NCBI GenBank assembly: GCA_001312405.1
Contig: BBDR01000014.1
Location: 1-64,000 of the forward strand
DNA length: 64,000 nt
Direction: 5' to 3'
DNA from: Clostridium sp. NkU-1
GTDB lineage: Bacteria; Bacillota_A; Clostridia; Lachnospirales; Lachnospiraceae
This document shows, piece by piece, positions 1 through 64,000 of the stretch. Below the pieces are notes generated by a model that made no database searches, was not told the DNA's origin, and worked only from the letters and a program-made list of their open reading frames with translations. Within the stretch, counting starts at the first letter, position 1, and every line of letters begins with the position of its first letter. Both the position numbers and the translations under genes were made by a program.

Positions 1-445
1 GGTTGGCCCCTGCGGTCCCTGTGGTCCCTGAGCACCAGTAGCGCCGGTAGCGCCAGTGGTCCAGTCGGTCCCTGCGGTCCCTGAGCACCAGTAGCGCCAG
101 TAGCCCCGGTTGGTCCCTGTGGTCCCTGAGCACCAGTAGCGCCAGTAGCACCAGTTGGTCCGGTTGGCCCGATCGGTCCTTGTACTCCCTGAGGTCCTTG
201 AGGTCCTACTGGTCCCTGAGGTCCGGCAGGTCCCTGGGGTCCTTGAGGTCCTTGCGGTCCTCTAGGTCCAGTTGGCCCAGTCGGTCCCTGAAGCCTCTAG
301 GTCCAGTTGGTCCCTGTGGCCCTCTAGGTCCAGTCGGTCCCTGGGGTCCTCTGGGTCCAGGGCAGCCTCTGGGTCCTTGCGGACCAGGGCAACAACCGCA
401 TCCATCACAGCAGCGATTATCGTCCCAATTTCTACAATTATTCAT
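1..445 (-). CDS. Collagen-like Gly-X-Y repeat protein (BclA-type), 5' part, frameshifted
   Basis: The protein starts at 445 behind AGGAGGG with a short Cys-rich head ([19 protein letters not shown]) and then runs into GPQGPR/GPTGPR triplets, later [12 protein letters not shown] blocks. Clostridial and Bacillus proteins of this build are usually exosporium or spore-surface fibres, with a collagen-like stalk and a C-terminal globular domain; that domain would lie beyond the left window edge. The triplet frame is broken near 290 and again near 60, each time as if one base were missing, and Gly-X-Y coding resumes at once in the next frame. No signal peptide is seen, which fits mother-cell-made exosporium proteins. 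The neighbouring DUF4489 genes support a surface or spore role, but this is inference. Confidence 0.8.
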
Positions 446-878
446 TATGATTCCCTCCTGTTAAGGTATGATATTTTGATCTTCTGCTTATAAGCGTTCT
501 ATACAAGATTAAAATCAGAATATAAAGGAACTTCGTACTCCTTTATACCTTATGATATGTATTGAATGACAAGTTTGTTAGAAAATAACGGAACTTAATA
601 ATGCTGCTAAGATCACTGCGGACTGGAAGGAAATATTCTGGGATAATTGTAGGAAGATTACTGAATTTATAGATGATTAAGGGCGTCAGCATAGCCAAAA
701 CCTGCCCTATAGGTATGGGAGTTTTCTGTATAATTCCAGATAATTTAACGAATAAAACTGGGGATTCCAAGGAGTATGTATTTCGCTGGCATTTGATATG
801 CCAGGAATTATGAAAAGCCTTCTGCGGGCAGAGCAGTGGCCTTTACCTCGGAAAGTAAGGACCATAATAAAAAGAAAT
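446..878. other. Intergenic stretch, no convincing gene
   Basis: About 430 bases upstream of the collagen-like gene. A 75-codon minus-strand open frame from 770 begins with TTG, has no ribosome-binding site and no recognisable family, so it is not called. The part next to 445 should hold the promoter of the collagen-like gene, but no clear -35/-10 pair stands out. A sporulation sigma-factor promoter would not be obvious by eye. Confidence 0.4.
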
Positions 879-928
879 ACTCCCTTTTGATAAGAATTTT
901 AATAATTAAAAACTTATCAAAAAGGAGT
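879..928 (-). terminator. Stem-loop terminator of the DUF6232-like gene
   Basis: A 16-base arm at 879-894 pairs with 913-928 with one mismatch around an 18-base loop. On the minus strand it is followed by a T-rich stretch (TATTTCTTTTTATT). It sits about 75 bases past the stop codon at 1003, so it can end transcription of that gene. Confidence 0.65.
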
Positions 929-1002
929 TGTCTATCGTAAATGTATAAGTTATTTTATTTCTCAGGTATAAGGCCCAAAAAAACTTTCATAATAGATACC
1001 GG

Positions 1003-1738
1003 TCAATAGATATTAGCTTTTATTTCATCAATCAGAGCATTTAGCCCTAATTCATTGCAATCGTTAATAAGTCCCATAGTAACAAAACTGCTGAAGAATT
1101 TTTTTGCCTCATTTTTATCATTCATGTTTAATGATTGGATTGTTTTTTCGATCAAACTCAAAATCTCATTATTAATTTCACTATTTTTCGTATAGTGCAT
1201 AGCTAATTTTTGCAGTTCCCTGATGATTGGTTCATTTATTGCGCTTGTCATGACGTTCATCATTTGGTCGCCGGAAGAAGGTTCCTTTTCTGCTTCAGAG
1301 TTATCAATGATCTTTCCATCCCCAAGAAAGCTGATTTGAAGGCTTGAACCATACTGTTTTTTGAAATAAGATCGCTGATCAGTCGTAGGCTGAAGGGTAA
1401 ATTCTTTGTTAGTGCAAACAAAAGAATAAATTTTACCGGAGCTGATTTCAAAATTGATACCTATAAAACGTTCTTGTTTCCGATTCCAATAAAACCAGGC
1501 GATGGGGTACAGGATCAGAGCCAGCAGGATGCCAATGATGCTTGCAGGGCTGGAACCCGATAAAGCTATGAGTAATAAAATGAGAACAAAACGGACAGGA
1601 AATGGTTTATCAGGGCAGCTTCCCATCCATACATGAGAAATATTTTCGGTTTTGATCATATGATTATCCCATCTAATCGTATTTTTTTTCAATAGTTATG
1701 GTAGAGTCTATAAATCTTATATTCGTTTGATTTGTCAT
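1003..1738 (-). CDS. DUF6232-like two-TM membrane protein, one frameshift
   Basis: The most likely start is ATG at 1738, 4 bases after GGAGAG; this frame (MTNQTNIRFIDSTITIEK) shifts in the run of eight A near 1685 into the long frame that ends at 1003. The reconstructed protein is about 244 residues: a short N-terminal segment with an 'IRWDNHMIKTENISHVWMG' strand pattern, two closely spaced hydrophobic helices (roughly residues 50-82, 'VRFVLILLLIALSG' and 'IIGILLALILYPIAWFYW'), then a soluble C-terminal domain. This order, a short sheet followed by a helical hairpin, resembles the DUF6232 family of unknown function. Family assignment is tentative. It sits between two spore-surface type genes, but a functional link is not shown. 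Confidence 0.6.
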
Positions 1739-1749
1739 GAATCTCTCCT

Positions 1750-2349
1750 CTAAACAATTCCACTATTATTTTCAATGATAGATGCAATGAGAACTGGATT
1801 TGTAATCATAATGGTGCCCATGGTATCAAAGCCCATAATTTCTACATATACACTGTAATTGCAGTATTTGCACCCTATGGAGTCATGATCATAGGCCATG
1901 AAAGAAAAGGTATTTGTTTCCCTGCTATTCTGATTTCGGCTGTAAACCAGGCTGGAGCTGACAGGAGTCCGGGCCGCCTGATCGTTTCCTTGCTTATATA
2001 GCTGAAATTTGAGATGCATACGGGCGTTGATGGTAAGGATATTACAGGAAAAATTAAAATGAATTAAAAAGTTCCTGTAGCTGAAAGTATCTATATTAAG
2101 CGAAGCTACGTTATATGTAGCGTTTTTGTCTGTTTGATCAGGTAAAATGATTCCTCCCGCAGCAGTACTCTTTATTAAAACCTGGTTTACAGGAGGTGAA
2201 TCACAGGAACTCTTCTGATTACTTTGTAAATACTGGCTTTGGTTAAGGTTTTTGGGCTGGGTAGACTGGATAGGCTGTGGATTCCTATTGGCTGTATAGC
2301 GATATGGACAATTAGGACGGCATGACATACTGAATAAGCGGTTATACAT
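1750..2349 (-). CDS. DUF4489-type protein (copy 1)
   Basis: Intact reading frame of about 199 residues; ATG at 2349 is preferred because AAGGAGC lies 11 bases upstream. The first 55 residues are polar and rich in Gln, Asn, Pro and Ser with a few Cys. The rest follows the DUF4489 pattern: 'AAGGIILPDQ', a strand ending in 'LNIDTFSY', 'HFNFSCNILT', 'LKFQLYKQGND', 'SRNQNSRETNTFSFMAYD', a CKYCNYSVYVEI segment, and a closing 'NPVLIASIIENN'. DUF4489 proteins are small clostridial proteins of unknown function. This copy is more diverged and has a longer head than the other two here. It follows the second DUF4489 gene by about 140 bases on the same strand. Confidence 0.75.
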   Translation of the reverse strand: MYNRLFSMSCRPNCPYRYTANRNPQPIQSTQPKNLNQSQYLQSNQKSSCDSPPVNQVLIKSTAAGGIILPDQTDKNATYNVASLNIDTFSYRNFLIHFNFSCNILTINARMHLKFQLYKQGNDQAARTPVSSSLVYSRNQNSRETNTFSFMAYDHDSIGCKYCNYSVYVEIMGFDTMGTIMITNPVLIASIIENNSGIV

Positions 2350-2488
2350 AATGACCACAGCTCCTTATTTGAATGCTCATAGATAGAGCATTCGGCCGGG
2401 TTCGGCCAAACACCCTATCTATGATAGAAAGTTATTTTATGCAGCTATTGGGCATACATCCCTTGTACCCACCATTCAAACCTGGAAT

Positions 2489-3022
2489 TTAGAAGCAGTC
2501 GTTATCTACGATGATTGCGGCAAGGGTTGCATTATTAATGGCAGTAACACCAACCGTAGCAACGCCAGCAACCGTAGCAACTACACTGTAAGTGCAGCAG
2601 TCATCGTTACACATATCGCAATCGCAAACGAAGAAGGAGAAGGTGTTACTATCAGTACAGCTACAAGCCGTGAGAAAGTCCAGATTGGTCCTACTGGAAT
2701 AGGAGTCAACATGCCTTTGCACTGTTTGAATACCTGGAAATTCAGGGAGATAACAGCAGCGGTTGTTACGATATTACTTGCAAATTCAAATTTAATGCAC
2801 GGGTTTTTTTAAATTTTTGGAATCTACGTTTACAGTAGCCAGAGTAAACGCAGCGCCTGCAACTGTTGCAACCGGAAGAGTTACTCCGCCCTGGCTGCCG
2901 CATTTTAATATTGTTCTGTTGGGTTTTAAGTGCTTTCTGGGCCGTTCGCATGTGCAGTTACACGTACAGTCCTCACATTCATCACATTCGCATTCACATA
3001 TTCTCATATCAAGATCATTCAT
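2489..3022 (-). CDS. DUF4489 protein (copy 2), two frameshifts
   Basis: Starts at ATG 3022 behind GGAGGTCACATC. The head is an acidic Cys-rich string (ECECDECEDCTCNCTC) followed by the DUF4489 core 'ILKCGSQGGVTLPVATVAG'. The frame slips in the A7 run near 2812 (one A too many or too few) and again near 2715. Read across both slips, the core continues with 'CIKFEFASNIVTTAAV', 'NFQVFKQCKGMLTPIPVGP', 'NTFSFFVCDCDMCNDDCC' and 'NNATLAAIIVDNDCF', which is the expected complete domain of about 175 residues. The alternating Cys/Asp pattern could bind metal or form disulfide links; this is inference. Function unknown. Confidence 0.75.
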
Positions 3023-3166
3023 GATGTGACCTCCATTTTGCTTAATAATTAGGAATGTTTCGTTATACCATCATGGTATACTACATTATATTATCAAGAA
3101 GAAAATATGCTACAACTCACTAGACAATATTTGTCTTACTGTCATTCTTTGCCCCATTTCCTGCAA

Positions 3167-4975
3167 TTATCGGATTCTTAAGGTCAGATTTTTGTTTTCC
3201 ATGGTGATCAGTAACCGGTACACCTCATGCTTCCATGAATTTTTCAAACGTTCATCAATAATTGGAATTACTTCTTTTTGTATCCCTGATGCACCTTCAA
3301 TAAAAAGACTGCCCAAATCTCCGATCTGCACGGTATCTTCAATTACAATGGGCTCCTCGTAAAACATAAGGGACAATACAGGGGAAGGTAGATCTCCATC
3401 GTAATAATCGGATATAGTGATTTCTTTTCCCTTTTCCAGTACAGCGTTCCGGATATAGGATCTGATCCGTTCATCCGGGTAAGCTGCCCCTAAGTCCATG
3501 GAAATCCGGCAGACAGGGTCTCCTAATTGATGGACCACGTTTTCTGCCCGGTAATCGGCCCCATCCTTTTGCATGATTTGGGTCTCTCCGTCAAAAAAAG
3601 GTTGGCAGGTTATGATACCGGGACTGCATGGTCCAAATGTCATAGCGGTCTTTTGAAAAGGTCTTTTTTGTATAGGTTTCGACCCCAATGTCTATAAACA
3701 TGGGTTTTCCATCCTTGTAAATGGTAAAGCTTCCTGTGTCGTTATGATTATGGCTGTCGTCATTATCCCCGGCTTTTACGGCCAGATAAAGATGCTCATC
3801 TCTTGCTATGAAAAGTCCCACGCTTTCATACCAGAAATCCCGGTGGACAATGGGAGATTTGGCAAAGGAAGTCATTTCCCTGTGGGTAAAGACGGTCTGT
3901 AAACGGTAAAACAGGTTATGTTCCTCTACGGTCAAGGGATCCTCACTGCTTTGGTAATCTTCTGCGGCAAAGGACATAAGCTCCTCATTTTTCGTCCGCT
4001 TGCCAAAGAGGAATTCCCTGGCTCCGCACCGTCCGGCAATGGGAGAGCAGTCGGCGAAATTCACGTAATAGACATCATGAATATGTGCGGTCAGGATGTA
4101 GGAGGCTATGTTTTTGATTTTTTTCGATTTCGTAGGCAGGAAGAAAGGCGTTGTCTGAAATCCCATTTAATACCTCAAGGCAGTTGAACAGGCATAATCC
4201 TGCGTGACGGTAGTACTGGGCACCTTCATCGCAGCAGCCGTCTTCCCCATATTCCGCCAGAAAATAGTCAATGCTTTTGCACGCCTTTTTTAAATATTTC
4301 CTCCTTTTTAATCTGTGGAAGTTCTCTTGTAAAGGCGGAGAGAAGCACATTCTGGGTGCACCAGACCGTCCAGTTGTTCATATGGCTGACCCCGTCGCCC
4401 ATCCACCAGAAGTGTTCGTTGAGATAAGGGGTAAAAATCCGTTCCTCAAGGTTTTTATTGATCATCTTTGAGAGGAAGGGGGTGACAGAATCAAGCTCCT
4501 GCCTTAAAAGATACTCTGCCACGGCCAGTACAGAGGCCGTTTCCGCTGCAAACAGATCAATGACAGGGCGGGTGACATCAGGAAGGATAAAAGGAGGCGT
4601 GTCGCGGACGTAGGAGTTATGGGCAGGAAGCTGCCATGCGTTTTCCTCACATATCAGATAAAGCCCGTTGATGATATCATCAAGAAAGCGTCCCTTATAT
4701 TCCGCGCATTCAGCCAGGACCAGGGCATTAAGGGCGGTCCTTCTTAAAAACAGCTTATCCTGAAAATGGCTTCTGTTTCCGTTTCTGGTAAACTCCATGT
4801 AATCTGCGGCAGTTAAAGCAGGGTAATCATAATTTAAATAAACTTCTCCGTTTTTTATGAGGCGGCCTGTCAGATCCTTTGGCAGAGAATCCCAGGAATT
4901 CCGGTCAGAGGCCTGGGGAAAGGGTGAAAAACAGGATAAAGGTTTTTTTCGTTCATTTGTAAGTTTTGTAATCAT
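3167..4975 (-). CDS. Heparinase II/III-family polysaccharide lyase, three frameshifts
   Basis: Reconstructed length about 600 residues, start ATG 4975 with AAGGAGC ten bases upstream. The N-terminal half is an alpha-toroid type domain ('FLDDIINGLYLICEENAW', 'HFWWMGDGVSHMNNWTVW'), the C-terminal half the beta-sandwich of heparinase II/III proteins with the diagnostic 'DDSHNHNDTGSFTIYKDG' motif (His residues of the lyase centre). The frame breaks near 4290, 4120 and 3610. There is no signal peptide, so it probably acts on imported oligosaccharides in the cytoplasm. It follows yesN-like regulator and sensor genes on the same strand and faces an importer plus GH88 gene, which fits glycosaminoglycan-like substrates. 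The exact polysaccharide lyase family is not assigned. Confidence 0.85.
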
Positions 4976-4989
4976 GGGATGTATGCTCC

Positions 4990-6605
4990 TTATTTGTCTT
5001 CGTCAGGATTGGCGGTATTTTGTTGTATAAATTCACGGGGAGAAAGCCCGGTGACTTTTTTAAAAACTTTACTGAAATAAAAGGCGCTTTCAAAGCCCAG
5101 CCGGTCGGCTGCCTCATAGATTTTCATGTCTTGTTCCAATAGGAGGGCTTTGGCACGGTTGATCTTTGCCTGGGCAATGTATTCTGAAAAACCGATCCGG
5201 CAGTTTTTCTTAAAGAGGATGCTTAAATAATTGGGGCTTAAGCCGAATACACCGGCCACCTCGTTTAAGGTCAGCTTTTCCGATATGTGGTTGTTGATGT
5301 ATTTTTGTACATTGGTTATGACATGGGCTTTGTAGGTTTTCCGTTTTGACTTCAGCACTTCACAAAGGCCGTCACGGAAAATTGTCATCCATTCGGCGAT
5401 CTGCTCTACATTGGTAAAACGGTAAATGGAGCGGTAACCGTCATTGTAGGAAGAAAAAATCTCTGTCATATTTTCCTGCCCGTCTGGAAGAAGGGAAAGA
5501 GCCAGGTATAGAATGTTGCAGGCTCCGTCTGCTGCCTGGGAAAAACGCAGGGGATGGGCTTCAAACAGTTCAATAATTTCAGTCATGGTACGGGATAAAA
5601 CATCCGTATCAAACTCATTGAAAGCCTTGGTTATCTCACTTTTAAATACGGAGATATTGAACGCGTTGCGGATCGCAGCAGTATCATTGCCGGTAAACAT
5701 CACTATGGGCTGCGTGGAACTGGCCCGTCCAAAGGCCTGGCGGGCTTCCTGGTAGGATTCGCTTATTTTTAGGGGCTGGCTGACCGGAGTTCCAACTCCT
5801 GTAAGAATCGTTACATTAAAATAGTTCCGGACCATGTCTGCAGCGTTTCGAAATGCATCGAAAACAGCTTCTTCCCGATAGTCCTCTGATTCAGGCAGAT
5901 GAAATACCACTGCAAAGTGTTTCATATCCAGACTTACCACATAGGCGGGAAGGTGCCTGCCGATAATTTCCTTTGCCATCTGCAGAGCGCTGTTATAAAG
6001 GTTCATGAGTTTGCCATAATCCATATCCCTTCCGGCTTCCTCCCGGATCTGGCAAAGAGCGGTAAAATAACAGGCTTCCGTAAAATCCAGCCTCAAATCT
6101 CTGGTCTGCAGTTCAAACTGTTCCTCGCTGTCAAAAAGGTTATGCAAGAGCCGCATAAAGAATTTTTCGTAATAGCTCTGCAGTAAAGGACGCCCTGAAT
6201 CCTTGTATTCCATGGAGACCTGAAGGCTCTCTAAGCGGGAAAGGGCCTTTTTAACTGCCTCCTCCAGGGCCTTTGCATTTAATTCCAGCTTGATTAAATA
6301 ATCCACGGCCTCATAGGCCATTGCTTCCTTGATGAGCTGGAATTCTTCGTAGCTTGTAAGAAAGATAAACAGGGGGATCTTTCCATAGGTTTCCCGGCAG
6401 GTCTTTGCAGGGTAAGCCCGTTCATGGTTGGCATGCGGATGTCGGTAATGACAATTTCCGGGGAATATTCCGCGATCATTTCAAAGGCATCCTGCCCATT
6501 CATGGCAGTACCACAGATCTCAATACCGTAATCCGCCCAGTTTAACATGGACTTTATTCCGATCTGAACCAATGGCTCATCATCTGCAATCAATAATTTC
6601 GTCAT
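4990..6605 (-). CDS. YesN-like response regulator with AraC-type HTH, one frameshift
   Basis: Begins at ATG 6605 with a receiver domain: 'LLIADDEPLVQIGIKSML' with the acidic pocket, and phospho-acceptor Asp in 'EIVITDIRMPTMNGL'. The frame slips near 6410 and the rest (6321 to 4990) carries a long linker of about 330 residues and a C-terminal AraC double helix-turn-helix ('LNEVAGVFGLSPNYLSILFK' and 'AADRLGFESAFYFSKVFKKV', ending 'TGLSPREFIQQ'). Total about 535 residues, usual for YesN-type regulators. Its sensor lies 5 bases upstream. It probably activates the divergent sugar importer at 8826 and the lyase gene downstream. Confidence 0.9.
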
Positions 6606-6610
6606 ACATA

Positions 6611-8495
6611 TTACCTTTCGGCTGTTTGATTTTCTGAGTAAGGGGCATAAGGTATTAAAATGGTCATGGTGGTGAATCTGCCCGGACAGCTATGAATGGT
6701 GATTCCATATTCCGGACCAAAATCATATTGGATGCGTTTGTTCACGTTGCTGATGCCGACGTGGCGGAAGAATTCTGTTTTGCTCTGGCTGTCAGTCTCC
6801 TTATGGAGAACCTTGTCTATGGTATCCTGGGACATTCCGACGCCGTTATCCGTGATATCTATTTTAAGGGCCTTTTTGAGGCCCAGGTTTGTGCTTTGGG
6901 CAGAAACAGTGATTTTACCGGCTGTCTTAGCAGGTTCTATTCCATGAAACAGGGCATTTTCAATGATGGGCTGGAGGGTAAAACGGTGAATTTCACAATT
7001 GTATAAATCCTCCGATTCAATGGAATATTCAATGGTGACACTGCCGCCGTAACGGTATTTCTGGATCAGGAAATAATCCTTTACCAGGTCCAGCTCTTCT
7101 TAAGGGGATCATTGATTTGGTTCCTTTTGAAACATTTTTAAGAAGCCTTGCAAGGGCGGTGGTCATATCAGCAATTCCGTCTGCATTCTGAATCGTTGCC
7201 ATCCATTTGATGGAATTTAAGGTATTATATAGAAAATGGGGATTGATCTGGCTTTGCAGGATCTGGTATTCCAAATCCTTTTTTTGTTTTTCATCAGATA
7301 CCCGCTTTTCCATCAGGGTGATGATATTTTCCGACATATTATTGATTCCGCTGCCCACTTCTCCAAGCTCATGATTCCATTCAATAGCCGTATCCCTGGA
7401 AAAATCCCCGGTTGAGATGTCATGGATCTTGCTGCTGAGCTTATGAATGGGCTCCATGATGATCTTATTTAATAGGAAAGCCAGCAGTACGCCCAATGAG
7501 ACAATAGTAAGGCAGGTTCCCAGTATGAAAAGAGTATATAAATTTTTCTGCTGGCCGAACTGTTGTTCAGAAAGCACCTGGGATAAGCTCCAGCCGGCCA
7601 TCCCCTCTATGGGACGTTCCACCAGGATCCGTTTTTTTCCATCGTCCATGGAAACGGAGAGAACCCTGGTCCCTTTGGACAGAGATTCATTCTCTCTCAG
7701 CTTCACCGGATCGGTGTAGGGCATTTCGGTTTCTTTTAAGCCGCTGGAATTAAAACCATAGGTTTTATCTCCAATGGTAATAAAAAGCATACTGTCCTCA
7801 GGGAGAGGATAGGAGGCCAGGTAATCGGTAAAGAGACGGGATGAGATTTCCACGTAAGTCCAGCCAATGATTTCGGAATTGAATTCATTGGAAACCGGAC
7901 GGACAATGGGAATGAATTGTTCTCTTCCTGAATTGGAAAATGGGTCCTTAACCAGGCCAATCCAAAGAAAGTCTGGGGCCTTGTAAAGCTTTTCAAAGAA
8001 ACCTTCATTTCTGATGATCCTGGCTGCATAAGAGGAAGTATTATTGGCAGCAGCAGCCATTTGAAGGAAATTTTTTTCATTGGAAGAAGAAACAATGACC
8101 CTGGACATATATTCATTGGACCGGGTGTTATAAAATTTATAATATTCTTCCTTTAAGCGGCTGTGGGTGGAAAGGGCCATAGGGCGCAGATTATCAAAAT
8201 CCCTGGAGGCGGTGGGAAGCTTTGGCTTGTCTTTAACTGCTTCCAGATAATCCAGTATGGCGCCGTTGGAGCAGCACCATTTGCTGAAATAGATGATATC
8301 CTTCATATCAGCACCAATGTTGTTGCTTACGACCTGAAGGCTGAATTCCACAGACTGAATCTGGTTTTTCCTTAAAAAGGACTGGAAAACTGAGAAACAG
8401 ACCGTTGTGGTAAGAATGGTGATGAGCAGGGTAATGGCTGCCGTGAGAACCATGATTTTACCCCGTATGGTTTTGGGGATGAGCTTTTTCCACAT
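6611..8495 (-). CDS. YesM-like sensor histidine kinase, one frameshift
   Basis: Start ATG 8495. N-terminal transmembrane helix ('IMVLTAAITLLITILTTTVC', about residues 14-33), an extracellular sensor domain of about 250 residues, a second helix ('LFILGTCLTIVSLGVLLAFL'), a HAMP linker, then the His_kinase region with 'QSQINPHFLYNTLNSIKWM' (phospho-acceptor His in NPHFLYN) and a HATPase_c domain ('QPIIENALFHG', 'ITDNGVGMSQD'). The frame slips near 7103 where one A seems missing; the downstream frame completes the ATPase domain to 6611. These sensors bind oligosaccharides or solute-binding proteins outside the cell and phosphorylate the paired YesN regulator encoded 5 bases downstream. Confidence 0.9.
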
Positions 8496-8656
8496 GATAA
8501 AATAAGGTCCCTTCTTTCAATGGATAGCCTGTGATAATGGTTTTAATATCTACAAAGGTATCCCATTTCATGTAAAATGTCAATGAAAAACCGGCTGGTT
8601 TTTAAATACAAACAGTCAATTTGTATACAAAAGAGAAATATTGCTGTTTATCATAA

Positions 8657-8704
8657 AAAAAGTGCATGTTTTAACAAAAAGTAAAAGAAGTGTGAATAAA
8701 AAGT
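8657..8704 (+). promoter_or_regulatory. Three AAAAAGT direct repeats, candidate AraC/YesN operator
   Basis: AAAAAGT occurs at 8657-8663, 8676-8682 and 8698-8704, spaced 19 and 22 bases, about two helical turns. They lie in the divergent region between yesM-like and the importer genes, 48 to 95 bases upstream of a TATAAT at 8752-8757 that has no good -35 box. AraC-family proteins usually bind direct repeats spaced like this upstream of activator-dependent promoters. The site assignment is inference. Confidence 0.45.
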
Positions 8705-8751
8705 GAATATTATGAAAGATAAATTCCATTTTTAAAACCCCGGTCAGGCGT

Positions 8752-8757
8752 TATAAT
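8752..8757 (+). promoter_or_regulatory. Candidate -10 box of the first sugar importer operon
   Basis: TATAAT 69 bases before the start codon of the solute-binding protein, without a recognisable -35 hexamer at 16-18 bases. This is expected of a promoter that needs an activator such as the adjacent YesN-like regulator. Confidence 0.4.
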
Positions 8758-8825
8758 TTAATCGTGTAAATCACAGGAATATTATGGGGTTTACGGAAAA
8801 CATAATCAAATCAGGAGGGATTACA

Positions 8826-10168
8826 ATGAAAAAAAAGAACACTGAGCATTGTTCTGGCATGTGCATGGCAGCAGCCAGTCTGGCCGGATGCGGCGGCGGT
8901 TCCAAGGAAACTACGGCAGCTTCAGCAGAAGGAACAACAGGGGAGACTGCAAAAGCCTCAGAAGCGGCAGGAGGACAGACTACATTAAAATGGTCTGTTT
9001 GGGATATCGGCTCCACAACCTATTATCAGCCGCTTATTGATGCCTTTGAAAAGGAGCATCCGGATGTAAAGATTGAAATGGTTGATTTAGGCTCTACTGA
9101 TTATCAGACCGTCCTGGCAACAGAGCTTACTGGAAGCGGTTCCGACTTTGACGTGGTTACCGTAAAGGATGTTCCCGGATATATGACGCTTGTGAACAAG
9201 GGCGTATTAGAACCTTTAGACAGCTATATCCAGTCTTCCGGTATTGATCTGACACAGTACAAAGGCCTTACCGATCAGATCACGGTTGACGGAAAATTAT
9301 ACCAGATTCCGTTCCGCAATGACTTCTGGGTTTTATTCTATAACAAAGACATTTTTGATAAAGCAGGTGTTGCTTACCCAACCAATGATATGACATTTGA
9401 ACAGTATGACGCTCTGGCAAAAAGCCTGACCGCCACCACTCCGGGGCAGGAGGTTTATGGTGCCCATTACCATACATGGAGATCTGCCGTACAGCTTTTC
9501 GGCGTGCTTGATGGAAAGAACACCATTCTTGACGGAAAATATGAATTCTTAAAACCATACTATGAAATGATTCTTGGAGAGCAGGAAGATGGGGTTTGCC
9601 AGGACTATGCTACCTTAAAGACCAGCGGCTTACATTATTCCGGTGCATTTGCCCAGGGTAATGTTGCAATGATGAACATGGGTACATGGTTTATCTCTAC
9701 TTTAATGGATAAGGTACGCACCGGCGAGTACACAGACTGTACTAATTGGGGCATTGCAAAATATCCTCATGCAGAAGGTGTAGAACCAGGCTCCACCCTT
9801 GCGACCATTACCTCTTTAGCAATTCCGGCCAAGGCTCCCCATAAGGATCTTGCATGGGAGTTTGTAAACTTTGTAAGCGGAAAAGACGGCGCAGAAATCC
9901 TTGCATCTACCGGTACCATCCCGGCCGTTATGAACAGCACGGTTGCTGATCTGGTATCCAGTGCAGAAGGATTCCCCAAGGATGACGGAACCAGCGTAGA
10001 TGCTCTTAACACCTCTAATTTATACTTAGAGATGCCTGTAAATGCAAAGAGCTCCGAGATTGAGATTGTACTGAACGAAGCCCATGATGCGATCATGACA
10101 GGCAGCATGTCCGTAGAGGAAGGTATTGCCAGATGAATGAAAAGGTAAGTGCAATTCTGGCTCAGTAA
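8826..10168 (+). CDS. ABC sugar-binding lipoprotein, frameshifts at both ends
   Basis: True start is ATG 8826 behind AGGAGGG. The signal peptide is readable only after two nearby indels (one extra A in the A8 run, one base missing before 'ATGGCAGCAGCC'); it then gives a normal lipoprotein leader ending in the lipobox LAGC at about residue 19-22. The mature part is a family-1 solute-binding protein ('WDIGSTTYYQPLIDAFEKEH', 'PFRNDFWVLFYNKDIFDKAG', 'MNMGTWFISTLM'). A third slip near 10131 hides the C-terminal MNEKVSAILAQ; the real stop is 10166-10168. It is anchored outside the membrane and delivers an oligosaccharide to the two permeases encoded downstream. No ATPase gene is in the cluster, so a shared MsmK-type ATPase is probable. 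Confidence 0.9.
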
Positions 10169-10192
10169 CAGGCAAAACAGAGATATATCACA

Positions 10193-10218
10193 GAGGCGGG
10201 CAGCAAAAAGCCCGCCTC
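10193..10218 (+). terminator. GC-rich hairpin between binding protein and permease
   Basis: Perfect 9-base arms GAGGCGGGC/GCCCGCCTC with an 8-base loop, followed by ATTTAAAG and not a full T-run. Such a hairpin after the binding-protein gene commonly reduces read-through or protects mRNA so that the binding protein is made in excess over the permeases. Confidence 0.6.
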
Positions 10219-10367
10219 ATTTAAAGGAAACTTCTGATTTGATTTAATGGATTTAACGGTTGAAAGAAACAAAGTCTTTTAACCTTGAGTTAGAGAATGA
10301 ACCGGATATGTAAACATATCTGCTTGATTCATCAGGACACAAAAATGGGAAAAGGAGGATAAGCAAC

Positions 10368-11438
10368 ATGGCGAAGACAATAACAGAAGCGCAAAAACAG
10401 GAAAAAATCGCGGAGTTAAATAAGAAACGGGAAGCTTTAAGTCTTTTATTGAAAGAGACCAAAGGGACCCAGAAGCGGGATGTCCTGGTTGCGAAAATCG
10501 AGACAATAGATGAAAAAAATAAAAAAAGGTGCGGACAGGGGAACGGCTCACACGTCAGGAAAAAAAGGGATATGGTTGCATACTCCTTTATTGCCCCTAA
10601 CTTCATTGGATTTGCAGTTTTTACACTTGGCCCCATTATTTTTGCCTTTGTCCTGGCATTTATGAAATGGGATGGCAACAGCCCCATGGAGTTTGCAGGG
10701 ATTAAGAACTTTATTGCTATGCTTGGAAGCGCCAGATTCCAGGCGTCCTTTACCAATACCATTGTATACTGTATTGCAACGGTTCCATTGACACTGGCCT
10801 GTGCCCTGGGTCTGGCCGTGGTCTTGAACCAGAAAATAAAGGGAAGAAACTTCTTCCGTACGGTGGGATTTTTCCCTTATGTGGCGTCTTTAGTGGCTGT
10901 GGCAGCCGTATGGAACATGCTGTTCAGCCCCCAGAAAAGCGGTCCTGTCAACATGCTCCTTTATCATCTGGGCGTCAATGCAAAGAACCTTCCAAAGTGG
11001 TCCGCAGATCCCCACTGGGTGATGTTTACCATTGTATTGTTCAGCGTCTGGAAAAACATGGGCTATTATATGGTCATCTACCTGGCCGGTCTTCAGGGAA
11101 TCAATGCAGAACTATATGAAGCGGCAGGCCTTGACGGCTGTAATTCCTGGCAGAGGTTCCGTTATATCACGTGGCCCCAGCTTCAGCCCACCACCTTCTT
11201 TGTTACCATCATTCTGACCATTAACTGCTTTAAGGTTTATGATATCGTATACATGCTGGCAGGCGGCTCCAATGGCATTGTAAGCTCTCAGGCCATGGTT
11301 CTCGTTTACCACATTTACGAAGAGGCGTTCCGCAACTGGAATTTGGGCTATGCCAGTGCGGTAGCAATGGTACTGTTCTTAATGGTTCTTGCTATTACGA
11401 TGGTTCAGTTCCGTGGTGAGAAGAAATACGCAAACTAA
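10368..11438 (+). CDS. ABC sugar permease, MalF/UgpA type, with N-terminal extension
   Basis: 356 residues, start ATG 10368 after AAAGGAGG. Residues about 70-345 form the six-helix permease with the EAA loop 'EAAGLDGCNSWQRFRYITWP', which contacts the ATPase. The first 65 residues are a charged, probably helical cytoplasmic extension ('QEKIAELNKKREALSLLLKE'), longer than the 10-30 residues usual in this family. The piece 'KKRCGQGNGSHVRKKRDM' at the junction may hide a pair of compensating indels. Pairs with the MalG-type permease 17 bases downstream. Confidence 0.9.
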   Translation: MAKTITEAQKQEKIAELNKKREALSLLLKETKGTQKRDVLVAKIETIDEKNKKRCGQGNGSHVRKKRDMVAYSFIAPNFIGFAVFTLGPIIFAFVLAFMKWDGNSPMEFAGIKNFIAMLGSARFQASFTNTIVYCIATVPLTLACALGLAVVLNQKIKGRNFFRTVGFFPYVASLVAVAAVWNMLFSPQKSGPVNMLLYHLGVNAKNLPKWSADPHWVMFTIVLFSVWKNMGYYMVIYLAGLQGINAELYEAAGLDGCNSWQRFRYITWPQLQPTTFFVTIILTINCFKVYDIVYMLAGGSNGIVSSQAMVLVYHIYEEAFRNWNLGYASAVAMVLFLMVLAITMVQFRGEKKYAN

Positions 11439-11455
11439 AATAAGGAGGATAAGAA

Positions 11456-12292
11456 ATGAAAGTAAAAAGCACAAATTATAAAATCAGCAGATGCCTCCTC
11501 TATGTGGTCTTGCTCATTCTGACAGCCGTCATGCTGATTCCCTTTGTATGGATGTTATCGGCTTCCTTAAAGCTGGATAAGGACGTGTTTATTTTCCCGA
11601 TCAAGTGGATACCGGAAAATCCAAGGTGGCAGAATTATCTGGATATCTGGACAAAGATCCCTCTTATGACCTTTGTATTAAACACGGTGAAGATCACGCT
11701 GATCGTAACCTTTTTACAGCTTTTGACCAGCAGCTTTGCTGCCTATGCCTTTGCAAAGCTGAAATTCAAATACAGAAACATCTTATTTATGGCTTACATC
11801 GCCACCATCGCAGTTCCATGGCAGGTGTATATGGTTCCCCAGTTCATGATGATGAGAAAATTCGGATTAAATGATTCCCATCTTTCGATCATCTTCCTTC
11901 AGGCGTTCTCTGCCTTCGGCGTTTTCATGATGCGCCAGTTCTATCAGGGTATTCCGGATGAACTTTGCGAGGCAGCCAGAATCGACGGCATGAGCGAGTA
12001 TCAGATTTATGGAAAGATCATGCTCCCATTGTCAAAGCCGGCGCTTTCGACCTTGACCATCTTTACCTTTGTCAGCACCTGGAACGATTTTTTTAGGGCC
12101 TTTGATCTATCTGAAGACAGAAGGGAAAAAGACTCTGCAGTTAGGACTTAAGATGTTCATCAGCCAGTACAGCTCGGAATATGGCCTGATCATGCTGCAT
12201 CGGTTCTTTCCCTGATCCCGGTTCTTATCGTGTTCCTGTCCCTGCAGAAATATTTCGTAGAAGGTATTGCAGCGACCGGAGTGAAAGGATAA
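11456..12292 (+). CDS. ABC sugar permease, MalG/UgpE type, one frameshift
   Basis: Start ATG 11456 after AAGGAGG. The protein has six hydrophobic helices and the EAA loop 'CEAARIDGMSEYQIYGKIML'. The frame slips near 12092 in the T7 run of 'TGGAACGATTTTTTTAGGG'; the next frame continues with the last helix and the typical end 'LQKYFVEGIAATGVKG', stopping at 12292. Total about 278 residues, normal for the family. It completes the first importer. Confidence 0.9.
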
Positions 12293-12296
12293 TAAA

Positions 12297-12486
12297 ATGG
12301 AAACAGTAAAAAAAATTTCGTAGATAACATCCATAATGAGGCTTATCCGGAAAATCCCAGAAGGGATACAACATGAAAGGTCTGGTGACGGCGGACCGGA
12401 TGCGGGAGAAGCCAGCCTTTTTAATCATGAAGGAATATTACGAGGAGGTAAGAAAGCGTGAACAAACAGACGGAAGCTCTTCTTAG
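12297..12486 (+). pseudogene. Remnant, possibly first and last codons of a glycosidase gene
   Basis: After the permease stop, an ATG at 12297 opens METVKK...NFVDNIHNEAYPENPRRDTT only if the A8 run is lengthened by one; a second slip then gives MKGLVTADRMREKPAFLIMK and EYYEEVRKREQ, stopping at 12486. The second half looks like the end of a GH2-type glycoside hydrolase, where 'KGLVT..R..KPA' and a 'KEYYE' tail are common. If so, the gene has lost its catalytic middle, by deletion or by assembly collapse. The reading overlaps the GH88 start at 12458. Assignment is tentative. Confidence 0.4.
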
Positions 12487-13638
12487 GGAAAAACCGGAGC
12501 TTACAGACGCAAAGTGCCGGGAAGCCATGGATTTTGCTGTGAAGCAGGTGAGGAATAATTTAACAGAATTTACGGAGTCCTTTAAAAAAAGCCTACAGTG
12601 AGGAAGGATTTTATAACCCCACTGCCAATGTAAACTGGACCACCGGTTTCTGGACCGGACAGATATGGCTGGCTTATGAGTGGAGCAAGGCAGAGGAATT
12701 TAAAAAGGCTGGGCAGATCCAGGCAAAAAGCTTTTTGGACCGGATCGACCGCAAGGTGGAAGTGGATCATCACGATATGGGGTTTTTGTATTCCCCTTCC
12801 TGTGTGGCTGCCTATAAGCTGACAGGTGATGAAAAGGCAAAGGAGGCGGCAATCAAAGCAGCGGACCAGCTGATCAGCCGTTTTCAGCCGGTGGGCGAAT
12901 TTATTCAGGCCTGGGGGCCAATGAACCAGCAGTCGAATTACCGCTTCATCATTGACTGCCTGTTAAATCTCCCTTATTATACTGGGCAACAGAAGAGACC
13001 GGAGACCAGAAGTACCGTGAAATAGCAGAAAAACATATTCATACAGCCATTGCAAATGTCATAAGAGGGGACTATTCCACCTGGCATACGTTTTTCATGA
13101 ACATGGAGACAGGAGAGCCAGATCATGGGGCTACCTGCCAGGGCTACAGGGATGGTTCTGCCTGGGCAAGAGGGCAGGCCTGGGGAATCTATGGCTGTGC
13201 CTTGCTTACCGGTATACAGGGAGATCAGAATACATGGAAGATTTCAAGCATGTGACCGGATATTTCTTAGACCACCTTCCAGCAGATCTGGTGCCTTACT
13301 GGGATCTGGAATTTGGGGAAGGCTCTGGGGAGCCCAGGGATTCTTCCTCTGCTTCCATTGCGGCCTGCGGAATGCTGGAAATGGCAAAATATCTGGATGA
13401 GGCTGACGCTGCCTGTTATATATCCATAGCAAAAAAGATTATGGAGTCTGTTATAGAGCATTATGCGGTCAAGGATTTACAAGAATCCAATGGACTGGTA
13501 CTTCACAGCACCTATTCCAAGAAATCTCCTTACAATACCTGCACGCCGGAAGGGGTGGATGAGTGCAATATCTGGGGAGATTATTTCTACATGGAGGCCC
13601 TTACCAGGCTGTCTAAGAATTGGAATCCATATTGGTAA
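12458..13638 (+). CDS. GH88 unsaturated glucuronyl hydrolase, two frameshifts
   Basis: GTG start at 12458 with GAGGAGGT 8 bases upstream. Reading across slips near 12585 (A7 run) and 12985 gives about 390 residues, the usual length. Family marks: 'WTTGFWTGQIWLAYEW', the catalytic 'VEVDHHDMGFLYSPS' with the general acid Asp, 'DGSAWARGQAWGIYG' and 'CNIWGDYFYMEAL'. GH88 enzymes hydrate and cleave the 4,5-unsaturated uronic acid left by polysaccharide lyases, which fits the heparinase-type lyase in the same locus. No signal peptide, so it acts in the cytoplasm on imported disaccharides. Confidence 0.92.
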
Positions 13639-13671
13639 CAATCGAAATAATTCGAAAAGAGGCGAATATAG

Positions 13672-15370
13672 ATGAAACTTGAAACAAAACAGGATTTCCG
13701 GCAATGGATGTTCCAGGTGTTAGATCCTTTAAAGCCATTGTACAGCAATGGATGTGCCAGGCTTTCCCTTGGAGAAAGCGGTGTCACATATCCAAAGGTG
13801 AGCATCGAGATGGAGGCATTTTCCAGGCCCTTGTGGGCGCTGGTACCTTTGTGGCTGGGAGGCGGCAAGGGATTTGAGGATATTTATCAGAAAGGCCTTG
13901 CAAGCGGCACAGATCCTTCTCATCCGGAATACTGGGGCGGTTTTAAGGATTATGACCAGCGTTTTGTGGAAATGGCGGCAATTGCAAGCGGCCTGATTTT
14001 TACTCCGGAAAAATTATGGGAGCCATTAAGCGGAGAAGAAAAGCAGAACCTGGCAAAATGGCTTTACGGGATCAATGAATTCATCATTCCTGACTGCAAC
14101 TGGCAGTTTTTCATGATCCTGGTGAACGTTGCTTTGCAAAAGCTGGGCTGCCGGTACAGCGAAGAACGGCTGGCTTCCGGTCTTGAAAAGATCGAAAGCT
14201 ATTACATTGGAGATGGCTGGTACCGGGATGGCGGTTCCAGTCAGAAGGATTATTACATTTCCTTTGCCCTTCATTATTACGGGCTTTTGTATGCAGTGGC
14301 AATGGAAGAGGAAGAGCCGGAACGATGTCAGATGTTTAAGGAGCGGGCAAAGCGGTTTGCCAGAGACTTTATGTACTGGTTTGATGAAAACGGATCAGCT
14401 CTCCCTTACGGAAGAAGCTTATCCTACCGTTTTGGAGAAGCAGCTTTCTGGTCTGCTTATGTGTTTGCAGGGCTTGAGGATATTCCCGCAGGAGTTGTAA
14501 AGGGAATTATATCACGCCATTTAAACTGGTGGACGAAACAGAAGATCTTTGACCGTGACGGCGTGCTCACAATAGGTTACGGATATCCCAACCTGATCAT
14601 GGCAGAACGCTACAATGCGCCTGGCTCTCCTTACTGGGGAATGAAGACCCTTTTGTGTCTGGGGCTTCCTGATGATCATCCTTCTGGACCGCAAAAACGG
14701 AAGAACTGCCAAAGCTGGAGCCGGTAAAGGTATTAAAACAGGCGGATATGGTGATGCACCGCCGTAGAAAAGATGTAGTGGCTTATCCGGCAGGAGTGTG
14801 CGAGAGATACGGACACGGTCATGTGCCGGAGAAATACTCCAAGTTTGCCTATTCCACCCGGTTTGGCTTCTCCGTTGCCAAAAGCCAGATCGTGCTTCAT
14901 GAGAATGCTCCGGATTCTTCCCTGGCCTTTGTCATTGACGGAGATGATTACGTATTCGTACGGAAATACAGTGACTCCTATGAGGTTTTGGAAGACCGGG
15001 TTATAAGCAGATGGCATCCATTTCCGGGAATCACGGTCACATCTGTCATCATTCCAAAAGAGTACGGCCATTTAAGGATTCATGAGATTGAGAGCCAGTA
15101 CGACTGCACTGCCTATGACTGCGGATTTCCGTGGAAAAATTTACGGAAAACTACGAGCAGAAGGCAGAGGGAAAGAAAGCATTGGTGTCCTCTGGAAAAC
15201 AGGAGTGTTTGGTATCCGGGGAAGGCCCGGAGGCAGCAGGCGTGGTAATAGAGGCTGATCCCAATACCAATGTGCTGTATCCCAACGCTTCCATCCCGGC
15301 GGTTTCTTATCGCATTAAAAAAGGGGAAACCCTCCGGTTGGAAACTAGGGTGGAGAGTTTTATCCGATAG
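13672..15370 (+). CDS. DUF2264 domain protein, two frameshifts
   Basis: Start ATG 13672. The first 340 residues match DUF2264 in layout: 'MEAFSRPLWALVPLWLGG', 'EYWGGFKDYDQRFVEMAAIA', 'DGWYRDGGSSQKDYYISFAL', 'ENGSALPYGRSLSYRFGEAA'. Slips near 14690 and 15130 lead into a beta-rich C-terminal part ending at 15370; total about 565 residues. DUF2264 proteins have an alpha/alpha-barrel fold and recur in gut-bacterial loci for uronate-containing glycans, so a hydrolase or lyase role is inferred. It lies 33 bases after GH88 and is probably co-transcribed. Confidence 0.85.
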
Positions 15371-15379
15371 AATGATACA

Positions 15380-15408
15380 TTGATTTTAATGTTTTTCCGC
15401 TGTATAAT
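15380..15408 (+). promoter_or_regulatory. Sigma-A type promoter of the second yesM-yesN operon
   Basis: TTGATT at 15380-15385 and TATAAT at 15403-15408 with 17-base spacing, 40 bases before the start codon at 15448. Confidence 0.6.
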
Positions 15409-15447
15409 AAAGCCATAAGCAGGTAACAGCGAGGAGGGCGTAAGAAG

Positions 15448-17227
15448 ATGTGGATGAATAAAAAGAAGAAATTAAAGACTTCTTATTATAACAGCTTCTT
15501 CGCCCTCATTGTGATTCCCATTCTTTTTATTATCTTACTGTCCATCCTCATTATTCATACCATGATGGTGGATTCCGCAGTTTCCAACATCCGTCGTGCC
15601 CAGGATAACATTGCCTCCACTCTGGGCGGCGAAGTAAAGGATGTATCGCTCCGTTTATCCCATTTCGTATATGTCAACGACAATGAAGTCATAAAAAATG
15701 CAGCCAAAACCAATACAAAGGATGTGGCTGAAAAATACCTTTATACGAAGATCCTGACCGAATCCTTTCATTATGCCATGGTTCCGGTGCAGGACATTCT
15801 GTCTGCCGTATTTTATATGAAAGACGGGGATCATACGTACATGAAGGATGATATTACCCTTGGCAGGGAAGAACTTAGGGCCTCCTCCTGGTATGAGGAG
15901 GCTTTGGCAGAACCCAACGTGGTAAAGGTAGGTTTTTATGACCGCAGTGTGACCAATTCCAGAAAAAACGCCTATACCTGACCATTGCCGCAGGTCTGTC
16001 CCCCGGAATAGATGTGGACCGGGACGAGGTCATAGAGATGACGGCACTGTTTGTCTCATCCCGGGTCGGAGACTGATAAAAGATTATAATAAGGACCGGA
16101 TGCTGGGGTCTACCATGATTGCAGACAAGTCAGGGAATGTCATTTTTGACGCAGAAGGTACGATGGCCCTTTTGCCCCGGAATGTTTCCCTGGAACAGCC
16201 AAAATTCCGGTATCAGGTAAATGGCAGACAGTATATGGGAGTGGTGACCGAGGAACCGATGACAGGCCTTAAGATCATCAGCATAGTGGCATATGAAGCC
16301 CTTACAAGAAGCTTTAACAGGACCGCAGCCGTCATAGTAGCGGTTATGCTCCTCCTGTTTGTACTATTTTATCGTTTTTCCAGCTATTTCTTAAAAAGCA
16401 TCATTGACCCCATCCATTATACGGTTGAGGGTATGAAAAAGGTGGAGGAGGGAAACCTTCTGGTTCATGTGGAACCAAAAGGGCAGGAAGAGCTGCGCCT
16501 GATGATCCATTCCTTTAATCGTATGACAAGACGGTTAAAGCAGCTGATACAGGAAAATGAGGAACAGCAGCAGAAAAAGCATGAGGCGGAAATCAGGGCG
16601 CTGCAATCTCAGATCAATCCTCATTTTCTGGTAAATTCCTTAAATTCTATTCGGTTTATCGCTCAGATGTCAAAGTATGAGTCCATTGCCCGCATGGCGG
16701 AGGCACTCATTAAAATATTATCCTGCTCCTTCCGGAGCAATGTAGGATTTTATCCCTTAAAAGAGGAACTGGAGGTTTTAGACAGTTTTATCTATCTGAT
16801 GAAAATCCGTTATTCCGATGGTTTTGATATAAAATATGAAATAGAGGAATCCTGCCTTTCCTGCCTGGTCCCACGGCTTATTCTGCAGCCGGTGGTGGAA
16901 AATTCCATTGTCCATGGGTTTAGCGGCCTGATGGATGAAATGGGAGTCATCTGGCTGACGGCTCGTGAAGCAGATAGTTTTCTGTTCATTGAGATCCGGG
17001 ATAACGGAAAGGGGATGTCTGAAGAAGAGATAAGCCGGATCCTGAATGGGGAAGAGGAAAAGGAAGGGCAAAAGGACCATGTAAGCATCGGAGTCACCAA
17101 TGTAAAAACCAGGCTGAGGCTTAATTATGGCGAAAGCTGTGAGTTTGAGATGAAAAGCGGAAAGGGCCGGTTCACAAGAACCTCCATCCGCATTCCCATA
17201 AAAAGAAAGGAACCTGAATACTTATGA
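15448..17227 (+). CDS. YesM-like sensor histidine kinase (second), two frameshifts
   Basis: ATG 15448. One helix near residues 14-35 ('IPILFIILLSILIIHTMMV'), an extracellular domain, a second helix ('VIVAVMLLLFVLFYRF'), HAMP, then 'QSQINPHFLVNSLNSIRFI' with the phospho-acceptor His and an ATPase domain ('QPVVENSIVHGF', 'IRDNGKGMSEE'). Slips near 15975 and 16073 break the extracellular domain. About 595 residues. The stop overlaps the ATG of the regulator by four bases (17224-17227), so translation is coupled. Confidence 0.9.
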
Positions 17228-18780
17228 GAAATGTCCTGATTGTGGATGACGATACCATAGTACGGATTACCCTGCGCTCCCTTATCAACTGGGAAGAGAT
17301 GGGGTATCAGATTGCCGCGGATGCCATTCATGGCCAGCAGGCATTGGAATATATCAAGGATCACCCGGTGGATCTGGTGATCACCGATATGAAAATGCCG
17401 GTTATGGATGGGATCGGCCTCCTGGAGGAGTTAAACCGTTTGAAAACCATGCCGGCAGTACTGGTTTTAAGTGGTTATGACGATTTCAAGCTGGTCCGGG
17501 AGGCCTTCCGTCTGGGGGCCTGCGATTACCTGTTAAAGACCGGACTAACAGAGGGAACCCTTGAAGCCATGCTGAAGCGTATGGATAAAGAGGTCTTTCA
17601 CGATCACAGCAATGAAACAGGAGGAGAGAAGAATCCGGTAATAAAAATCCCGGATTCTGTCCTTCTTGTAGATATGGCTATGGGAAAACGGTCCCTTGAG
17701 GAAACTTTTTTTTCAGCAGGAATATCTGGTGATGCAATTTGAAATAGAAGATTTCCATAAGGCATCGGCCCGTTTTGGAGAGGATTTTGAAGAAGAACTG
17801 ATAAAGCCCATATTGGAACTGGCCGGGCAGATCCCCCGGGTGGCTTCCCGCTGTATTCTAGGGGCAGTGGCGCCATCCCGCTATTGTTTGCTGTACCAGA
17901 TCACCGATCCAGAGCAGTACAGGGAAAATGCGGTTTCCGCCTGTAAACAGTTATGCAATGTGTGGAAGCACTTTATGAATCTCTCCGTTTCCGCAGGGAT
18001 CAGCAGGCCGGGAAATAGCGCAGCGGATTTCTTAAACCGGTTTGAAGAGGCAGGAGAGCAGTTAATGCTTAAGTATTTAAAAGGAAAAGGGAAGATCTGC
18101 GATCCATGGGAAAAAGATGCGGTCTCCTTCCAGCAGGTCCGGCAGACAAGGCAGGATTATAAAAAGCTTTTAAAGGGACTGATGGTAGGCGATGAGCTGG
18201 CCGTATGGTCGGAAAAGAAAGGATTTTTTTCAGAACTTTACAAAATGGAATTAAAAGCTGCCAAGGAAGTCTGTCTCCATCTCATCTGCAGCATTGCCTG
18301 GCAGTTTTCGGATAACCACGATGATATCAGCGCCCTGTTTGCAGAAGAGGTCAATTATTATGAGAAGATCGGCCGTTTGGATGAAATGCGGAGCGTGGAA
18401 TTATGGCTGAATAATTATTTCCGCTGGATCATGGATTATAATGCCCACCATGCGGACCGGAAGCAGGCGGATATGATGATCCGGGCAAAACGGTTCATTA
18501 TGGACAATTATGCCAATCCGGAGCTGACATTGGGAAGCGTGGCAAGTTTTATCGGTCTGAATGAAAAATATTTCAGTACCAGATTTACGAAAGAAGAGGG
18601 AATGACCTTCAGCAATTATTTGACCGAGGTCCGCATTCGAAAGGCAAGGGAGCTGATGGAGACAACGGATTTAAAGATTTATGAAATCAGCCAGAGCGTT
18701 GGCTATAACAGTGTGGAGCATTTTACCAGAGTATTTAAAAAAAACTGTGCAAAGTAAGTCCGGGCGGGTACCGGAAATAA
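17224..18780 (+). CDS. YesN-like response regulator (second), two frameshifts
   Basis: Receiver domain from residue 1 ('NVLIVDDDTIVRITLRSLIN', phospho-acceptor Asp in 'DLVITDMKMPVMDGIGL'), long linker, C-terminal AraC helix-turn-helix pair ('LGSVASFIGLNEKYFSTRF', 'YEISQSVGYNSVEHFTRVFK'). The frame slips near 17722, and one extra A near 18745 hides the usual ending: corrected it reads FKKLCKVSPGGYRK with stop at 18778-18780. About 518 residues. It probably controls the second importer that follows 100 bases downstream. Confidence 0.9.
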
Positions 18781-18843
18781 AGACCTGACGATATATCAAG
18801 TTTTCAAACATATCTCATGGAGAAGGCTGTTTTGAAATGGTAA

Positions 18844-18849
18844 TATAAT
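18844..18849 (+). promoter_or_regulatory. Candidate -10 box of the second importer operon
   Basis: TATAAT 30 bases before the start at 18879, no -35 match at the normal distance. Consistent with activation by the YesN-like protein encoded just upstream. RBS AAGGGAGG at 18861-18868. Confidence 0.4.
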
Positions 18850-18878
18850 ATCATCAAAACAAGGGAGGTATTACAGAA

Positions 18879-20253
18879 ATGAGAAAACAAGTGTTGGCTT
18901 TGGGGCTTTGTGCAGCAATGGCAATAGGAACCATAACCGGCTGCTCCTCTTCAACTGGAACCGGGGAAACCACAAAAGAAACCACTGCAAAAGGTCAGAA
19001 TGGGGCCCAGACAGAAGCGGGAAAGCCGGAGGCAAAGGAAGACCTGGAAGGCAGTCTGGTATTTGCCATCTGGGACAACAACCTGATGGATTATATTGAT
19101 GAAAATGATATGGTTGGGAAATTCCAGGAGAAATATCCCAATGTAGAAGTTGAAGTAGAGAAGATTAAGGATGATTCCGAATACTGGAATGCCATGAAGA
19201 TGAGAACATCAGCAAACCAGCTTCCGGATGTTATGTTTAACAAGCCCTTTACCTTATCCAGGTTCAAGGACTATCTGGTGGATTTATCCGATTTGGAAGC
19301 AGCGAAAAACAACGAGTTGGCTTCCGGATATGCAATGGATGGCAAGGTTCTGGGAATTCCAATGACAGCGGGATATGAATATGTTTATTATTGGAAGGAC
19401 ATGTTTAAGGAAGCTGGTGTAGAGGTTCCCACCACTTGGGAAGATTTTGAAAAAGCAGCTCAGACCCTGCAGGATTTTTATGGGAAAAACGACTCTGATT
19501 TCATGGCAATTGCTCTTGGTGCAAAGGATGAATGGCCGGATTATCCGTACATGGAATTTATGCCTGCACTTCAGGGTGGCAACGGACAGAACTGGAACGA
19601 TATGGCAAAGTCAGATGCTCCGTTCGCAGATGAAACCGACATTAACAAGGCATACAATAAAGTTTACAGCTTATTCAGCAAAGATGTGTTCGGCAAAGAT
19701 CCTCTTGGTATGGGCAACGATCAGGTGACATCCCTGTTTACCCAGAAAAAAAGCGGCTATCATTGCTCTGGGAGACTGGGGCCTGCAGAACATTCAGAGC
19801 GGTACCGATGATGTTTCAGAACTTGGCACCTTCTACCTTCCGGTGAGAGATTCCAAGGACGATCCCTTCCGTGTCATCGTACAGGGCGACTCCTTTATGG
19901 GAGTAACTACTCACAGCAAGAATCCGGAGCTGGCAAAGGCTTTCGTAGAATGGTTTTACAGTGAGGACTGGTACCCAGGTTATATCAATTATGTAACCAG
20001 TGCATCTTCCATGATAAACTTCCCCAAGGAAAAGGATCCGATCCTTGCCCAGGCGGATGAGCAGCATCCGGATAAAGAACTGGTTATGTATGACGGCGGC
20101 GGAGATGATTTCCAGGCGATCCAGAACGAAATCGCATTTGATTACAAGAAGCTGGGCGCCCAGATGTTTACCAATGGCTTTGATCTTAAAGCGGAACTGG
20201 ATGGACTCAATACAAAATGGGCGGAGGCCAGAACCAAGCTTGGAATTGAATAA
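18879..20253 (+). CDS. ABC sugar-binding lipoprotein (second), one frameshift
   Basis: Start ATG 18879. Clean lipoprotein leader 'LALGLCAAMAIGTITGCSSS' with lipobox ITGC at residues about 19-22, a Thr/Glu-rich linker, then a family-1 solute-binding domain ('LVFAIWDNNLMDYIDENDMV', 'PMTAGYEYVYYWKDMFKEAG'). One base slip near 19755 in 'CAGAAAAAAAGCGG'; the next frame runs to 20253 ('DSFMGVTTHSKNPELAKAFV'). About 458 residues. It is the receptor for the permeases at 20329 and 21223. Confidence 0.92.
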
Positions 20254-20262
20254 ACAGAATGG

Positions 20263-20300
20263 GAAAGGGGACAGGGTGATGGAAGCCCGGCCCCCTTTTC
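20263..20300 (+). terminator. Hairpin between second binding protein and its permease
   Basis: GAAAGGGG at 20263-20270 pairs with CCCCTTTTC at 20292-20300 around a 21-base loop, directly after the binding-protein stop. It is placed like the 10193 hairpin and probably lowers permease expression relative to the binding protein. Confidence 0.45.
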
Positions 20301-20328
20301 TTCTAAAGACTTGAATCAGGAGGTATCT

Positions 20329-21221
20329 ATGAATTCTCTGGAAAAACAGAAAAAAAGATTTATTGTATGTGCCCTTGTTGCTCCTATGGTACTGCTCATC
20401 GGGTTTGTGGTGTTTCCGGCTTTTGACTTAATCCGCATGAGCTTTACAAACTGGGATGGATATTCCAAAACCTATGATGTCATCGGTTTCGGTAATTACA
20501 CGGCCATGTTCCGGAACAGGGACTTATGGCTGTCTCTCCGCAACAATGGGGTGTATTTTTTCGGGCATCTGATGTTTATTCCAATTGAGCTGATGTTTGC
20601 GGTTCTTTTGACCTCAAGGCTTAGAGCGGCAAAATTTTATAAAACCATGGTTTTATGCCATATATCATCAACGGAGTTGCTATTTCCTATGCCTTTTCCT
20701 ATTTCTTTTCACCTATTAACGGAGCATTTGATGAAATATTGACTGTATTTCATCTGGAAAGCCTGATAAGGAACTGGCTGTCCGACCCTAAAATCGTCAA
20801 TTTCGTACTGACCTTTGTCTCCCTGTGGAGGTTTTCCGGGTACCATGTCATCCTCTTTATGGCAGCCCTTCAGTCTCTTCCTCAGGATGTACAGGAAGCA
20901 GCCAGAGTGGATGGGGCTAATGCGTGGCAGATGTTCCGGTACATTCAGATACCATCCATTATGCTCATGGTGGATTTTGTCCTTTTTGACAACATCCGAG
21001 GTGCCCTTCAGGTATTTGATATCCCGTATGTCATGACCAGCGGAGGACCGGGGTACGCTTCCTCTACCTTTACGCTGTACACCATTGATACGGCCTTCAA
21101 ATACAGCAATTTTGGCCTTGCTTCCACCATGGCAGTGGCGATTATGGTCATGATCGTTGTCATTTATCTGATTCAGAACAAGATCATTCATGGAATCATT
21201 TTGAAAGGGGGAAGAAAATAA
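20329..21221 (+). CDS. ABC sugar permease, MalF/UgpA type (second), one frameshift
   Basis: ATG 20329 is chosen because AGGAGG lies 5 bases upstream; an earlier ATG at 20311 has none. Six helices and the EAA loop 'QEAARVDGANAWQMFRYIQ'. The frame slips near 20655 ('KTMVLCHISSTELLF' should read as 'MPYIINGVAISYAFSYFF'). Reconstructed length about 297 residues. One base separates it from the next permease. Confidence 0.9.
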
Positions 21222-21222
21222 G

Positions 21223-22057
21223 ATGAAAAAGTGTACAATGGAACAGAGCCTGAAACAGATTATTTGCATGGGAATGGTCCTGGTCGTTCTGGCACCTATC
21301 TTTCTGATCCTGTTTGCAGCTTTCAAGACAAAGGCAGATATGGTAAATACATCCCCCCTGCTTTTACCTCCCCTGGAAAGGATCACTCTTTCAAACTTTA
21401 AAAAGGTGGCAGGAGATAAATATCTCATGATTGGTTTTAAAAATACCGGCATCGTACTTGCAGTCAGTATTCTGTTTAATGTACTGTTTGGGACCATAAC
21501 CGCGTTTATTCTGGAACGTTTTGAGTTTAAGCTTAAAAAAAGTGATCATGGGATTTTTTTTCTTAGGCATGCTGATTCCCAGCTTTGTAACGGAAATTGC
21601 CAGATTTAAAATCATTAACGGCATCGGTCTTTACAATACTCTTGGAGCGCCCATCGTGATATATGTGGCGTCGGATCTGATGCAGCTTTATATTTACCGG
21701 CAGTTCATCCGGGCCCTCCCGGTGTCACTCGATGAAAGCGCGCTCTTGGACGGCTGTTCCTATTTCGGCCTGTTTACGAGGATTATTTTTCCTCTGCTGG
21801 CGCCTGCCACAGCTACCGTGGTGATCATCAAGGCAATTACCATCATTAATGATATGTATATTCCTTATCTGTATATGCCAAAGAATAAGCTGCGTACCTT
21901 AACCACCTTTTTGATGAATTATGCCAATGCCCAGCAGGGGTCATGGCAGAATCTGGCGGCCGGTATCATCATCATCATGTTGCCAACGGTCCTTATCTAT
22001 ATTTTCTTCCAGAAACACATTCTGGCTGGGATTGCTGCCGGAGCGGTGAAGGAATAA
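21223..22057 (+). CDS. ABC sugar permease, MalG/UgpE type (second), one frameshift
   Basis: ATG 21223 immediately after the previous stop, RBS GGGGGAAG inside the preceding gene. Six helices, EAA-type loop 'LDESALLDGCSYFGLFTRII'. The frame slips near 21555 in a T8 run. About 278 residues. It forms the translocation pore with the previous protein. Again no ATPase gene is present. Confidence 0.9.
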
Positions 22058-22150
22058 AAGATATAGGAAATCGTAAGATATGCCATGGATTCTTTTATAG
22101 TGACAGATTATAATGGACCTAATAGTATTTATAGAAGGAGGTTTCTTCCA

Positions 22151-25180
<3,030 letters not shown>

Positions 25181-25186
25181 ATGCAG

Positions 25187-25239
25187 GCGGCAGACGGCAG
25201 GAGTTTGAAAACTCTTATTGTCTGCCGCTTTTATTATTT
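25187..25239 (+). terminator. Rho-independent terminator after the GH2 gene
   Basis: GCGGCAGAC (25187-25195) pairs with GTCTGCCGC (25220-25228), with an inner GAGTTTGAAAACTC hairpin, followed by TTTTATTATTT. It closes the importer-GH2 operon. Confidence 0.85.
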
Positions 25240-25273
25240 ATGAAGGGGAAATACAAGTTGTTGATAAAAATAA

Positions 25274-25314
25274 TCAGGAAATCCTGACCCTTTTTCCTGA
25301 TATTGTATTATAAT
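25274..25314 (+). promoter_or_regulatory. Promoter with a 14-bp palindrome upstream of the HMA gene
   Basis: TCAGGAAATCCTGA (25274-25287) is a perfect inverted repeat that overlaps the -35 position (TGACCC) of a promoter with TATAAT at 25309-25314. A repressor bound there would block the polymerase. The gene downstream encodes a metal-binding protein, so a metal-responsive repressor is a plausible but unproven ligand. Confidence 0.4.
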
Positions 25315-25405
25315 TAAGTTGAATCGGCAGAAGGCGGCTGAACACAGAATACTTCTGGATTCATTTGTATTCAAAATGAAAGAAAAGAATAGGAGAGGAT
25401 ACAGG

Positions 25406-25766
25406 ATGTCTACTGCAATTATTTGCGTAATTTTAATTATTATTTGTTACTTTGGATTAAAAAGCACCATAAAGAGAACAAAATATGGCTGCTGCGGAAG
25501 CGGCGGCAGTGAAGTGAAGAAAATTAAGGCGGCTGATAAAAATATTTCCCATTATCCTTATGCGCGGACCATGAAGGTAGAGGGAATGACCTGCGGCAAC
25601 TGCAGACTGAGAGTGGAAAATGAGTTTAATAGCCGGGAAGGCTTATATGCTTCCGTGGATTTGAAGAAAAAAACTGGCTGTGATACATATGAAAGAGCAA
25701 ATGCCGGAGGATGAGCTGAAAGAGATCGTAAGAAAAGCAGGATACACTCCAGGGGAGATCAAGTAA
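25406..25766 (+). CDS. Single-TM Cys-rich plus heavy-metal-associated (HMA) domain protein, frameshifted
   Basis: Start ATG 25406 behind AGGAGAGG. Residues 3-20 are a membrane helix ('AIICVILIIICYFGLKS') followed by KYGCCGSGGSE, which resembles small FeoB-associated Cys-rich proteins. The C-terminal 65 residues are an HMA fold with the metal site GMTCGNC. The frame slips near 25678; the corrected end is 'EDELKEIVRKAGYTPGEIK', stop at 25766. About 119 residues. It could bind copper or another soft metal at the inner membrane face; no P-type ATPase gene is near. Confidence 0.75.
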
Positions 25767-25782
25767 ATAGTTAATTAAAGAA

Positions 25783-25838
25783 AGCGGCGGACAAAGATGG
25801 TTTTATTGCGAATCCATTATTGTCCGCTGCTTTTTTAC
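25783..25838 (+). terminator. Rho-independent terminator after the HMA gene
   Basis: AGCGGCGGACAA (25783-25794) pairs with TTGTCCGCTGCT (25820-25831) and is followed by TTTTTT. Confidence 0.85.
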
Positions 25839-25917
25839 TTTTCAAATAATATTTGAAAGAATGGATTGTTTTTCCTTTTCATACATGGTAAGTTGATAAC
25901 AGATAGGAGGGGGTCTG

Positions 25918-26385
25918 ATGATAAAAGTTACATTTTATGATTCCGTAGAGGATCATTTACTGGATTTTGCAGTTATTGTTTCCCGGTACCGGAATAAATG
26001 GATATTTTGTAAGCACAAGGACCGGGACACCTTTGAATTTCCGGGAGGGCACCGGGAAAAAGAGGAGGATATTGCCGCCGCCGCAAACAGGGAACTTTAT
26101 GAGGAAACGGGAGCAGCAGAATATATCCTGAAGCCGGTCAGTGGGTATTCGGTTCGGAATCTTGACGAGAATGAGGAGACTTCAAAAGAATCCTTTGGAA
26201 TGCTGTTTTATAGTGAAGTCAAAGAACTGGGAGAAATGCCGCCTGGTTATGAGATGGAAATGATACAGCTATTGGATGAGATGCCTGATTCCCTGACGTA
26301 TCCTGAGATCATGCCGGCATTAATGGATCGAGTTATCCTCCTTCTTAATGGCCGGGAGGAAAAGGCGCAGAGACAGGGAGAATGA
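25918..26385 (+). CDS. Nudix hydrolase
   Basis: Intact, 155 residues, start ATG 25918 after GGAGGGGG. The Nudix box is complete: 'GGHREKEEDIAAAANRELYEETGA' fits GX5EX7REUXEEXGU (catalytic Glu residues in REL-EE). Members near this type clean up oxidised nucleotides (8-oxo-dGTP) or nucleotide derivatives; substrate cannot be set from sequence. The stop overlaps the beginning of the cupin gene's leader region, so both are probably in one operon. Confidence 0.88.
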   Translation: MIKVTFYDSVEDHLLDFAVIVSRYRNKWIFCKHKDRDTFEFPGGHREKEEDIAAAANRELYEETGAAEYILKPVSGYSVRNLDENEETSKESFGMLFYSEVKELGEMPPGYEMEMIQLLDEMPDSLTYPEIMPALMDRVILLLNGREEKAQRQGE

Positions 26386-26408
26386 AGCTAAAAAAAAGGA
26401 GGAAAAAA

Positions 26409-26738
26409 ATGATTATTGATTTTGACGGAATAGAGGAAACCATGCTCCCCCATTTTAATGGCGGAGAAAAAGAATTTAAGGCAAGAATGTTTGCAGATAA
26501 GAGCAATAAGATTCTCTTCGGAAAACTGGAGCCGGGCGCATCCATAGGAATGCATACCCACGACACAAGCAGTGAAATTATATATTTCCTACAGGGAACT
26601 GGGAAAATGCTGTTTGACGGCGGAGAGGAAGCGATACAGGCAGGATTGTGTCATTATTGTCCCAAAGGATATGCCCACAGCCTGATCAATGACAGCGGGG
26701 CTGATTTAATTTTCTTTGCAGTTGTTCCTCAACAGTGA
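26409..26738 (+). CDS. Small single-domain cupin protein
   Basis: ATG 26409 chosen because AAAGGAGG precedes it; 109 residues. Cupin motif 1 is 'GMHTHDTSSEIIYFLQGTG' (metal ligands HxH...E) and motif 2 contains 'HYCPKGYAHSLIN' (second His). It binds a divalent metal ion in a beta-barrel; small clostridial cupins may act in sugar isomerisation or as dioxygenases, here unknown. Encoded 24 bases after the Nudix gene. Confidence 0.85.
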   Translation: MIIDFDGIEETMLPHFNGGEKEFKARMFADKSNKILFGKLEPGASIGMHTHDTSSEIIYFLQGTGKMLFDGGEEAIQAGLCHYCPKGYAHSLINDSGADLIFFAVVPQQ

Positions 26739-26769
26739 CATACTGTTGTCACATTTGGGATGGTATAAT
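26730..26769 (+). promoter_or_regulatory. Inverted repeat CAACAGT-n5-ACTGTTG beside a TATAAT box
   Basis: Seven-base arms at 26730-26736 and 26742-26748 overlap the cupin stop codon. TATAAT follows at 26764-26769. Operator-like for a small dimeric repressor controlling the next gene; no regulator gene is adjacent. Confidence 0.35.
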
Positions 26770-26787
26770 TCAAAAAAAGGATGAGCT

Positions 26788-26999
26788 ATGAAGTTTCGAT
26801 GTCCTTTGCTGGTAATAACAGATATGGAAAATCAAAAGTATTCTATAAAGAGGTTCTGGAATTAAAGATAACCATGGACTTAGGAGCTGATGTTACTCCT
26901 TTGAAAGAGCACAGTTGGGGACAGAGGGGGGTAAGGTTTTACATTCCGGACCTACCGGTAACCAATGTACAGAAAAATATGTTGAAGGTGGGGGATTTT
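26788..26999 (+). pseudogene. VOC (glyoxalase/bleomycin-resistance) gene with internal deletion
   Basis: ATG 26788 with AAGGATGAG upstream opens 'MKFRCPLLVITDME', and after a one-base slip 'SKVFYKEVLELKITMDLGAD', a textbook VOC N-terminus. The reading then jumps to 'PLKEHSWGQRGVRFY', which is the C-terminal metal-site strand of VOC proteins. About 60-70 residues between these parts are absent. The remainder runs into the next gene without a stop. A true deletion is probable because both flanks are otherwise well preserved. Confidence 0.6.
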
Positions 27000-27416
27000 A
27001 TGCTGGAAAAGATACCATCACAAGAAGAAATGACTTCCCTGATAGGGGAGACTTTATTTGAATCATGGAAAATCCTTTGTGAAAGAATCGAAGAGAAGTA
27101 TGATATGGAACGCCAGTGGAACAGCGGCGGCAAAAGGTGGAAGTACGAGTACAAATACCGCAGAGGCGGGAAAACCCTTTGCGCATTGTATGCCAAAGAG
27201 GACTGCTTTGGATTTATGGTAATTCTGGGACAAGCGGAACGGGAAAGCTTTGAACGCGAAAGGCAGAACTATTCTCCGGAAGTCCAGAAGGTGTACGATG
27301 AATCAACAACCTACCATGATGGAAAATGGCTGATGTTTATCATAAAGGACCAATCGCTTTTTGATGATATGATGCAGCTGTTAAAGATAAAAAGAAGGCC
27401 CAATAAAAAGCAATAA
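27000..27416 (+). CDS. DUF3788 family protein
   Basis: Intact; ATG 27000 is preferred because GAAGGTGGGGG precedes it and because DUF3788 homology begins at 'IPSQEEMTSLIGETLFESW'. 138 residues with the family pattern: 'CERIEEKYDMERQWNSGGK', 'YRRGGKTLCALYAKEDCFGF' and 'YHDGKWLMFIIKDQSLFDDM'. These small alpha/beta proteins have no assigned function and often stand next to VOC, MmcQ/YjbR or acetyltransferase genes. The upstream frame is open into the VOC remnant, so a longer fused product is possible. Confidence 0.8.
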   Translation: MLEKIPSQEEMTSLIGETLFESWKILCERIEEKYDMERQWNSGGKRWKYEYKYRRGGKTLCALYAKEDCFGFMVILGQAERESFERERQNYSPEVQKVYDESTTYHDGKWLMFIIKDQSLFDDMMQLLKIKRRPNKKQ

Positions 27417-27435
27417 AATGATTTGGAGGAAATAT

Positions 27436-27798
27436 ATGAGGTATCCGTGGATTGATGAATACTTGAAATCAATGAAAGGTGTATCCAATGATTTCAAGGA
27501 GGAATGGAATTGGGCCAGATATCTTCTTGGTGATAAGATGTTTGCAGCGGTGTGCAAGGATGACCAGGGCATGGACTCTTTGATTACATTAAAGCTGGAA
27601 CCGGTAGAAGGCCAGTTTTTAAGGCAGCAGTATGAGGATATCATCCCCGGCTATTATATGAATAAGGTTCACTGGAATTCCATAAAAGCAGATGGAAACG
27701 TTCCTGATGATCTGCTGAAGGATTTACTGGAAAAATCATACCGGCTGGTTTTAGCCGGGCTTCCGAAGAAGAAACAAAAAGAATTGCTGGGAGAGTAG
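27436..27798 (+). CDS. MmcQ/YjbR family protein
   Basis: ATG 27436 behind GGAGGA; 120 residues, intact. Family features: 'RYPWIDEYLKSMKGVSNDFK', 'LGDKMFAAVCKD', 'LITLKLEPVEGQFLRQQY' and 'GYYMNKVHWNSIKADGNVPD'. The CyaY-like double-wing fold suggests nucleic acid binding; no defined role. Part of a run of small co-directional genes from 25918. A degraded relative of its C-terminal part is found at 53720-53908. Confidence 0.88.
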   Translation: MRYPWIDEYLKSMKGVSNDFKEEWNWARYLLGDKMFAAVCKDDQGMDSLITLKLEPVEGQFLRQQYEDIIPGYYMNKVHWNSIKADGNVPDDLLKDLLEKSYRLVLAGLPKKKQKELLGE

Positions 27799-27917
27799 AT
27801 ATTTCTATAGGATTCCCCTGTAAACAAAGTGTGGAATACAGGTAGAACAAATGAAATATTTTTGAGAAGGCTTAAGCGATGTGCATTAAGCTTTAAATAA
27901 AATAATACGTAAGAAAG

Positions 27918-28115
27918 ATGAAATCGAGCAGGCCAAAACTCATTTTTTTAGGCCTGCACAGAGAACTTCACCTTTCAGAAGTGCTGGAAGGGGAAGAAAT
28001 TGAAGTGGACAGCCTTCCCGGAAAACGAAAGGCAGATGAGTACGCCATCATGCCAACTGGAAAGGATAAACCATGGCATGGGTTTTATGGCATATTGCCA
28101 GGATCGAAGATCTGA
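27918..28115 (+). CDS. Short ORF of unknown function upstream of RNA motif copy A
   Basis: 65 codons from ATG 27918, only a weak ribosome-binding site (GTAAGAAAG). No family recognised; composition is charged ('LHLSEVLEGEEIEVDSLPGK'). It ends 15 bases before the conserved GGGATGAGTGAC motif, the same arrangement as the leader ORF at 30227 before motif copy B. It could be a regulatory leader, a small protein or a broken gene. Confidence 0.35.
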   Translation: MKSSRPKLIFLGLHRELHLSEVLEGEEIEVDSLPGKRKADEYAIMPTGKDKPWHGFYGILPGSKI

Positions 28116-28206
28116 CCAGGGGGCCTGGTGGGATGAGTGACGGCTCTAATCAGGAGCCGCTTCTATAAGTTTTAGACCGCAGTCTGGATGAACTGCGGTT
28201 TTTTTA
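28116..28206 (+). promoter_or_regulatory. Conserved leader-RNA motif copy A with intrinsic terminator
   Basis: Contains GGGATGAGTGAC (28130-28141), a small hairpin GGCTC-TAATCAG-GAGCC, GCTTC, and a terminator ACCGCAGT (28176-28183)/ACTGCGGT (28192-28199) with T8. The same series of elements, nearly base for base, is at 30333-30411. An extra hairpin CCAGG-GGG-CCTGG lies at 28116-28128. The gene it controls is unclear; the next gene starts 330 bases downstream behind its own promoter. Confidence 0.6.
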
Positions 28207-28540
28207 TTTACTGAAAATACCTTAAAAAAAATCCTATGCTAAAAAAAACTAAAATGTAAAAAAGATATCAAATTATCAAATAAGATTAACGCGGATTGGG
28301 GTAGAAAAAAATCCAACAACATTGATAAATTGAATCATATTTGAAAATATAGGTTCCTAAATGAATTTACTTAATAAGCAAAAATACCCAATTATGTTAA
28401 AAAAATAACATTAAAAGATAATTAATTATCAATAATGTTAAAAAAAATATTTAAATTGACAGATTAAAATGTGAGGTTATAATGGTTACATAAATAAAGA
28501 TATCGGAACCAAAGAAAATAAAAGGAGAGGAGATAAAATT
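28207..28540 (+). promoter_or_regulatory. AT-rich upstream region with promoter of the aldehyde dehydrogenase gene
   Basis: Very AT-rich stretch without a gene. A strong sigma-A promoter is seen: TTGACA 28456-28461, 16 bases, TATAAT 28478-28483, and RBS AAAGGAGAGG before the start at 28541. Several AATTATCAAA/AATTATCAATA repeats upstream could be regulatory or UP-element-like. Confidence 0.65.
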
Positions 28541-30028
28541 ATGCAGAACGTAGAGCTTCAAAAGAAATATCAGTTATTCATAGGTGGACAGTGGAAGGAG
28601 GCTTCCGATGGAAAAACATTTCCAAGTATCTGTCCGGCCGATGGGAGGGTGTTGGCTGAGTGCGCCGAGGCAACAAAGGAAGACGTGGATGAGGCGGTCA
28701 GGGAAGCATGGAAGGCTTTTGAGACCTGGAAGCATGTATCGGTAAACCAGAGAGCTGTCATCCTGAATAAGATTGCGGATATCATAGATGCAAATAAGGA
28801 ACATCTTGCCATGGTGGAGACCCTGGACAACGGGAAACCCATAAGGGAAACAATGGCGGTCGATATACCTCTTGCAGCTCAGCATTTCCGCTATTTTGCA
28901 GGCTGCATTCTTGGGGAAGAGGGCAGTGCCAATATGCTGGGAGAAAATACCCTGAGTCTGATCCTCAAAGAGCCTATCGGCGTGGTTGGGCAAATCGTTC
29001 CCTGGAATTTCCCCTTCCTGATGGCGGCCTGGAAGCTGGCACCGGTACTGGCAAGCGGCTGCTGTTCCGTCTTTAAGACTTCCAGCACCACTTCTCTCAG
29101 CGTTCTGGAATTGGCAAGGCTGATCCAGGATGTGATCCCGGCAGGGGTGTTCAATGTTATTACCGGAGCAGGTTCCAAGTCCGGGCAGTATATTCTGGAA
29201 CACGAAGGTTTCCGGAAGCTGGCATTTACCGGCTCAACGGAAGTAGGAAAGAACGTGGCCCTTGCAGCAGCGGAAAAGCTGATTCCGGCTACTTTAGAGC
29301 TGGGCGGCAAATCAGCCAATATTTTCTTTGAGGACTGTGATTGGGAGATGGCCATGGATGGTTTACAGCTGGTATTCTCTTTAATCAGGGCCAGGTGTGC
29401 TGTGCGGGTTCCAGGGTCTTTGTGCAGGAAAGCATTTACGACAAGTTTGTGGAAGAAGCGGTTAAACGGTTTAACCAAGTAAAGGTCGGCCTTCCGTGGG
29501 ATGAAAATACCCAGATGGGAAGTCAGATCAGTAAAGGGCATATGAAGGACATTTTAAGCCGCATAGAGATAGGAAAATCGGAAGGAGCTGCTGTACTTTG
29601 TGGCGGAAAGCAGATTCTGGAGGACGGACTGGAAAACGGAGCTTTTTTTAAGGCCTACACTCCTTGGCAATGTGACAAACGACATGAGGGTGGCACAGGA
29701 AGAGATCTTCGGACCAGTGGCATGTATTATTAAGTTTAAGACAGAGGATGAGGTTGTGGCCATGGCCAATGACAGCCAGTACGGACTGGGCGGAGCAGTG
29801 TGGACCAGGGACATCAATAGGGCAATACGGGTTGCCAGAGCGGTGGAGACCGGTCGTATGTGGGTTAATACCTATAATTCCATTCCTGAGGGAGCTCCTT
29901 TTGGCGGATACAAGACCTCGGGAATCGGCCGTGAGACACATAAGGTCATTCTGGAACACTACACCCAGACAAAGAATATCATGATTAATTTAAGTGAATC
30001 TCCTTCAGGTTTTTATCCGGTTAAATAG
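28541..30028 (+). CDS. NAD(P)-dependent aldehyde dehydrogenase, two frameshifts
   Basis: About 495 residues when slips near 29370 and 29665 are bridged. Signature parts: 'GVVGQIVPWNFPFLMAAWKL' (cofactor site), 'ATLELGGKSANIFFEDCD' (catalytic Glu), 'LFNQGQVCCAGSRVFVQE' (catalytic Cys), 'TQEEIFGPV' class motif as 'AQEEIFGPVACIIKF', 'YGLGGAVWTRDINRAIRVA'. It oxidises an aldehyde to the carboxylic acid; close relatives act on betaine aldehyde, acetaldehyde or aromatic aldehydes. Single gene with its own promoter and terminator. Confidence 0.92.
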
Positions 30029-30045
30029 ATAAAATGCAGGCAGAA

Positions 30046-30084
30046 AGCGGTTTTGGAGTACATAGTGCCAAAGCTGCTTTTTTG
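30046..30084 (+). terminator. Terminator of the aldehyde dehydrogenase gene
   Basis: AGCGGTTTTGG (30046-30056) pairs, with two mismatches, with CCAAAGCTGCT (30068-30078), followed by TTTTTT. Confidence 0.7.
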
Positions 30085-30146
30085 CATGGGAAAAGGGCTA
30101 ACCGGATCGAAAAAAATGTAATAGATAAAGAAAAGTGATATATTGC

Positions 30147-30176
30147 TTGACAAAATAAAAAAATTGGCAGTATTCT
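30147..30176 (+). promoter_or_regulatory. Promoter of the leader and ABC exporter operon
   Basis: TTGACA 30147-30152 and TATTCT 30171-30176 with 18-base spacing, about 50 bases before the leader ORF. Confidence 0.65.
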
Positions 30177-30226
30177 AGTAATTGTACAATAAATACCAAT
30201 AATTCTAAGAAAAGGAGGCAGAAACT

Positions 30227-30319
30227 ATGAAACGTAACTATTACGCAATTGGAATGAATAAAATAGGAAAATTATTTTATATTAATTCAGTCTGCCTCAG
30301 TGAAGATAGAATCTCGTGA
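30227..30319 (+). CDS. 30-residue leader peptide of the ABC exporter operon
   Basis: ATG 30227 behind a strong AAAGGAGG (30211-30218). The peptide is MKRNYYAIGMNKIGK-LFYINSVCLSEDRIS, stop at 30317-30319. Its ribosome-binding site GAGGCAGA is complementary to TCTGCCTC inside the peptide's own coding sequence, so the leader can fold on its own start. A conserved motif and an intrinsic terminator follow 14 bases after the stop, before the exporter genes. This layout resembles the BmrB leader of Bacillus subtilis bmrCD, where ribosome stalling by antibiotics relieves termination. The sequence itself is unrelated as far as can be seen. Confidence 0.65.
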   Translation: MKRNYYAIGMNKIGKLFYINSVCLSEDRIS

Positions 30320-30332
30320 TCATAGGTGTCAT

Positions 30333-30411
30333 GGGATGAGTGACAGCTCTAATCAGGAGCTGCTTCAATGAGTTTTTTTCCGCAGTCTGGATGGACTGCG
30401 GTTATTTTTTT
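30333..30411 (+). promoter_or_regulatory. Leader-RNA motif copy B with attenuator terminator
   Basis: GGGATGAGTGAC (30333-30344), hairpin CAGCTC (30344-30349)/GAGCTG (30357-30362), GCTTC, then terminator CCGCAGTC (30380-30387)/GACTGCGG (30394-30401) with TTATTTTTTT. Placed between leader peptide and exporter, so it probably works as a conditional terminator. Covariation with copy A (C-G pair changed to U-A type change in the small hairpin, G/A at the loop edge) supports a real RNA fold. Confidence 0.7.
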
Positions 30412-30515
30412 GCAATTTACCCGGAAAAGACCGCACTATGCAGTTTTTTTCGGTTTTTTTTACATAAAAGGGCTGATAACCCATTCATGCTTGCAGTAAG
30501 TAAAGGAGGAAAAGT

Positions 30516-32258
30516 ATGAAAAATCTATGGCAGTATGGAAAGAAGTACAGTTTTTTGTATGTTTTGGCGATTGTGGCCATGGTCGTCAGCATCCTTTTGG
30601 ATGCAATGGCTCCCCAGATCACAAAACATATTATTGATGATGTCATTGTGGGGGGACAGATGCAGATTCTCATGAGGCTGCTTTTAGGGCTTCTGGGAAT
30701 TGGACTTGGAAGAGCGGTACTTCAGTACACAAAGGAATTTATTTTTGATTATGCTGCCTCTGGGATCGGCTGCAGTTTAAGGAAGGATTTATTTAACCAC
30801 ATCCAGACCCTGTCCATGGGGTATTTTGACAACCACAACACAGGGGAATTGATGGCAAGGATCAAGGATGACGCGGAACGTATCTGGAACGCCTTTGGAT
30901 TTGTGGGAATGCTGGTTTTGGAATGTTCTATTCACACGGTCATCGTTATCGTCTGCATGTACCGTCTAAGCCCCAGCCTTACCCTGATTCCGTTGGTGAT
31001 TCTCCCCCTGATCGCCTGGTATGCGGTCAAAATGGAAAACGGCCTGGGAGATGTTTACGATAAGATCAGCGAGCAGACTGCTGAATTAAACACGGTGGCG
31101 CAGGAGAACCTGGCCGGGGTCCGTACCGTGAAGGCCTTTGCAAGAGAAGATTATGAAATTGAGAAATTCAAGAAGCACAACAAGCAGTATTATCATCTAA
31201 ATATGCAGCAGGCCAAACTGATCGTCCGCTATCAGCCAAACATATCCTTTTTGTCAAAGGTGCTGTTAATGGCAGTCATTGTCATAGGGGGCATTCTGGT
31301 CATTAATGATAAGATGACCATTGGAGATCTGGGCGCATTTTCCGAGTATGCCAATAACATTATCTGGCCAATGGAAATGGTGGGCTGGCTCAGCAATGAT
31401 ATTGCAGCAGCTGTGGCATCCAACAAGAAGATCAAAAAGATCATGGAAGAGCAGCCGGTCATCTGCAATCCCGAAAACCCGGTACTGCCGGAAACTATCC
31501 AGGGAGAACTGGCCTTTCACCATGTGGACTTTGAACTGGACGGGAAGAGTATTTTAAGCGACATTGATTTTACCTTGGCAAAAGGAAAGACCCTTGGCAT
31601 CATGGGTGTGACCGGTTCAGGTAAAAGCTCCATTGTCAATTTGATCGAGCGTTTCTATGACGTAACAAGAGGAGAGATCCTTTTAGACGGGATCAATGTA
31701 AAGAATCTTCCTTTGGCATTCTTAAGGGGTCAGGTGTCGGTGGTCATGCAGGACGTATTCCTGTTTTCAGACAGCATTACGGAAAACATTAAGACAGGAA
31801 ATAAGGATGCGACAGAATGGGAAAGCGTGCAGCAGGCCTCCATCTCGGCAGGAGCCCACGGCTTTATCCAGAAGCTTTCAGAGCAGTATGATACGGTGAT
31901 CGGGGAGCGGGGAGTCGGGCTTTCCGGAGGGCAGAAGCAGAGGATCAGCATAGCCAGAGCTATTGCAAAAGAAACGCCTCTTTTAATTCTTGATGACTCC
32001 ACCTCGGCTCTTGATATGGAGACGGAAAAGGAGATTGAGGCCCATCTTACAGAATTAAAGGACAGTTCAAAAATCATTATCGCCCACCGCATTTCAGCGG
32101 TGCGCCGTGCCGATGAGATCCTGATCCTGGATGAAGGACGGATCGTGGAACGGGGAACCCATGAGGAGCTTATGGAAATGCGGGGACAATATTATAAAAC
32201 CTATCAGGTGCAGTATGGAGAGGAGGAGATGAAATGGCAGTCAATTCAAGCAGAATAG
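30516..32258 (+). CDS. ABC exporter half-transporter, first subunit
   Basis: Intact, 580 residues, start ATG 30516 behind AAAGGAGG. Six-helix exporter domain (residues about 15-300) and ATPase domain: Walker A 'GVTGSGKSS', signature LSGGQKQ, Walker B ending 'LILDDSTSALD'. The residue after Walker B is Asp instead of the catalytic Glu, so its ATP site is probably weak or non-catalytic. Together with the next protein it should form a heterodimeric multidrug exporter of the BmrC/D or YheI/H kind. The stop overlaps the next start by 25 bases. Confidence 0.92.
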   Translation: MKNLWQYGKKYSFLYVLAIVAMVVSILLDAMAPQITKHIIDDVIVGGQMQILMRLLLGLLGIGLGRAVLQYTKEFIFDYAASGIGCSLRKDLFNHIQTLSMGYFDNHNTGELMARIKDDAERIWNAFGFVGMLVLECSIHTVIVIVCMYRLSPSLTLIPLVILPLIAWYAVKMENGLGDVYDKISEQTAELNTVAQENLAGVRTVKAFAREDYEIEKFKKHNKQYYHLNMQQAKLIVRYQPNISFLSKVLLMAVIVIGGILVINDKMTIGDLGAFSEYANNIIWPMEMVGWLSNDIAAAVASNKKIKKIMEEQPVICNPENPVLPETIQGELAFHHVDFELDGKSILSDIDFTLAKGKTLGIMGVTGSGKSSIVNLIERFYDVTRGEILLDGINVKNLPLAFLRGQVSVVMQDVFLFSDSITENIKTGNKDATEWESVQQASISAGAHGFIQKLSEQYDTVIGERGVGLSGGQKQRISIARAIAKETPLLILDDSTSALDMETEKEIEAHLTELKDSSKIIIAHRISAVRRADEILILDEGRIVERGTHEELMEMRGQYYKTYQVQYGEEEMKWQSIQAE

Positions 32259-34009
32259 ATGAAGATCAGAAAGAAGTATTCAAAAAGGATACCCTGCTTC
32301 GCCTGTACCGGTATCTCCTGGAATATAAAAAGCAGATTATCATTGTTCTTTTTATCATGGCCGGAACCATAGCCATCAGTATGTCGGCGCCCCTTATGAT
32401 GGAATATGCCATCAATTCATGCGTGGCTAAGAAGGATATGGCAGGTCTTTTATGGCTGGGGTTTGGTGCAATAGTGCTGTTCCTTTTATTCCTTGCCGGA
32501 ACCAAGATGCGTATGCGCATCATGGCAGATGTATCCAACCAGGTGCTTTTAAATATCAGGGAAGAGCTTTATAGACACATTCAGACTCTTGGCTTTGGCT
32601 TTTTCGACAGCCGGCCTACGGGAAAGGTGCTTGCAAGGATTATTGGAGATGTGAATTCCTTAAAGGATGTACTGTCAGACAGTGTGACCCAGCTGATACC
32701 GGACCTTCTCACAGTGGTCTGTGTGGCAATCATCATGCTGGTAAAGAATTACCGCCTGGCAATGGCGGCACTGCTGACACTTCCCATTTTGGCAGTGGGC
32801 ATGTTTCTGATTGAAACCACGGTTCATAAAAGATGGCAGATATACCGTAAAAAAACCTCCAATTTAAATGCCTATGTACATGAAGATTTATCCGGAATCC
32901 GGATCATACAGAGTTTTGCAGCGGAACCGGAGACAAAAGAGGTATTTCATGATCTGGTAAACCAGCATTACAAATCCTTCATGGATGCAGTCATAGTGGC
33001 GGACGGCTTTGGCCCGCTGGTAGAAATAACCTGGGGCCTGGGCGGTTTCCTGCTGTATTTCATAGGAATCCGGATTGTTGGAGTGGAGAAAATCGGAATC
33101 GGTACCTTTCTCGCGTTCTCAACCTATATCGCCATGTTCTGGAGCCCTATCCGGAATCTGGCTAACTTTTACAATAAACTGACCACCAACATTTCCGCTG
33201 CAGAACGTATTTTTGATATTATTGACACAGAGGCAGAAATAACGGATCAGGAGGGTGCTGTGCCCTTACCAGAGATTAAGGGAGAGGTGGTCTTTGATCA
33301 CGTATCCTTTGCTTATGGGGATGAGCCGGACCGGCTGATTCTTGATGATGTAAATTTTTCTGTTAAGCCAGGGGAAACCATTGCCCTGGTAGGACCAACA
33401 GGCGCTGGAAAGACCACCATTGTAAACCTGATCAGCCGTTTTTATGAAACAACCGATGGAAGGATTTTTATTGACGGTCACGAAATCAAAGAAGTGACAT
33501 TAAAAAGCTTAAGAAGCCAGATGGGGATCATGACCCAGGATAATTTCCTGTTTTCCGGAACCATACGGGATAACATCAAATACGGGCGTCTGGAAGCGTC
33601 TGACGAGGAAGTAATGGAGGCAGCCAAAGCAGTCAATGCCCATGAATTTATTATGAAGCTGGAAAACGGATACGATACGGTGATCAGCGAGAGAGGGTCG
33701 GGCCTCTCCATCGGACAGAGGCAGCTTCTGGCTTTTGCAAGAACCATGGTGTCAATGCCCGGGATTTTGATCCTTGATGAGGCCACCTCCAGCATTGATA
33801 CCCATACCGAGCTTCTGGTACAGAAGGGAATCGATGCCCTTTTAAGGGGCAGAACTTCCTTTGTCATTGCCCACCGCCTTTCTACGATCCGCAAGGCTGA
33901 CCGCATTTTTGTCATTGACCAGGGGAATATCATGGAGTCAGGAAGCCATGAGGAATTGATGGAATTAAAAGGTGCTTACTATAAACTATACCAGAGCCAG
34001 TTTTCCTAG
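32234..34009 (+). CDS. ABC exporter half-transporter, second subunit
   Basis: Intact, 591 residues, ATG 32234 inside the previous gene with GGAGGAG upstream. Six helices, Walker A 'GPTGAGKTT', signature changed to 'GSGLSIGQRQLLAFAR', Walker B 'GILILDEATSSID' with the catalytic Glu. The pair thus has one canonical and one degenerate ATP site, as in BmrCD and TM287/288. Substrates are probably lipophilic drugs or translation-inhibiting antibiotics, given the leader. Confidence 0.92.
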   Translation: MAVNSSRIDEDQKEVFKKDTLLRLYRYLLEYKKQIIIVLFIMAGTIAISMSAPLMMEYAINSCVAKKDMAGLLWLGFGAIVLFLLFLAGTKMRMRIMADVSNQVLLNIREELYRHIQTLGFGFFDSRPTGKVLARIIGDVNSLKDVLSDSVTQLIPDLLTVVCVAIIMLVKNYRLAMAALLTLPILAVGMFLIETTVHKRWQIYRKKTSNLNAYVHEDLSGIRIIQSFAAEPETKEVFHDLVNQHYKSFMDAVIVADGFGPLVEITWGLGGFLLYFIGIRIVGVEKIGIGTFLAFSTYIAMFWSPIRNLANFYNKLTTNISAAERIFDIIDTEAEITDQEGAVPLPEIKGEVVFDHVSFAYGDEPDRLILDDVNFSVKPGETIALVGPTGAGKTTIVNLISRFYETTDGRIFIDGHEIKEVTLKSLRSQMGIMTQDNFLFSGTIRDNIKYGRLEASDEEVMEAAKAVNAHEFIMKLENGYDTVISERGSGLSIGQRQLLAFARTMVSMPGILILDEATSSIDTHTELLVQKGIDALLRGRTSFVIAHRLSTIRKADRIFVIDQGNIMESGSHEELMELKGAYYKLYQSQFS

Positions 34010-34182
34010 GGTGTGCCTGAAAAATGCTTATCCCAGGACGGGTGTATACTTTGTGGGAGATTTGTTTCAAATGAAGGGGGTGTAGTGGACTATGCCAACT
34101 GAAATTGGGGCAAATATACCACAAAGTGGGGCATGCAGTTTGAGTGATGAGCTTTCAGATATGCCATAGTTTGGAAAAAGGA

Positions 34183-34211
34183 TTGACCGGATTGTGGAAA
34201 TGCAATAGAAT
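34183..34211 (+). promoter_or_regulatory. Promoter of the patatin-like gene
   Basis: TTGACC 34183-34188, 17 bases, TAGAAT 34206-34211; start codon at 34232 with GAGGTGAG in between. The 170 bases before it (34010-34182) hold no gene. Confidence 0.6.
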
Positions 34212-34231
34212 AGAAGGCGAGGTGAGATAAG

Positions 34232-35092
34232 ATGACAGAAGGAGCATTGGTTTTAGAAGGGGGTTCTTTAAGGGGCGTATTTACGGCCGGGGTTTTGGAT
34301 GTATTCATGGAACAGGGGATTGAGATGTCCTATGTAAACGGAGTATCAGCCGGTTCTATGTGCGGCATGAGCTATGTAAGCAAACAGATCGGCCGTACCA
34401 TTAAAGTGAATTTGGATTATGTCAATGATAAACGGTTTTTAAGCTTTCGGAATATGGTGAAAAGCCGCTCCATTTTTAATTTTGATTTCCTGTTCGGGGA
34501 ATTGTGCGATACACTGGTTCCCTTTGATTATGATACCTTTTGGAATTCCCAGCAGACCTTTGAGGTGGTTGCCACCCGCTGCAAGACAGGAAAACCGGAA
34601 TATTTTGAAAAGAGTTCCTGTGATGATTTTATTGACGCTGTAAAGGCTTCCAGCAGCATTCCCATTATGTCCAGCATGATTCCTATAAAAGGGAAAAAGT
34701 ATCTGGATGGGGGCTGTGCCTTGCCTATTGCATATCAGAGAGCCATTGATCTGGGATATGAAAAGATCGTTGTGGTACTTACCAGGGAGCACGGGTATCG
34801 GAAACCTCAGCTTGATAAGTGGACGAAAAGAGGATATGAACGCTATTTTGCTCCGCTGCCTGAGCTTTTGAAAGCTTTGTTAGAGGTCCCGGACCGGTAT
34901 AACTGGATGCAGGAGGAGATTGACCGGCTGGAAAAAGAAGGGAAGATTTATGTCATCCGTCCGGATAAGCATGTTACGGTCCAGAGAACCGAAAAAGATA
35001 GGCGGAAGCTGGAGGCCCTTTATGAGGAAGGGCGGCGTCTGGCGGAAGAGCATATGGGGAAGTTGAAAGAGTATTTGGAGATTAAAGAGTAA
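34232..35092 (+). CDS. Patatin-like phospholipase
   Basis: Intact, 286 residues. Oxyanion-hole motif 'LEGGSLRGVFTAGVLD', nucleophile Ser in 'GVSAGSM', catalytic Asp in 'LDGGCALPIAY' (DGG). YjjU-type bacterial patatins are cytoplasmic acyl hydrolases acting on phospholipids or acyl esters; no signal peptide here. Single gene followed by a tandem-repeat region. Confidence 0.9.
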   Translation: MTEGALVLEGGSLRGVFTAGVLDVFMEQGIEMSYVNGVSAGSMCGMSYVSKQIGRTIKVNLDYVNDKRFLSFRNMVKSRSIFNFDFLFGELCDTLVPFDYDTFWNSQQTFEVVATRCKTGKPEYFEKSSCDDFIDAVKASSSIPIMSSMIPIKGKKYLDGGCALPIAYQRAIDLGYEKIVVVLTREHGYRKPQLDKWTKRGYERYFAPLPELLKALLEVPDRYNWMQEEIDRLEKEGKIYVIRPDKHVTVQRTEKDRRKLEALYEEGRRLAEEHMGKLKEYLEIKE

Positions 35093-35099
35093 GGAAATG

Positions 35100-35359
35100 C
35101 CTGCAGGCATACCTTTTTGGCTTTGAAAAGATGGGTGATAAAGCAGAAACACCTTATAGGTATATCTTTATGCCCTTGAAAAGATGGCGATAAGGCGGAA
35201 ACACCTTACAGGCATATCTTTATGTCCTGGGAAGATGGGCGATAAGGCGGTAACACCCTATAGGTTTACCCCTATGCCCTTGGGAAGATGGACGATAAAG
35301 TAGAAACACCTTACAGGCATACCTTTATGCCCTGAAAAGATGGGCAGTAAAGTGGAAAG
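35100..35359. repeat. Five tandem copies of a 52-bp hairpin-bearing repeat
   Basis: Unit of about 52 bases, consensus CCTTACAGGCATACCTTTATG followed by CCCTTGAAAAGATGGGCGAT and AAGGCGGAAACA. Several copies contain GGCATA-CCTT-TATGCC, a perfect small hairpin; other copies vary in the arms. Copies differ by 5-12 substitutions, so the array is old. A partial copy (CCTTACAGGCATACCTTTA) recurs at about 37785-37805, downstream of pcrA. The array fills the whole space between the patatin gene and pcrA. Confidence 0.85.
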
Positions 35360-35377
35360 GAAAGTACGGTATAATTT

Positions 35378-37665
35378 ATGAGTATTTATGATACATTAAA
35401 TCCAATGCAAAAAGAAGCGGTACTTCATACGGAGGGACCGCTTCTTGTGCTGGCAGGAGCGGGATCTGGTAAGACCAGAGTTTTAACGCACCGCATTGCT
35501 TATTTAATAGAGGAGAAGAATATCAATCCATGGAATATCCTGGCCATCACTTTTACCAATAAAGCGGCGGGTGAAATGCGGGAGCGTGTAGACCGTCTGG
35601 TGGGCTTTGGTGCGGACAGTATCTGGGTTTCCACCTTTCATTCATCTGTGTGCGCATTCTCAGGAGGCACATAGAAAGCCTTGCTATTCGACGAATTTTA
35701 CAATATATGATTCCGATGACCAAAAAACTCTGATGCGCCATGTGTTAAAGAGCCTTGATATGGATCCGAAGATTTATAAGGACCGGGCCATGCTGGGATT
35801 TATCTCCACGGCAAAAAATGAGCTTGTGACGGCCCAGGAGTTTGAACTGAATGCCGGCGGCGATTTCAGGCAGAAAAAGGTGGCGCTGATTTATAAAGAA
35901 TATCAGAACCAGTTAAAAAAGAACAATGCCCTGGACTTTGATGATTTGATCATGAAAACCGTGCAGCTGTTCCAGAATAATCCGGAAATCCTGGATTATT
36001 ATCAGGAACGTTTTAAATACATCATGGTGGATGAATATCAGGATACCAATACGGCCCAGTTTAAGCTTATAAGCCTCCTGGCAGGTAAATACAGGAATCT
36101 TTGTGTTGTGGGAGATGACGACCAGTCCATCTATAAATTCCGCGGCGCTAACATTGAAAATATCTTAAACTTTGAAAAAGCTTATCCAGGGGCCAGGGTG
36201 ATTAAGCTGGAACAGAACTACCGCTCCAGCCAGAGCATTTTAAATGCAGCCAATGAGGTGATCCGCCATAACCGGGGACGAAAGGACAAAACCCTGTGGA
36301 CTGCCAATGAGGAAGGCCCTCTGGTACAGTTTAAGCAATTTGAGAACGCTCCGGAAGAGGCAGATGCAATTGTCCGGGACATTTTAAACAGCTCTTCTGA
36401 TTACCAGGACTGTGCTGTCCTTTACAGAACCAATGCCCAGTCCCGTTTGATTGAAGAAAAATGCCTTCAACACAATGTTCCATACCGCATGGTGGGAGGG
36501 GTGAATTTCTATCAGAGAAAAGAAATTAAGGACGTTCTGTCCTATTTAAAGACCATTTCCAACGGACAGGATGATTTATCCTCTTTAAGGATTATCAATG
36601 TGCCAAAGCGGGGAATTGGAGCCACCAGCCTTGGAAGAGTCCAGGCCTTTGCTTCTGAACATGGATTTTCCATTTATAATGCCTTTTGCCGGGCAAAGGC
36701 TGTGCCTGGACTTGGAAAAACGGCGGAGAAAGTCCTTAAGTTTACGGAGCTGATCGAGGATTTCAGGAAAAGGCTTGAAGAAGAGACGTATTCCATACAT
36801 GAACTGATTGAAGACCTTCTGGATGAAACCGGCTACTTAAAGGAATTAGAGTCAGAGGGTGAAATTGAGTACCAGACACGACTGGAAAATATAGAAGAGC
36901 TGATCAATAAGGCGGTCAGCTTTGAAGGGGAGCATGAGCACCCTAACTTAAATGAATTTCTGGAAGAGGTCGCTTTGGTGGCTGATGTAGACCGGATGGA
37001 TGATTCAGAAAACAGAGTGACCCTTATGACCCTGCACAGCGCCAAGGGACTTGAGTTTCCAAGAGTGTATTTAAGCGGCATGGAAGACGGGCTGTTCCCA
37101 AGCATGATGTCCATTTCTTCAGACGATAAAGAGGATGTGGAAGAAGAGCGCCGGCTTTGCTATGTGGGAATTACAAGAGCTCAGAATTTCCTGATGATGA
37201 CGGCGGCAAGACAGCGTATGGTCAATGGAGAAACAAGATATTCCAAGGTAAGCCGTTTCATAGATGAAATTCCTGACAGGCTTTTGGATTCAAGTAAGCT
37301 GGAGTCAAGAATGTCTTCTGGCCGTACGCTTGATTATGATGACAGCGGTCTGCCATGGGGAAAAGCAAAAACAGCCGGACGGCAGGCAGGTGTCAGCAGC
37401 TTTGGTCCTGGGAACAATGTATATGCATCAAAAACCGCAGCCCCTGCGTCAACACCTGGTTTTGGCAAAGCATTTACCGTAGAAAAGGCAGCTTCTTTAA
37501 ACTATAAAAAAGGGGACCGGGTCAGCCATGTGAAGTTTGGGGAAGGCGAGGTATTGGAGATCAAGGACGGCGGCAGGGATTTTGAAGTCACAGTCCGGTT
37601 TGACCAGGCAGGCGTCAAAAAAAATGTTTGCTTCCTTTGCAAAGCTGAAACTTGTACGAGTTTGA
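35378..37665 (+). CDS. pcrA: UvrD/PcrA-type DNA helicase, two frameshifts
   Basis: ATG 35378. Superfamily 1 helicase motifs in order: 'LNPMQKEAV' (Q motif), '[19 protein letters not shown]' (Walker A), '[15 protein letters not shown]', '[13 protein letters not shown]' (Walker B), '[15 protein letters not shown]', '[16 protein letters not shown]', '[19 protein letters not shown]', '[13 protein letters not shown]'. Slips near 35655 and 37618; the corrected tail is [15 protein letters not shown], typical for PcrA, with the stop at 37665. About 763 residues. It unwinds DNA in repair and rolling-circle replication. Being essential in Firmicutes, its frameshifts argue for sequence errors. Confidence 0.93.
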
Positions 37666-37882
37666 TTTAAAATACATAATTTATTAAAAAAAAGCAAAAA
37701 TGATAGTAAAAGAATCAATATAATGGTATAATAACTGCGACAGGCAGAGAGACTAAAACCTAGCCGAAAGATTTAAAGGTAATGCCTTACAGGCATACCT
37801 TTACACCCAATAAAGCGGGGTGGGCTCTGCCCTGAAAGAATGGGCATAAAAAAAGCAGGGCTCTCAGAAAGGACGTGGAGAT

Positions 37883-38177
37883 ATGAACAGATTTGATGCA
37901 ATGAGTAAAGAAGCCATGAGTAAGCTGGAAGATCTTATGAGTTCAAGCAGAGTGAATGAATTGCTTCATAGAAGGGAACAGGAAGAAAAGAAGAAAAAAC
38001 TGTATCCTCTGGATACTGGCTATCATAGGTGCAGTGGCGGCGGTGGCAGGAATTGCTTATACCGTATACCGTTTCTTCACACCGGACTATTTAGAAGATT
38101 TCGAAGACGATTTTGATGATGATTTCGATGACGATTTCTTTGAAGATGACAAACCGGGCGAAGGTTCTGAAGAGTAA
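37883..38177 (+). CDS. Small acidic single-TM protein, one frameshift
   Basis: ATG 37883; the frame slips in the poly-A run near 38000. Reconstructed about 97 residues: a charged N-terminal helix ('MSKEAMSKLEDLMSSSRVNE', then KKKN), one membrane helix ('ILWILAIIGAVAAVAGIAYT') and a strongly acidic tail 'YLEDFEDDFDDDFDDDFFED'. Proteins of this kind recur in Lachnospiraceae between pcrA and rlmD-like genes; function unknown. Confidence 0.7.
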
Positions 38178-38197
38178 GATCGGCATTATAAAGAGAG

Positions 38198-38231
38198 AGC
38201 GTGCCTCAGACAGTGAGACACGCTTTTTTTG
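38198..38231 (+). terminator. Rho-independent terminator after the acidic membrane protein
   Basis: AGCGTGCCTCA/TGAGACACGCT stem (38198-38224, one mismatch) and seven T. Confidence 0.85.
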
Positions 38232-38332
38232 CTCGAATGGAAAAGAGTCCGCCAGATGCAGGAATGGAATGGAAACATTCCTGCGCCTGGCTTATTGCTT
38301 GCAGAAAGAAAGATAGAAGAGGAGCACGTATA

Positions 38333-39696
38333 GTGAAAAAGGGTGAGATATACGAAGGTAGGATTGGAAGATTTGATTTTCCTGATAAAGGAATTATTGA
38401 ACTCCCGGAAGGGAAAATCACGGTAAAGCATGCACTTCCCGGCCAGAAGGTCCGGGTTATGATAAATAAGAAAAAAAGGGGGGCGCTGCGAGGGGCGGAT
38501 TCTTGAAATATTGGAGCATTCAAGCCTGGAAACGGCAGAGAATCCGTGCCCTCATTTTGGCAGCTGCGGAGGCTGTGTTTATCAGACAATTCCCTATGAG
38601 GAGCAGCTTAAGATCAAAGAGCAGCAGGTAAAGGACCTTATAGACGGAGTCTGTGAGGATTATGAATTTGAAGGGATACGGCCAAGTCCTGTGGAAGCGG
38701 AATACCGGAATAAAATGGAGTTCTCCTTTGGGGATGAATATAAGGATGGCCCCCTGGCTTTGGGTATGCATAAGAGGGGAAGTTTTTATGACGTGGTGAC
38801 TACTACGGAATGCAGGATTGTTAATCCGGACTTCTGTAATATCCTAAAGGCAGTAAAGGAGTATTTCGAACAACTGGGAACTGGTTTTTATAAGAAGATG
38901 CAGCATACAGGATATCTGCGTCATCTTTTGGTGCGCCGGGCTGTGAAGACTGGTGAAATTTTGGTGGCTCTGGTTACTACAACACAGGAAGAGGTGGACT
39001 TGAAGCCGCTTACGGATTTGCTGCTGGGGCTTTCTTTAAATGGAAAGATCGTGGGAATTCTGCATATTTTAAATGACAGTCTTGCGGATGTGGTTAAGAG
39101 TGACAGGACTGAGATTTTATACGGCCAGGATTATTTTTATGAGGAGCTTTTAGGGCTGAAATTTAAAATTTCCCCGTTTTCTTTTTTTCCAGACTAATTC
39201 CCTTGGAGCGGAAGTCCTGTATGAGACGGTCAGGGGATATGTGGGAGAGACAAAGGATAAGGTAGTGTTTGATTTATACAGCGGAACAGGTACTATTGCT
39301 CAGATTATTGCTCCGGTTGCCAAAAAGGTTGTGGGTGTGGAAATTGTTAAAGAAGCGGTGGAAGCGGCAAGGGAGAATGCAAGGCTGAATGGTCTTGAGA
39401 ATTGTGAATTTATTGACGGAGATGTACTTAAGATTATTGACGAGCTGGTGGATAAGCCGGATTTGATTATTTTGGATCCGCCGAGAGATGGGATTCATCC
39501 GAAGGCGTTGGGGAAGATCATTGAGTTTGGCGTGGACAGGTTGGTGTATGTTTCCTGTAAGCCTACCAGTTTGGTAAGGGATTTGGTCGTTCTTCAGGAG
39601 AGAGGGTATCGGGTGAAGAAGGTTTGTTGCGTGGATATGTTTCCTTCGACGGCGAATGTGGAGACGTGCGTACTTTTGTCCCACAAAAATTCGTAA
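38333..39696 (+). CDS. rlmD: 23S rRNA (uracil-5-)-methyltransferase, RlmD/RumA type, frameshifted and 3'-altered
   Basis: GTG 38333 start. N-terminal TRAM part ('GRIGRFDFPDKGIIELPEGK'), iron-sulfur cysteines in 'CPHFGSCGGCVYQT', SAM site 'VFDLYSGTGTIAQIIAP', 'DLIILDPPRDGIHPKAL', catalytic Cys in 'LVYVSCKPTSLVRDL' and general-base Glu in 'MFPSTANVETCVLLS'. Slips near 38490 and 39190. The normal family tail after VETxVLLS is replaced by HKNS from an inserted element, leaving the catalytic residues intact. It methylates a uracil of 23S rRNA. The last 103 bases overlap the recombinase gene on the other strand. Confidence 0.9.
39594..39696. other. Element end (attL-like) within the 3' end of rlmD
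   Basis: The codons for VETCVLLS of rlmD (around 39655-39685) are also the C-terminal codons of the serine recombinase read on the other strand. Insertion of serine-recombinase elements at this conserved part of rum/rlmD genes is known in Firmicutes, for example Streptococcus phage Phi-m46.1. The core probably lies in GTGGAGACGTGCGTAC. The matching right end was not found in the window. Confidence 0.6.
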
Positions 39697-41303
39697 ACAT
39701 CTCCACCGTCCTTATACACTGGAAAATTGAATAAAATGGACTTCAGAGGTAGCTCTGATTCATCACATGGGAAAATCTCTATTTCTTTGATTAGCGAAGA
39801 AATTAGGGATTTTTTCTCTTCATCGCTGATTTTATCATATACCTTATCAAAGTTTGCCAACAGAGTGTAGATGTTCTCCAAGGTAATGGCATCCTGCTCC
39901 ACAGCCTTGCGGCGCAACTTCACATCTCCGATTTTTTCTTCAAGCTCTACAATGATGTCATATAGTCCGTCAAGTCGAAGTGTCATATCTTGGAGCTTGC
40001 GTTCCCGAAAGCGAGTGTCCCCCGGCAAGCTGTCAATTTCATTTTCAAGTCGCGTTTTATTCAAATCCACTTCTCTAAGCTTACATTCGTAATTTTTTAG
40101 CTCTCTATCAAGAGTAGAAGTATCAATTTGTTTACCTATTTTGGATTTAATCTCTGTTGCAAAATCTTGATTTTTAATCAGCTCTCGGATTGCTTCAATG
40201 ACAAGCGGCTCAATATCGGTTTTTTTGAGCATTGCTTTATAGTCACAGCTTTTTCCTCTTGCTACCCGAGCTTTACTACACACATAATAATAAATCTCTT
40301 TATATGTACCGTCTTTGTTTGTCCAAGCGTGTTTGTTGGTATACATCGAACCGCCGCATTTAGGACATTTCAAAATGCCACTTAGTAAATGTACCCTGTC
40401 CCGACCTATTTTAGAGGGGGACTTTACACCTGTGATTTCTCGTTTTTCATGTGCTTGGGTCCATAATTCTTCACTGATGATAGCCTCGTGCTGACCGTCT
40501 GCAATAATGTATTCATCTTGGTGTACTTGACGGTATTCATTTTTAGTACCTTTGACCTTTTCTCTTGTTCTTCTGCCAAAAGCGATTTTTCCTGAGTACA
40601 CAGGGTTGTCAATTATCATTCTAACAAAATGTGTACTCCACCCCGAGAGTGTGCCATTAGCACGTTTAATCTTTTGAATACCTTGCAAGTTAAGATAGTT
40701 GGCGATTTTGTAAAAACCCATATTGCCATTAACGAACTTATCAAAGATAATGCGTATCGCTTCAGCTTCTTCCTCTTGAATGAAAAGCTGTTTATCTTTT
40801 AAGTAATACCCATAAGGAGCAAATCCACCATTCCACCCGCCTTGACGAGCTTTTTCTTTTCGTCCATTCATTGTTTGTTCAATAATATTTTCACGCTCAA
40901 TTTCAGCCACAGCAGACAGCACAGAGATTAAAAGTTTTCCGCTTGTCTGCGATGAGTCAATACCTTCTTCAATGCAAATTAGGTTTACACCAAAGGACTG
41001 AACGTGTTCCAAAGAGTTTAAAATATCTGCGGCATTTCTGCCAAAGCGAGAGAGCTTATAAACTAAGATATAGTCAATTTTTAAGCCGTTCTCAATGTCA
41101 CATAGCATTTGTTTAAATGCGGGTCTGCCATCTATGGATTTGCCGGATTTTCCAGCATCCTCATAAATATTGACGATTTCCATTTCTTCTCTATCTGCAA
41201 ACCGCTTTAAGCTGTTTTTCTGTCCGTCTAAGCTGAAGCCGTCAACCTGCATTTCGGTACTTACACGAGGGTAAAGTACACATCTTTTTCCACTCCTATT
41301 CAT
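39594..41303 (-). CDS. Large serine recombinase
   Basis: Intact, about 569 residues; ATG 41303 preferred because GGAGG is 7 bases upstream. Resolvase domain with catalytic Ser in 'LYPRVSTEMQVDG', Arg residues in 'DYILVYKLSRFGRNAAD' and 'SAVAEIERENIIEQTMNGR'; recombinase domain ('GWSTHFVRMIIDNPVYSGKI'); zinc ribbon 'LKCPKCGGSMY' with 'YVCSKARVARGKSC'; coiled-coil tail. It inserts and excises the element by att-site recombination. The last 30-odd residues ('STHVSTFAVEGNISTQQTFF') are antisense rlmD, so the native C-terminus changes with integration. Confidence 0.93.
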   Translation of the reverse strand: MNRSGKRCVLYPRVSTEMQVDGFSLDGQKNSLKRFADREEMEIVNIYEDAGKSGKSIDGRPAFKQMLCDIENGLKIDYILVYKLSRFGRNAADILNSLEHVQSFGVNLICIEEGIDSSQTSGKLLISVLSAVAEIERENIIEQTMNGRKEKARQGGWNGGFAPYGYYLKDKQLFIQEEEAEAIRIIFDKFVNGNMGFYKIANYLNLQGIQKIKRANGTLSGWSTHFVRMIIDNPVYSGKIAFGRRTREKVKGTKNEYRQVHQDEYIIADGQHEAIISEELWTQAHEKREITGVKSPSKIGRDRVHLLSGILKCPKCGGSMYTNKHAWTNKDGTYKEIYYYVCSKARVARGKSCDYKAMLKKTDIEPLVIEAIRELIKNQDFATEIKSKIGKQIDTSTLDRELKNYECKLREVDLNKTRLENEIDSLPGDTRFRERKLQDMTLRLDGLYDIIVELEEKIGDVKLRRKAVEQDAITLENIYTLLANFDKVYDKISDEEKKSLISSLIKEIEIFPCDESELPLKSILFNFPVYKDGGDVYEFLWDKSTHVSTFAVEGNISTQQTFFTRYPLS

Positions 41304-41353
41304 AGTCATACCTCCAATAAATTATCGGAAAACATCAAAGTAGATACACCTTT

Positions 41354-41515
41354 CTACTTAGCACCATTTAGCTCATTCAAAACATCTGAACCGTATTTTT
41401 CAATAATTTGCGAAAGCACATTGATGAAATCTTGATATGCTTTTGTCTTTGCATATACCTCATTTGGTGAAGGGGTTTTAGTAGTGTTTTCAGATACACT
41501 TTTGATATTTTCCAT
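41354..41515 (-). CDS. Small element-borne protein upstream of the recombinase
   Basis: 53 residues from ATG 41515 with GGAGGTGATTGCGA upstream: 'MENIKSVSENTTKTPSPNEV' followed by 'YAKTKAYQDFINVLSQIIEK' and a short polar tail. No known domain. Proteins of this size precede serine recombinases in related elements; a role as excision helper is possible but not shown. Confidence 0.6.
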   Translation of the reverse strand: MENIKSVSENTTKTPSPNEVYAKTKAYQDFINVLSQIIEKYGSDVLNELNGAK

Positions 41516-41559
41516 TCGCAATCACCTCCAAGTGTCTTGCTTACATAAATTATAAGCAA

Positions 41560-42086
41560 TTATTTCATTTATGAAAAGTTTGTCACCATATCCAAAGTTA
41601 CAAAACTAATCACACCGCAAAATTGTGTGGAACAAAAATGCGGTGTGGTTAGTTTAATTTGTTTGCCGTATTTGCCACGCACCCGGCAAGGGAATATTTT
41701 GAGCTGCCGTTAGCTCGGCATCATAGTCCCAGAGTACCGTGTGCTTGTACCTAAGCCACGCATACCGCAGGAACTCCCCCTGTTTCTATCGTATCGGGGA
41801 CGTAACGTTACAAAGTATCATTATCCCTCATGTGGGTCATTGCGGACGAGTGTGCCAAACTCGGTCTAACAGTCCATTTTATCGCTCCAACGGTATTCCA
41901 TTCACCTCCCCATACCGTTATCGTGGCGATGTCTGTTAAGTCGCTTTGCCTTTTGGCTCACATAAGTAATGTACTCAAAATATCGTATATTTGGTTGTCA
42001 AAGAACAATTATGCCGTTTGGCATATCAGAGAAAAAACTTCCTCTCATATACCTTTAGAAAAAGAGGGGCAAACGACGTGAGTAAT
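41560..42086. other. Non-coding element region between small gene and sigma-like gene
   Basis: About 530 bases with no convincing gene. On the minus strand a good Shine-Dalgarno (GGAGGTGA) precedes only an 11-codon ORF (MEYRWSDKMDC). Short plus-strand open frames (41739-42081) have no ribosome-binding site. The region probably carries promoters and regulatory RNA of the element. Confidence 0.4.
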
Positions 42087-42508
42087 TTAGAAATTATTTT
42101 TCAAATACTTTTCTAAATTGCGTAGCCCTCGACGAATAGCATCTTTTACGCTACTTGCTGATGTACCCTCAGCCTTTGCTATATCCGCCTTGCTCATTCC
42201 CAAAAAGTAGTGGGCGTAAATTCGTTTTGCTTGTTTATCGGGCAATGTGGCAATAGCAGCGTGTAGCTGTTCATTTGTTAGCTTACGCTCGTAAATTTCA
42301 TCGGGAGAGAAGGAAACAAACAAGGCACTGTGTTCGATTCCGTCATCACGGTCAAGTGAGTAGTATGCCTTGTGGTAGCGTATTTTGCTTTGATAGGCTT
42401 GCTCGCCTTGCGGTGTTCTTCAAAGATGTTAAATACTTCATCAGGAATATCAATATAGGTATCTATGCTTATGTGGGCATAGTAATCTCTTAAGTTTATT
42501 GTTTTCAT
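42087..42508 (-). CDS. Element-borne sigma-70-like factor, one frameshift
   Basis: ATG 42508, RBS AAAGGATGG. The N-terminal part 'MKTINLRDYYAHISIDTYID' and 'IPDEVFNIFEEHRKASK' slips near 42393 into 'HKAYYSLDRDDGIEHSALFV' and a region-4 helix-turn-helix 'RIYAHYFLGMSKADIAKAEG' with 'SSVKDAIRRGLRNLEKYL'. About 140 residues. Such proteins are regular members of Tn916/Tn1549-type elements and regulate element genes. Confidence 0.75.
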
Positions 42509-42597
42509 AGTTGTACCATCCTTTCAAATTTGGGTTAAGAGCTGAATTTGAAAGGACGGTGGGTGGGGAACGACAACGAGGGTCTATATACGCAAAA

Positions 42598-42949
42598 ATG
42601 CCCGACTGAAATTCATAAAATCTCAATCGGGCATAATGATACCTTTTTCGTATTATGTAGGTAATAACTTCGTGTTGTTGCTATAATCGTCCCACAACGG
42701 GACAAGGCTTTTTTTGATGAGTTACCAAGCTTTTGAGCAAAAGAAAACACGACGATACCTCCTTAGATACCGCCGTATCCTTTAAAAAGGGCGACTTTGA
42801 TACACCCACCATGCTTTGCTTTTTGAAAAAGAAAAAGGGCGGCTTTGATTGTTATTTCAAAACCGCCGTTAGACTACTGTATTTTGTTTTGGCACACAAT
42901 TATCCTGCCGCCATAACAACGGTTTTTTTTATTACCGTTGTTATGGCGG
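42598..42949. repeat. Cluster of inverted repeats in the element
   Basis: ATGCCCGA (42598-42605)/TCGGGCAT (42627-42634); GGCGGCTTTG/CAAAACCGCC near 42840-42867; and a perfect 16-bp hairpin CCGCCATAACAACGGT (42908-42923)/ACCGTTGTTATGGCGG (42934-42949) with a T-rich loop. They are probably terminators or element-end structures. The last two recur in the miniature remnant at 56874-57100. A plus-strand open frame through this area (42733-42963) is not believed to be a gene. Confidence 0.6.
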
Positions 42950-43069
42950 TCTGTAGATATTAAGGTGCTACACTTAGTCTTATAACTTTTGCTTAGTATA
43001 TTATAAAAAAACAAATTGCTTACTTTTATTTACTAATAATCCTTTTTATTGAATACTAAAAACAATGGA

Positions 43070-44226
43070 TTATACTTTCGGTTGCTGCTGTGTGACACAG
43101 TGAATCATTCCACCGTATTGGTATAAGGCAGTAACATTAATTGGTATAATTTCTCGACCATCATACAATTCCGATAGAATTTTTATTGCTACTTTATCAT
43201 TGGTATCATTATAAACTGGCAACAAAACAACATCGTTTCCAATGTAATAGTTGAGATAAGAACCTTTATAATCAAGCCCTTCCACATTTTTTTGATGTCA
43301 TAGGCAATTCGATAATCTCGTAAAGCTGACCATCTGCATTTGTGGAGTTAGTTAAAATATAATAGTCATTTTCTCTGATATTTTCATACAGTTCCATAAA
43401 ATCTTTTTCTGACACAGTGAGTATTGTTTTATGGTCATAAAACCGAGCCATGCCATCTATGTGTGCATCAGTGATATCCTCGTCTAAGACACCTTCAAGC
43501 CAAATGATATTGGATACCCCTAAGTATTTTTGTAAAAACATCTTAGCTTCTTGAATACTCATCTCCGGGTTGCGGTTTTTACTGACTACTGAGCTTTTAC
43601 AGAGTATTGCTGTGCCGTTACCGTCCAGTTCAACAGAGCCTCCCTCCAATACAAAATCTGGTATTGATATAATAGAATGTCCTTTAGCCTTGGCGACAAC
43701 TATAGGAATATCGTCATCATGCTTATAGGGAGCTTTTTTTGCCCCAACCATCAAAAGTGAAATTGGCGATTAGCAGGTTATCGTCATCGTCAAAGACAAA
43801 CATCGGCCTGTGTCCCGTGACCACACGTCATCAGACTTTGCAATTACGAAATCAACACGGCTCATATCTAATCCCTCTGCTTCAAGTAGCTTCATAATGC
43901 GAGATTGCTCATCTTTATTATAAGCGATAATATGGACTTTTTCGCCTTTGTGCAGTGCAAATGCCATTTGAATCCAAATATCCTCGATCTCTAATCTGTA
44001 CTCCATACCGTAAGAGTAATGATGCGGCCAAGTGAGCCACGTACCTTCGTGTTCTTCCTCTTCAGCGGGAAAATAGTAGATTTGCATTTCTTCTGCCTCC
44101 TTTTGTGATGTTTCTGCCAACTGTGGAGGAGGGGGTAGTAGCTGAGTCTTGTTAGGTAGATTAGTCTGTTCTGCACAGCCCGTAAGCATCAGTATTGTGA
44201 GAAGTAAAATCATTGTTTTTTTTCAT
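43070..44226 (-). CDS. Lipoprotein agmatine/peptidylarginine deiminase, three frameshifts
   Basis: ATG 44226 behind GGAGGTAAGTAAT. One extra A in the A8 run hides the true leader MKKTMILLLTILMLTGCAEQ, a lipoprotein signal with lipobox LTGC. Further slips near 43800 and 43280. Family motifs: 'GTWLTWPHHY', 'DDVWSRDTGP', 'VLEGGSVELDG', 'DAHIDGMARF' and the catalytic Cys in 'YGGMIHCVTQQQP'. About 380 residues. Agmatine deiminases make N-carbamoylputrescine; secreted relatives can deiminate peptidyl-arginine. Cargo of the element, next to a MerR-type regulator gene. Confidence 0.85.
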
Positions 44227-44418
44227 ATTACTTACCTCCAAATATGATTTTAAAGTGTAAAATTTTATATATAGCTTTTGTGACGACCAATTAGCCACTC
44301 TGCTTTCAAGCAAATTTACAATGTACCATCTGGATATTATTGAGGATTATTTTTCGTAAATTGCTTAGCATTATCTAAACTTTACAAATCAAGAATACCC
44401 CTTGACACTGTGTTAATG

Positions 44419-45208
44419 TCAAGGGGTAATTTTCATTGAAATTTCTGTGATGTATTCTGTTTCGATCTCTGTGTGAGATATATCTAAAAAATATCGTTCT
44501 AAGAAAACACCGGTTGCTTCTAAGTTATGCTGCTCTATATATAGTAATAGTTTGTCATAAGCAGAAGCAATTTCGTCATAATTCCCGTAGTGAAATGTAG
44601 ATAGATATTGTCCCTCAACCAAGGTGTGCGAGGCATATGCTTTCGGGATACCTTGTTCCCCAACAGGAACGGCTACACGATAACTATTATCATCAAAAAG
44701 GTTGCCAATCAGCATGCTCTGTCCAGTGGGTGTTGTGCGGCTTTTTTCCAAGGATGCATATAAACGATCAAATTCAGCTTCTATCTGTAATTCTGTACAA
44801 AAATTACCAACACAAATAATTTGTTTGCTTTTAACTGTGCGTGAGATGTCATATAGGTTTTCAATACAAGTTGTTTTTTTCTACACTAAGCAGCGTGTGT
44901 AACTTTCGCAGAGCATCTGCATTGGCAGCTTCTTGCTGCCGAAGTTCCTGCAACTTAGTAGTTGATAGCTCTTGTAAGGCATTTTCATTTTCAAGAAGAA
45001 TAGCAATCTCCTCAAGAGAGAAGTAGCAGGATCGATATTTCTTGATAAGTGTCACTGTCGGAATTTGCATTGATCCATAGAGACGGTATCGATTGTTTGC
45101 AATAGAAACAGGCTTCAGTAAGCCTATCTTATCGTAGTGACGTAGCATACGTGGAGAAATTTTGTTAATAGAGGCAAATTCTCCAATAGTATAAAGCTTT
45201 TCTGTCAC
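44419..45208 (-). CDS. MerR-family regulator with GyrI-like effector domain, one frameshift
   Basis: GTG 45208 with GGAGGTGTGTC upstream. Residues 1-70 are a MerR winged helix ('LYTIGEFASINKISPRMLRH', 'YDKIGLLKPVSIANNRYRLY'), then a coiled-coil helix. The frame slips in an A7 run near 44875 and continues with an effector-binding domain of the BmrR/GyrI type ('YRVAVPVGEQGIPKAYASHT', 'GQYLSTFHYGNYDEIASAYD'), ending at 44419. About 263 residues. It probably senses a hydrophobic cation or drug; its target may be its own promoter or the deiminase gene downstream. Confidence 0.85.
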
Positions 45209-45624
45209 GACACACCTCCTGCAAATAATTTTAGCCTTTTAAAATTTTTAATATAAGTTTATCATAATGAAATACAAATTTCAACGAGAGAATATTATAC
45301 ATACACCGCACCACAAGAATACAAATCACATATAACATTACATCTCTACAAATAAAGTACATATAGGTAATATGCAATATATTGTAAAACACTATCTTGC
45401 TTAATCTGTTCTTAATTCAAATTAATAACTAAAGTGCTATGCTTACTAAATATTTATATTATCTGTCACCTTTCAAGTATTGAAAACATACACTCAACGA
45501 TAAAACACACATTAAATTTTGTAATATTTTTACCAAATGCGAAATTAAACACTACCTAATATAAAATTGTGCTTCGTTCAAATATTGTACCCCGAAATGT
45601 AAAATGATATAGGGTGATATTAAA
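45209..45624. other. AT-rich intergenic region of the element
   Basis: About 415 bases, AT-rich, without a supported gene. It contains the promoter side of the MerR gene and of the XRE remnant; no clear repeat or terminator stands out. Confidence 0.35.
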
Positions 45625-45981
45625 ATGTACCAAGACGAAAGAAAACTTGATTTCAAGCCGTTGGGGTATGGCAATAAAAAAATGCACGAGAAAGGAACGG
45701 TTGGACATAGGAATACCTTGCCCAACTTGTAGACCTTACACCACGCTCTATTATGTACATAGAGAACAGAGGGCAGCACCCGAGCCTTAACAAACTTTAT
45801 CTGCTTGTTGCTTTGCTCGATATCTCGGTAGACCAGTTCTTTTTTTCCATGCAATCAAGAGAGTGATAACAATCACCGTAAACAAGTTGATGTGCTGCTT
45901 AACTCAATGGAAGAAAAGGAGCTTATTGTAATGGAAGCTACGGCTCAAGGATTGAAAACGGCACGGGAAAAAAATGGAATA
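45625..45981 (+). pseudogene. XRE-family regulator, nonsense mutation and frameshifts
   Basis: ATG 45625 'MYQDERKLDFKPLGMAIKKA' starts a common element-borne XRE regulator. After a slip near 45680 the frame reads GWT-stop-EYLAQLVDLTPRSIMYIENR: TAG at 45708-45710 stands where the family has CAG (Gln). It continues with 'HPSLNKLYLLVALLDISVDQ' and 'SMEEKELIVMEATAQGLKTA', and ends against the relaxase fragment. The in-frame stop is a base change and not an indel, so this gene is truly dead. Confidence 0.7.
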
Positions 45982-46398
45982 ATCAATGCCGCTTCTCTTA
46001 AAATCTCGAAACTTTCTTGTGCAGTCAAGAGAGGTGGAATTAAAAATAATGTGATTGTGAATGTGGGCTTTATCTATGTGAGTAGCAACGATAAATGCGT
46101 GTTTTCCTTTGGTGAAGCTCATACCCAACTCATAACCGATTTTGTTGGCAAGCTCGGGTGTAATTTCCCCGGGCTTAAAGGACTGTCATATCTGATAGGC
46201 GATAACATTACTTGCCTGTTGTCTGCCTGTTATATCATCATATTGCCGCTTAGATAGCATAAACTCACCCTGCACTGTTTTAGGGTCGCACTCGTAGGAG
46301 GATAAAAATTCACCCTCATTTGTTTTCTCGGGATTTTTGGCATAATCGGTGCGGTCAGCAAGGCAATCTGCAATGGATTTTCCTTTATTTTGGTGCAT
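45982..46398 (-). pseudogene. Relaxase N-terminal fragment
   Basis: Reads 'MHQNKGKSIADCLADRTDYA', 'KNPEKTNEGEFLSSYECDPK', then after a slip near 46160 'KGKHAFIVATHIDKAHIHNH' with the metal-binding HxHxH histidines, and stops making sense after 'CTRKFRDFKRSGI'. The nicking domain is thus cut at about residue 155 by a junction with the XRE gene. The usual start (ATGGCTACCACAAGG) appears as ATCGCTACCACAAGG 17 codons... upstream of 46398 a GGAGG precedes ATC, so the start codon also seems lost. Confidence 0.75.
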
Positions 46399-46479
46399 GG
46401 CAATTAGCCTTGTGGTAGCGATAATAACACCTCCTTTGCGGCAAGAAAAAAAGAGCCGCCTTACGGCAACTCTTAACTC

Positions 46480-47283
46480 TCACACTATTTGTTGTTTTTG
46501 AAGTTCAAACTTAGAATTGTTGCTATCAAGGTACATTTGATATACTTTGCAAATTCCATCAGATGATTTCCCTATATCAATTAATTTCTCTTTGTTTTCA
46601 TCAGTGCAGTTTAATCCTATGTAAATCTTGCTTGGAATTACTGGGAAATATCTGTCGGGTGACATAATTCTATATTCTCTTTCGTGTTCCCAACTTATAT
46701 GTTTTGCGGTCGTTGATAGGAACATAAGATGATTATAAAGCGAAAATTCCTCTGATGGAGGTGTTCCATTCATTTTAGCCGCTATTGCAGTATTTATGAT
46801 GTGCGTAACTATGGAATTTGCTTCTTGCCGTTCTTCCTTATAGGTTACGGGTAATATGTATTTTTTTTGCAAGTCGCATAAAATGTATTCAACGCAAAAT
46901 CCTTCGTGGTTATTTGCATAGTAAGCCCACATGGGCATATTTTGCTCGTTAGTGTCGCTTAAACAAGTCACTCTCCATAAGGAAGTTAAACCATTCACAT
47001 ATTCCTCTATTTGAGATTTATCCCACCCTTTTTCGGAAAGTTTATCTTCGTTAAAAATAAAATACTTTCCCTCAAATGGGTCATTGAATGAATTAAAATC
47101 ACTTAAATATAGTTTGTTTTCTGCAAGGCATTGTAATTTTTGTGAATTCAGTGTTTTGTTTTGGTTTAGTCCAAAATATTTATGTAAAACAGTAGGAATT
47201 TTATCAGCTTTAAATCTGACGGCTTCCTCAAATTTCTTTTGTGAAATAAGGTTTAAATACTGCTCATATTCAGTGCTTTTCAT
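46480..47283 (-). CDS. DUF2971 family protein
   Basis: Intact; ATG 47283 is preferred because GCGAGG lies 7 bases upstream. 267 residues with the DUF2971 pattern: 'TVLHKYFGLNQNKTLNSQKL', 'LYLSDFNSFNDPFEGKYF', 'WRVTCLSDTNEQNMPMWAYY', 'NNHEGFCVEYILCD' and 'HISWEHEREYRIMSPD'. Family function is unknown; such genes are often accessory cargo on mobile elements and near defence genes. Its frame is clean, in contrast to the conjugation genes on both sides, which suggests selection or recent arrival. Confidence 0.85.
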   Translation of the reverse strand: MKSTEYEQYLNLISQKKFEEAVRFKADKIPTVLHKYFGLNQNKTLNSQKLQCLAENKLYLSDFNSFNDPFEGKYFIFNEDKLSEKGWDKSQIEEYVNGLTSLWRVTCLSDTNEQNMPMWAYYANNHEGFCVEYILCDLQKKYILPVTYKEERQEANSIVTHIINTAIAAKMNGTPPSEEFSLYNHLMFLSTTAKHISWEHEREYRIMSPDRYFPVIPSKIYIGLNCTDENKEKLIDIGKSSDGICKVYQMYLDSNNSKFELQKQQIV

Positions 47284-47376
47284 GTAATTCCTCGCTTTCA
47301 TAAAAGTTGTAACATTTAAATTATACCACGCACCTCTGCAAAATTCATCAACAGCTTTTTAACGAAAGAAGCAGAA

Positions 47377-47438
47377 GTGCCACCATAAAGCAAGGGTCGA
47401 GATAAACGGACTTCGCCGCCCTTGCTTTACGGTGGCAC
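47377..47438. repeat. 20-bp inverted repeat
   Basis: GTGCCACCATAAAGCAAGGG (47377-47396) faces CCCTTGCTTTACGGTGGCAC (47419-47438), 19 of 20 bases paired, 22-base spacer. Another pair GGGGCGATAGCA/TGCTACCGCCCC follows near 47459-47488. They are probably transcription terminators or recombination scars at the boundary of the conjugation module. Confidence 0.65.
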
Positions 47439-47504
47439 TCCTACTATGTGGCAATTAAGGGGCGATAGCACACAAATGCTACCGCCCCCTTACCATTTAT
47501 AAGG

Positions 47505-47786
47505 CTAAATACCTTTCAGCCAATCATTGAAGTATTCCACCCTTGCTATAATCCATGCTCCCATCATGGGCAAGCCCCACGGACTGATGAGATAGCCTGC
47601 GATAAAGGCGGGTATTGCCTGTGAAAAGCCTGCAACGATAATTGTACCGATACCGAGGGTAAACAGGACAAAGGACAGAACACCTAAAATCCCACCGCCG
47701 AACACAAGCACAAACTTTGATATTCCAAGCAGGATATTCAGTGCCAAAGTGATTGGCAGCAACACGATTTTAAGTAATATTTTCAT
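47505..47786 (-). CDS. Small conjugation-module membrane protein (CD1845-like)
   Basis: ATG 47786 overlaps the stop of the preceding frame (ATGA). 93 residues with two to three hydrophobic helices ('ILLKIVLLPITLALNILLG', 'LSFVLFTLGIGTIIVAGF') and the ending 'SPWGLPMMGAWIIARVEYFN', which is well conserved in Tn1549/CTn-type elements of Firmicutes. Intact. Role unknown. Confidence 0.75.
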   Translation of the reverse strand: MKILLKIVLLPITLALNILLGISKFVLVFGGGILGVLSFVLFTLGIGTIIVAGFSQAIPAFIAGYLISPWGLPMMGAWIIARVEYFNDWLKGI

Positions 47787-48747
47787 AAGCAACCCTCCAT
47801 ATATCTAACGGTATCCTTCTCCCGTATGTCCTCATAAATGCTAAACTGTGCCTGTGGAGCTGTCAAATCATCGGGGAGGACATCTTCAAGGGCATGGAGT
47901 TCCACACCGTTGATTGCACTGCTGCCTGCCTTTGCCACCTTGTCGGCTTGTGGCCTGCCTTTCAGAGTGGAGAGGTCACAAAATAGGAGCTGTGTCAGCT
48001 TATCGTCCTTACCATCCTCCCATATACGCAGGATATTGTTTACACAGGTATTTACCTTACTGCCCTCATCATCGGGCAGCATGGGGTTAATTACTCGTTG
48101 GTCAAGCCCTAATTTTCGCCCGTCTGAGGTCACTTTCAGCATATTGTCAATAGAGGGGTCTATGCGGTCATTGTGTATTTTTGCGGCTCGTTCCGAAAGC
48201 TCCTGCACCAATTCCTGCTGAATTTCTGTGGGCTTTGCAACTACCGTTTCATAGATAACCTCGGGGGTCGGCAAGTTCAGCTCATCGGCGGTCTTGATGT
48301 CTGCCACTTCTTTGAACATTGACATCAGCTCGGGCAGATTGAAAAACCGTGAAAATCTTGTACGGGGGCGGTAGCCCTTGCCCTCGGGGGCAAGCTCATT
48401 TTGTGTGACGGTTTCGCCAAAGGTAGAAGCCCAAGCATCAAAGTGAAGAAGTCCTTTTTCTCTGAGGGTGTCATACTGCAAATATCTCTGCATGGTATAT
48501 AGTTCCACCATTGAATTGCTCACGGGTGTGCCAGTGGCAAATACTGTGCCTTTGCCGCCTGTCAGCTCGTCCATATAGTGGCACTTTAGAAACATATCGC
48601 TTGATTTTTGAGCATCGGAGGTAGAAAGCCCTGCTACATTCCGCATTTTGGTGAATGTAAAGAGGTTTTTATAGCTGTGGGCTTCGTCCACATAGAGTCT
48701 GTCTACACCTAACTGCTCAAAGGTGACTACGCTGTCTTTGCGTTCTC
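47783..48747 (-). pseudogene. Element helicase/methylase protein, middle fragment
   Basis: Homology to the very large SNF2-helicase proteins of Tn1549-type elements begins at 'ERKDSVVTFEQLGVDRLYVD' (Walker B 'VDEAHSYKN') and runs through 'KGTVFATGTPVSNSMVELYT', 'HFDAWASTFGETVTQNELAP' and 'TQLLFCDLSTLKGRP', ending after 'SIYEDIREK' with an unrelated DTVRYMEGCL. N-terminus (methylase part) and C-terminal helicase lobe are missing. The upstream part of this open frame, before 48747, is VirB4 DNA in the wrong frame. Confidence 0.75.
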
Positions 48748-50090
48748 TTACCCAATTCCTTAATATCGTAGCAGACAGTGCGATTTGTAATATCCACATT
48801 TGTCCTGTGGTTAAAAACGCTAAGGCTACCTGTGACATAGATTTCAAGAGCTGAACGGATATGCTTTGCTTCTTTTTCTTCCTGCCTGCCCAACGCATCG
48901 TAAAGGTCGCCCAAAATCGGCATTTTGGCAGGGTCGGGGTGAGCAAGGTATTCTGCATAAACGAGGGTAACACAGCGGTCAATAATGGACTTTTCAACAG
49001 GGGTCAATCCCTCTTTACCGCCGACAATCAGCTCACACAGAGAGAGGATAAAATCGCTCTTTAATGCAAGAGGGCTATCGTCCTCAGAGTAATTGAGGTT
49101 GATGTCCATCGGGTTGATGTACTGGCTGCTTGTAGGCGATATTTTGATAACCTGTCCTTTGAGCCTTTGCACAAGTGAAAAATATTCGCCCTCGGGGTCG
49201 CACACGATGATGTCATCGGTGGTAATCAGAAATACATTGGTGATTTCTCGTTTAGCCGCAAATGATTTACCGCTGCCGGGCGTACCGAGGATAAGCCCGT
49301 TGGGGTTTTTAAGCTGCTTGCGGTCTACCATGATGAGGTTGCTTGACAGGGCATTTAAGCCATAATACAAGGCTTCACCGCCCGACTGAAAAAGCTCCTG
49401 TGTGGTAAAAGGCACAAAAATAGCGGTGCTCGAGGTAGTCAAGCTCCGCTGTATCGGTACAAGGTTTTTGCCGAGGGGCAGTGAAGTCATAAAACCCTGC
49501 TCCTGCTGATAATCAAGCCTTATGAGGGTGCAGTTGTGCTTGTTGGCAATACCGCTTGCTTGAAGCAGGATATTGTCCAGTTCCCTTTTGCTGTCGGCAG
49601 TATTTAGCACAAGGAATGTAATTAAAAACATTCGCTCGTTGCGGCTTTGCAGGTCGGCAAGGAGCTTTTTTGCTTCACCGCCATAGGTGGCAAGGTCTGA
49701 CGGAATGATGTCCATGTCATACCCTGCACGGACAGCCTTTTTCTGTTCCTCAATCTTCATTTTATCGAGGTCGGTAATTTTTCGCTTAATGGTCTTAATG
49801 GCTTTCATTTGGTCTACCGACTGAATGTGCATGGTGACAATGAGATTGCTCTCCATTTCCAAAAAGTCGGACAGCACACGGTCGTTCAGCTCGGGGGCGA
49901 GTATCTGCAAAAAGGATACCGCACCGTATTTATCGCCTGTTCTGAATGTGTCTTTCTCCTTAAACTCAAAAGAGGACGGGGCAATAAAGTCTTTTGTACT
50001 AAGCCCCGAGGGGGCAAGCCATTTCCACTCAAAGGAGAACGGGTCATTGCCACTCATACGAAGAATGTTGTGCATGAGCTTTTGGTAATA
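48748..50090 (-). pseudogene. VirB4/TraE-type conjugation ATPase, truncated at both ends
   Basis: Family homology starts at about 'LMHNILRMSGNDPFSFEWKW' and includes 'GLSTKDFIAPSSFEF', 'SFLQILAPELNDRVLSDFLE', 'AGYDMDIIPSDLATYGGEAK', Walker A 'GLILGTPGSGKSFAAKRE', and 'SVFNHRTNVDITNRTVCYDI'. After 'KELGK' it runs directly into helicase DNA out of frame, so Walker B and the C-terminal lobe are gone. At least 200 N-terminal residues are also missing. The open frame extends to 50210, but that part overlaps a hairpin and matches nothing. Confidence 0.8.
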
Positions 50091-50186
50091 CCGTTGAGAC
50101 GGTGATTTTGATGCAACGTTGTGGTTTGGAGGACGAAAAATAGGGGCGAGCCACAGAATATTATGGTTTGTAAGCGGAAAATGAGC

Positions 50187-50227
50187 AAAAATCGGGCTGA
50201 AAAAGTGCATATATCAGCCCGATTTTT
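50187..50227. terminator. Perfect 14-bp inverted repeat at the right side of the element remnant
   Basis: AAAAATCGGGCTGA (50187-50200) and TCAGCCCGATTTTT (50214-50227), 13-base loop. A-run and T-run on either side make it a bidirectional terminator. It marks the end of recognisable conjugation genes. Confidence 0.75.
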
Positions 50228-50463
50228 AACCGTTTTTACTGATGCAAAGAGAAGATGGAAGAGAATGATTTTCGTAACCACAGTTATAAAATCGAACTGA
50301 CTATGAAGTTAAATCAATAGAGAGTAGCTTATTATACCATGCCCACAAATTATTGCGCAATAAAGTCTAACTTATTGGGGGCACATCACCATCTTACATC
50401 AGTTTGAAGGTTTACACAATCTTTGGGATACTCCCTTCTATTTTTTATAGTTAGGTATTAAGA
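50228..50463. other. Intergenic, no gene seen
   Basis: About 235 AT-rich bases between the element remnant and the restriction gene. No gene, and no copy of the rlmD end that would mark the right attachment site was recognised here. Confidence 0.4.
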
Positions 50464-52135
50464 TCATTCATTTATTGATTTTAGTAATTTCTTTGCTTCC
50501 TTTATATTTATTTTCGCTCGATGTCCGTGTTTTTCAAGAAGTGATAAAAGGTTAGATCCATTCAAAAGAGTTAAAGGCTTACCTTTCGCAAAGTTATATG
50601 AATCAGTACCATAATCTGAAGTTGTTACTAAAATACCTTTAGTTGCACCTTCATTCATTACTGTACCATATAAGTCTCTTACGGCGGATACGCTAACTAC
50701 ATTCGTATATCTTTTGGCCTGAATAACAATTTTTCCACCTCTAATGGGATCGGGGTCAAAAGCAATTGCGTCCACGCCGCCATCACGGCTGGCTTGGGTT
50801 ATTTTTACCTCGCCCCCATTAGTGTTAAATTCTTGTTCGAAAAGTTCTCTAATTAGATTTTCAAAGTCTTGCCAGTCTATCGCTGCTAAGTTTATACTAT
50901 CATCTAGCGTGTCCGCAACATTATATCCGTCAATAAATCGGCTGTCGTCATGACTCATTGGTATTATAGGCGCAACCGGGGTTACATCGGCAAACGTAGA
51001 AGCTGATATTCCTTTTGCACTTTTAAACCATGCTTTTGCATCTATGGCGCTCAAATTTAATTCAGTGAAATCATTTTTTTGCAATATTAATCGATAATAT
51101 ATACGGTTCAATATCCTTTCCGGTTGATTTATCGATTGTTTTGATCTTTCCGTTTAAAACAACAGAATCTATAAAACTATGTGACTCATCTAATGAAAAT
51201 ACATAATTTAAAGTTTGTAAAACAATTTGGTAAATTATGCTATCATATTTCTTTTTGATATACGTTTCCGTATGATATGTTTCTTTGAATTCATTTTTTG
51301 ATTTAATATAAGCAACTTTTTTTGAGTTTGGGGATATCATTTACTGTAGGTAGCAGCAAATCAATTAATAGCATTTTGTTTTCACTATTTAATTCAAGTT
51401 CTACCTGTCTATCGTATTCAAATGGAAGTTTGATACTCTCTAAAAGTAAAGAGTAATATTCAGTTACTGCATCCGTTTCACCATTGTTGTAGCATTGGAT
51501 AAAATGATCTACCTCACTATTTTTCTGAGATTGCTCTTTTAAAAACTTTTCCTTATCTTTACTCCATTCTGCATATTTTTCATGATATTCTACCATGCTT
51601 CTAGCAAAGTTTTCATCAAATTGTTTTTTTATCTTCATTCCAATTGGCCAAATCTTTTTGAAAGTTATCTTCATTTTCGGCATTAAATTGTTCGAATCTT
51701 TTTTTTGAATAACTTTGTTAAGAATGGGGCTTGTGGATTATATTTTTCATCAGTACGTTTTGGCTCTTTTCTAAAATCTAGTTTAATTGGAGAGTTTGGT
51801 GCATTTATTGGAAATGAAGAAAAATCTTTCATACTTTTTTCATCAAGAGGAATTGGCTCCAGTGAATTTGATAAAATTGAGTCTAGAGCTTCTTGCAACT
51901 CTTCGGCCTGTTCGGTCATTTCATTTGCGTAATCTAAAGATTCTTCATTATTTTTGATTCTATTTTCTCTTTCAATCCGCTTATTTTCTGCCGAGCATTT
52001 TCGCTCCCATTGTTCGTTCCATTGTGCTTTAAGGGCTCTTACCTTTTGATCCAATTCATAACTTGAAGCAGCTTTCACGACCCTATACTTATTAAGTCCG
52101 CTATGTCTAACTTCTTGCTCAAAATAATATTTCAT
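50464..52135 (-). CDS. Mrr-type restriction endonuclease, three frameshifts
   Basis: Start ATG 52135. Joined across slips in poly-A runs near 51690, 51325 and 51085 it is one protein of about 555 residues. N-terminal coiled-coil ('YDLDQKVRALKAQWNEQWER' type region), a middle domain ('SENKMLLIDLLLPTVNDIPK'), and a C-terminal Mrr_cat nuclease: 'DWQDFENLIRELFEQEF', 'QASRDGGVDAIAFDPD' and 'KIVIQAKRYTNVVS' give the PD-(D/Q)xK active site. Mrr-like enzymes cut modified foreign DNA. A solitary defence gene beside the mobile-element remnant. Confidence 0.85.
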
Positions 52136-52527
52136 CCATTGTTCCCCCTGATTATTGTACTTATTATCAAATTATATTATTTTAATTTTATAATGTCAAA
52201 TTTATTAGCATATATCAATATAATTTTATTTCCTTATAAAGAATATTTTATTCTGAAAGGGATGCAACCCCATAGGGATCATGGTAACAAATATCTGGTA
52301 TAAGCATAATGAGAGTTGATATTAATTAAACGCTAACAGGGTTTTGGTTAAGAGCCGGCAAGCGAATGGTGATAAGATGTTAATGGAGCCGGTGGCACTT
52401 ACACCTGACCAGGATGGGGTTTTGCAGTATCCGGGACGGGTAAAACAAAAAGCAATTTAATAAATCTAGTTTTTTAGCCGATAATTAAGTATGCAATAAT
52501 ACTAAAAAAAGTATAAGGGGTATGATT
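52136..52527. other. Intergenic, no gene seen
   Basis: Divergent region of about 390 bases between the restriction gene and the secreted-protein gene. AT-rich in the first half. No clear promoter pair or RNA element was recognised apart from AAGGGG before 52528. Confidence 0.35.
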
Positions 52528-53391
52528 ATGAAAAAGAGAAGAATATTATTAGTTTCACTTTTCCTTACTTTATTGGCTCCATTGACCATATTTGGCAAGA
52601 TTGAACACGGCTACAGCAAGCTCTTATGAGCTTCAGAAGGATGGCACATATAAATTATATCGAACCTATTATAAGGAAGATGGAAATACAGCAAGGAATG
52701 AGTGGATCCAGGTAAGTGATGACCGTAATGCAGTAGGAGTATCCTATTTTGAGTATTATGACAATGACGGAAATATTCTATCTAATACAACCACTCCTGA
52801 TGAATATTTGGTAAATTATGAGGGGCGTTGGTACACACATTGCCCCGGAGCAGTGATTACTGAGGCAGAGGGGAGCCGTATAGAGAAATACGGATCTGTT
52901 TTCTTCCCATTTTCATATGATGGAAATGTTGTTCAAAATGACTATTTGGGGATTACCTTAAACTATAATGGGACAGATTATCAGGAAGGTATTAAATTGA
53001 ATATGAGAAATTACACCTGCGCCAGCTCATATTCTGCATTCTGGATCACTTTACCGGATGGAACGGAGGCCCATATTGATACTTTCCCAGCAGATAAAAG
53101 TGCGGATGCATATATTAATTCCTGGGTAGAGAGTGAAGATAGAGAAGAAAATTCAACAGTAGTTTATTATGAAAAAACAATAGGGGGAAAACCCTTACGG
53201 GGATATAAAATAATTTCCACTTATGCAGATGCTTCTGGTGGGAATAATGCAACTACCTATGTCACCTGCCGTTTATTTCGTGCAATATCAGGCGGAGCTA
53301 GCTGGGGAATTGAGTATAAGCTAAAAAAAATACGGAAGCTGATGCGCTGCTGATCAATTGGTTAAACACTCACATGACCGTTACAAAATAA
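52528..53391 (+). CDS. Secreted protein of unknown family, two frameshifts
   Basis: ATG 52528 (AAGGGG 7 bases upstream) opens the signal peptide 'MKKRRILLVSLFLTLLAPLT'; a slip near 52595 leads to 'LNTATASSYELQKDGTYKLY' and a beta-rich mature part of about 245 residues ('ARNEWIQVSDDRNAVGVSYF', 'PFSYDGNVVQNDYLGITLNY', 'WITLPDGTEAHIDTFPADKS'). A second slip near 53333 hides the tail 'NTEADALLINWLNTHMTVTK', stop at 53391. No domain recognised. The first part echoes surface repeat proteins (Gly/Tyr/Trp-rich), the second part a small sandwich domain. Confidence 0.65.
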
Positions 53392-53403
53392 AAAGTCTCA
53401 GGC

Positions 53404-53433
53404 GGGCATCCGGTACTCCGGACCCGCCTTGAT
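53404..53433 (+). terminator. Hairpin after the secreted-protein gene
   Basis: GGCGGG-CATCCGG-TACT-CCGGAC-CCGCC folds into a strong stem with small bulges; the following TTGATGTTG is a poor T-run, so efficiency is uncertain. Confidence 0.5.
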
Positions 53434-53719
53434 GTTGTCAATGACAACGATTTGACAACCGTGTATAGATTTTGCTGAATATCACATTGATTTAATAAGT
53501 ATTAATTCGTATCGATGTTTCCTTTTTAGCTTTAATTTACGGAAATTATGGATATCAATTAGTAACGATACGTGTTAATATAAATCATGGATATGATAAA
53601 CGGATAATGTGACAACCATCATCTTGCTAGAGCAGAAAGTCCAGTAATTCAAAGGGTTCCTGGATTTGGAGTGAGTAATGGACGTGTGTTTTTATATGTG
53701 ATGATTAGCCTGCAGAAAC
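53434..53719. other. Intergenic, no gene seen
   Basis: About 285 AT-rich bases without a supported gene or clear element. Confidence 0.3.
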
Positions 53720-53908
53720 TTGTATCCACGGGCCTCTGACATAGAATGGCGTTCCACAGGGTGCTCTGATAACATTAAAATCAGAGCCGACGGAAGGAGA
53801 TTTTATTATACCTGGATACTGTTACATTGGAATTCTATTAAAACAGATGGAATGGTAACGGATGAACTTCAGGAGGATAATTTGATAAATCTTATCATTT
53901 GGTATTAA
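53720..53908 (+). pseudogene. MmcQ/YjbR C-terminal remnant
   Basis: The frame contains 'LHWNSIKTDGMVTDELQEDN', which aligns with 'VHWNSIKADGNVPDDLLKDL' of the intact MmcQ/YjbR protein at 27436. The N-terminal two thirds are missing or unrecognisable, and there is no ribosome-binding site. A dead duplicate or a relic of a second family member. Confidence 0.5.
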
Positions 53909-54154
53909 TTGGTTTAAGCAAAAATGGCAGAAGGGCATATTAGGAAATATCTGATTAAATGTGGGGGAAGAATGGAAAATGGATCTTTGTGGGATAATTG
54001 CTTAAGATTAAGAAAAATAAGGGAAAGTGATGGAAAAAGATAAGCCTAAAGATTTAATGAACGTACTAAGGGCATGTAAAAACATTTCACAGGCGGTTGA
54101 GAAGCTGAAGACTCGTATATGAAATATTTGACTGTAACAGGGTAGGGGGTCAAA

Positions 54155-55366
54155 ATGACTAATTGGAAACTTAATGCAACATTATATATCATTGGGCAGT
54201 TCGTGTCAATGTTCGGCTCGATGCTTGTGCAACACGCCATAACTTGGCAAATCACACTTGAAACTAAATCGGGTGTGATTATGACGCTGTTCACCTGCGC
54301 TGCACTATTGCCAATGACACTGATTTCACCCTTCGCGGGCGTATGGGCGGATAGGCATAATCGTAAATACCTTATCATAGTATCCGATGCGTGTATCGCA
54401 TTGATAACGCTCGGCTTGTCGGTTGTGTATATCTCCGGCTATAAAAATATCTGGCTTGTATTCATCGTTGTAGTTGCGCGGTCGTTTGGACAAGGTATAC
54501 AGCATCCTGCTGTATCTGCAATGATACCACAAATCGTACCGACGGAAAGTTTGCAGCGATTCAACGGCATACAAAGCTCAATCCAGTCGCTGAATATGTT
54601 TGTCGCACCCATGGCGGCTGGGGCATTGCTGTCGTTCCTGTCGCTCGAGTATATTTTCTTCATTGATGTGGCAACTGCGGCCATAGGCATATGCATAGTT
54701 TTGATATTTGTTAAGGTATCCGGCGCTCCCCGCACAGAGGAAATAAAGTATGGTGTAAAGGCATACTTTCACGAAATGCGCCAGGGTCTGCGGTATATCA
54801 ATTCCAAAGCGTGGCTGAAACTTATTATTATTTACAGTGCGTTCTTCAGCTTTTTCGCGTCACCCTCCGCTTTGCTTACTCCACTTCAGACAGCCCGCAC
54901 ATTCGGCGATGATGTCTGGCGGCTGACTGCGATTGAAATTGTATTTTCCATGGGTGCGGTCATAGGAGGCATACTAATTTCTATATGGGGTGGTTTCAAA
55001 AATAAGGCGCACACTATTGTTACGGCTTGTGTTTTATTCGGTTTGACAGGCTTTCTGCTCGGTGTAGTGCCGAATTTTTGGGTATATCTAGGCGTAATGC
55101 TCATCTGCGGCGTTACAATACCGTTATTCAATACGCCGAGCATGACGCTGCTCCAGAGTAAAATCGAGCCGGACAAAATGGGGCGCGTATTCAGCGTGAT
55201 GATGATGTTCAGTGGGGTGGCAATGCCGCTCGGAATGCTTGTGTTCGGACCTTTGGGTGATGTGGTGCGAATTGAGTGGCTGTTGATTGCATCTGGCATG
55301 GTGATATTCGTCAGCGGTCTTGCATTGCTCCGGGCGCGCTCGTTGATTGAGATAGGTGAACCGTAG
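54155..55366 (+). CDS. MFS exporter (MFS_3, macrolide-efflux-like)
   Basis: Intact, 403 residues, start ATG 54155 with GGGTAGGGGG upstream. Twelve hydrophobic helices; MFS loop motif after helix 2 is 'GVWADRHNRKYLIIVSDACI'. Belongs by look to the group of Mef/enterobactin-exporter-like drug pumps ('RSFGQGIQHPAVSAMIPQIV', 'ESLQRFNGIQSSIQSLNMFV'). Codon choice is more GC-rich at third positions (CGC, GGC, CTC) than neighbouring genes, and no frameshift is present, so it may be a separate acquisition. Probably exports a hydrophobic drug; substrate unknown. Confidence 0.88.
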   Translation: MTNWKLNATLYIIGQFVSMFGSMLVQHAITWQITLETKSGVIMTLFTCAALLPMTLISPFAGVWADRHNRKYLIIVSDACIALITLGLSVVYISGYKNIWLVFIVVVARSFGQGIQHPAVSAMIPQIVPTESLQRFNGIQSSIQSLNMFVAPMAAGALLSFLSLEYIFFIDVATAAIGICIVLIFVKVSGAPRTEEIKYGVKAYFHEMRQGLRYINSKAWLKLIIIYSAFFSFFASPSALLTPLQTARTFGDDVWRLTAIEIVFSMGAVIGGILISIWGGFKNKAHTIVTACVLFGLTGFLLGVVPNFWVYLGVMLICGVTIPLFNTPSMTLLQSKIEPDKMGRVFSVMMMFSGVAMPLGMLVFGPLGDVVRIEWLLIASGMVIFVSGLALLRARSLIEIGEP

Positions 55367-55633
55367 TATAAATATTTCAAATGCCTATACCAGAGCAATG
55401 GGTTTTCGCCGGGTAATCGTTAAAAATGCACTGCTTATCCCCAAAAGTTATACAGGAGAAATGAATAGTTGACTGCACGGAGAAATTTTTTTTATGCAAT
55501 AACTGTAGATTCTATTTTGACAGAACAGGTGGGGGAGAACTTTTCTCTCACTTGCGAACTTTCCGCAAGACTATCGCTATATGGTATAAAACTTATGTCC
55601 GAGGGGAATGTGGAAACCGTAACGGAACTGGAA

Positions 55634-55929
55634 CTAACAAAATGACCAAAACATAGTAATGTTATCATTTATATCATCAAAAGAGGATGAGAGATTCCAT
55701 GCCTTAGTCGGATTGATTGGCCGAGGAATAAAGGGATACTTTTTAATTAACTTTTCGAGCTTCTCCCTTTCCTCTTTTAATGGATAAGTGTTATCTGGAA
55801 GATACTCCATAGAAGCAATCCGGTTTAATAGAAATTTAATAGACGATGGATCTGTTTATCATTTTCTTTTATGCGTTCCACATATAATTTAGTTCCAGAA
55901 GTAGCAGAGTTGCTTTCTGTTTTTACCAT
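55634..55929 (-). pseudogene. Short unknown gene fragment, frameshifted
   Basis: From ATG 55929 'MVKTESNSATSGTKLYVERI' slips near 55835 into 'LNRIASMEYLPDNTYPLKEE' and 'LIKKYPFIPRPINPTKAWNL', stop at 55634. About 97 residues, helical and charged. No family recognised and no ribosome-binding site. It may be the end of a larger lost gene. The region 55370-55633 before it holds nothing recognisable. Confidence 0.35.
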
Positions 55930-55971
55930 AGATTCAAATTTATTCTGATCCAGAGAAATTAAGAACTAAGT

Positions 55972-56014
55972 GCCATAGGTGCTTCCACATGTGGATAGCC
56001 TATGGCCTTTTTTT
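55972..56014 (+). terminator. Rho-independent terminator (isolated)
   Basis: GCCATAGG (55972-55979) pairs with CCTATGGC (55999-56006) with an inner TCCACATGTGGA palindrome, followed by TTTTTTT. No plus-strand gene is seen directly upstream, so it may terminate a small RNA or be a relic. Confidence 0.6.
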
Positions 56015-56299
56015 ATTTCACTATTAATATAGCAGTTCTGAATGTCAAGGCTATTTGCCTGGGCAGAATCGCCCTGGTGTTCGTTTTTTGAGCAACTGGG
56101 GCAGTATCAGCTGTCGAGGACAAGCAGGACTTTTAGTCCCGATATATTCATAAGGAGGTCATTTAGAAGGACAATTATCCTTTACTGCTCACAATCCTAA
56201 AATTATCGTAATATAATAATGTATAAGATGCGGGTAAAAATTATTAAAATTAATATCAATTTTAATTAAATATAATTCCTAAACAACGGAGGTTTTTAT
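56015..56299. other. Intergenic, promoter side of DUF4489 copy 3
   Basis: About 285 bases without a gene. RBS ACGGAGG lies directly before 56300. AAAATTATCGTAATATAATAATG at 56200-56222 offers a -10-like TATAAT, without a consensus -35. Confidence 0.35.
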
Positions 56300-56809
56300 A
56301 TGAATTGTGACTGTGACTGTGAATATGAATATGAATATGAATACTACTGCGATGACTGTTGTTGTGAGGAGAAACAAGAAAAACCAAATGCAACTGTATT
56401 AAGATGCGGAAGTCCAGGATTTGTTGCATTTCCTAATTTAACTGGAGTAGGTATAACACGTACTATTGCTTCATTACAGATTGATACTTCAGAATTTGAG
56501 CATCCCTGTATCCTGCTTTCATTTACTGCGAATATTGTTACAGGTGTAGTAGGCAGCTATAGATTTCAAATCTTTAAAGAGTGTTCAGATCAGATGGCCC
56601 TCATTCCGGTTGGCGGAGTATATCAATATTCCAGAACAGTTGCTACTACGGTAACTGATTCCTTTAATTTTAATGTATGTGATTGTGGATGTGATTCCTG
56701 TATGAATGACTGCTGCACCTATGTGGTCGTAGTTACGTTTGATGTCAGTCCCCTTATCGGTGGTGCAACGCTCAGTGCCATTGTTACCGATAATGGCTGC
56801 GACTGGTAA
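56300..56809 (+). CDS. DUF4489 protein (copy 3), intact
   Basis: 169 residues, ATG 56300 behind CGGAGG. Head of repeated Cys/Asp/Glu/Tyr ('CDCDCEYEYEYEYYCDDCCC'), then the full domain: 'VLRCGSPGFVAFPNLTGVG', 'SLQIDTSEFEHPCILLSFTA', 'RFQIFKECSDQMALIPVGGV', 'DSFNFNVCDCGCDSCMND', ending 'GGATLSAIVTDNGCDW'. This intact copy shows the reading the broken copy at 2489 should have. The strand pattern (repeated short beta strands, C-terminal 'ATLSAIV') suggests a small jelly-roll fold; function unknown, surface or spore association is inference. Confidence 0.85.
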   Translation: MNCDCDCEYEYEYEYYCDDCCCEEKQEKPNATVLRCGSPGFVAFPNLTGVGITRTIASLQIDTSEFEHPCILLSFTANIVTGVVGSYRFQIFKECSDQMALIPVGGVYQYSRTVATTVTDSFNFNVCDCGCDSCMNDCCTYVVVVTFDVSPLIGGATLSAIVTDNGCDW

Positions 56810-56873
56810 ATTCAGCGCAGATAAATGCAAGCTATTACAGCCATAAATTCTTTCTGAATTTTTAGATTAAAGA

Positions 56874-57100
56874 AATATTTTTGATTAGCGAAGAAATTAG
56901 AGTTTTTTTTCTTCATCGATGATTTTATCATACACCTTATCAAAGTTTGCCAATAAGATGTAGATGTTTTCCAATGTGATAGCATCTTGCTCCACGGCTT
57001 TGATTGTTATTCAAAACCGCCGTTAGGTGCTGTATTTTGTACAGGCGCATAGCTATCCTGCCGCCATAACAACGGTAATAAAAAAACGTTGTTATGACGG
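56874..57100. mobile_element. Miniature remnant of the conjugative element
   Basis: 56874-57000 matches the recombinase gene segment 39780-39905 at about 85 to 90 percent ('TTGATTAGCGAAGAAATTAG' is identical), and 57000-57100 matches 42840-42950 including the hairpin arms CCGCCATAACAACG (57061-57074) and CGTTGTTATGACGG (57087-57100). The two parts meet at GGCTTTG, a short homology present in both parents (nearly GCCTTG in one). So a related element existed here and lost everything between by one deletion. Confidence 0.75.
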
Positions 57101-57175
57101 CAAGTGTGTACTTACTTAATGTTCTATTTAATTTCTTCATTAGCGTCTGTATAGTGGATAGAAAGTCAATATTAT

Positions 57176-58139
57176 TTACTTCCGCACTGGTCTGATATAC
57201 TTAAAAAACCGTTCCGGATTAAAATAAAAGTAAATTATTCTACCGGGGGAAGTATCAAAGCAGTAATCAGTGCCTGTAAAATCAAAAGTTGCCATTGCCT
57301 TTTCAATCTTTTCCTCTACACTGCGATTTTCCTGCTCATAATCGAATGGGCCATGTTCAAAGACAATATACTCGGCCTCAGGAACATCAATCATCAGCAT
57401 TTGTGGTGGTACTTCGCTTCATAATCAGCAGGAAGTCGTACTCCCCAACACTCTGTACGAGGAATACCCCAATCACAGAGCCTCCCGTCAGGTCATTGAT
57501 ATACGCCATAATCTGACCGCTGCTGCAATTAGGCTCGCTTCCGCCATCGTCATCCAATTTGCCCTTGATACTATCAAGCAAACCGCAAATTGTTTCGTAG
57601 TCCTGTCCCGGAATAAGACTTTGCTTCTGCCAAAAGTCCCAATACCCATTACTCTCATAGTTTTTAATGTGCAAAAATTTGTGTGCGGGAATGGTTATAA
57701 AATAAATTTTAACATCATCTGTAGATTTCATCATCAATCTCTCCTAATCCTAAAAAGTAGCGGTCGAAAGGGTTTATTTTTGTACGAAGAACGACAGGCT
57801 TAGGCTTTATTCGGTATTCACTTGGAGTTACACCATATGTTCCCTTAAAAGCTCTGGTAAAAGCCTCATGTGATGAAAAACCATAATCAAAAGCAATATC
57901 TAAAAGACTTTTTTTCACTATCCCGAACCTCTTTTAGTGCAAAGGCTAATTTTCTATGCCGCAGATAATCCCTAAATTGCATACCCGATATTTCTTTGAA
58001 TTTTCTCGTTGTATAAAATTCGGAATAACCCAGCTTGCGAGAAAGAAAGCGTAGTGTCAAGGCTTCGTCATTATAATTTTTAATACATTCGTCAATTTCA
58101 TCAACGATTATTTGAATCTGTTTCTGCCACTCGTACATT
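57176..58139 (-). CDS. AraC-family regulator with GyrI-like domain, three frameshifts
   Basis: ATG 58139 chosen because GAGGTG lies about 9 bases upstream. Two AraC helix-turn-helix units ('LRFLSRKLGYSEFYTTRKFK', then after a slip near 57905 'LLDIAFDYGFSSHEAFTRAF' and 'YGVTPSEYR'). Further slips near 57730 and 57395 lead through an effector-binding domain ('YFITIPAHKFLHIKNYESNG', 'VPEAEYIVFEHGPFDYEQEN') to the stop at 57176. About 320 residues. Rob/GyrI-type regulators respond to small amphipathic ligands and control drug pumps; possible targets include the MFS exporter. Confidence 0.85.
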
Positions 58140-58241
58140 CGTCTATTCACCTCATTTCAATCACCCTGCATTTATTATAAAGAAATAGGGAGATTGCTGC
58201 TTGATTTTACTTGCTGTTATTTCATTTCCCTCTTTTAAGAT

Positions 58242-58405
58242 TTACCTCTTTTGGTTTTCTGCACCTTTAGGTATCAGCCATGCCCGACTAGATTTTTCAA
58301 TACCCTCAATGCGGTTTTCTTCCCGGATTTTTGTATCCGTTGTTCCGATATGCTCCATTTTTCGGACGCAGCTTTTACAGAAATGTAATCCATATCAATT
58401 ATCAT
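58242..58405 (-). pseudogene. Small helix-turn-helix DNA-binding protein, one frameshift
   Basis: From ATG 58405 or 58393 (MDYISVKAASEKWSISEQRI) the frame slips near 58330 into 'REENRIEGIEKSSRAWLIPK' and GAENQKR, stop at 58242. About 54 residues. This is the common MerR-like HTH_17 small protein ('ISV.EAA..W.ISERRIQ') found in Firmicutes mobile elements. The slip could be a sequence error. Confidence 0.55.
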
Positions 58406-58859
58406 GCTTTCGCTAAAACGATATATATCCAGTATACGGAATGGCGAATAATGGAAAATTCATATCCAAGAAACTCGAAAAAAAACTATATAACATAAAA
58501 TCTATTTTCGTTCTCATATCACACCTGAAATGTAAAATGAGATAGTCATACTATTTTTTTCACAGTGTCGATGTACTGTTTTAAAATGTTTTCCCGGCTC
58601 ATTGCATTGCCGCTGGATACCTCACAGCACCTATATTTTATAAAATCGGATGACAATTAGTTTCAATATATAGTTGTATTTTACCATATGAGAAGATAAA
58701 ATGTGCGATAAAACTCACATTAAATTCAAGTTTTTACTGATTTTAAAAGAAAAATTAAAAATTTAATTTAAAAATTGACGAAAAATGCTATACTTGTACC
58801 GTAAATACTACACGTAAATCTTTTGGAAAAAGCACAAAAACAAAGGAGAAAATAAAACA
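58406..58859. other. AT-rich intergenic region with gene relics
   Basis: About 450 bases. Minus strand at 58560-58625 reads 'SSGNAMSRENILKQYIDTVK', which looks like the end of a lost protein gene, but nothing around it supports a gene. The rest is AT-rich with no clear element. Confidence 0.3.
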
Positions 58860-59432
58860 TGTGAAAACTAATTACCAGATGGGGGTATATTTTGGCGGTG
58901 TCTGCCCACTACGTCACAGCGACTTTATCCAACAACAGGGCATGTACGCATATATTATGAACAAAAAGCCCCAAAGGCTGTTAAAGCGCTTCGAAAGTTT
59001 TAGAGATGTTTGAAAAGTCAAGTGTCATCATAGCTGATGCACTGATCCAGGAAAAGAAAATCAGAAGGAAAGATAAGCACATTTATGATTATGGATATGA
59101 TATGCAGCAGGTCGGACTGCAGCAGGACAGCAGAATGAAAAAAACGGAGTAAGCACGGCAACCCCAGGCAGTTTCCCAGGATTTCAATCAGATGCAGGAA
59201 GAGTTTGAGCGTTTCTTTGGATTTCGTCCCCCAAATGGTGAAATCACCAATGAAAAAAATCAAGGCCCAAAAACAATCTGGATCTATCAGACATGTTTGA
59301 GAAATTTATGGGGATTAAATGATCAATAGACAACAGGAGAAAGTGAAAGAAAAACTGGGGTTATTAATTTTTATCCCCTATATCATTGTGAGCGAAGTAT
59401 CTTTCTTCTACCAGATTGGATATTTATGCTGA
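58860..59432 (+). pseudogene. Degenerate coding region, unknown proteins
   Basis: Several frames each carry short protein-like pieces: 'VKTNYQMGVYFGGVCPLRHS', then 'KAPKAVKALRKVLEMFEKSS', 'DYGYDMQQVGLQQDSRMKKT', 'DFNQMQEEFERFFGFRPPNG', and 'NLDLSDMFEKFMGIK' with stop TGA overlapping the start of 'MINRQQEKVKEKLGLLIFIP'. Continuity across four or five slips suggests one gene of about 150 residues followed by a truncated membrane-protein start. Families not recognised. Confidence 0.4.
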
Positions 59433-59498
59433 AATCTTAGGAAAGTGAGCAGCAGAACGGTATAATCCATCTGGATTAAACGATTAGGAAGTGAATCA

Positions 59499-59999
59499 AT
59501 GCATACTGTTAAAGGAATTATAAAATTCATAGTAATTAGTGGATTAGGAATAGTTATATTTATATACTTGGTGTTAACAAAGTTTTGGATGAATTTTTCA
59601 GAACCTTTGTATTTGAACGATGTAACAGAACTGAAAACTGGAACCATTGTACAGTTTATAACGGATATAGAAGATACAGGCTTTACACTTAATTATTCCG
59701 ATGGAACACCATCTTATTATTTTTATCATGGCTTCCTTGATGGGAATAAGGTTATCATATTTATACATAAAAACTACATGCACCAAATTACAAAAGCAAG
59801 CACTGACCAATATAATGTGATAGGAAAGGTTCTTAAACCAGATCAAGAAGCAGTTGAATATTTTGGTTTAAACGCATCTTATGTAGAACTGGTACGCGAG
59901 GATTACAAAGCGAATACTTTGGAACTTCTACTTTTTTCATTATTTTTAACCGGTGTGGGATTTGTCATTCCATTCTTTTTAATACAAAGGAAAAAGTGA
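59499..59999 (+). CDS. Two-TM protein of unknown function
   Basis: Intact, 166 residues, ATG 59499 after AGGAAGTGA. N-terminal helix ('GIIKFIVISGLGIVIFIYLV'), an extracytoplasmic beta-rich domain of about 110 residues ('EDTGFTLNYSDGTPSYYFYH', 'NKVIIFIHKNYM'), and a C-terminal helix ('LLLFSLFLTGVGFVIPFFLI') ending in QRKK. No known family. Single gene. Confidence 0.7.
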   Translation: MHTVKGIIKFIVISGLGIVIFIYLVLTKFWMNFSEPLYLNDVTELKTGTIVQFITDIEDTGFTLNYSDGTPSYYFYHGFLDGNKVIIFIHKNYMHQITKASTDQYNVIGKVLKPDQEAVEYFGLNASYVELVREDYKANTLELLLFSLFLTGVGFVIPFFLIQRKK

Positions 60000-60266
60000 A
60001 ATATAAAAAAATAACAGGGATCTTCATACACTCGATTTTTATCATGTTTATGAGCGTTTGCAGGATTTTGAGCCAAGCTCCAGGTGTTTGACGAAGGCCC
60101 ATTTTAGCTTGAGGTAACCCCGGCATCAGAATCATCTCATCGAGGAATGTAGAAACTGTTTGCCTGCTAAGCCGGAAAGATCGTTAAATCACGGACTTTC
60201 AGATTTTTGGGTGAATGGATAGAATTAAGGAAGTAATGACTTAAATAGAATGCTGGGGGAAAGAAA
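60000..60266. other. Intergenic with possible gene relic
   Basis: About 265 bases. The minus strand carries 'FLDEMILMPGLPQAKMGLRQ' and 'TPGAWLKILQTLINMIKIE', an open piece without start or ribosome-binding site and with no family recognised. The GTG at 60267 is preceded by GGGGGAAAG. Confidence 0.3.
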
Positions 60267-61289
60267 GTGAAAGATTTCAAAAAGCTAATAAATACAAGTG
60301 AATATAATTTCCTTAGAGAACATGAAAGGTTAGGGAATAGAATTATCCTTCTTGGTTTGGGTGGAAGTTATGCTTATGGTACAAATAACGCGGATAGTGA
60401 TATTGATTTTCGGGGTATTACCTTGAATAGGCCATCTGACCTTATTGGCTTAACTGAATTTGAGCAGTATGAGGATGGAAAAACGGATACAGTGATTTAT
60501 GCATTTAATAAAATGGTGAAGTTACTGCTTGAGTGTAATCCAAATACCTGTGAGATTCTTGGGCTGGACGAAGAGCAGTATCTGATAAAGACGAAATTAG
60601 GTCAGGAACTTCTTGATAATAAGGGGATTTTTCTTTCCAAAAGGGCAGCAAAATCCTTTGGGGGATATGCTAGTGCGCAGCTGAGACGTCTCCAAAATGC
60701 GATAGCCAGGGATTCCATGCCGCAGACAGAAAAGGAGAGACATATATTAAATTCGGTCAAAAGTGCATTGGAGGACTTTCAGAGACGCTATGCCAGTTTC
60801 GATAGAGGAAGTATACATCTTTACATAGATAAGGCTGAACCCCCGGAATTGGATACGGAAATTTTTGTGGATGCAGTCTATAAACATTTACCGCTCCGTG
60901 ATTATGAAAATATGTGGTCTGTCATGCATAATGTTGTGAGAGATTATGATAAGATAGGAAAACGTAATAAGAAAAAGGATGATAATCATTTGAATAAGCA
61001 CGCCATGCATTTAATCCGATTGTTTATGATGGCGATAGATATCTTGGAAAAAGGTGAAATAAATACGAATCGGAGCAATGACTTGGATTTGCTTTTGAAG
61101 ATAAGAAATGGTGGGTTTCAACGAGAGGATGGGACATTCCACAGAGAATTTTATGATATACTTGCTGATTATGAGGGACGGCTTAAAAAGGCGGTTCAAG
61201 TAAGTGTTTTACCAGATAATCCGGATATGGAAAAAGTAGAGGCATTTGTCGAGTATATTAACAAAAGAGTAATAGAGGGTGATTATTAA
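60267..61289 (+). CDS. Nucleotidyltransferase, RlaP-like (first of tandem pair)
   Basis: Intact, 340 residues, GTG start. Pol-beta superfamily active site: 'LLGLGGSYAYGTNNADSDID' (GS loop and the two metal-binding Asp of SDIDF). C-terminal helical part ('RAAKSFGGYASAQLRRLQNA', 'HLNKHAMHLIRLFMMAIDIL'). By layout it belongs to the PF10127-type predicted nucleotidyltransferases, some of which (RlaP) are linked to RNA ligases in RNA repair. No ligase gene is near. Stop TAA overlaps the next ATG by one base, so both proteins are made together. Confidence 0.85.
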   Translation: MKDFKKLINTSEYNFLREHERLGNRIILLGLGGSYAYGTNNADSDIDFRGITLNRPSDLIGLTEFEQYEDGKTDTVIYAFNKMVKLLLECNPNTCEILGLDEEQYLIKTKLGQELLDNKGIFLSKRAAKSFGGYASAQLRRLQNAIARDSMPQTEKERHILNSVKSALEDFQRRYASFDRGSIHLYIDKAEPPELDTEIFVDAVYKHLPLRDYENMWSVMHNVVRDYDKIGKRNKKKDDNHLNKHAMHLIRLFMMAIDILEKGEINTNRSNDLDLLLKIRNGGFQREDGTFHREFYDILADYEGRLKKAVQVSVLPDNPDMEKVEAFVEYINKRVIEGDY

Positions 61290-61996
61290 TGTGTGATATT
61301 ACAAAAGAAATTGAACAAAAATTATTAGAAATTGAAAAGAATGAAAATGTGATTGTGCTGCATGCGGTGGAATCAGGAAGCCGTGCATGGGGATTTGCTT
61401 CACCGGATAGTGATTATGATGTCCGATTTATTTATGTCAGGAGAAAAGAAGATTATCTTAAACTCAATGAACCAAGGGATGTTATAGAATGGCAGCTTGA
61501 TGAAGTGCTGGATATCAATGGTTGGGATTTAAAGAAAGTATTAAAACAGTTTTACAGGGGAAATGCGACTTTATTTGAATGGAGTAAGTCTCCGATTGTA
61601 TATAAGACGACAGAATTATGGAAACAGATATATGATGAGGCAAAAAGCTACTTTTCTATGAAAGTGGCAGCATATCATTATTATGGAACTGCAAATAGTA
61701 CGTATCGACAGTATTTACAGGAAGATTCGGTAAAATATAAAAAATATTTTTATGCTTTAAGGCCGCTGCTTGCAGGAAAATACATACAGGAATACCAATG
61801 TCCGCAACCAGTATTATTTGATGATCTTATGAAAATGGATATGCCGGCAGAATTGCGTAATGGAATTGATGAGTTGCTGGAAATCAAAAAAAGGAGTGAC
61901 GAAAGAGAAAAAGGTGTACAGATTCCTATTATCCGGGAGTTTATTATCAATGAAATAGGAAGACAAAAAAAGCTATGTGGAAAGTATTACAGATGA
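61289..61996 (+). CDS. Nucleotidyltransferase, RlaP-like (second of tandem pair)
   Basis: Intact, 235 residues, ATG 61289 coupled to the previous stop. Active site 'AVESGSRAWGFASPDSDYDV' with GS and DxD; then 'NGWDLKKVLKQFYRGNATLF', 'YHYYGTANSTYRQYLQ', 'KKYFYALRPLLAGKYIQEYQ', typical of PF10127 members of usual length. The two tandem proteins share fold and active site but differ in length and little sequence, so they may form a heteromer or act on different ends of one substrate, perhaps RNA. Inference only. Confidence 0.88.
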   Translation: MCDITKEIEQKLLEIEKNENVIVLHAVESGSRAWGFASPDSDYDVRFIYVRRKEDYLKLNEPRDVIEWQLDEVLDINGWDLKKVLKQFYRGNATLFEWSKSPIVYKTTELWKQIYDEAKSYFSMKVAAYHYYGTANSTYRQYLQEDSVKYKKYFYALRPLLAGKYIQEYQCPQPVLFDDLMKMDMPAELRNGIDELLEIKKRSDEREKGVQIPIIREFIINEIGRQKKLCGKYYR

Positions 61997-62273
61997 CAGA
62001 AAGCGTGAATGGAAAAGTCTAAATGATATTTTTCTAAAGATATTGGGATAATTTTGATTATTATATTTATATAGTTTAAAAAAATATGAGCGCGATGGAA
62101 TCAGGAAGAAAATACACAACTATAGATTATGAGCTTAACAGGAAACCGACAAATTTTAATTCATGGAGCTTATATTATAATAAATTTAATGCCAGACATA
62201 AGAGTTAAAATAAGACTGACGGGGCATAAGTAAAGTTATAACTTTAAATTTAGATAAGGAATAAAGATAACCA
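61997..62273. other. Intergenic, no gene seen
   Basis: About 275 AT-rich bases without a supported gene. Confidence 0.3.
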
Positions 62274-62695
62274 ATGGAGCAAAACAAACATTCCCTAACA
62301 AAACCAGCACAAAAAGAAAAAGCATACTCTATTCCGGGAATCATCCTGTTTTGATTTCCATCGGGTTAATTGCGTGCGGATGGTTGATTGAGCCATACAT
62401 ATCCCCTCTGTTGTCAGATTTTAAAACCGATTTGCAGATTAGCAGGTATCAAGCCGTTGTGGATAAAATTCACAGAGAAGAGATAAAGAAAGGTATTGCT
62501 TATTCAATAGGTGGCGAAGCTGGACATGAGGATGTGGCTTTTCTGCAATATGCAATCCGTTTTGGGGCTTCTGAATTTATCCTTTATTCCGAGGACGACC
62601 GGATTGATACAAAGTTATTGATGGAATATGATTATGAAGACAGGACCGATATAAGGATAAAAGAAAACTGGTATCGGATAAGGATTGAGGACTAA
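62274..62695 (+). CDS. Single-TM protein of unknown function, one frameshift
   Basis: ATG 62274 'MEQNKHSLTKPAQKEKAYSI' slips near 62350 (T4 run) into the frame 'LISIGLIACGWLIEPYISPL', a membrane helix at about residues 24-42, followed by a soluble part ('AYSIGGEAGHEDVAFLQYAI', 'EFILYSEDDRIDTKLLMEYD'), stop at 62695. About 140 residues. No family recognised. Confidence 0.55.
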
Positions 62696-63235
62696 GAAAC
62701 AATGACCATTGCGTAGTTTAATATTAGATGGCACTTACAGCCTTTGTTTGAATAAAATGAGCATAATGGGAATTTGTAGCATTAACTGCAATATTTTATA
62801 TCAACTAATTATTAGTTCTGATTGACGTTATCTTAGAAAGATTTTGAATTAATCGCTTCTTAGTATGGTATACTGCTAGGATAAAGCTCTTGAGTTCATT
62901 ACTCAAGAGTTTTACTGTTGGAATGATTACTGTTGGCAATATCGTTTCTGTTTCTGGGAGGTAGAAGTAATTCCAAATTCTAAAATCAATTTTGCCTGCG
63001 GACTGGAAATATGATTCCGTAGAATGGGGTAAAGTGAAGGTATACCATTAATGCAAACAACAGGAATCCAAAAGAGTATCTGAAAAGTTGTAAAATGATG
63101 ACAGATCTGTTATCATTCCACCAAGTAGTAATAGTTTTTTATGGGTTTTTCTTTATAATTTAAAAAGTAGTTAGACTTGTGCCGGATGTTGTTTGTAATT
63201 GGCATTAACTCTGACAACTAAACAAGGAGATTATT
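62696..63235. other. Intergenic region with one hairpin
   Basis: About 540 bases. CTCTTGAGT (62887-62895) and ACTCAAGAG (62901-62909) form a perfect 9-bp hairpin followed by TTTTA, a weak terminator or small RNA end. A TATGGTATACTGC stretch lies just before it. No gene recognised. Confidence 0.4.
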
Positions 63236-64000
63236 ATGAATTACAAACTAATTCTTATTATTCCATTTGTATTGATTGCTATTGCAGGAACAGTGTGGTT
63301 TGAGTGGCAGTATCACAAAGAAAAAGAAGCCTCTGGTTAGGAATTTCATTTTTGGCGGCTCTTTTTCCGATATTGGGGCTGTGCGCTCTTGTTTTATTAA
63401 CATTTGAACAATTTTTACCTGTTCGCATCATTCTAGTGGTTTGTGTGATTGTACTTATGGTAGCAATTTTGATGTTTCCGTTTGTACTCATTATAACGAT
63501 GTTGATTTCCGGAATCCAATTAATACGTAAAGAGGGATTTTCCCTTTCACATATGCTTTCTCTTGGATTTGGCGTATGTTATATCGCATATTTGGTGGTC
63601 TGGCCAATGTTGAGTGATATATGGAAGAATGATTTCTTCAATTTTTTGTATGCATATCTTTCGTTTGTGTTCTTCTTTACTCTTTCTATATTTGCAATGT
63701 ATACGATAAGTAATTTTTTTGAATTTGCTGAGAAATCATCGAAAAAAATACCGGTATATCATTGTGCTGGGCAGTGGATTAAGAAACGGCACAGAAGTAA
63801 CACCGCTTTTGGCGGGCCGGATTGAAAAAGGGATAGAAGCGTACCGTCAGAATCCCGGCAGCGTCTGGTGTTTTCCGGGGGAAAAGGAAGCGATGAGGCC
63901 CTCGCGGAGGGTGAGGCAATGAAATATTATGCCATAGAGCATGGTGTTCTTAAAAAGGATATTCTGGTAGAATCCCAGTCTGTGAACACTGAAGAAAATC
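63236..64000 (+). CDS. YdcF-family (DUF218) membrane protein, frameshifted, cut by window end
   Basis: ATG 63236 behind AAGGAGA. 'MNYKLILIIPFVLIAIAGTV' is the first helix; after a slip near 63332 four to five more helices follow ('WLGISFLAALFPILGLCALV', 'VMLFPFVLIITMLISGIQL' type segments). A slip near 63745 leads to the DUF218 domain: 'YIIVLGSGLRNGTEVTPLLA', then after another near 63870 'VFSGGKGSDEALAEGEAMKY', 'DILVESQSVNTEEN'. The frame is open at 64000. YdcF/ElyC-type proteins act at the membrane, some in envelope precursor metabolism; exact role unknown. Confidence 0.85.

What the first reader, a model, noticed from the sequence alone, without database searches (positions are those of the whole stretch)
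30227..30411. Leader peptide plus attenuator in front of a heterodimeric ABC exporter
A 30-codon ORF with a strong RBS is followed by a conserved motif, a small hairpin and an intrinsic terminator, all before a BmrC/D-like exporter pair. The leader's RBS (GAGGCAGA) can pair with TCTGCCTC in its own coding part. Seen: ORF, complementarity, terminator. Known: B. subtilis bmrCD is controlled by the BmrB leader through ribosome-mediated attenuation. Inferred: translation-targeting antibiotics stall on this leader and let transcription reach the exporter. The leader sequence looks unlike BmrB, so it may be an independent case.
Basis: partly seen in the sequence, partly recalled or inferred. Interest (0 to 1): 0.75.

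Follow-up and report, generated by a model that had tools for sequence, protein, structure and literature searches.

The report
Ribosome-sensing RNA switch before exporter genes
In front of a pair of drug-exporter-like genes lies a short leader gene whose ribosome-binding site, a complementary stretch near its end and a transcription terminator compete for pairing, so the exporter is probably made only when ribosomes get stuck early in the leader; the arrangement is kept in many related bacteria.

Summary
In detail: leader ORF 30227-30319, strong SD, TCTGCCTC complementary to the SD, intrinsic terminator 30380-30401, then an ABC exporter pair. It is not chance: an automated rule finds leader plus terminator upstream of 44 of 69 family orthologs, against 0 of 552 shuffles and 3 of 372 control windows. 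Evolution keeps the pairing, not the peptide: a segment near the leader's end (aSD) pairs with the leader's SD or with the terminator's 5' arm, and own partners beat 20000 swaps in two locus sets. aSD is read in different frames. Best reading: ribosome-mediated transcription attenuation in which the SD itself is the anti-antiterminator. No ribosome, or one that has run on, gives termination; a ribosome held at the start gives read-through. The occupancy model fits the window well but fails to show the switch in 11 of 39 loci. Antibiotic induction is inferred, not shown. New variant of a known kind.

The parts
30147..30176 (+). putative sigma-70-like promoter, TTGACA-N18-TATTCT
   Evidence: consensus scan; similar site within 140 nt upstream of the SD in 36 of 39 loci
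30213..30222 (+). leader Shine-Dalgarno AGGAGGCAGA, proposed also as the anti-antiterminator strand
   Evidence: pairs with aSD at -15.4 kcal/mol; partner-swap tests 0/20000 in two locus sets
30227..30319 (+). leader ORF, 30 codons
   Evidence: ORF open from ATG to aSD in 22 of 22 hand-chosen representatives, the other two frames in 2 and 0
30285..30298 (+). aSD segment: TCTGCCTC (30291-30298) pairs with the SD; ATTCAG-U-CTGC (30285-30295) pairs with the 5' arm of T1
30296..30305 (+). P1 5' strand, continuation of the antiterminator helix
   Evidence: fold with start site masked; partner-swap test 0/20000 over 54 loci, weaker in subsets
30363..30372 (+). P1 3' strand
30380..30401 (+). terminator T1 (9 pairs) followed by a T run; 30382-30392 is the antiterminator target
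30421..30453 (+). second terminator-like hairpin T2 followed by a T run; its 5' arm (AAAAGACCGC) can pair with the T1 3' arm and T run
30516..32258 (+). ABC exporter half-transporter A (580 aa); Walker B reads LILDD (no catalytic Glu), signature LSGGQ
   Evidence: motifs read by eye in the translation
32234..34009 (+). ABC exporter half-transporter B (591 aa); Walker B reads LILDE, signature LSIGQ
   Evidence: motifs read by eye in the translation

Best explanation
A ribosome-mediated transcription attenuator that reads ribosome position on the leader rather than a particular peptide. Segment aSD near the 3' end of the leader ORF has two rival partners. (i) If no ribosome sits on the leader SD, SD:aSD pairs, the T1 5' arm stays free, T1 forms and transcription stops. 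(ii) If a ribosome is held at the start codon (strongest case in the model) or in early codons, SD is covered and aSD is free; as the polymerase reaches T1, aSD plus P1 captures the T1 5' arm (antiterminator) and transcription continues. (iii) If the ribosome runs to the end, it covers aSD/P1 while T1 is made and T1 forms. Likely inducers are ribosome antibiotics or other stress that holds ribosomes at or soon after initiation. In the Lacrimispora/Hungatella rows the freed T1 3' arm and T run may then pair with the T2 5' arm, so that T2 is disarmed too. Supported by comparison: the segments, their rival pairings, the kept ORF and the place of aSD. Inferred: translation, direction of switching, inducers, T2 coupling.
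For: Energies in the window: SD:aSD -15.4, aSD+P1:T1-5' -23.3, T1 -15.4 kcal/mol; with the start site masked and the transcript ending at the T1 apex the MFE is the full antiterminator, unmasked it contains SD:aSD. Leader, SD, aSD and T1 in 39 of 43 upstream regions examined, window included. Partner swaps, 22 hand-chosen representatives: SD vs region, T1-5' vs aSD located by SD alone, and SD vs segment located by T1-5' alone, each 0/20000; T1-5' vs whole region 1/20000. 33 new loci: the same three focused tests each 0/20000. Automated detection in 44 of 69 orthologs (11 of the 44 repeat loci of the first set); 40 of 69 with SD:aSD at or below -10 and aSD ending 8-40 nt before the stop; 0/552 shuffles detected; 3/372 control windows detected, 0/372 meeting both further conditions. 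ORF open over aSD in 22 of 22 representatives. Expected T1-5' arm nucleotides paired with the aSD region in the window: 0.4 no ribosome, 6.8 at start, 6.8 at codon 5, 3.2 and 3.5 at codons 8 and 12, 6.5 at 16, 0.0 from codon 20 on; medians for none/start/stop 1.15/7.35/0.01 over 22 representatives and 2.35/6.8/0.02 over 39 loci. bmrB needs leader translation and loses induction without it (PMC4191407 passages).
Against: With T1 fully transcribed, the MFE with a masked start still contains T1, so the switch must be kinetic, which was not simulated. In 11 of 39 loci (6 of the 22 representatives) masking the start does not raise antiterminator pairing by more than 0.5 nt: nine are already high without a ribosome, L027 and L036 are near zero; in 16 of 39 the no-ribosome value is 4 nt or more, many of them Lacrimispora loci. 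Over the representatives the effect falls fast after the start: medians 3.25, 1.93, 1.9, 0.23 at codons 5, 8, 12, 16. aSD:T1-5' is no better than shuffles in L016 and L034 (0.59, 0.55) and between 0.05 and 0.13 in seven other representatives. Four of 43 regions (L018, L039, L040, L041) lack the leader; 25 of 69 orthologs were not detected. Swaps do not remove shared ancestry, so their counts overstate independence. No expression data of any kind.
Confidence: 0.82

Rival explanations
1. Peptide-specific attenuator: the ribosome stalls because of the leader's own amino acids (an arrest peptide with a drug, or scarcity of one amino acid), as in trp/his/ilv leaders or RLR-type macrolide leaders.
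For: Asn is over-represented (133 seen, 70.8 expected), as are Met and Ala, and Pro is depleted (2 seen, 14.4 expected) in codons 2-17 of 55 leaders, so the codons are not random; 19 of 55 leaders hold a +X+ motif.
Against: Peptides differ between lineages and aSD is read in different frames; leader pN/pS 0.35-1.05 in four groups vs 0.03-0.09 for the exporter, on few changes per leader (a fifth group, L003/L035, has no synonymous change in the leader, so no ratio); +X+ in 19 of 55 leaders vs 17.6 expected; by eye no common run of one amino acid.
Confidence: 0.07
2. Riboswitch or protein-binding leader: a ligand or protein, not a ribosome, chooses between the folds, and the ORF is incidental.
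For: Strong structure (z -4.1) and alternative helices; in 16 of 39 loci the model antiterminator forms without a ribosome, leaving room for another trigger.
Against: No Rfam family at gathering score in the window, only chance-level sub-threshold hits in the region; ORF open in 22 of 22 representatives while its sequence drifts; the stretch between the P1 strands is poorly conserved; the SD itself is a switching strand.
Confidence: 0.06
3. Ordinary end of the upstream aldehyde dehydrogenase transcript: the hairpins merely terminate it, and the exporter has its own promoter.
For: An aldehyde dehydrogenase-like gene (named by eye) lies directly upstream in the window and intact in L001.
Against: A promoter-like site lies between that gene and the leader; one search lists no + strand promoter-like site between T1 and the exporter; leader plus terminator precede the exporter in 44 of 69 orthologs.
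Confidence: 0.04

Closest known systems
Bacillus subtilis bmrB leader of bmrCD (PMC4191407, passages read)
   Same: Leader ORF and conditional terminator before a heterodimeric ABC multidrug exporter; [quoted passage not shown] impaired leader translation lowers expression and abolishes induction, as predicted here for the no-ribosome state.
   Different: bmrB is 162 bp with a GTG start and its terminator lies inside the coding region; the role of its anti-anti-terminator was left open. Here T1 lies 60 nt past the stop codon, the proposed anti-antiterminator strand is the leader's own SD, and a second terminator follows.
vmlR leader, B. subtilis (PMC9226507, abstract and passages)
   Same: Anti-antiterminator / antiterminator / terminator logic; a drug-stalled ribosome prevents the anti-antiterminator.
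   Different: Three-codon uORF whose identity matters for induction (PMC10201436 passage); its SD lies in single-stranded RNA before the anti-antiterminator hairpin; controls an ABC-F protein.
Listeria Rli53 (lmo0919) and Rli59 (lmo1652) (review PMC8079631, passages)
   Same: Ribosome-dependent attenuators in front of ABC genes; Rli59 precedes an ABC transporter gene and responds to different translation inhibitors, the broad response expected here.
   Different: Rli53 uses a three-amino-acid ORF; the internal logic of Rli59 was not described in the passages seen, so whether it shares the SD-as-anti-antiterminator design is unknown.
Sinorhizobium meliloti DUF1127 uORF (PMC12218461, passages)
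   Same: A uORF whose RBS is predicted to fold with its own first codons; a ribosome held at the start codon by tetracycline relieves premature termination.
   Different: The authors propose a factor, presumably Rho, acting on a C-rich element; no intrinsic terminator that competes with the SD for one strand; removal of the start codon de-represses there, the opposite of the prediction here.
ABC-leaders of the premature-terminator survey (PMC2965389, passages)
   Same: Predicted attenuators upstream of ABC transporter genes, one before a multidrug export operon in lactobacilli.
   Different: The passages seen do not mention Lachnospiraceae, a leader ORF or an SD as switching strand for it.
patA attenuator, Streptococcus pneumoniae (PMC4319486, abstract and passages)
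   Same: Predicted terminator / anti-terminator / anti-anti-terminator set before an ABC transporter pair; terminator function shown by reporter.
   Different: The passages seen describe no leader ORF, and reported inducers are fluoroquinolones or DNA damage.
E. coli toiL uORF (PMC12121999, abstract and section list)
   Same: One uORF that responds to at least five classes of ribosome-targeting antibiotics by stalls at different positions.
   Different: Acts on translation and Rho-dependent termination of a toxin-antitoxin operon, not on an intrinsic terminator.

Membership tests
Ribosome-mediated transcription attenuators (general class) | Short ORF with SD upstream of a conditional intrinsic terminator | tested here: met
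   ORF, SD and terminator present (39 of 43 and 44 of 69 orthologous regions); that the terminator is conditional is predicted only
Ribosome-mediated transcription attenuators (general class) | Mutually exclusive antiterminator and terminator | tested here: met
   comparative and folding evidence only; exceptions L016, L034
Ribosome-mediated transcription attenuators (general class) | Choice of fold depends on occupancy of the ORF | tested here: inconclusive
   model supports it in the window and in 28 of 39 loci, not in 11 of 39
Ribosome-mediated transcription attenuators (general class) | Leader is translated and read-through changes with translation inhibitors | not testable with these tools
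   no expression data
bmrB-type leader | Heterodimeric ABC multidrug exporter downstream | tested here: inconclusive
   two overlapping half-transporter genes with complementary degenerate motifs by eye; in the 60 best chains TM287/TM288 score above BmrC/BmrD; transport and substrates not testable
bmrB-type leader | Terminator inside the leader coding region | tested here: not met
   stop codon ends at 30319, T1 starts at 30380
bmrB-type leader | Sequence homology to bmrB | not tested
   no B. subtilis sequence fetched
vmlR / lmo0919 short-uORF attenuators | uORF of three codons | tested here: not met
   30 codons; 24-45 in the 39 loci
RLR (+X+) macrolide-arrest leaders, e.g. hflXr (PMC6310831 passages) | RLR or +X+ motif in the leader peptide | tested here: not met
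   absent in the window peptide by eye; 19 of 55 leaders vs 17.6 expected
Amino-acid attenuators (trp/his/ilv) | Run of codons for a regulatory amino acid | tested here: not met
   no shared run by eye; peptides not conserved; pooled composition
Rfam families | Match at gathering score | tested here: not met
   0 matches in 64 kb; region at E up to 10 gives 14 hits, all far below gathering scores

The most novel reading that the evidence does not exclude
A so far undescribed, family-wide design in which the terminator's 5' arm mimics the leader's Shine-Dalgarno, so that a single anti-SD segment compares 'ribosome on the SD' with 'terminator about to form'. The peptide is free to drift, so the device reports early ribosome arrest of many causes. 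In the Lacrimispora/Hungatella rows it drives a domino: aSD takes the T1 5' arm, the freed T1 3' arm takes the T2 5' arm, and both terminators are disarmed by one ribosome.
Probability: 0.4. Interest if true: 0.68.

Novelty: new variant of a known kind. Interest (0 to 1): 0.55.

Why it matters
It gives many members of this bacterial family a probable inducible exporter switch with testable base pairs, and suggests that leaders of this kind can be found from SD / anti-SD / terminator complementarity even when the peptide is not conserved, which searches for conserved uORF peptides could miss. If the domino holds, it explains how one stalled ribosome can open two successive terminators.

Tried and rejected
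Rfam at gathering and permissive thresholds gave nothing credible. The exact pattern AGGAGGCAG-N50-80-TCTGCCTC matched in 6 of 8 relatives' genomes reached through loci (twice in G002) and in 15 of 397 family genomes; by the coordinates only 4 of these 15 (G001, G005, G041, G327) have it just upstream of the exporter, so a fixed pattern is a poor probe and ortholog upstream regions were used instead. The T2 finder stepped only even lengths and missed most T2s; redone. One search read minus-strand genome-search loci in the wrong orientation; redone (the lines for L103-L142 are unaffected, because there the strand was set). The T1-3':T2-5' swap test was not significant on 13 loci (1971/20000) and reached 26/20000 on 27 loci, a set that includes some doubtful automatic T1 calls; T2 was not found in 28 of 55 loci, so the domino is kept as moderate. 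P1 swap test: 0/20000 over 54 loci, but 1100/20000 in 29 new loci (4 of 33 left out for too short a gap) and 306/20000 in 10 Lacrimispora/Hungatella representatives. A macrolide +X+ motif was considered and rejected. Covariance-model building, structure prediction and the search for homologous proteins were not used.

Choices that could bias counts: of 50 loci, 42 were examined (8 dropped: L025, L037, L044, L046-L050; too little upstream sequence, partial or distant matches); in 8 of 39 loci T1 was set by eye because the scan missed it, and others were trimmed; leaders had to have 12-70 codons, which slightly favours an open frame; the 22 representatives were chosen by hand; the automated set uses the first qualifying terminator, which is wrong in some loci (for example L073, where a hairpin before the true T1 was taken; a duplicate left out of the swap tests). 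In one search the script misread L014; the count of mismatched C includes L014 by eye.

Full report
What is there. Window 30147-30515 holds, in order: a promoter-like site, a leader SD AGGAGGCAGA (30213-30222), a 30-codon ORF (30227-30319), and, inside the ORF, TTCAGTCTGCCTC (30286-30298). Then come a variable stretch, a terminator T1 (30380-30401), a second terminator-like hairpin T2 (30421-30453), and an ABC exporter pair. In the 25 best NCBIfam rows shown for each, the exporters match ABC half-transporter models below the curated cut-offs. Among two-subunit exporters in the 60 best chains of known structure, TM287/TM288 score above BmrC/BmrD (YheI/YheH). By eye, subunit A lacks the Walker B glutamate (LILDD) and subunit B has a changed signature (LSIGQ), the usual sign of a heterodimer with one degenerate site (recalled knowledge). 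The closest locus is Lacrimispora celerecrescens 152B, 96% identity of exporter A.

Rival pairings. In the window SD:aSD has -15.4 kcal/mol, aSD plus P1 with the T1 5' arm -23.3, T1 -15.4, the T1 3' arm with the T2 5' arm -14.0 and T2 -15.4. A transcript that ends at the T1 apex folds with SD:aSD when free, and into the full antiterminator when the start region 30207-30242 is masked. When T1 is complete the MFE contains T1 in both cases, so antitermination must be won by order of synthesis; this is inferred.

Conservation. Of 50 loci found with exporter A, 42 plus the window were examined; 39 of 43 have a GGAGG-ATG leader, aSD and T1. In the genus-level alignment (22 rows titled Lacrimispora, Hungatella, Clostridium or Paenibacillaceae, window included) SD, aSD, T1 and part of T2 are the blocks of invariant columns, while leader codons and the stretch before T1 vary. 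The aSD lies inside the leader ORF in all 39; its end is 10-34 nt before the stop codon in 38 and 54 nt in L029. It is read in different frames: for the CCTC core two frames are common (for example the window and L003), and the third is seen in L023 (CCTT core) and in L030 and L033 (other core). The ORF is open from ATG to aSD in 22 of 22 representatives, the other two frames in 2 and 0; expected by shuffling 3.2. Leader pN/pS is 0.47, 0.35, 0.75 and 1.05 in four groups, against 0.03-0.09 for the exporter; the fifth group, L003/L035, has two non-synonymous and no synonymous leader changes. Changes per leader are few, so these ratios are rough.

Statistics. Partner swaps ask whether each locus's own strands pair better than strands of different loci. 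For 22 hand-chosen representatives, SD vs region: own -14.49, swapped -12.13; T1-5' vs aSD located by SD alone: -11.80 vs -8.53; SD vs segment located by T1-5' alone: -13.47 vs -10.83; each 0 of 20000; T1-5' vs whole region 1 of 20000. Of 397 genomes drawn from the family of L. celerecrescens, 70 have an ortholog at E at most 1e-170; 69 have at least 250 nt upstream, and 44 show leader plus terminator by an automated rule, 43 with SD:aSD at or below -10, 40 of these also with aSD 8-40 nt before the stop. Eleven of the 44 repeat loci of the first set. Controls: 0 of 552 shuffles detected; 3 of 372 one-kilobase windows of the same loci detected, 1 with SD:aSD at or below -10, 0 also with the aSD so placed. 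On the 33 loci not in the first set the three focused swap tests again give 0 of 20000 each; with only the SD part after GGAG the result is 1 of 20000. Relatedness is not removed by swapping. Compensations beyond the SD core are visible, for example GGAGGCCGGAA/TTCCGGCTGCC in L019, GGAGGTAGCTGTC/ACAGCTGCCGCCT in L123 and GGAGGTAAGCTTTAAG/AAAGCTTGCCCC in L136.

How it works. With ribosome footprints as masks, the expected number of T1-5' arm nucleotides held by the aSD region in the window is 0.4 (no ribosome), 6.8 (start), 6.8 (codon 5), 3.2 (8), 3.5 (12), 6.5 (16) and 0.0 from codon 20 to the stop. Over 22 representatives the medians are 1.15 (none), 7.35 (start), 3.25, 1.93, 1.9, 0.23 (codons 5, 8, 12, 16) and 0.01 (stop); over 39 loci 2.35, 6.8 and 0.02 for none, start and stop. 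Start exceeds none by more than 0.5 in 28 of 39 loci and exceeds stop in 37 of 39. Against the reading, 11 of 39 show no such rise: nine, among them L005, L010, L021, L022 and L045, already favour the antiterminator without a ribosome, and L027 and L036 never form it; 16 of 39 have 4 nt or more paired with no ribosome. The static model lets the SD pair again behind a ribosome that has moved on and ignores order of synthesis, so these may be limits of the model or real leaks. Where it fits, the device should be ON with a ribosome present but early. This agrees with bmrB, where removal of leader translation lowers expression and abolishes lincomycin induction (PMC4191407 passages). Inducers here are inferred.

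Second terminator. T2 with a T run is found in 27 of 55 loci. In 22 of 22 rows of the genus-level alignment the T2 5' arm keeps a C that is mismatched (A or T opposite) in the T2 stem, 21 by script and L014 by eye; of the 7 other loci in that call, L016 and L026 pair the C with G and 5 lack the motif. The T1 3' arm has a G for this C. Pairing T1-3':T2-5' beats swaps at 26 of 20000 (27 loci), but at 1971 of 20000 in the earlier 13 loci. I regard the domino as plausible, not shown.

What is known. Ribosome-mediated attenuation of a multidrug ABC exporter is known from bmrCD, and anti-antiterminator logic from vmlR, hflXr and Rli53. In the passages seen, the vmlR SD lies outside the anti-antiterminator hairpin; in the S. 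meliloti DUF1127 leader the uORF's RBS is predicted to fold with its first codons, in a presumably Rho-based system. In ten searches of an open-access library, of which I saw the listings, and in passages or outlines of 12 papers, I found no description of a leader SD serving as the anti-antiterminator strand against an intrinsic terminator, nor of this element; most subscription papers are not in that library. The Term-seq paper of Dar et al. 2016 was seen only as cited in the review, and Rli59 may share the design. Hence: new variant of a known kind.

Noticed in passing
window 28541-30028: An aldehyde dehydrogenase-like gene (named by eye) reads as three overlapping pieces in different frames (28541-29482, 29341-29733, 29600-30028), while L001 has one intact 495-aa ORF: frameshifts or sequencing errors in this assembly.
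   Followed up: partly
window 35378-37670: A UvrD/PcrA-like helicase (named by eye) also appears split between two frames (35378-35674 and 35607-37670).
   Followed up: no
L002 4223-8983: Tandem duplication with period 2381 (2380 identical positions in a row): leader plus exporter A occur twice, with exporter B once after the second copy.
   Followed up: partly
leader codons 2-17 in 55 loci: Proline is nearly absent (2 seen, 14.4 expected) and asparagine enriched (133 vs 70.8), although the peptides are not conserved; perhaps slow codons are avoided.
   Followed up: no
window 34232-35092: An ORF with a weak, below cut-off match to a patatin-like phospholipase model follows the exporter pair; a similar ORF follows it in L001.
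   Followed up: no
L016 and L034 leaders: aSD pairs well with the SD but not with the T1 5' arm; in L016 T1 has a different sequence, so its antiterminator may lie elsewhere.
   Followed up: no
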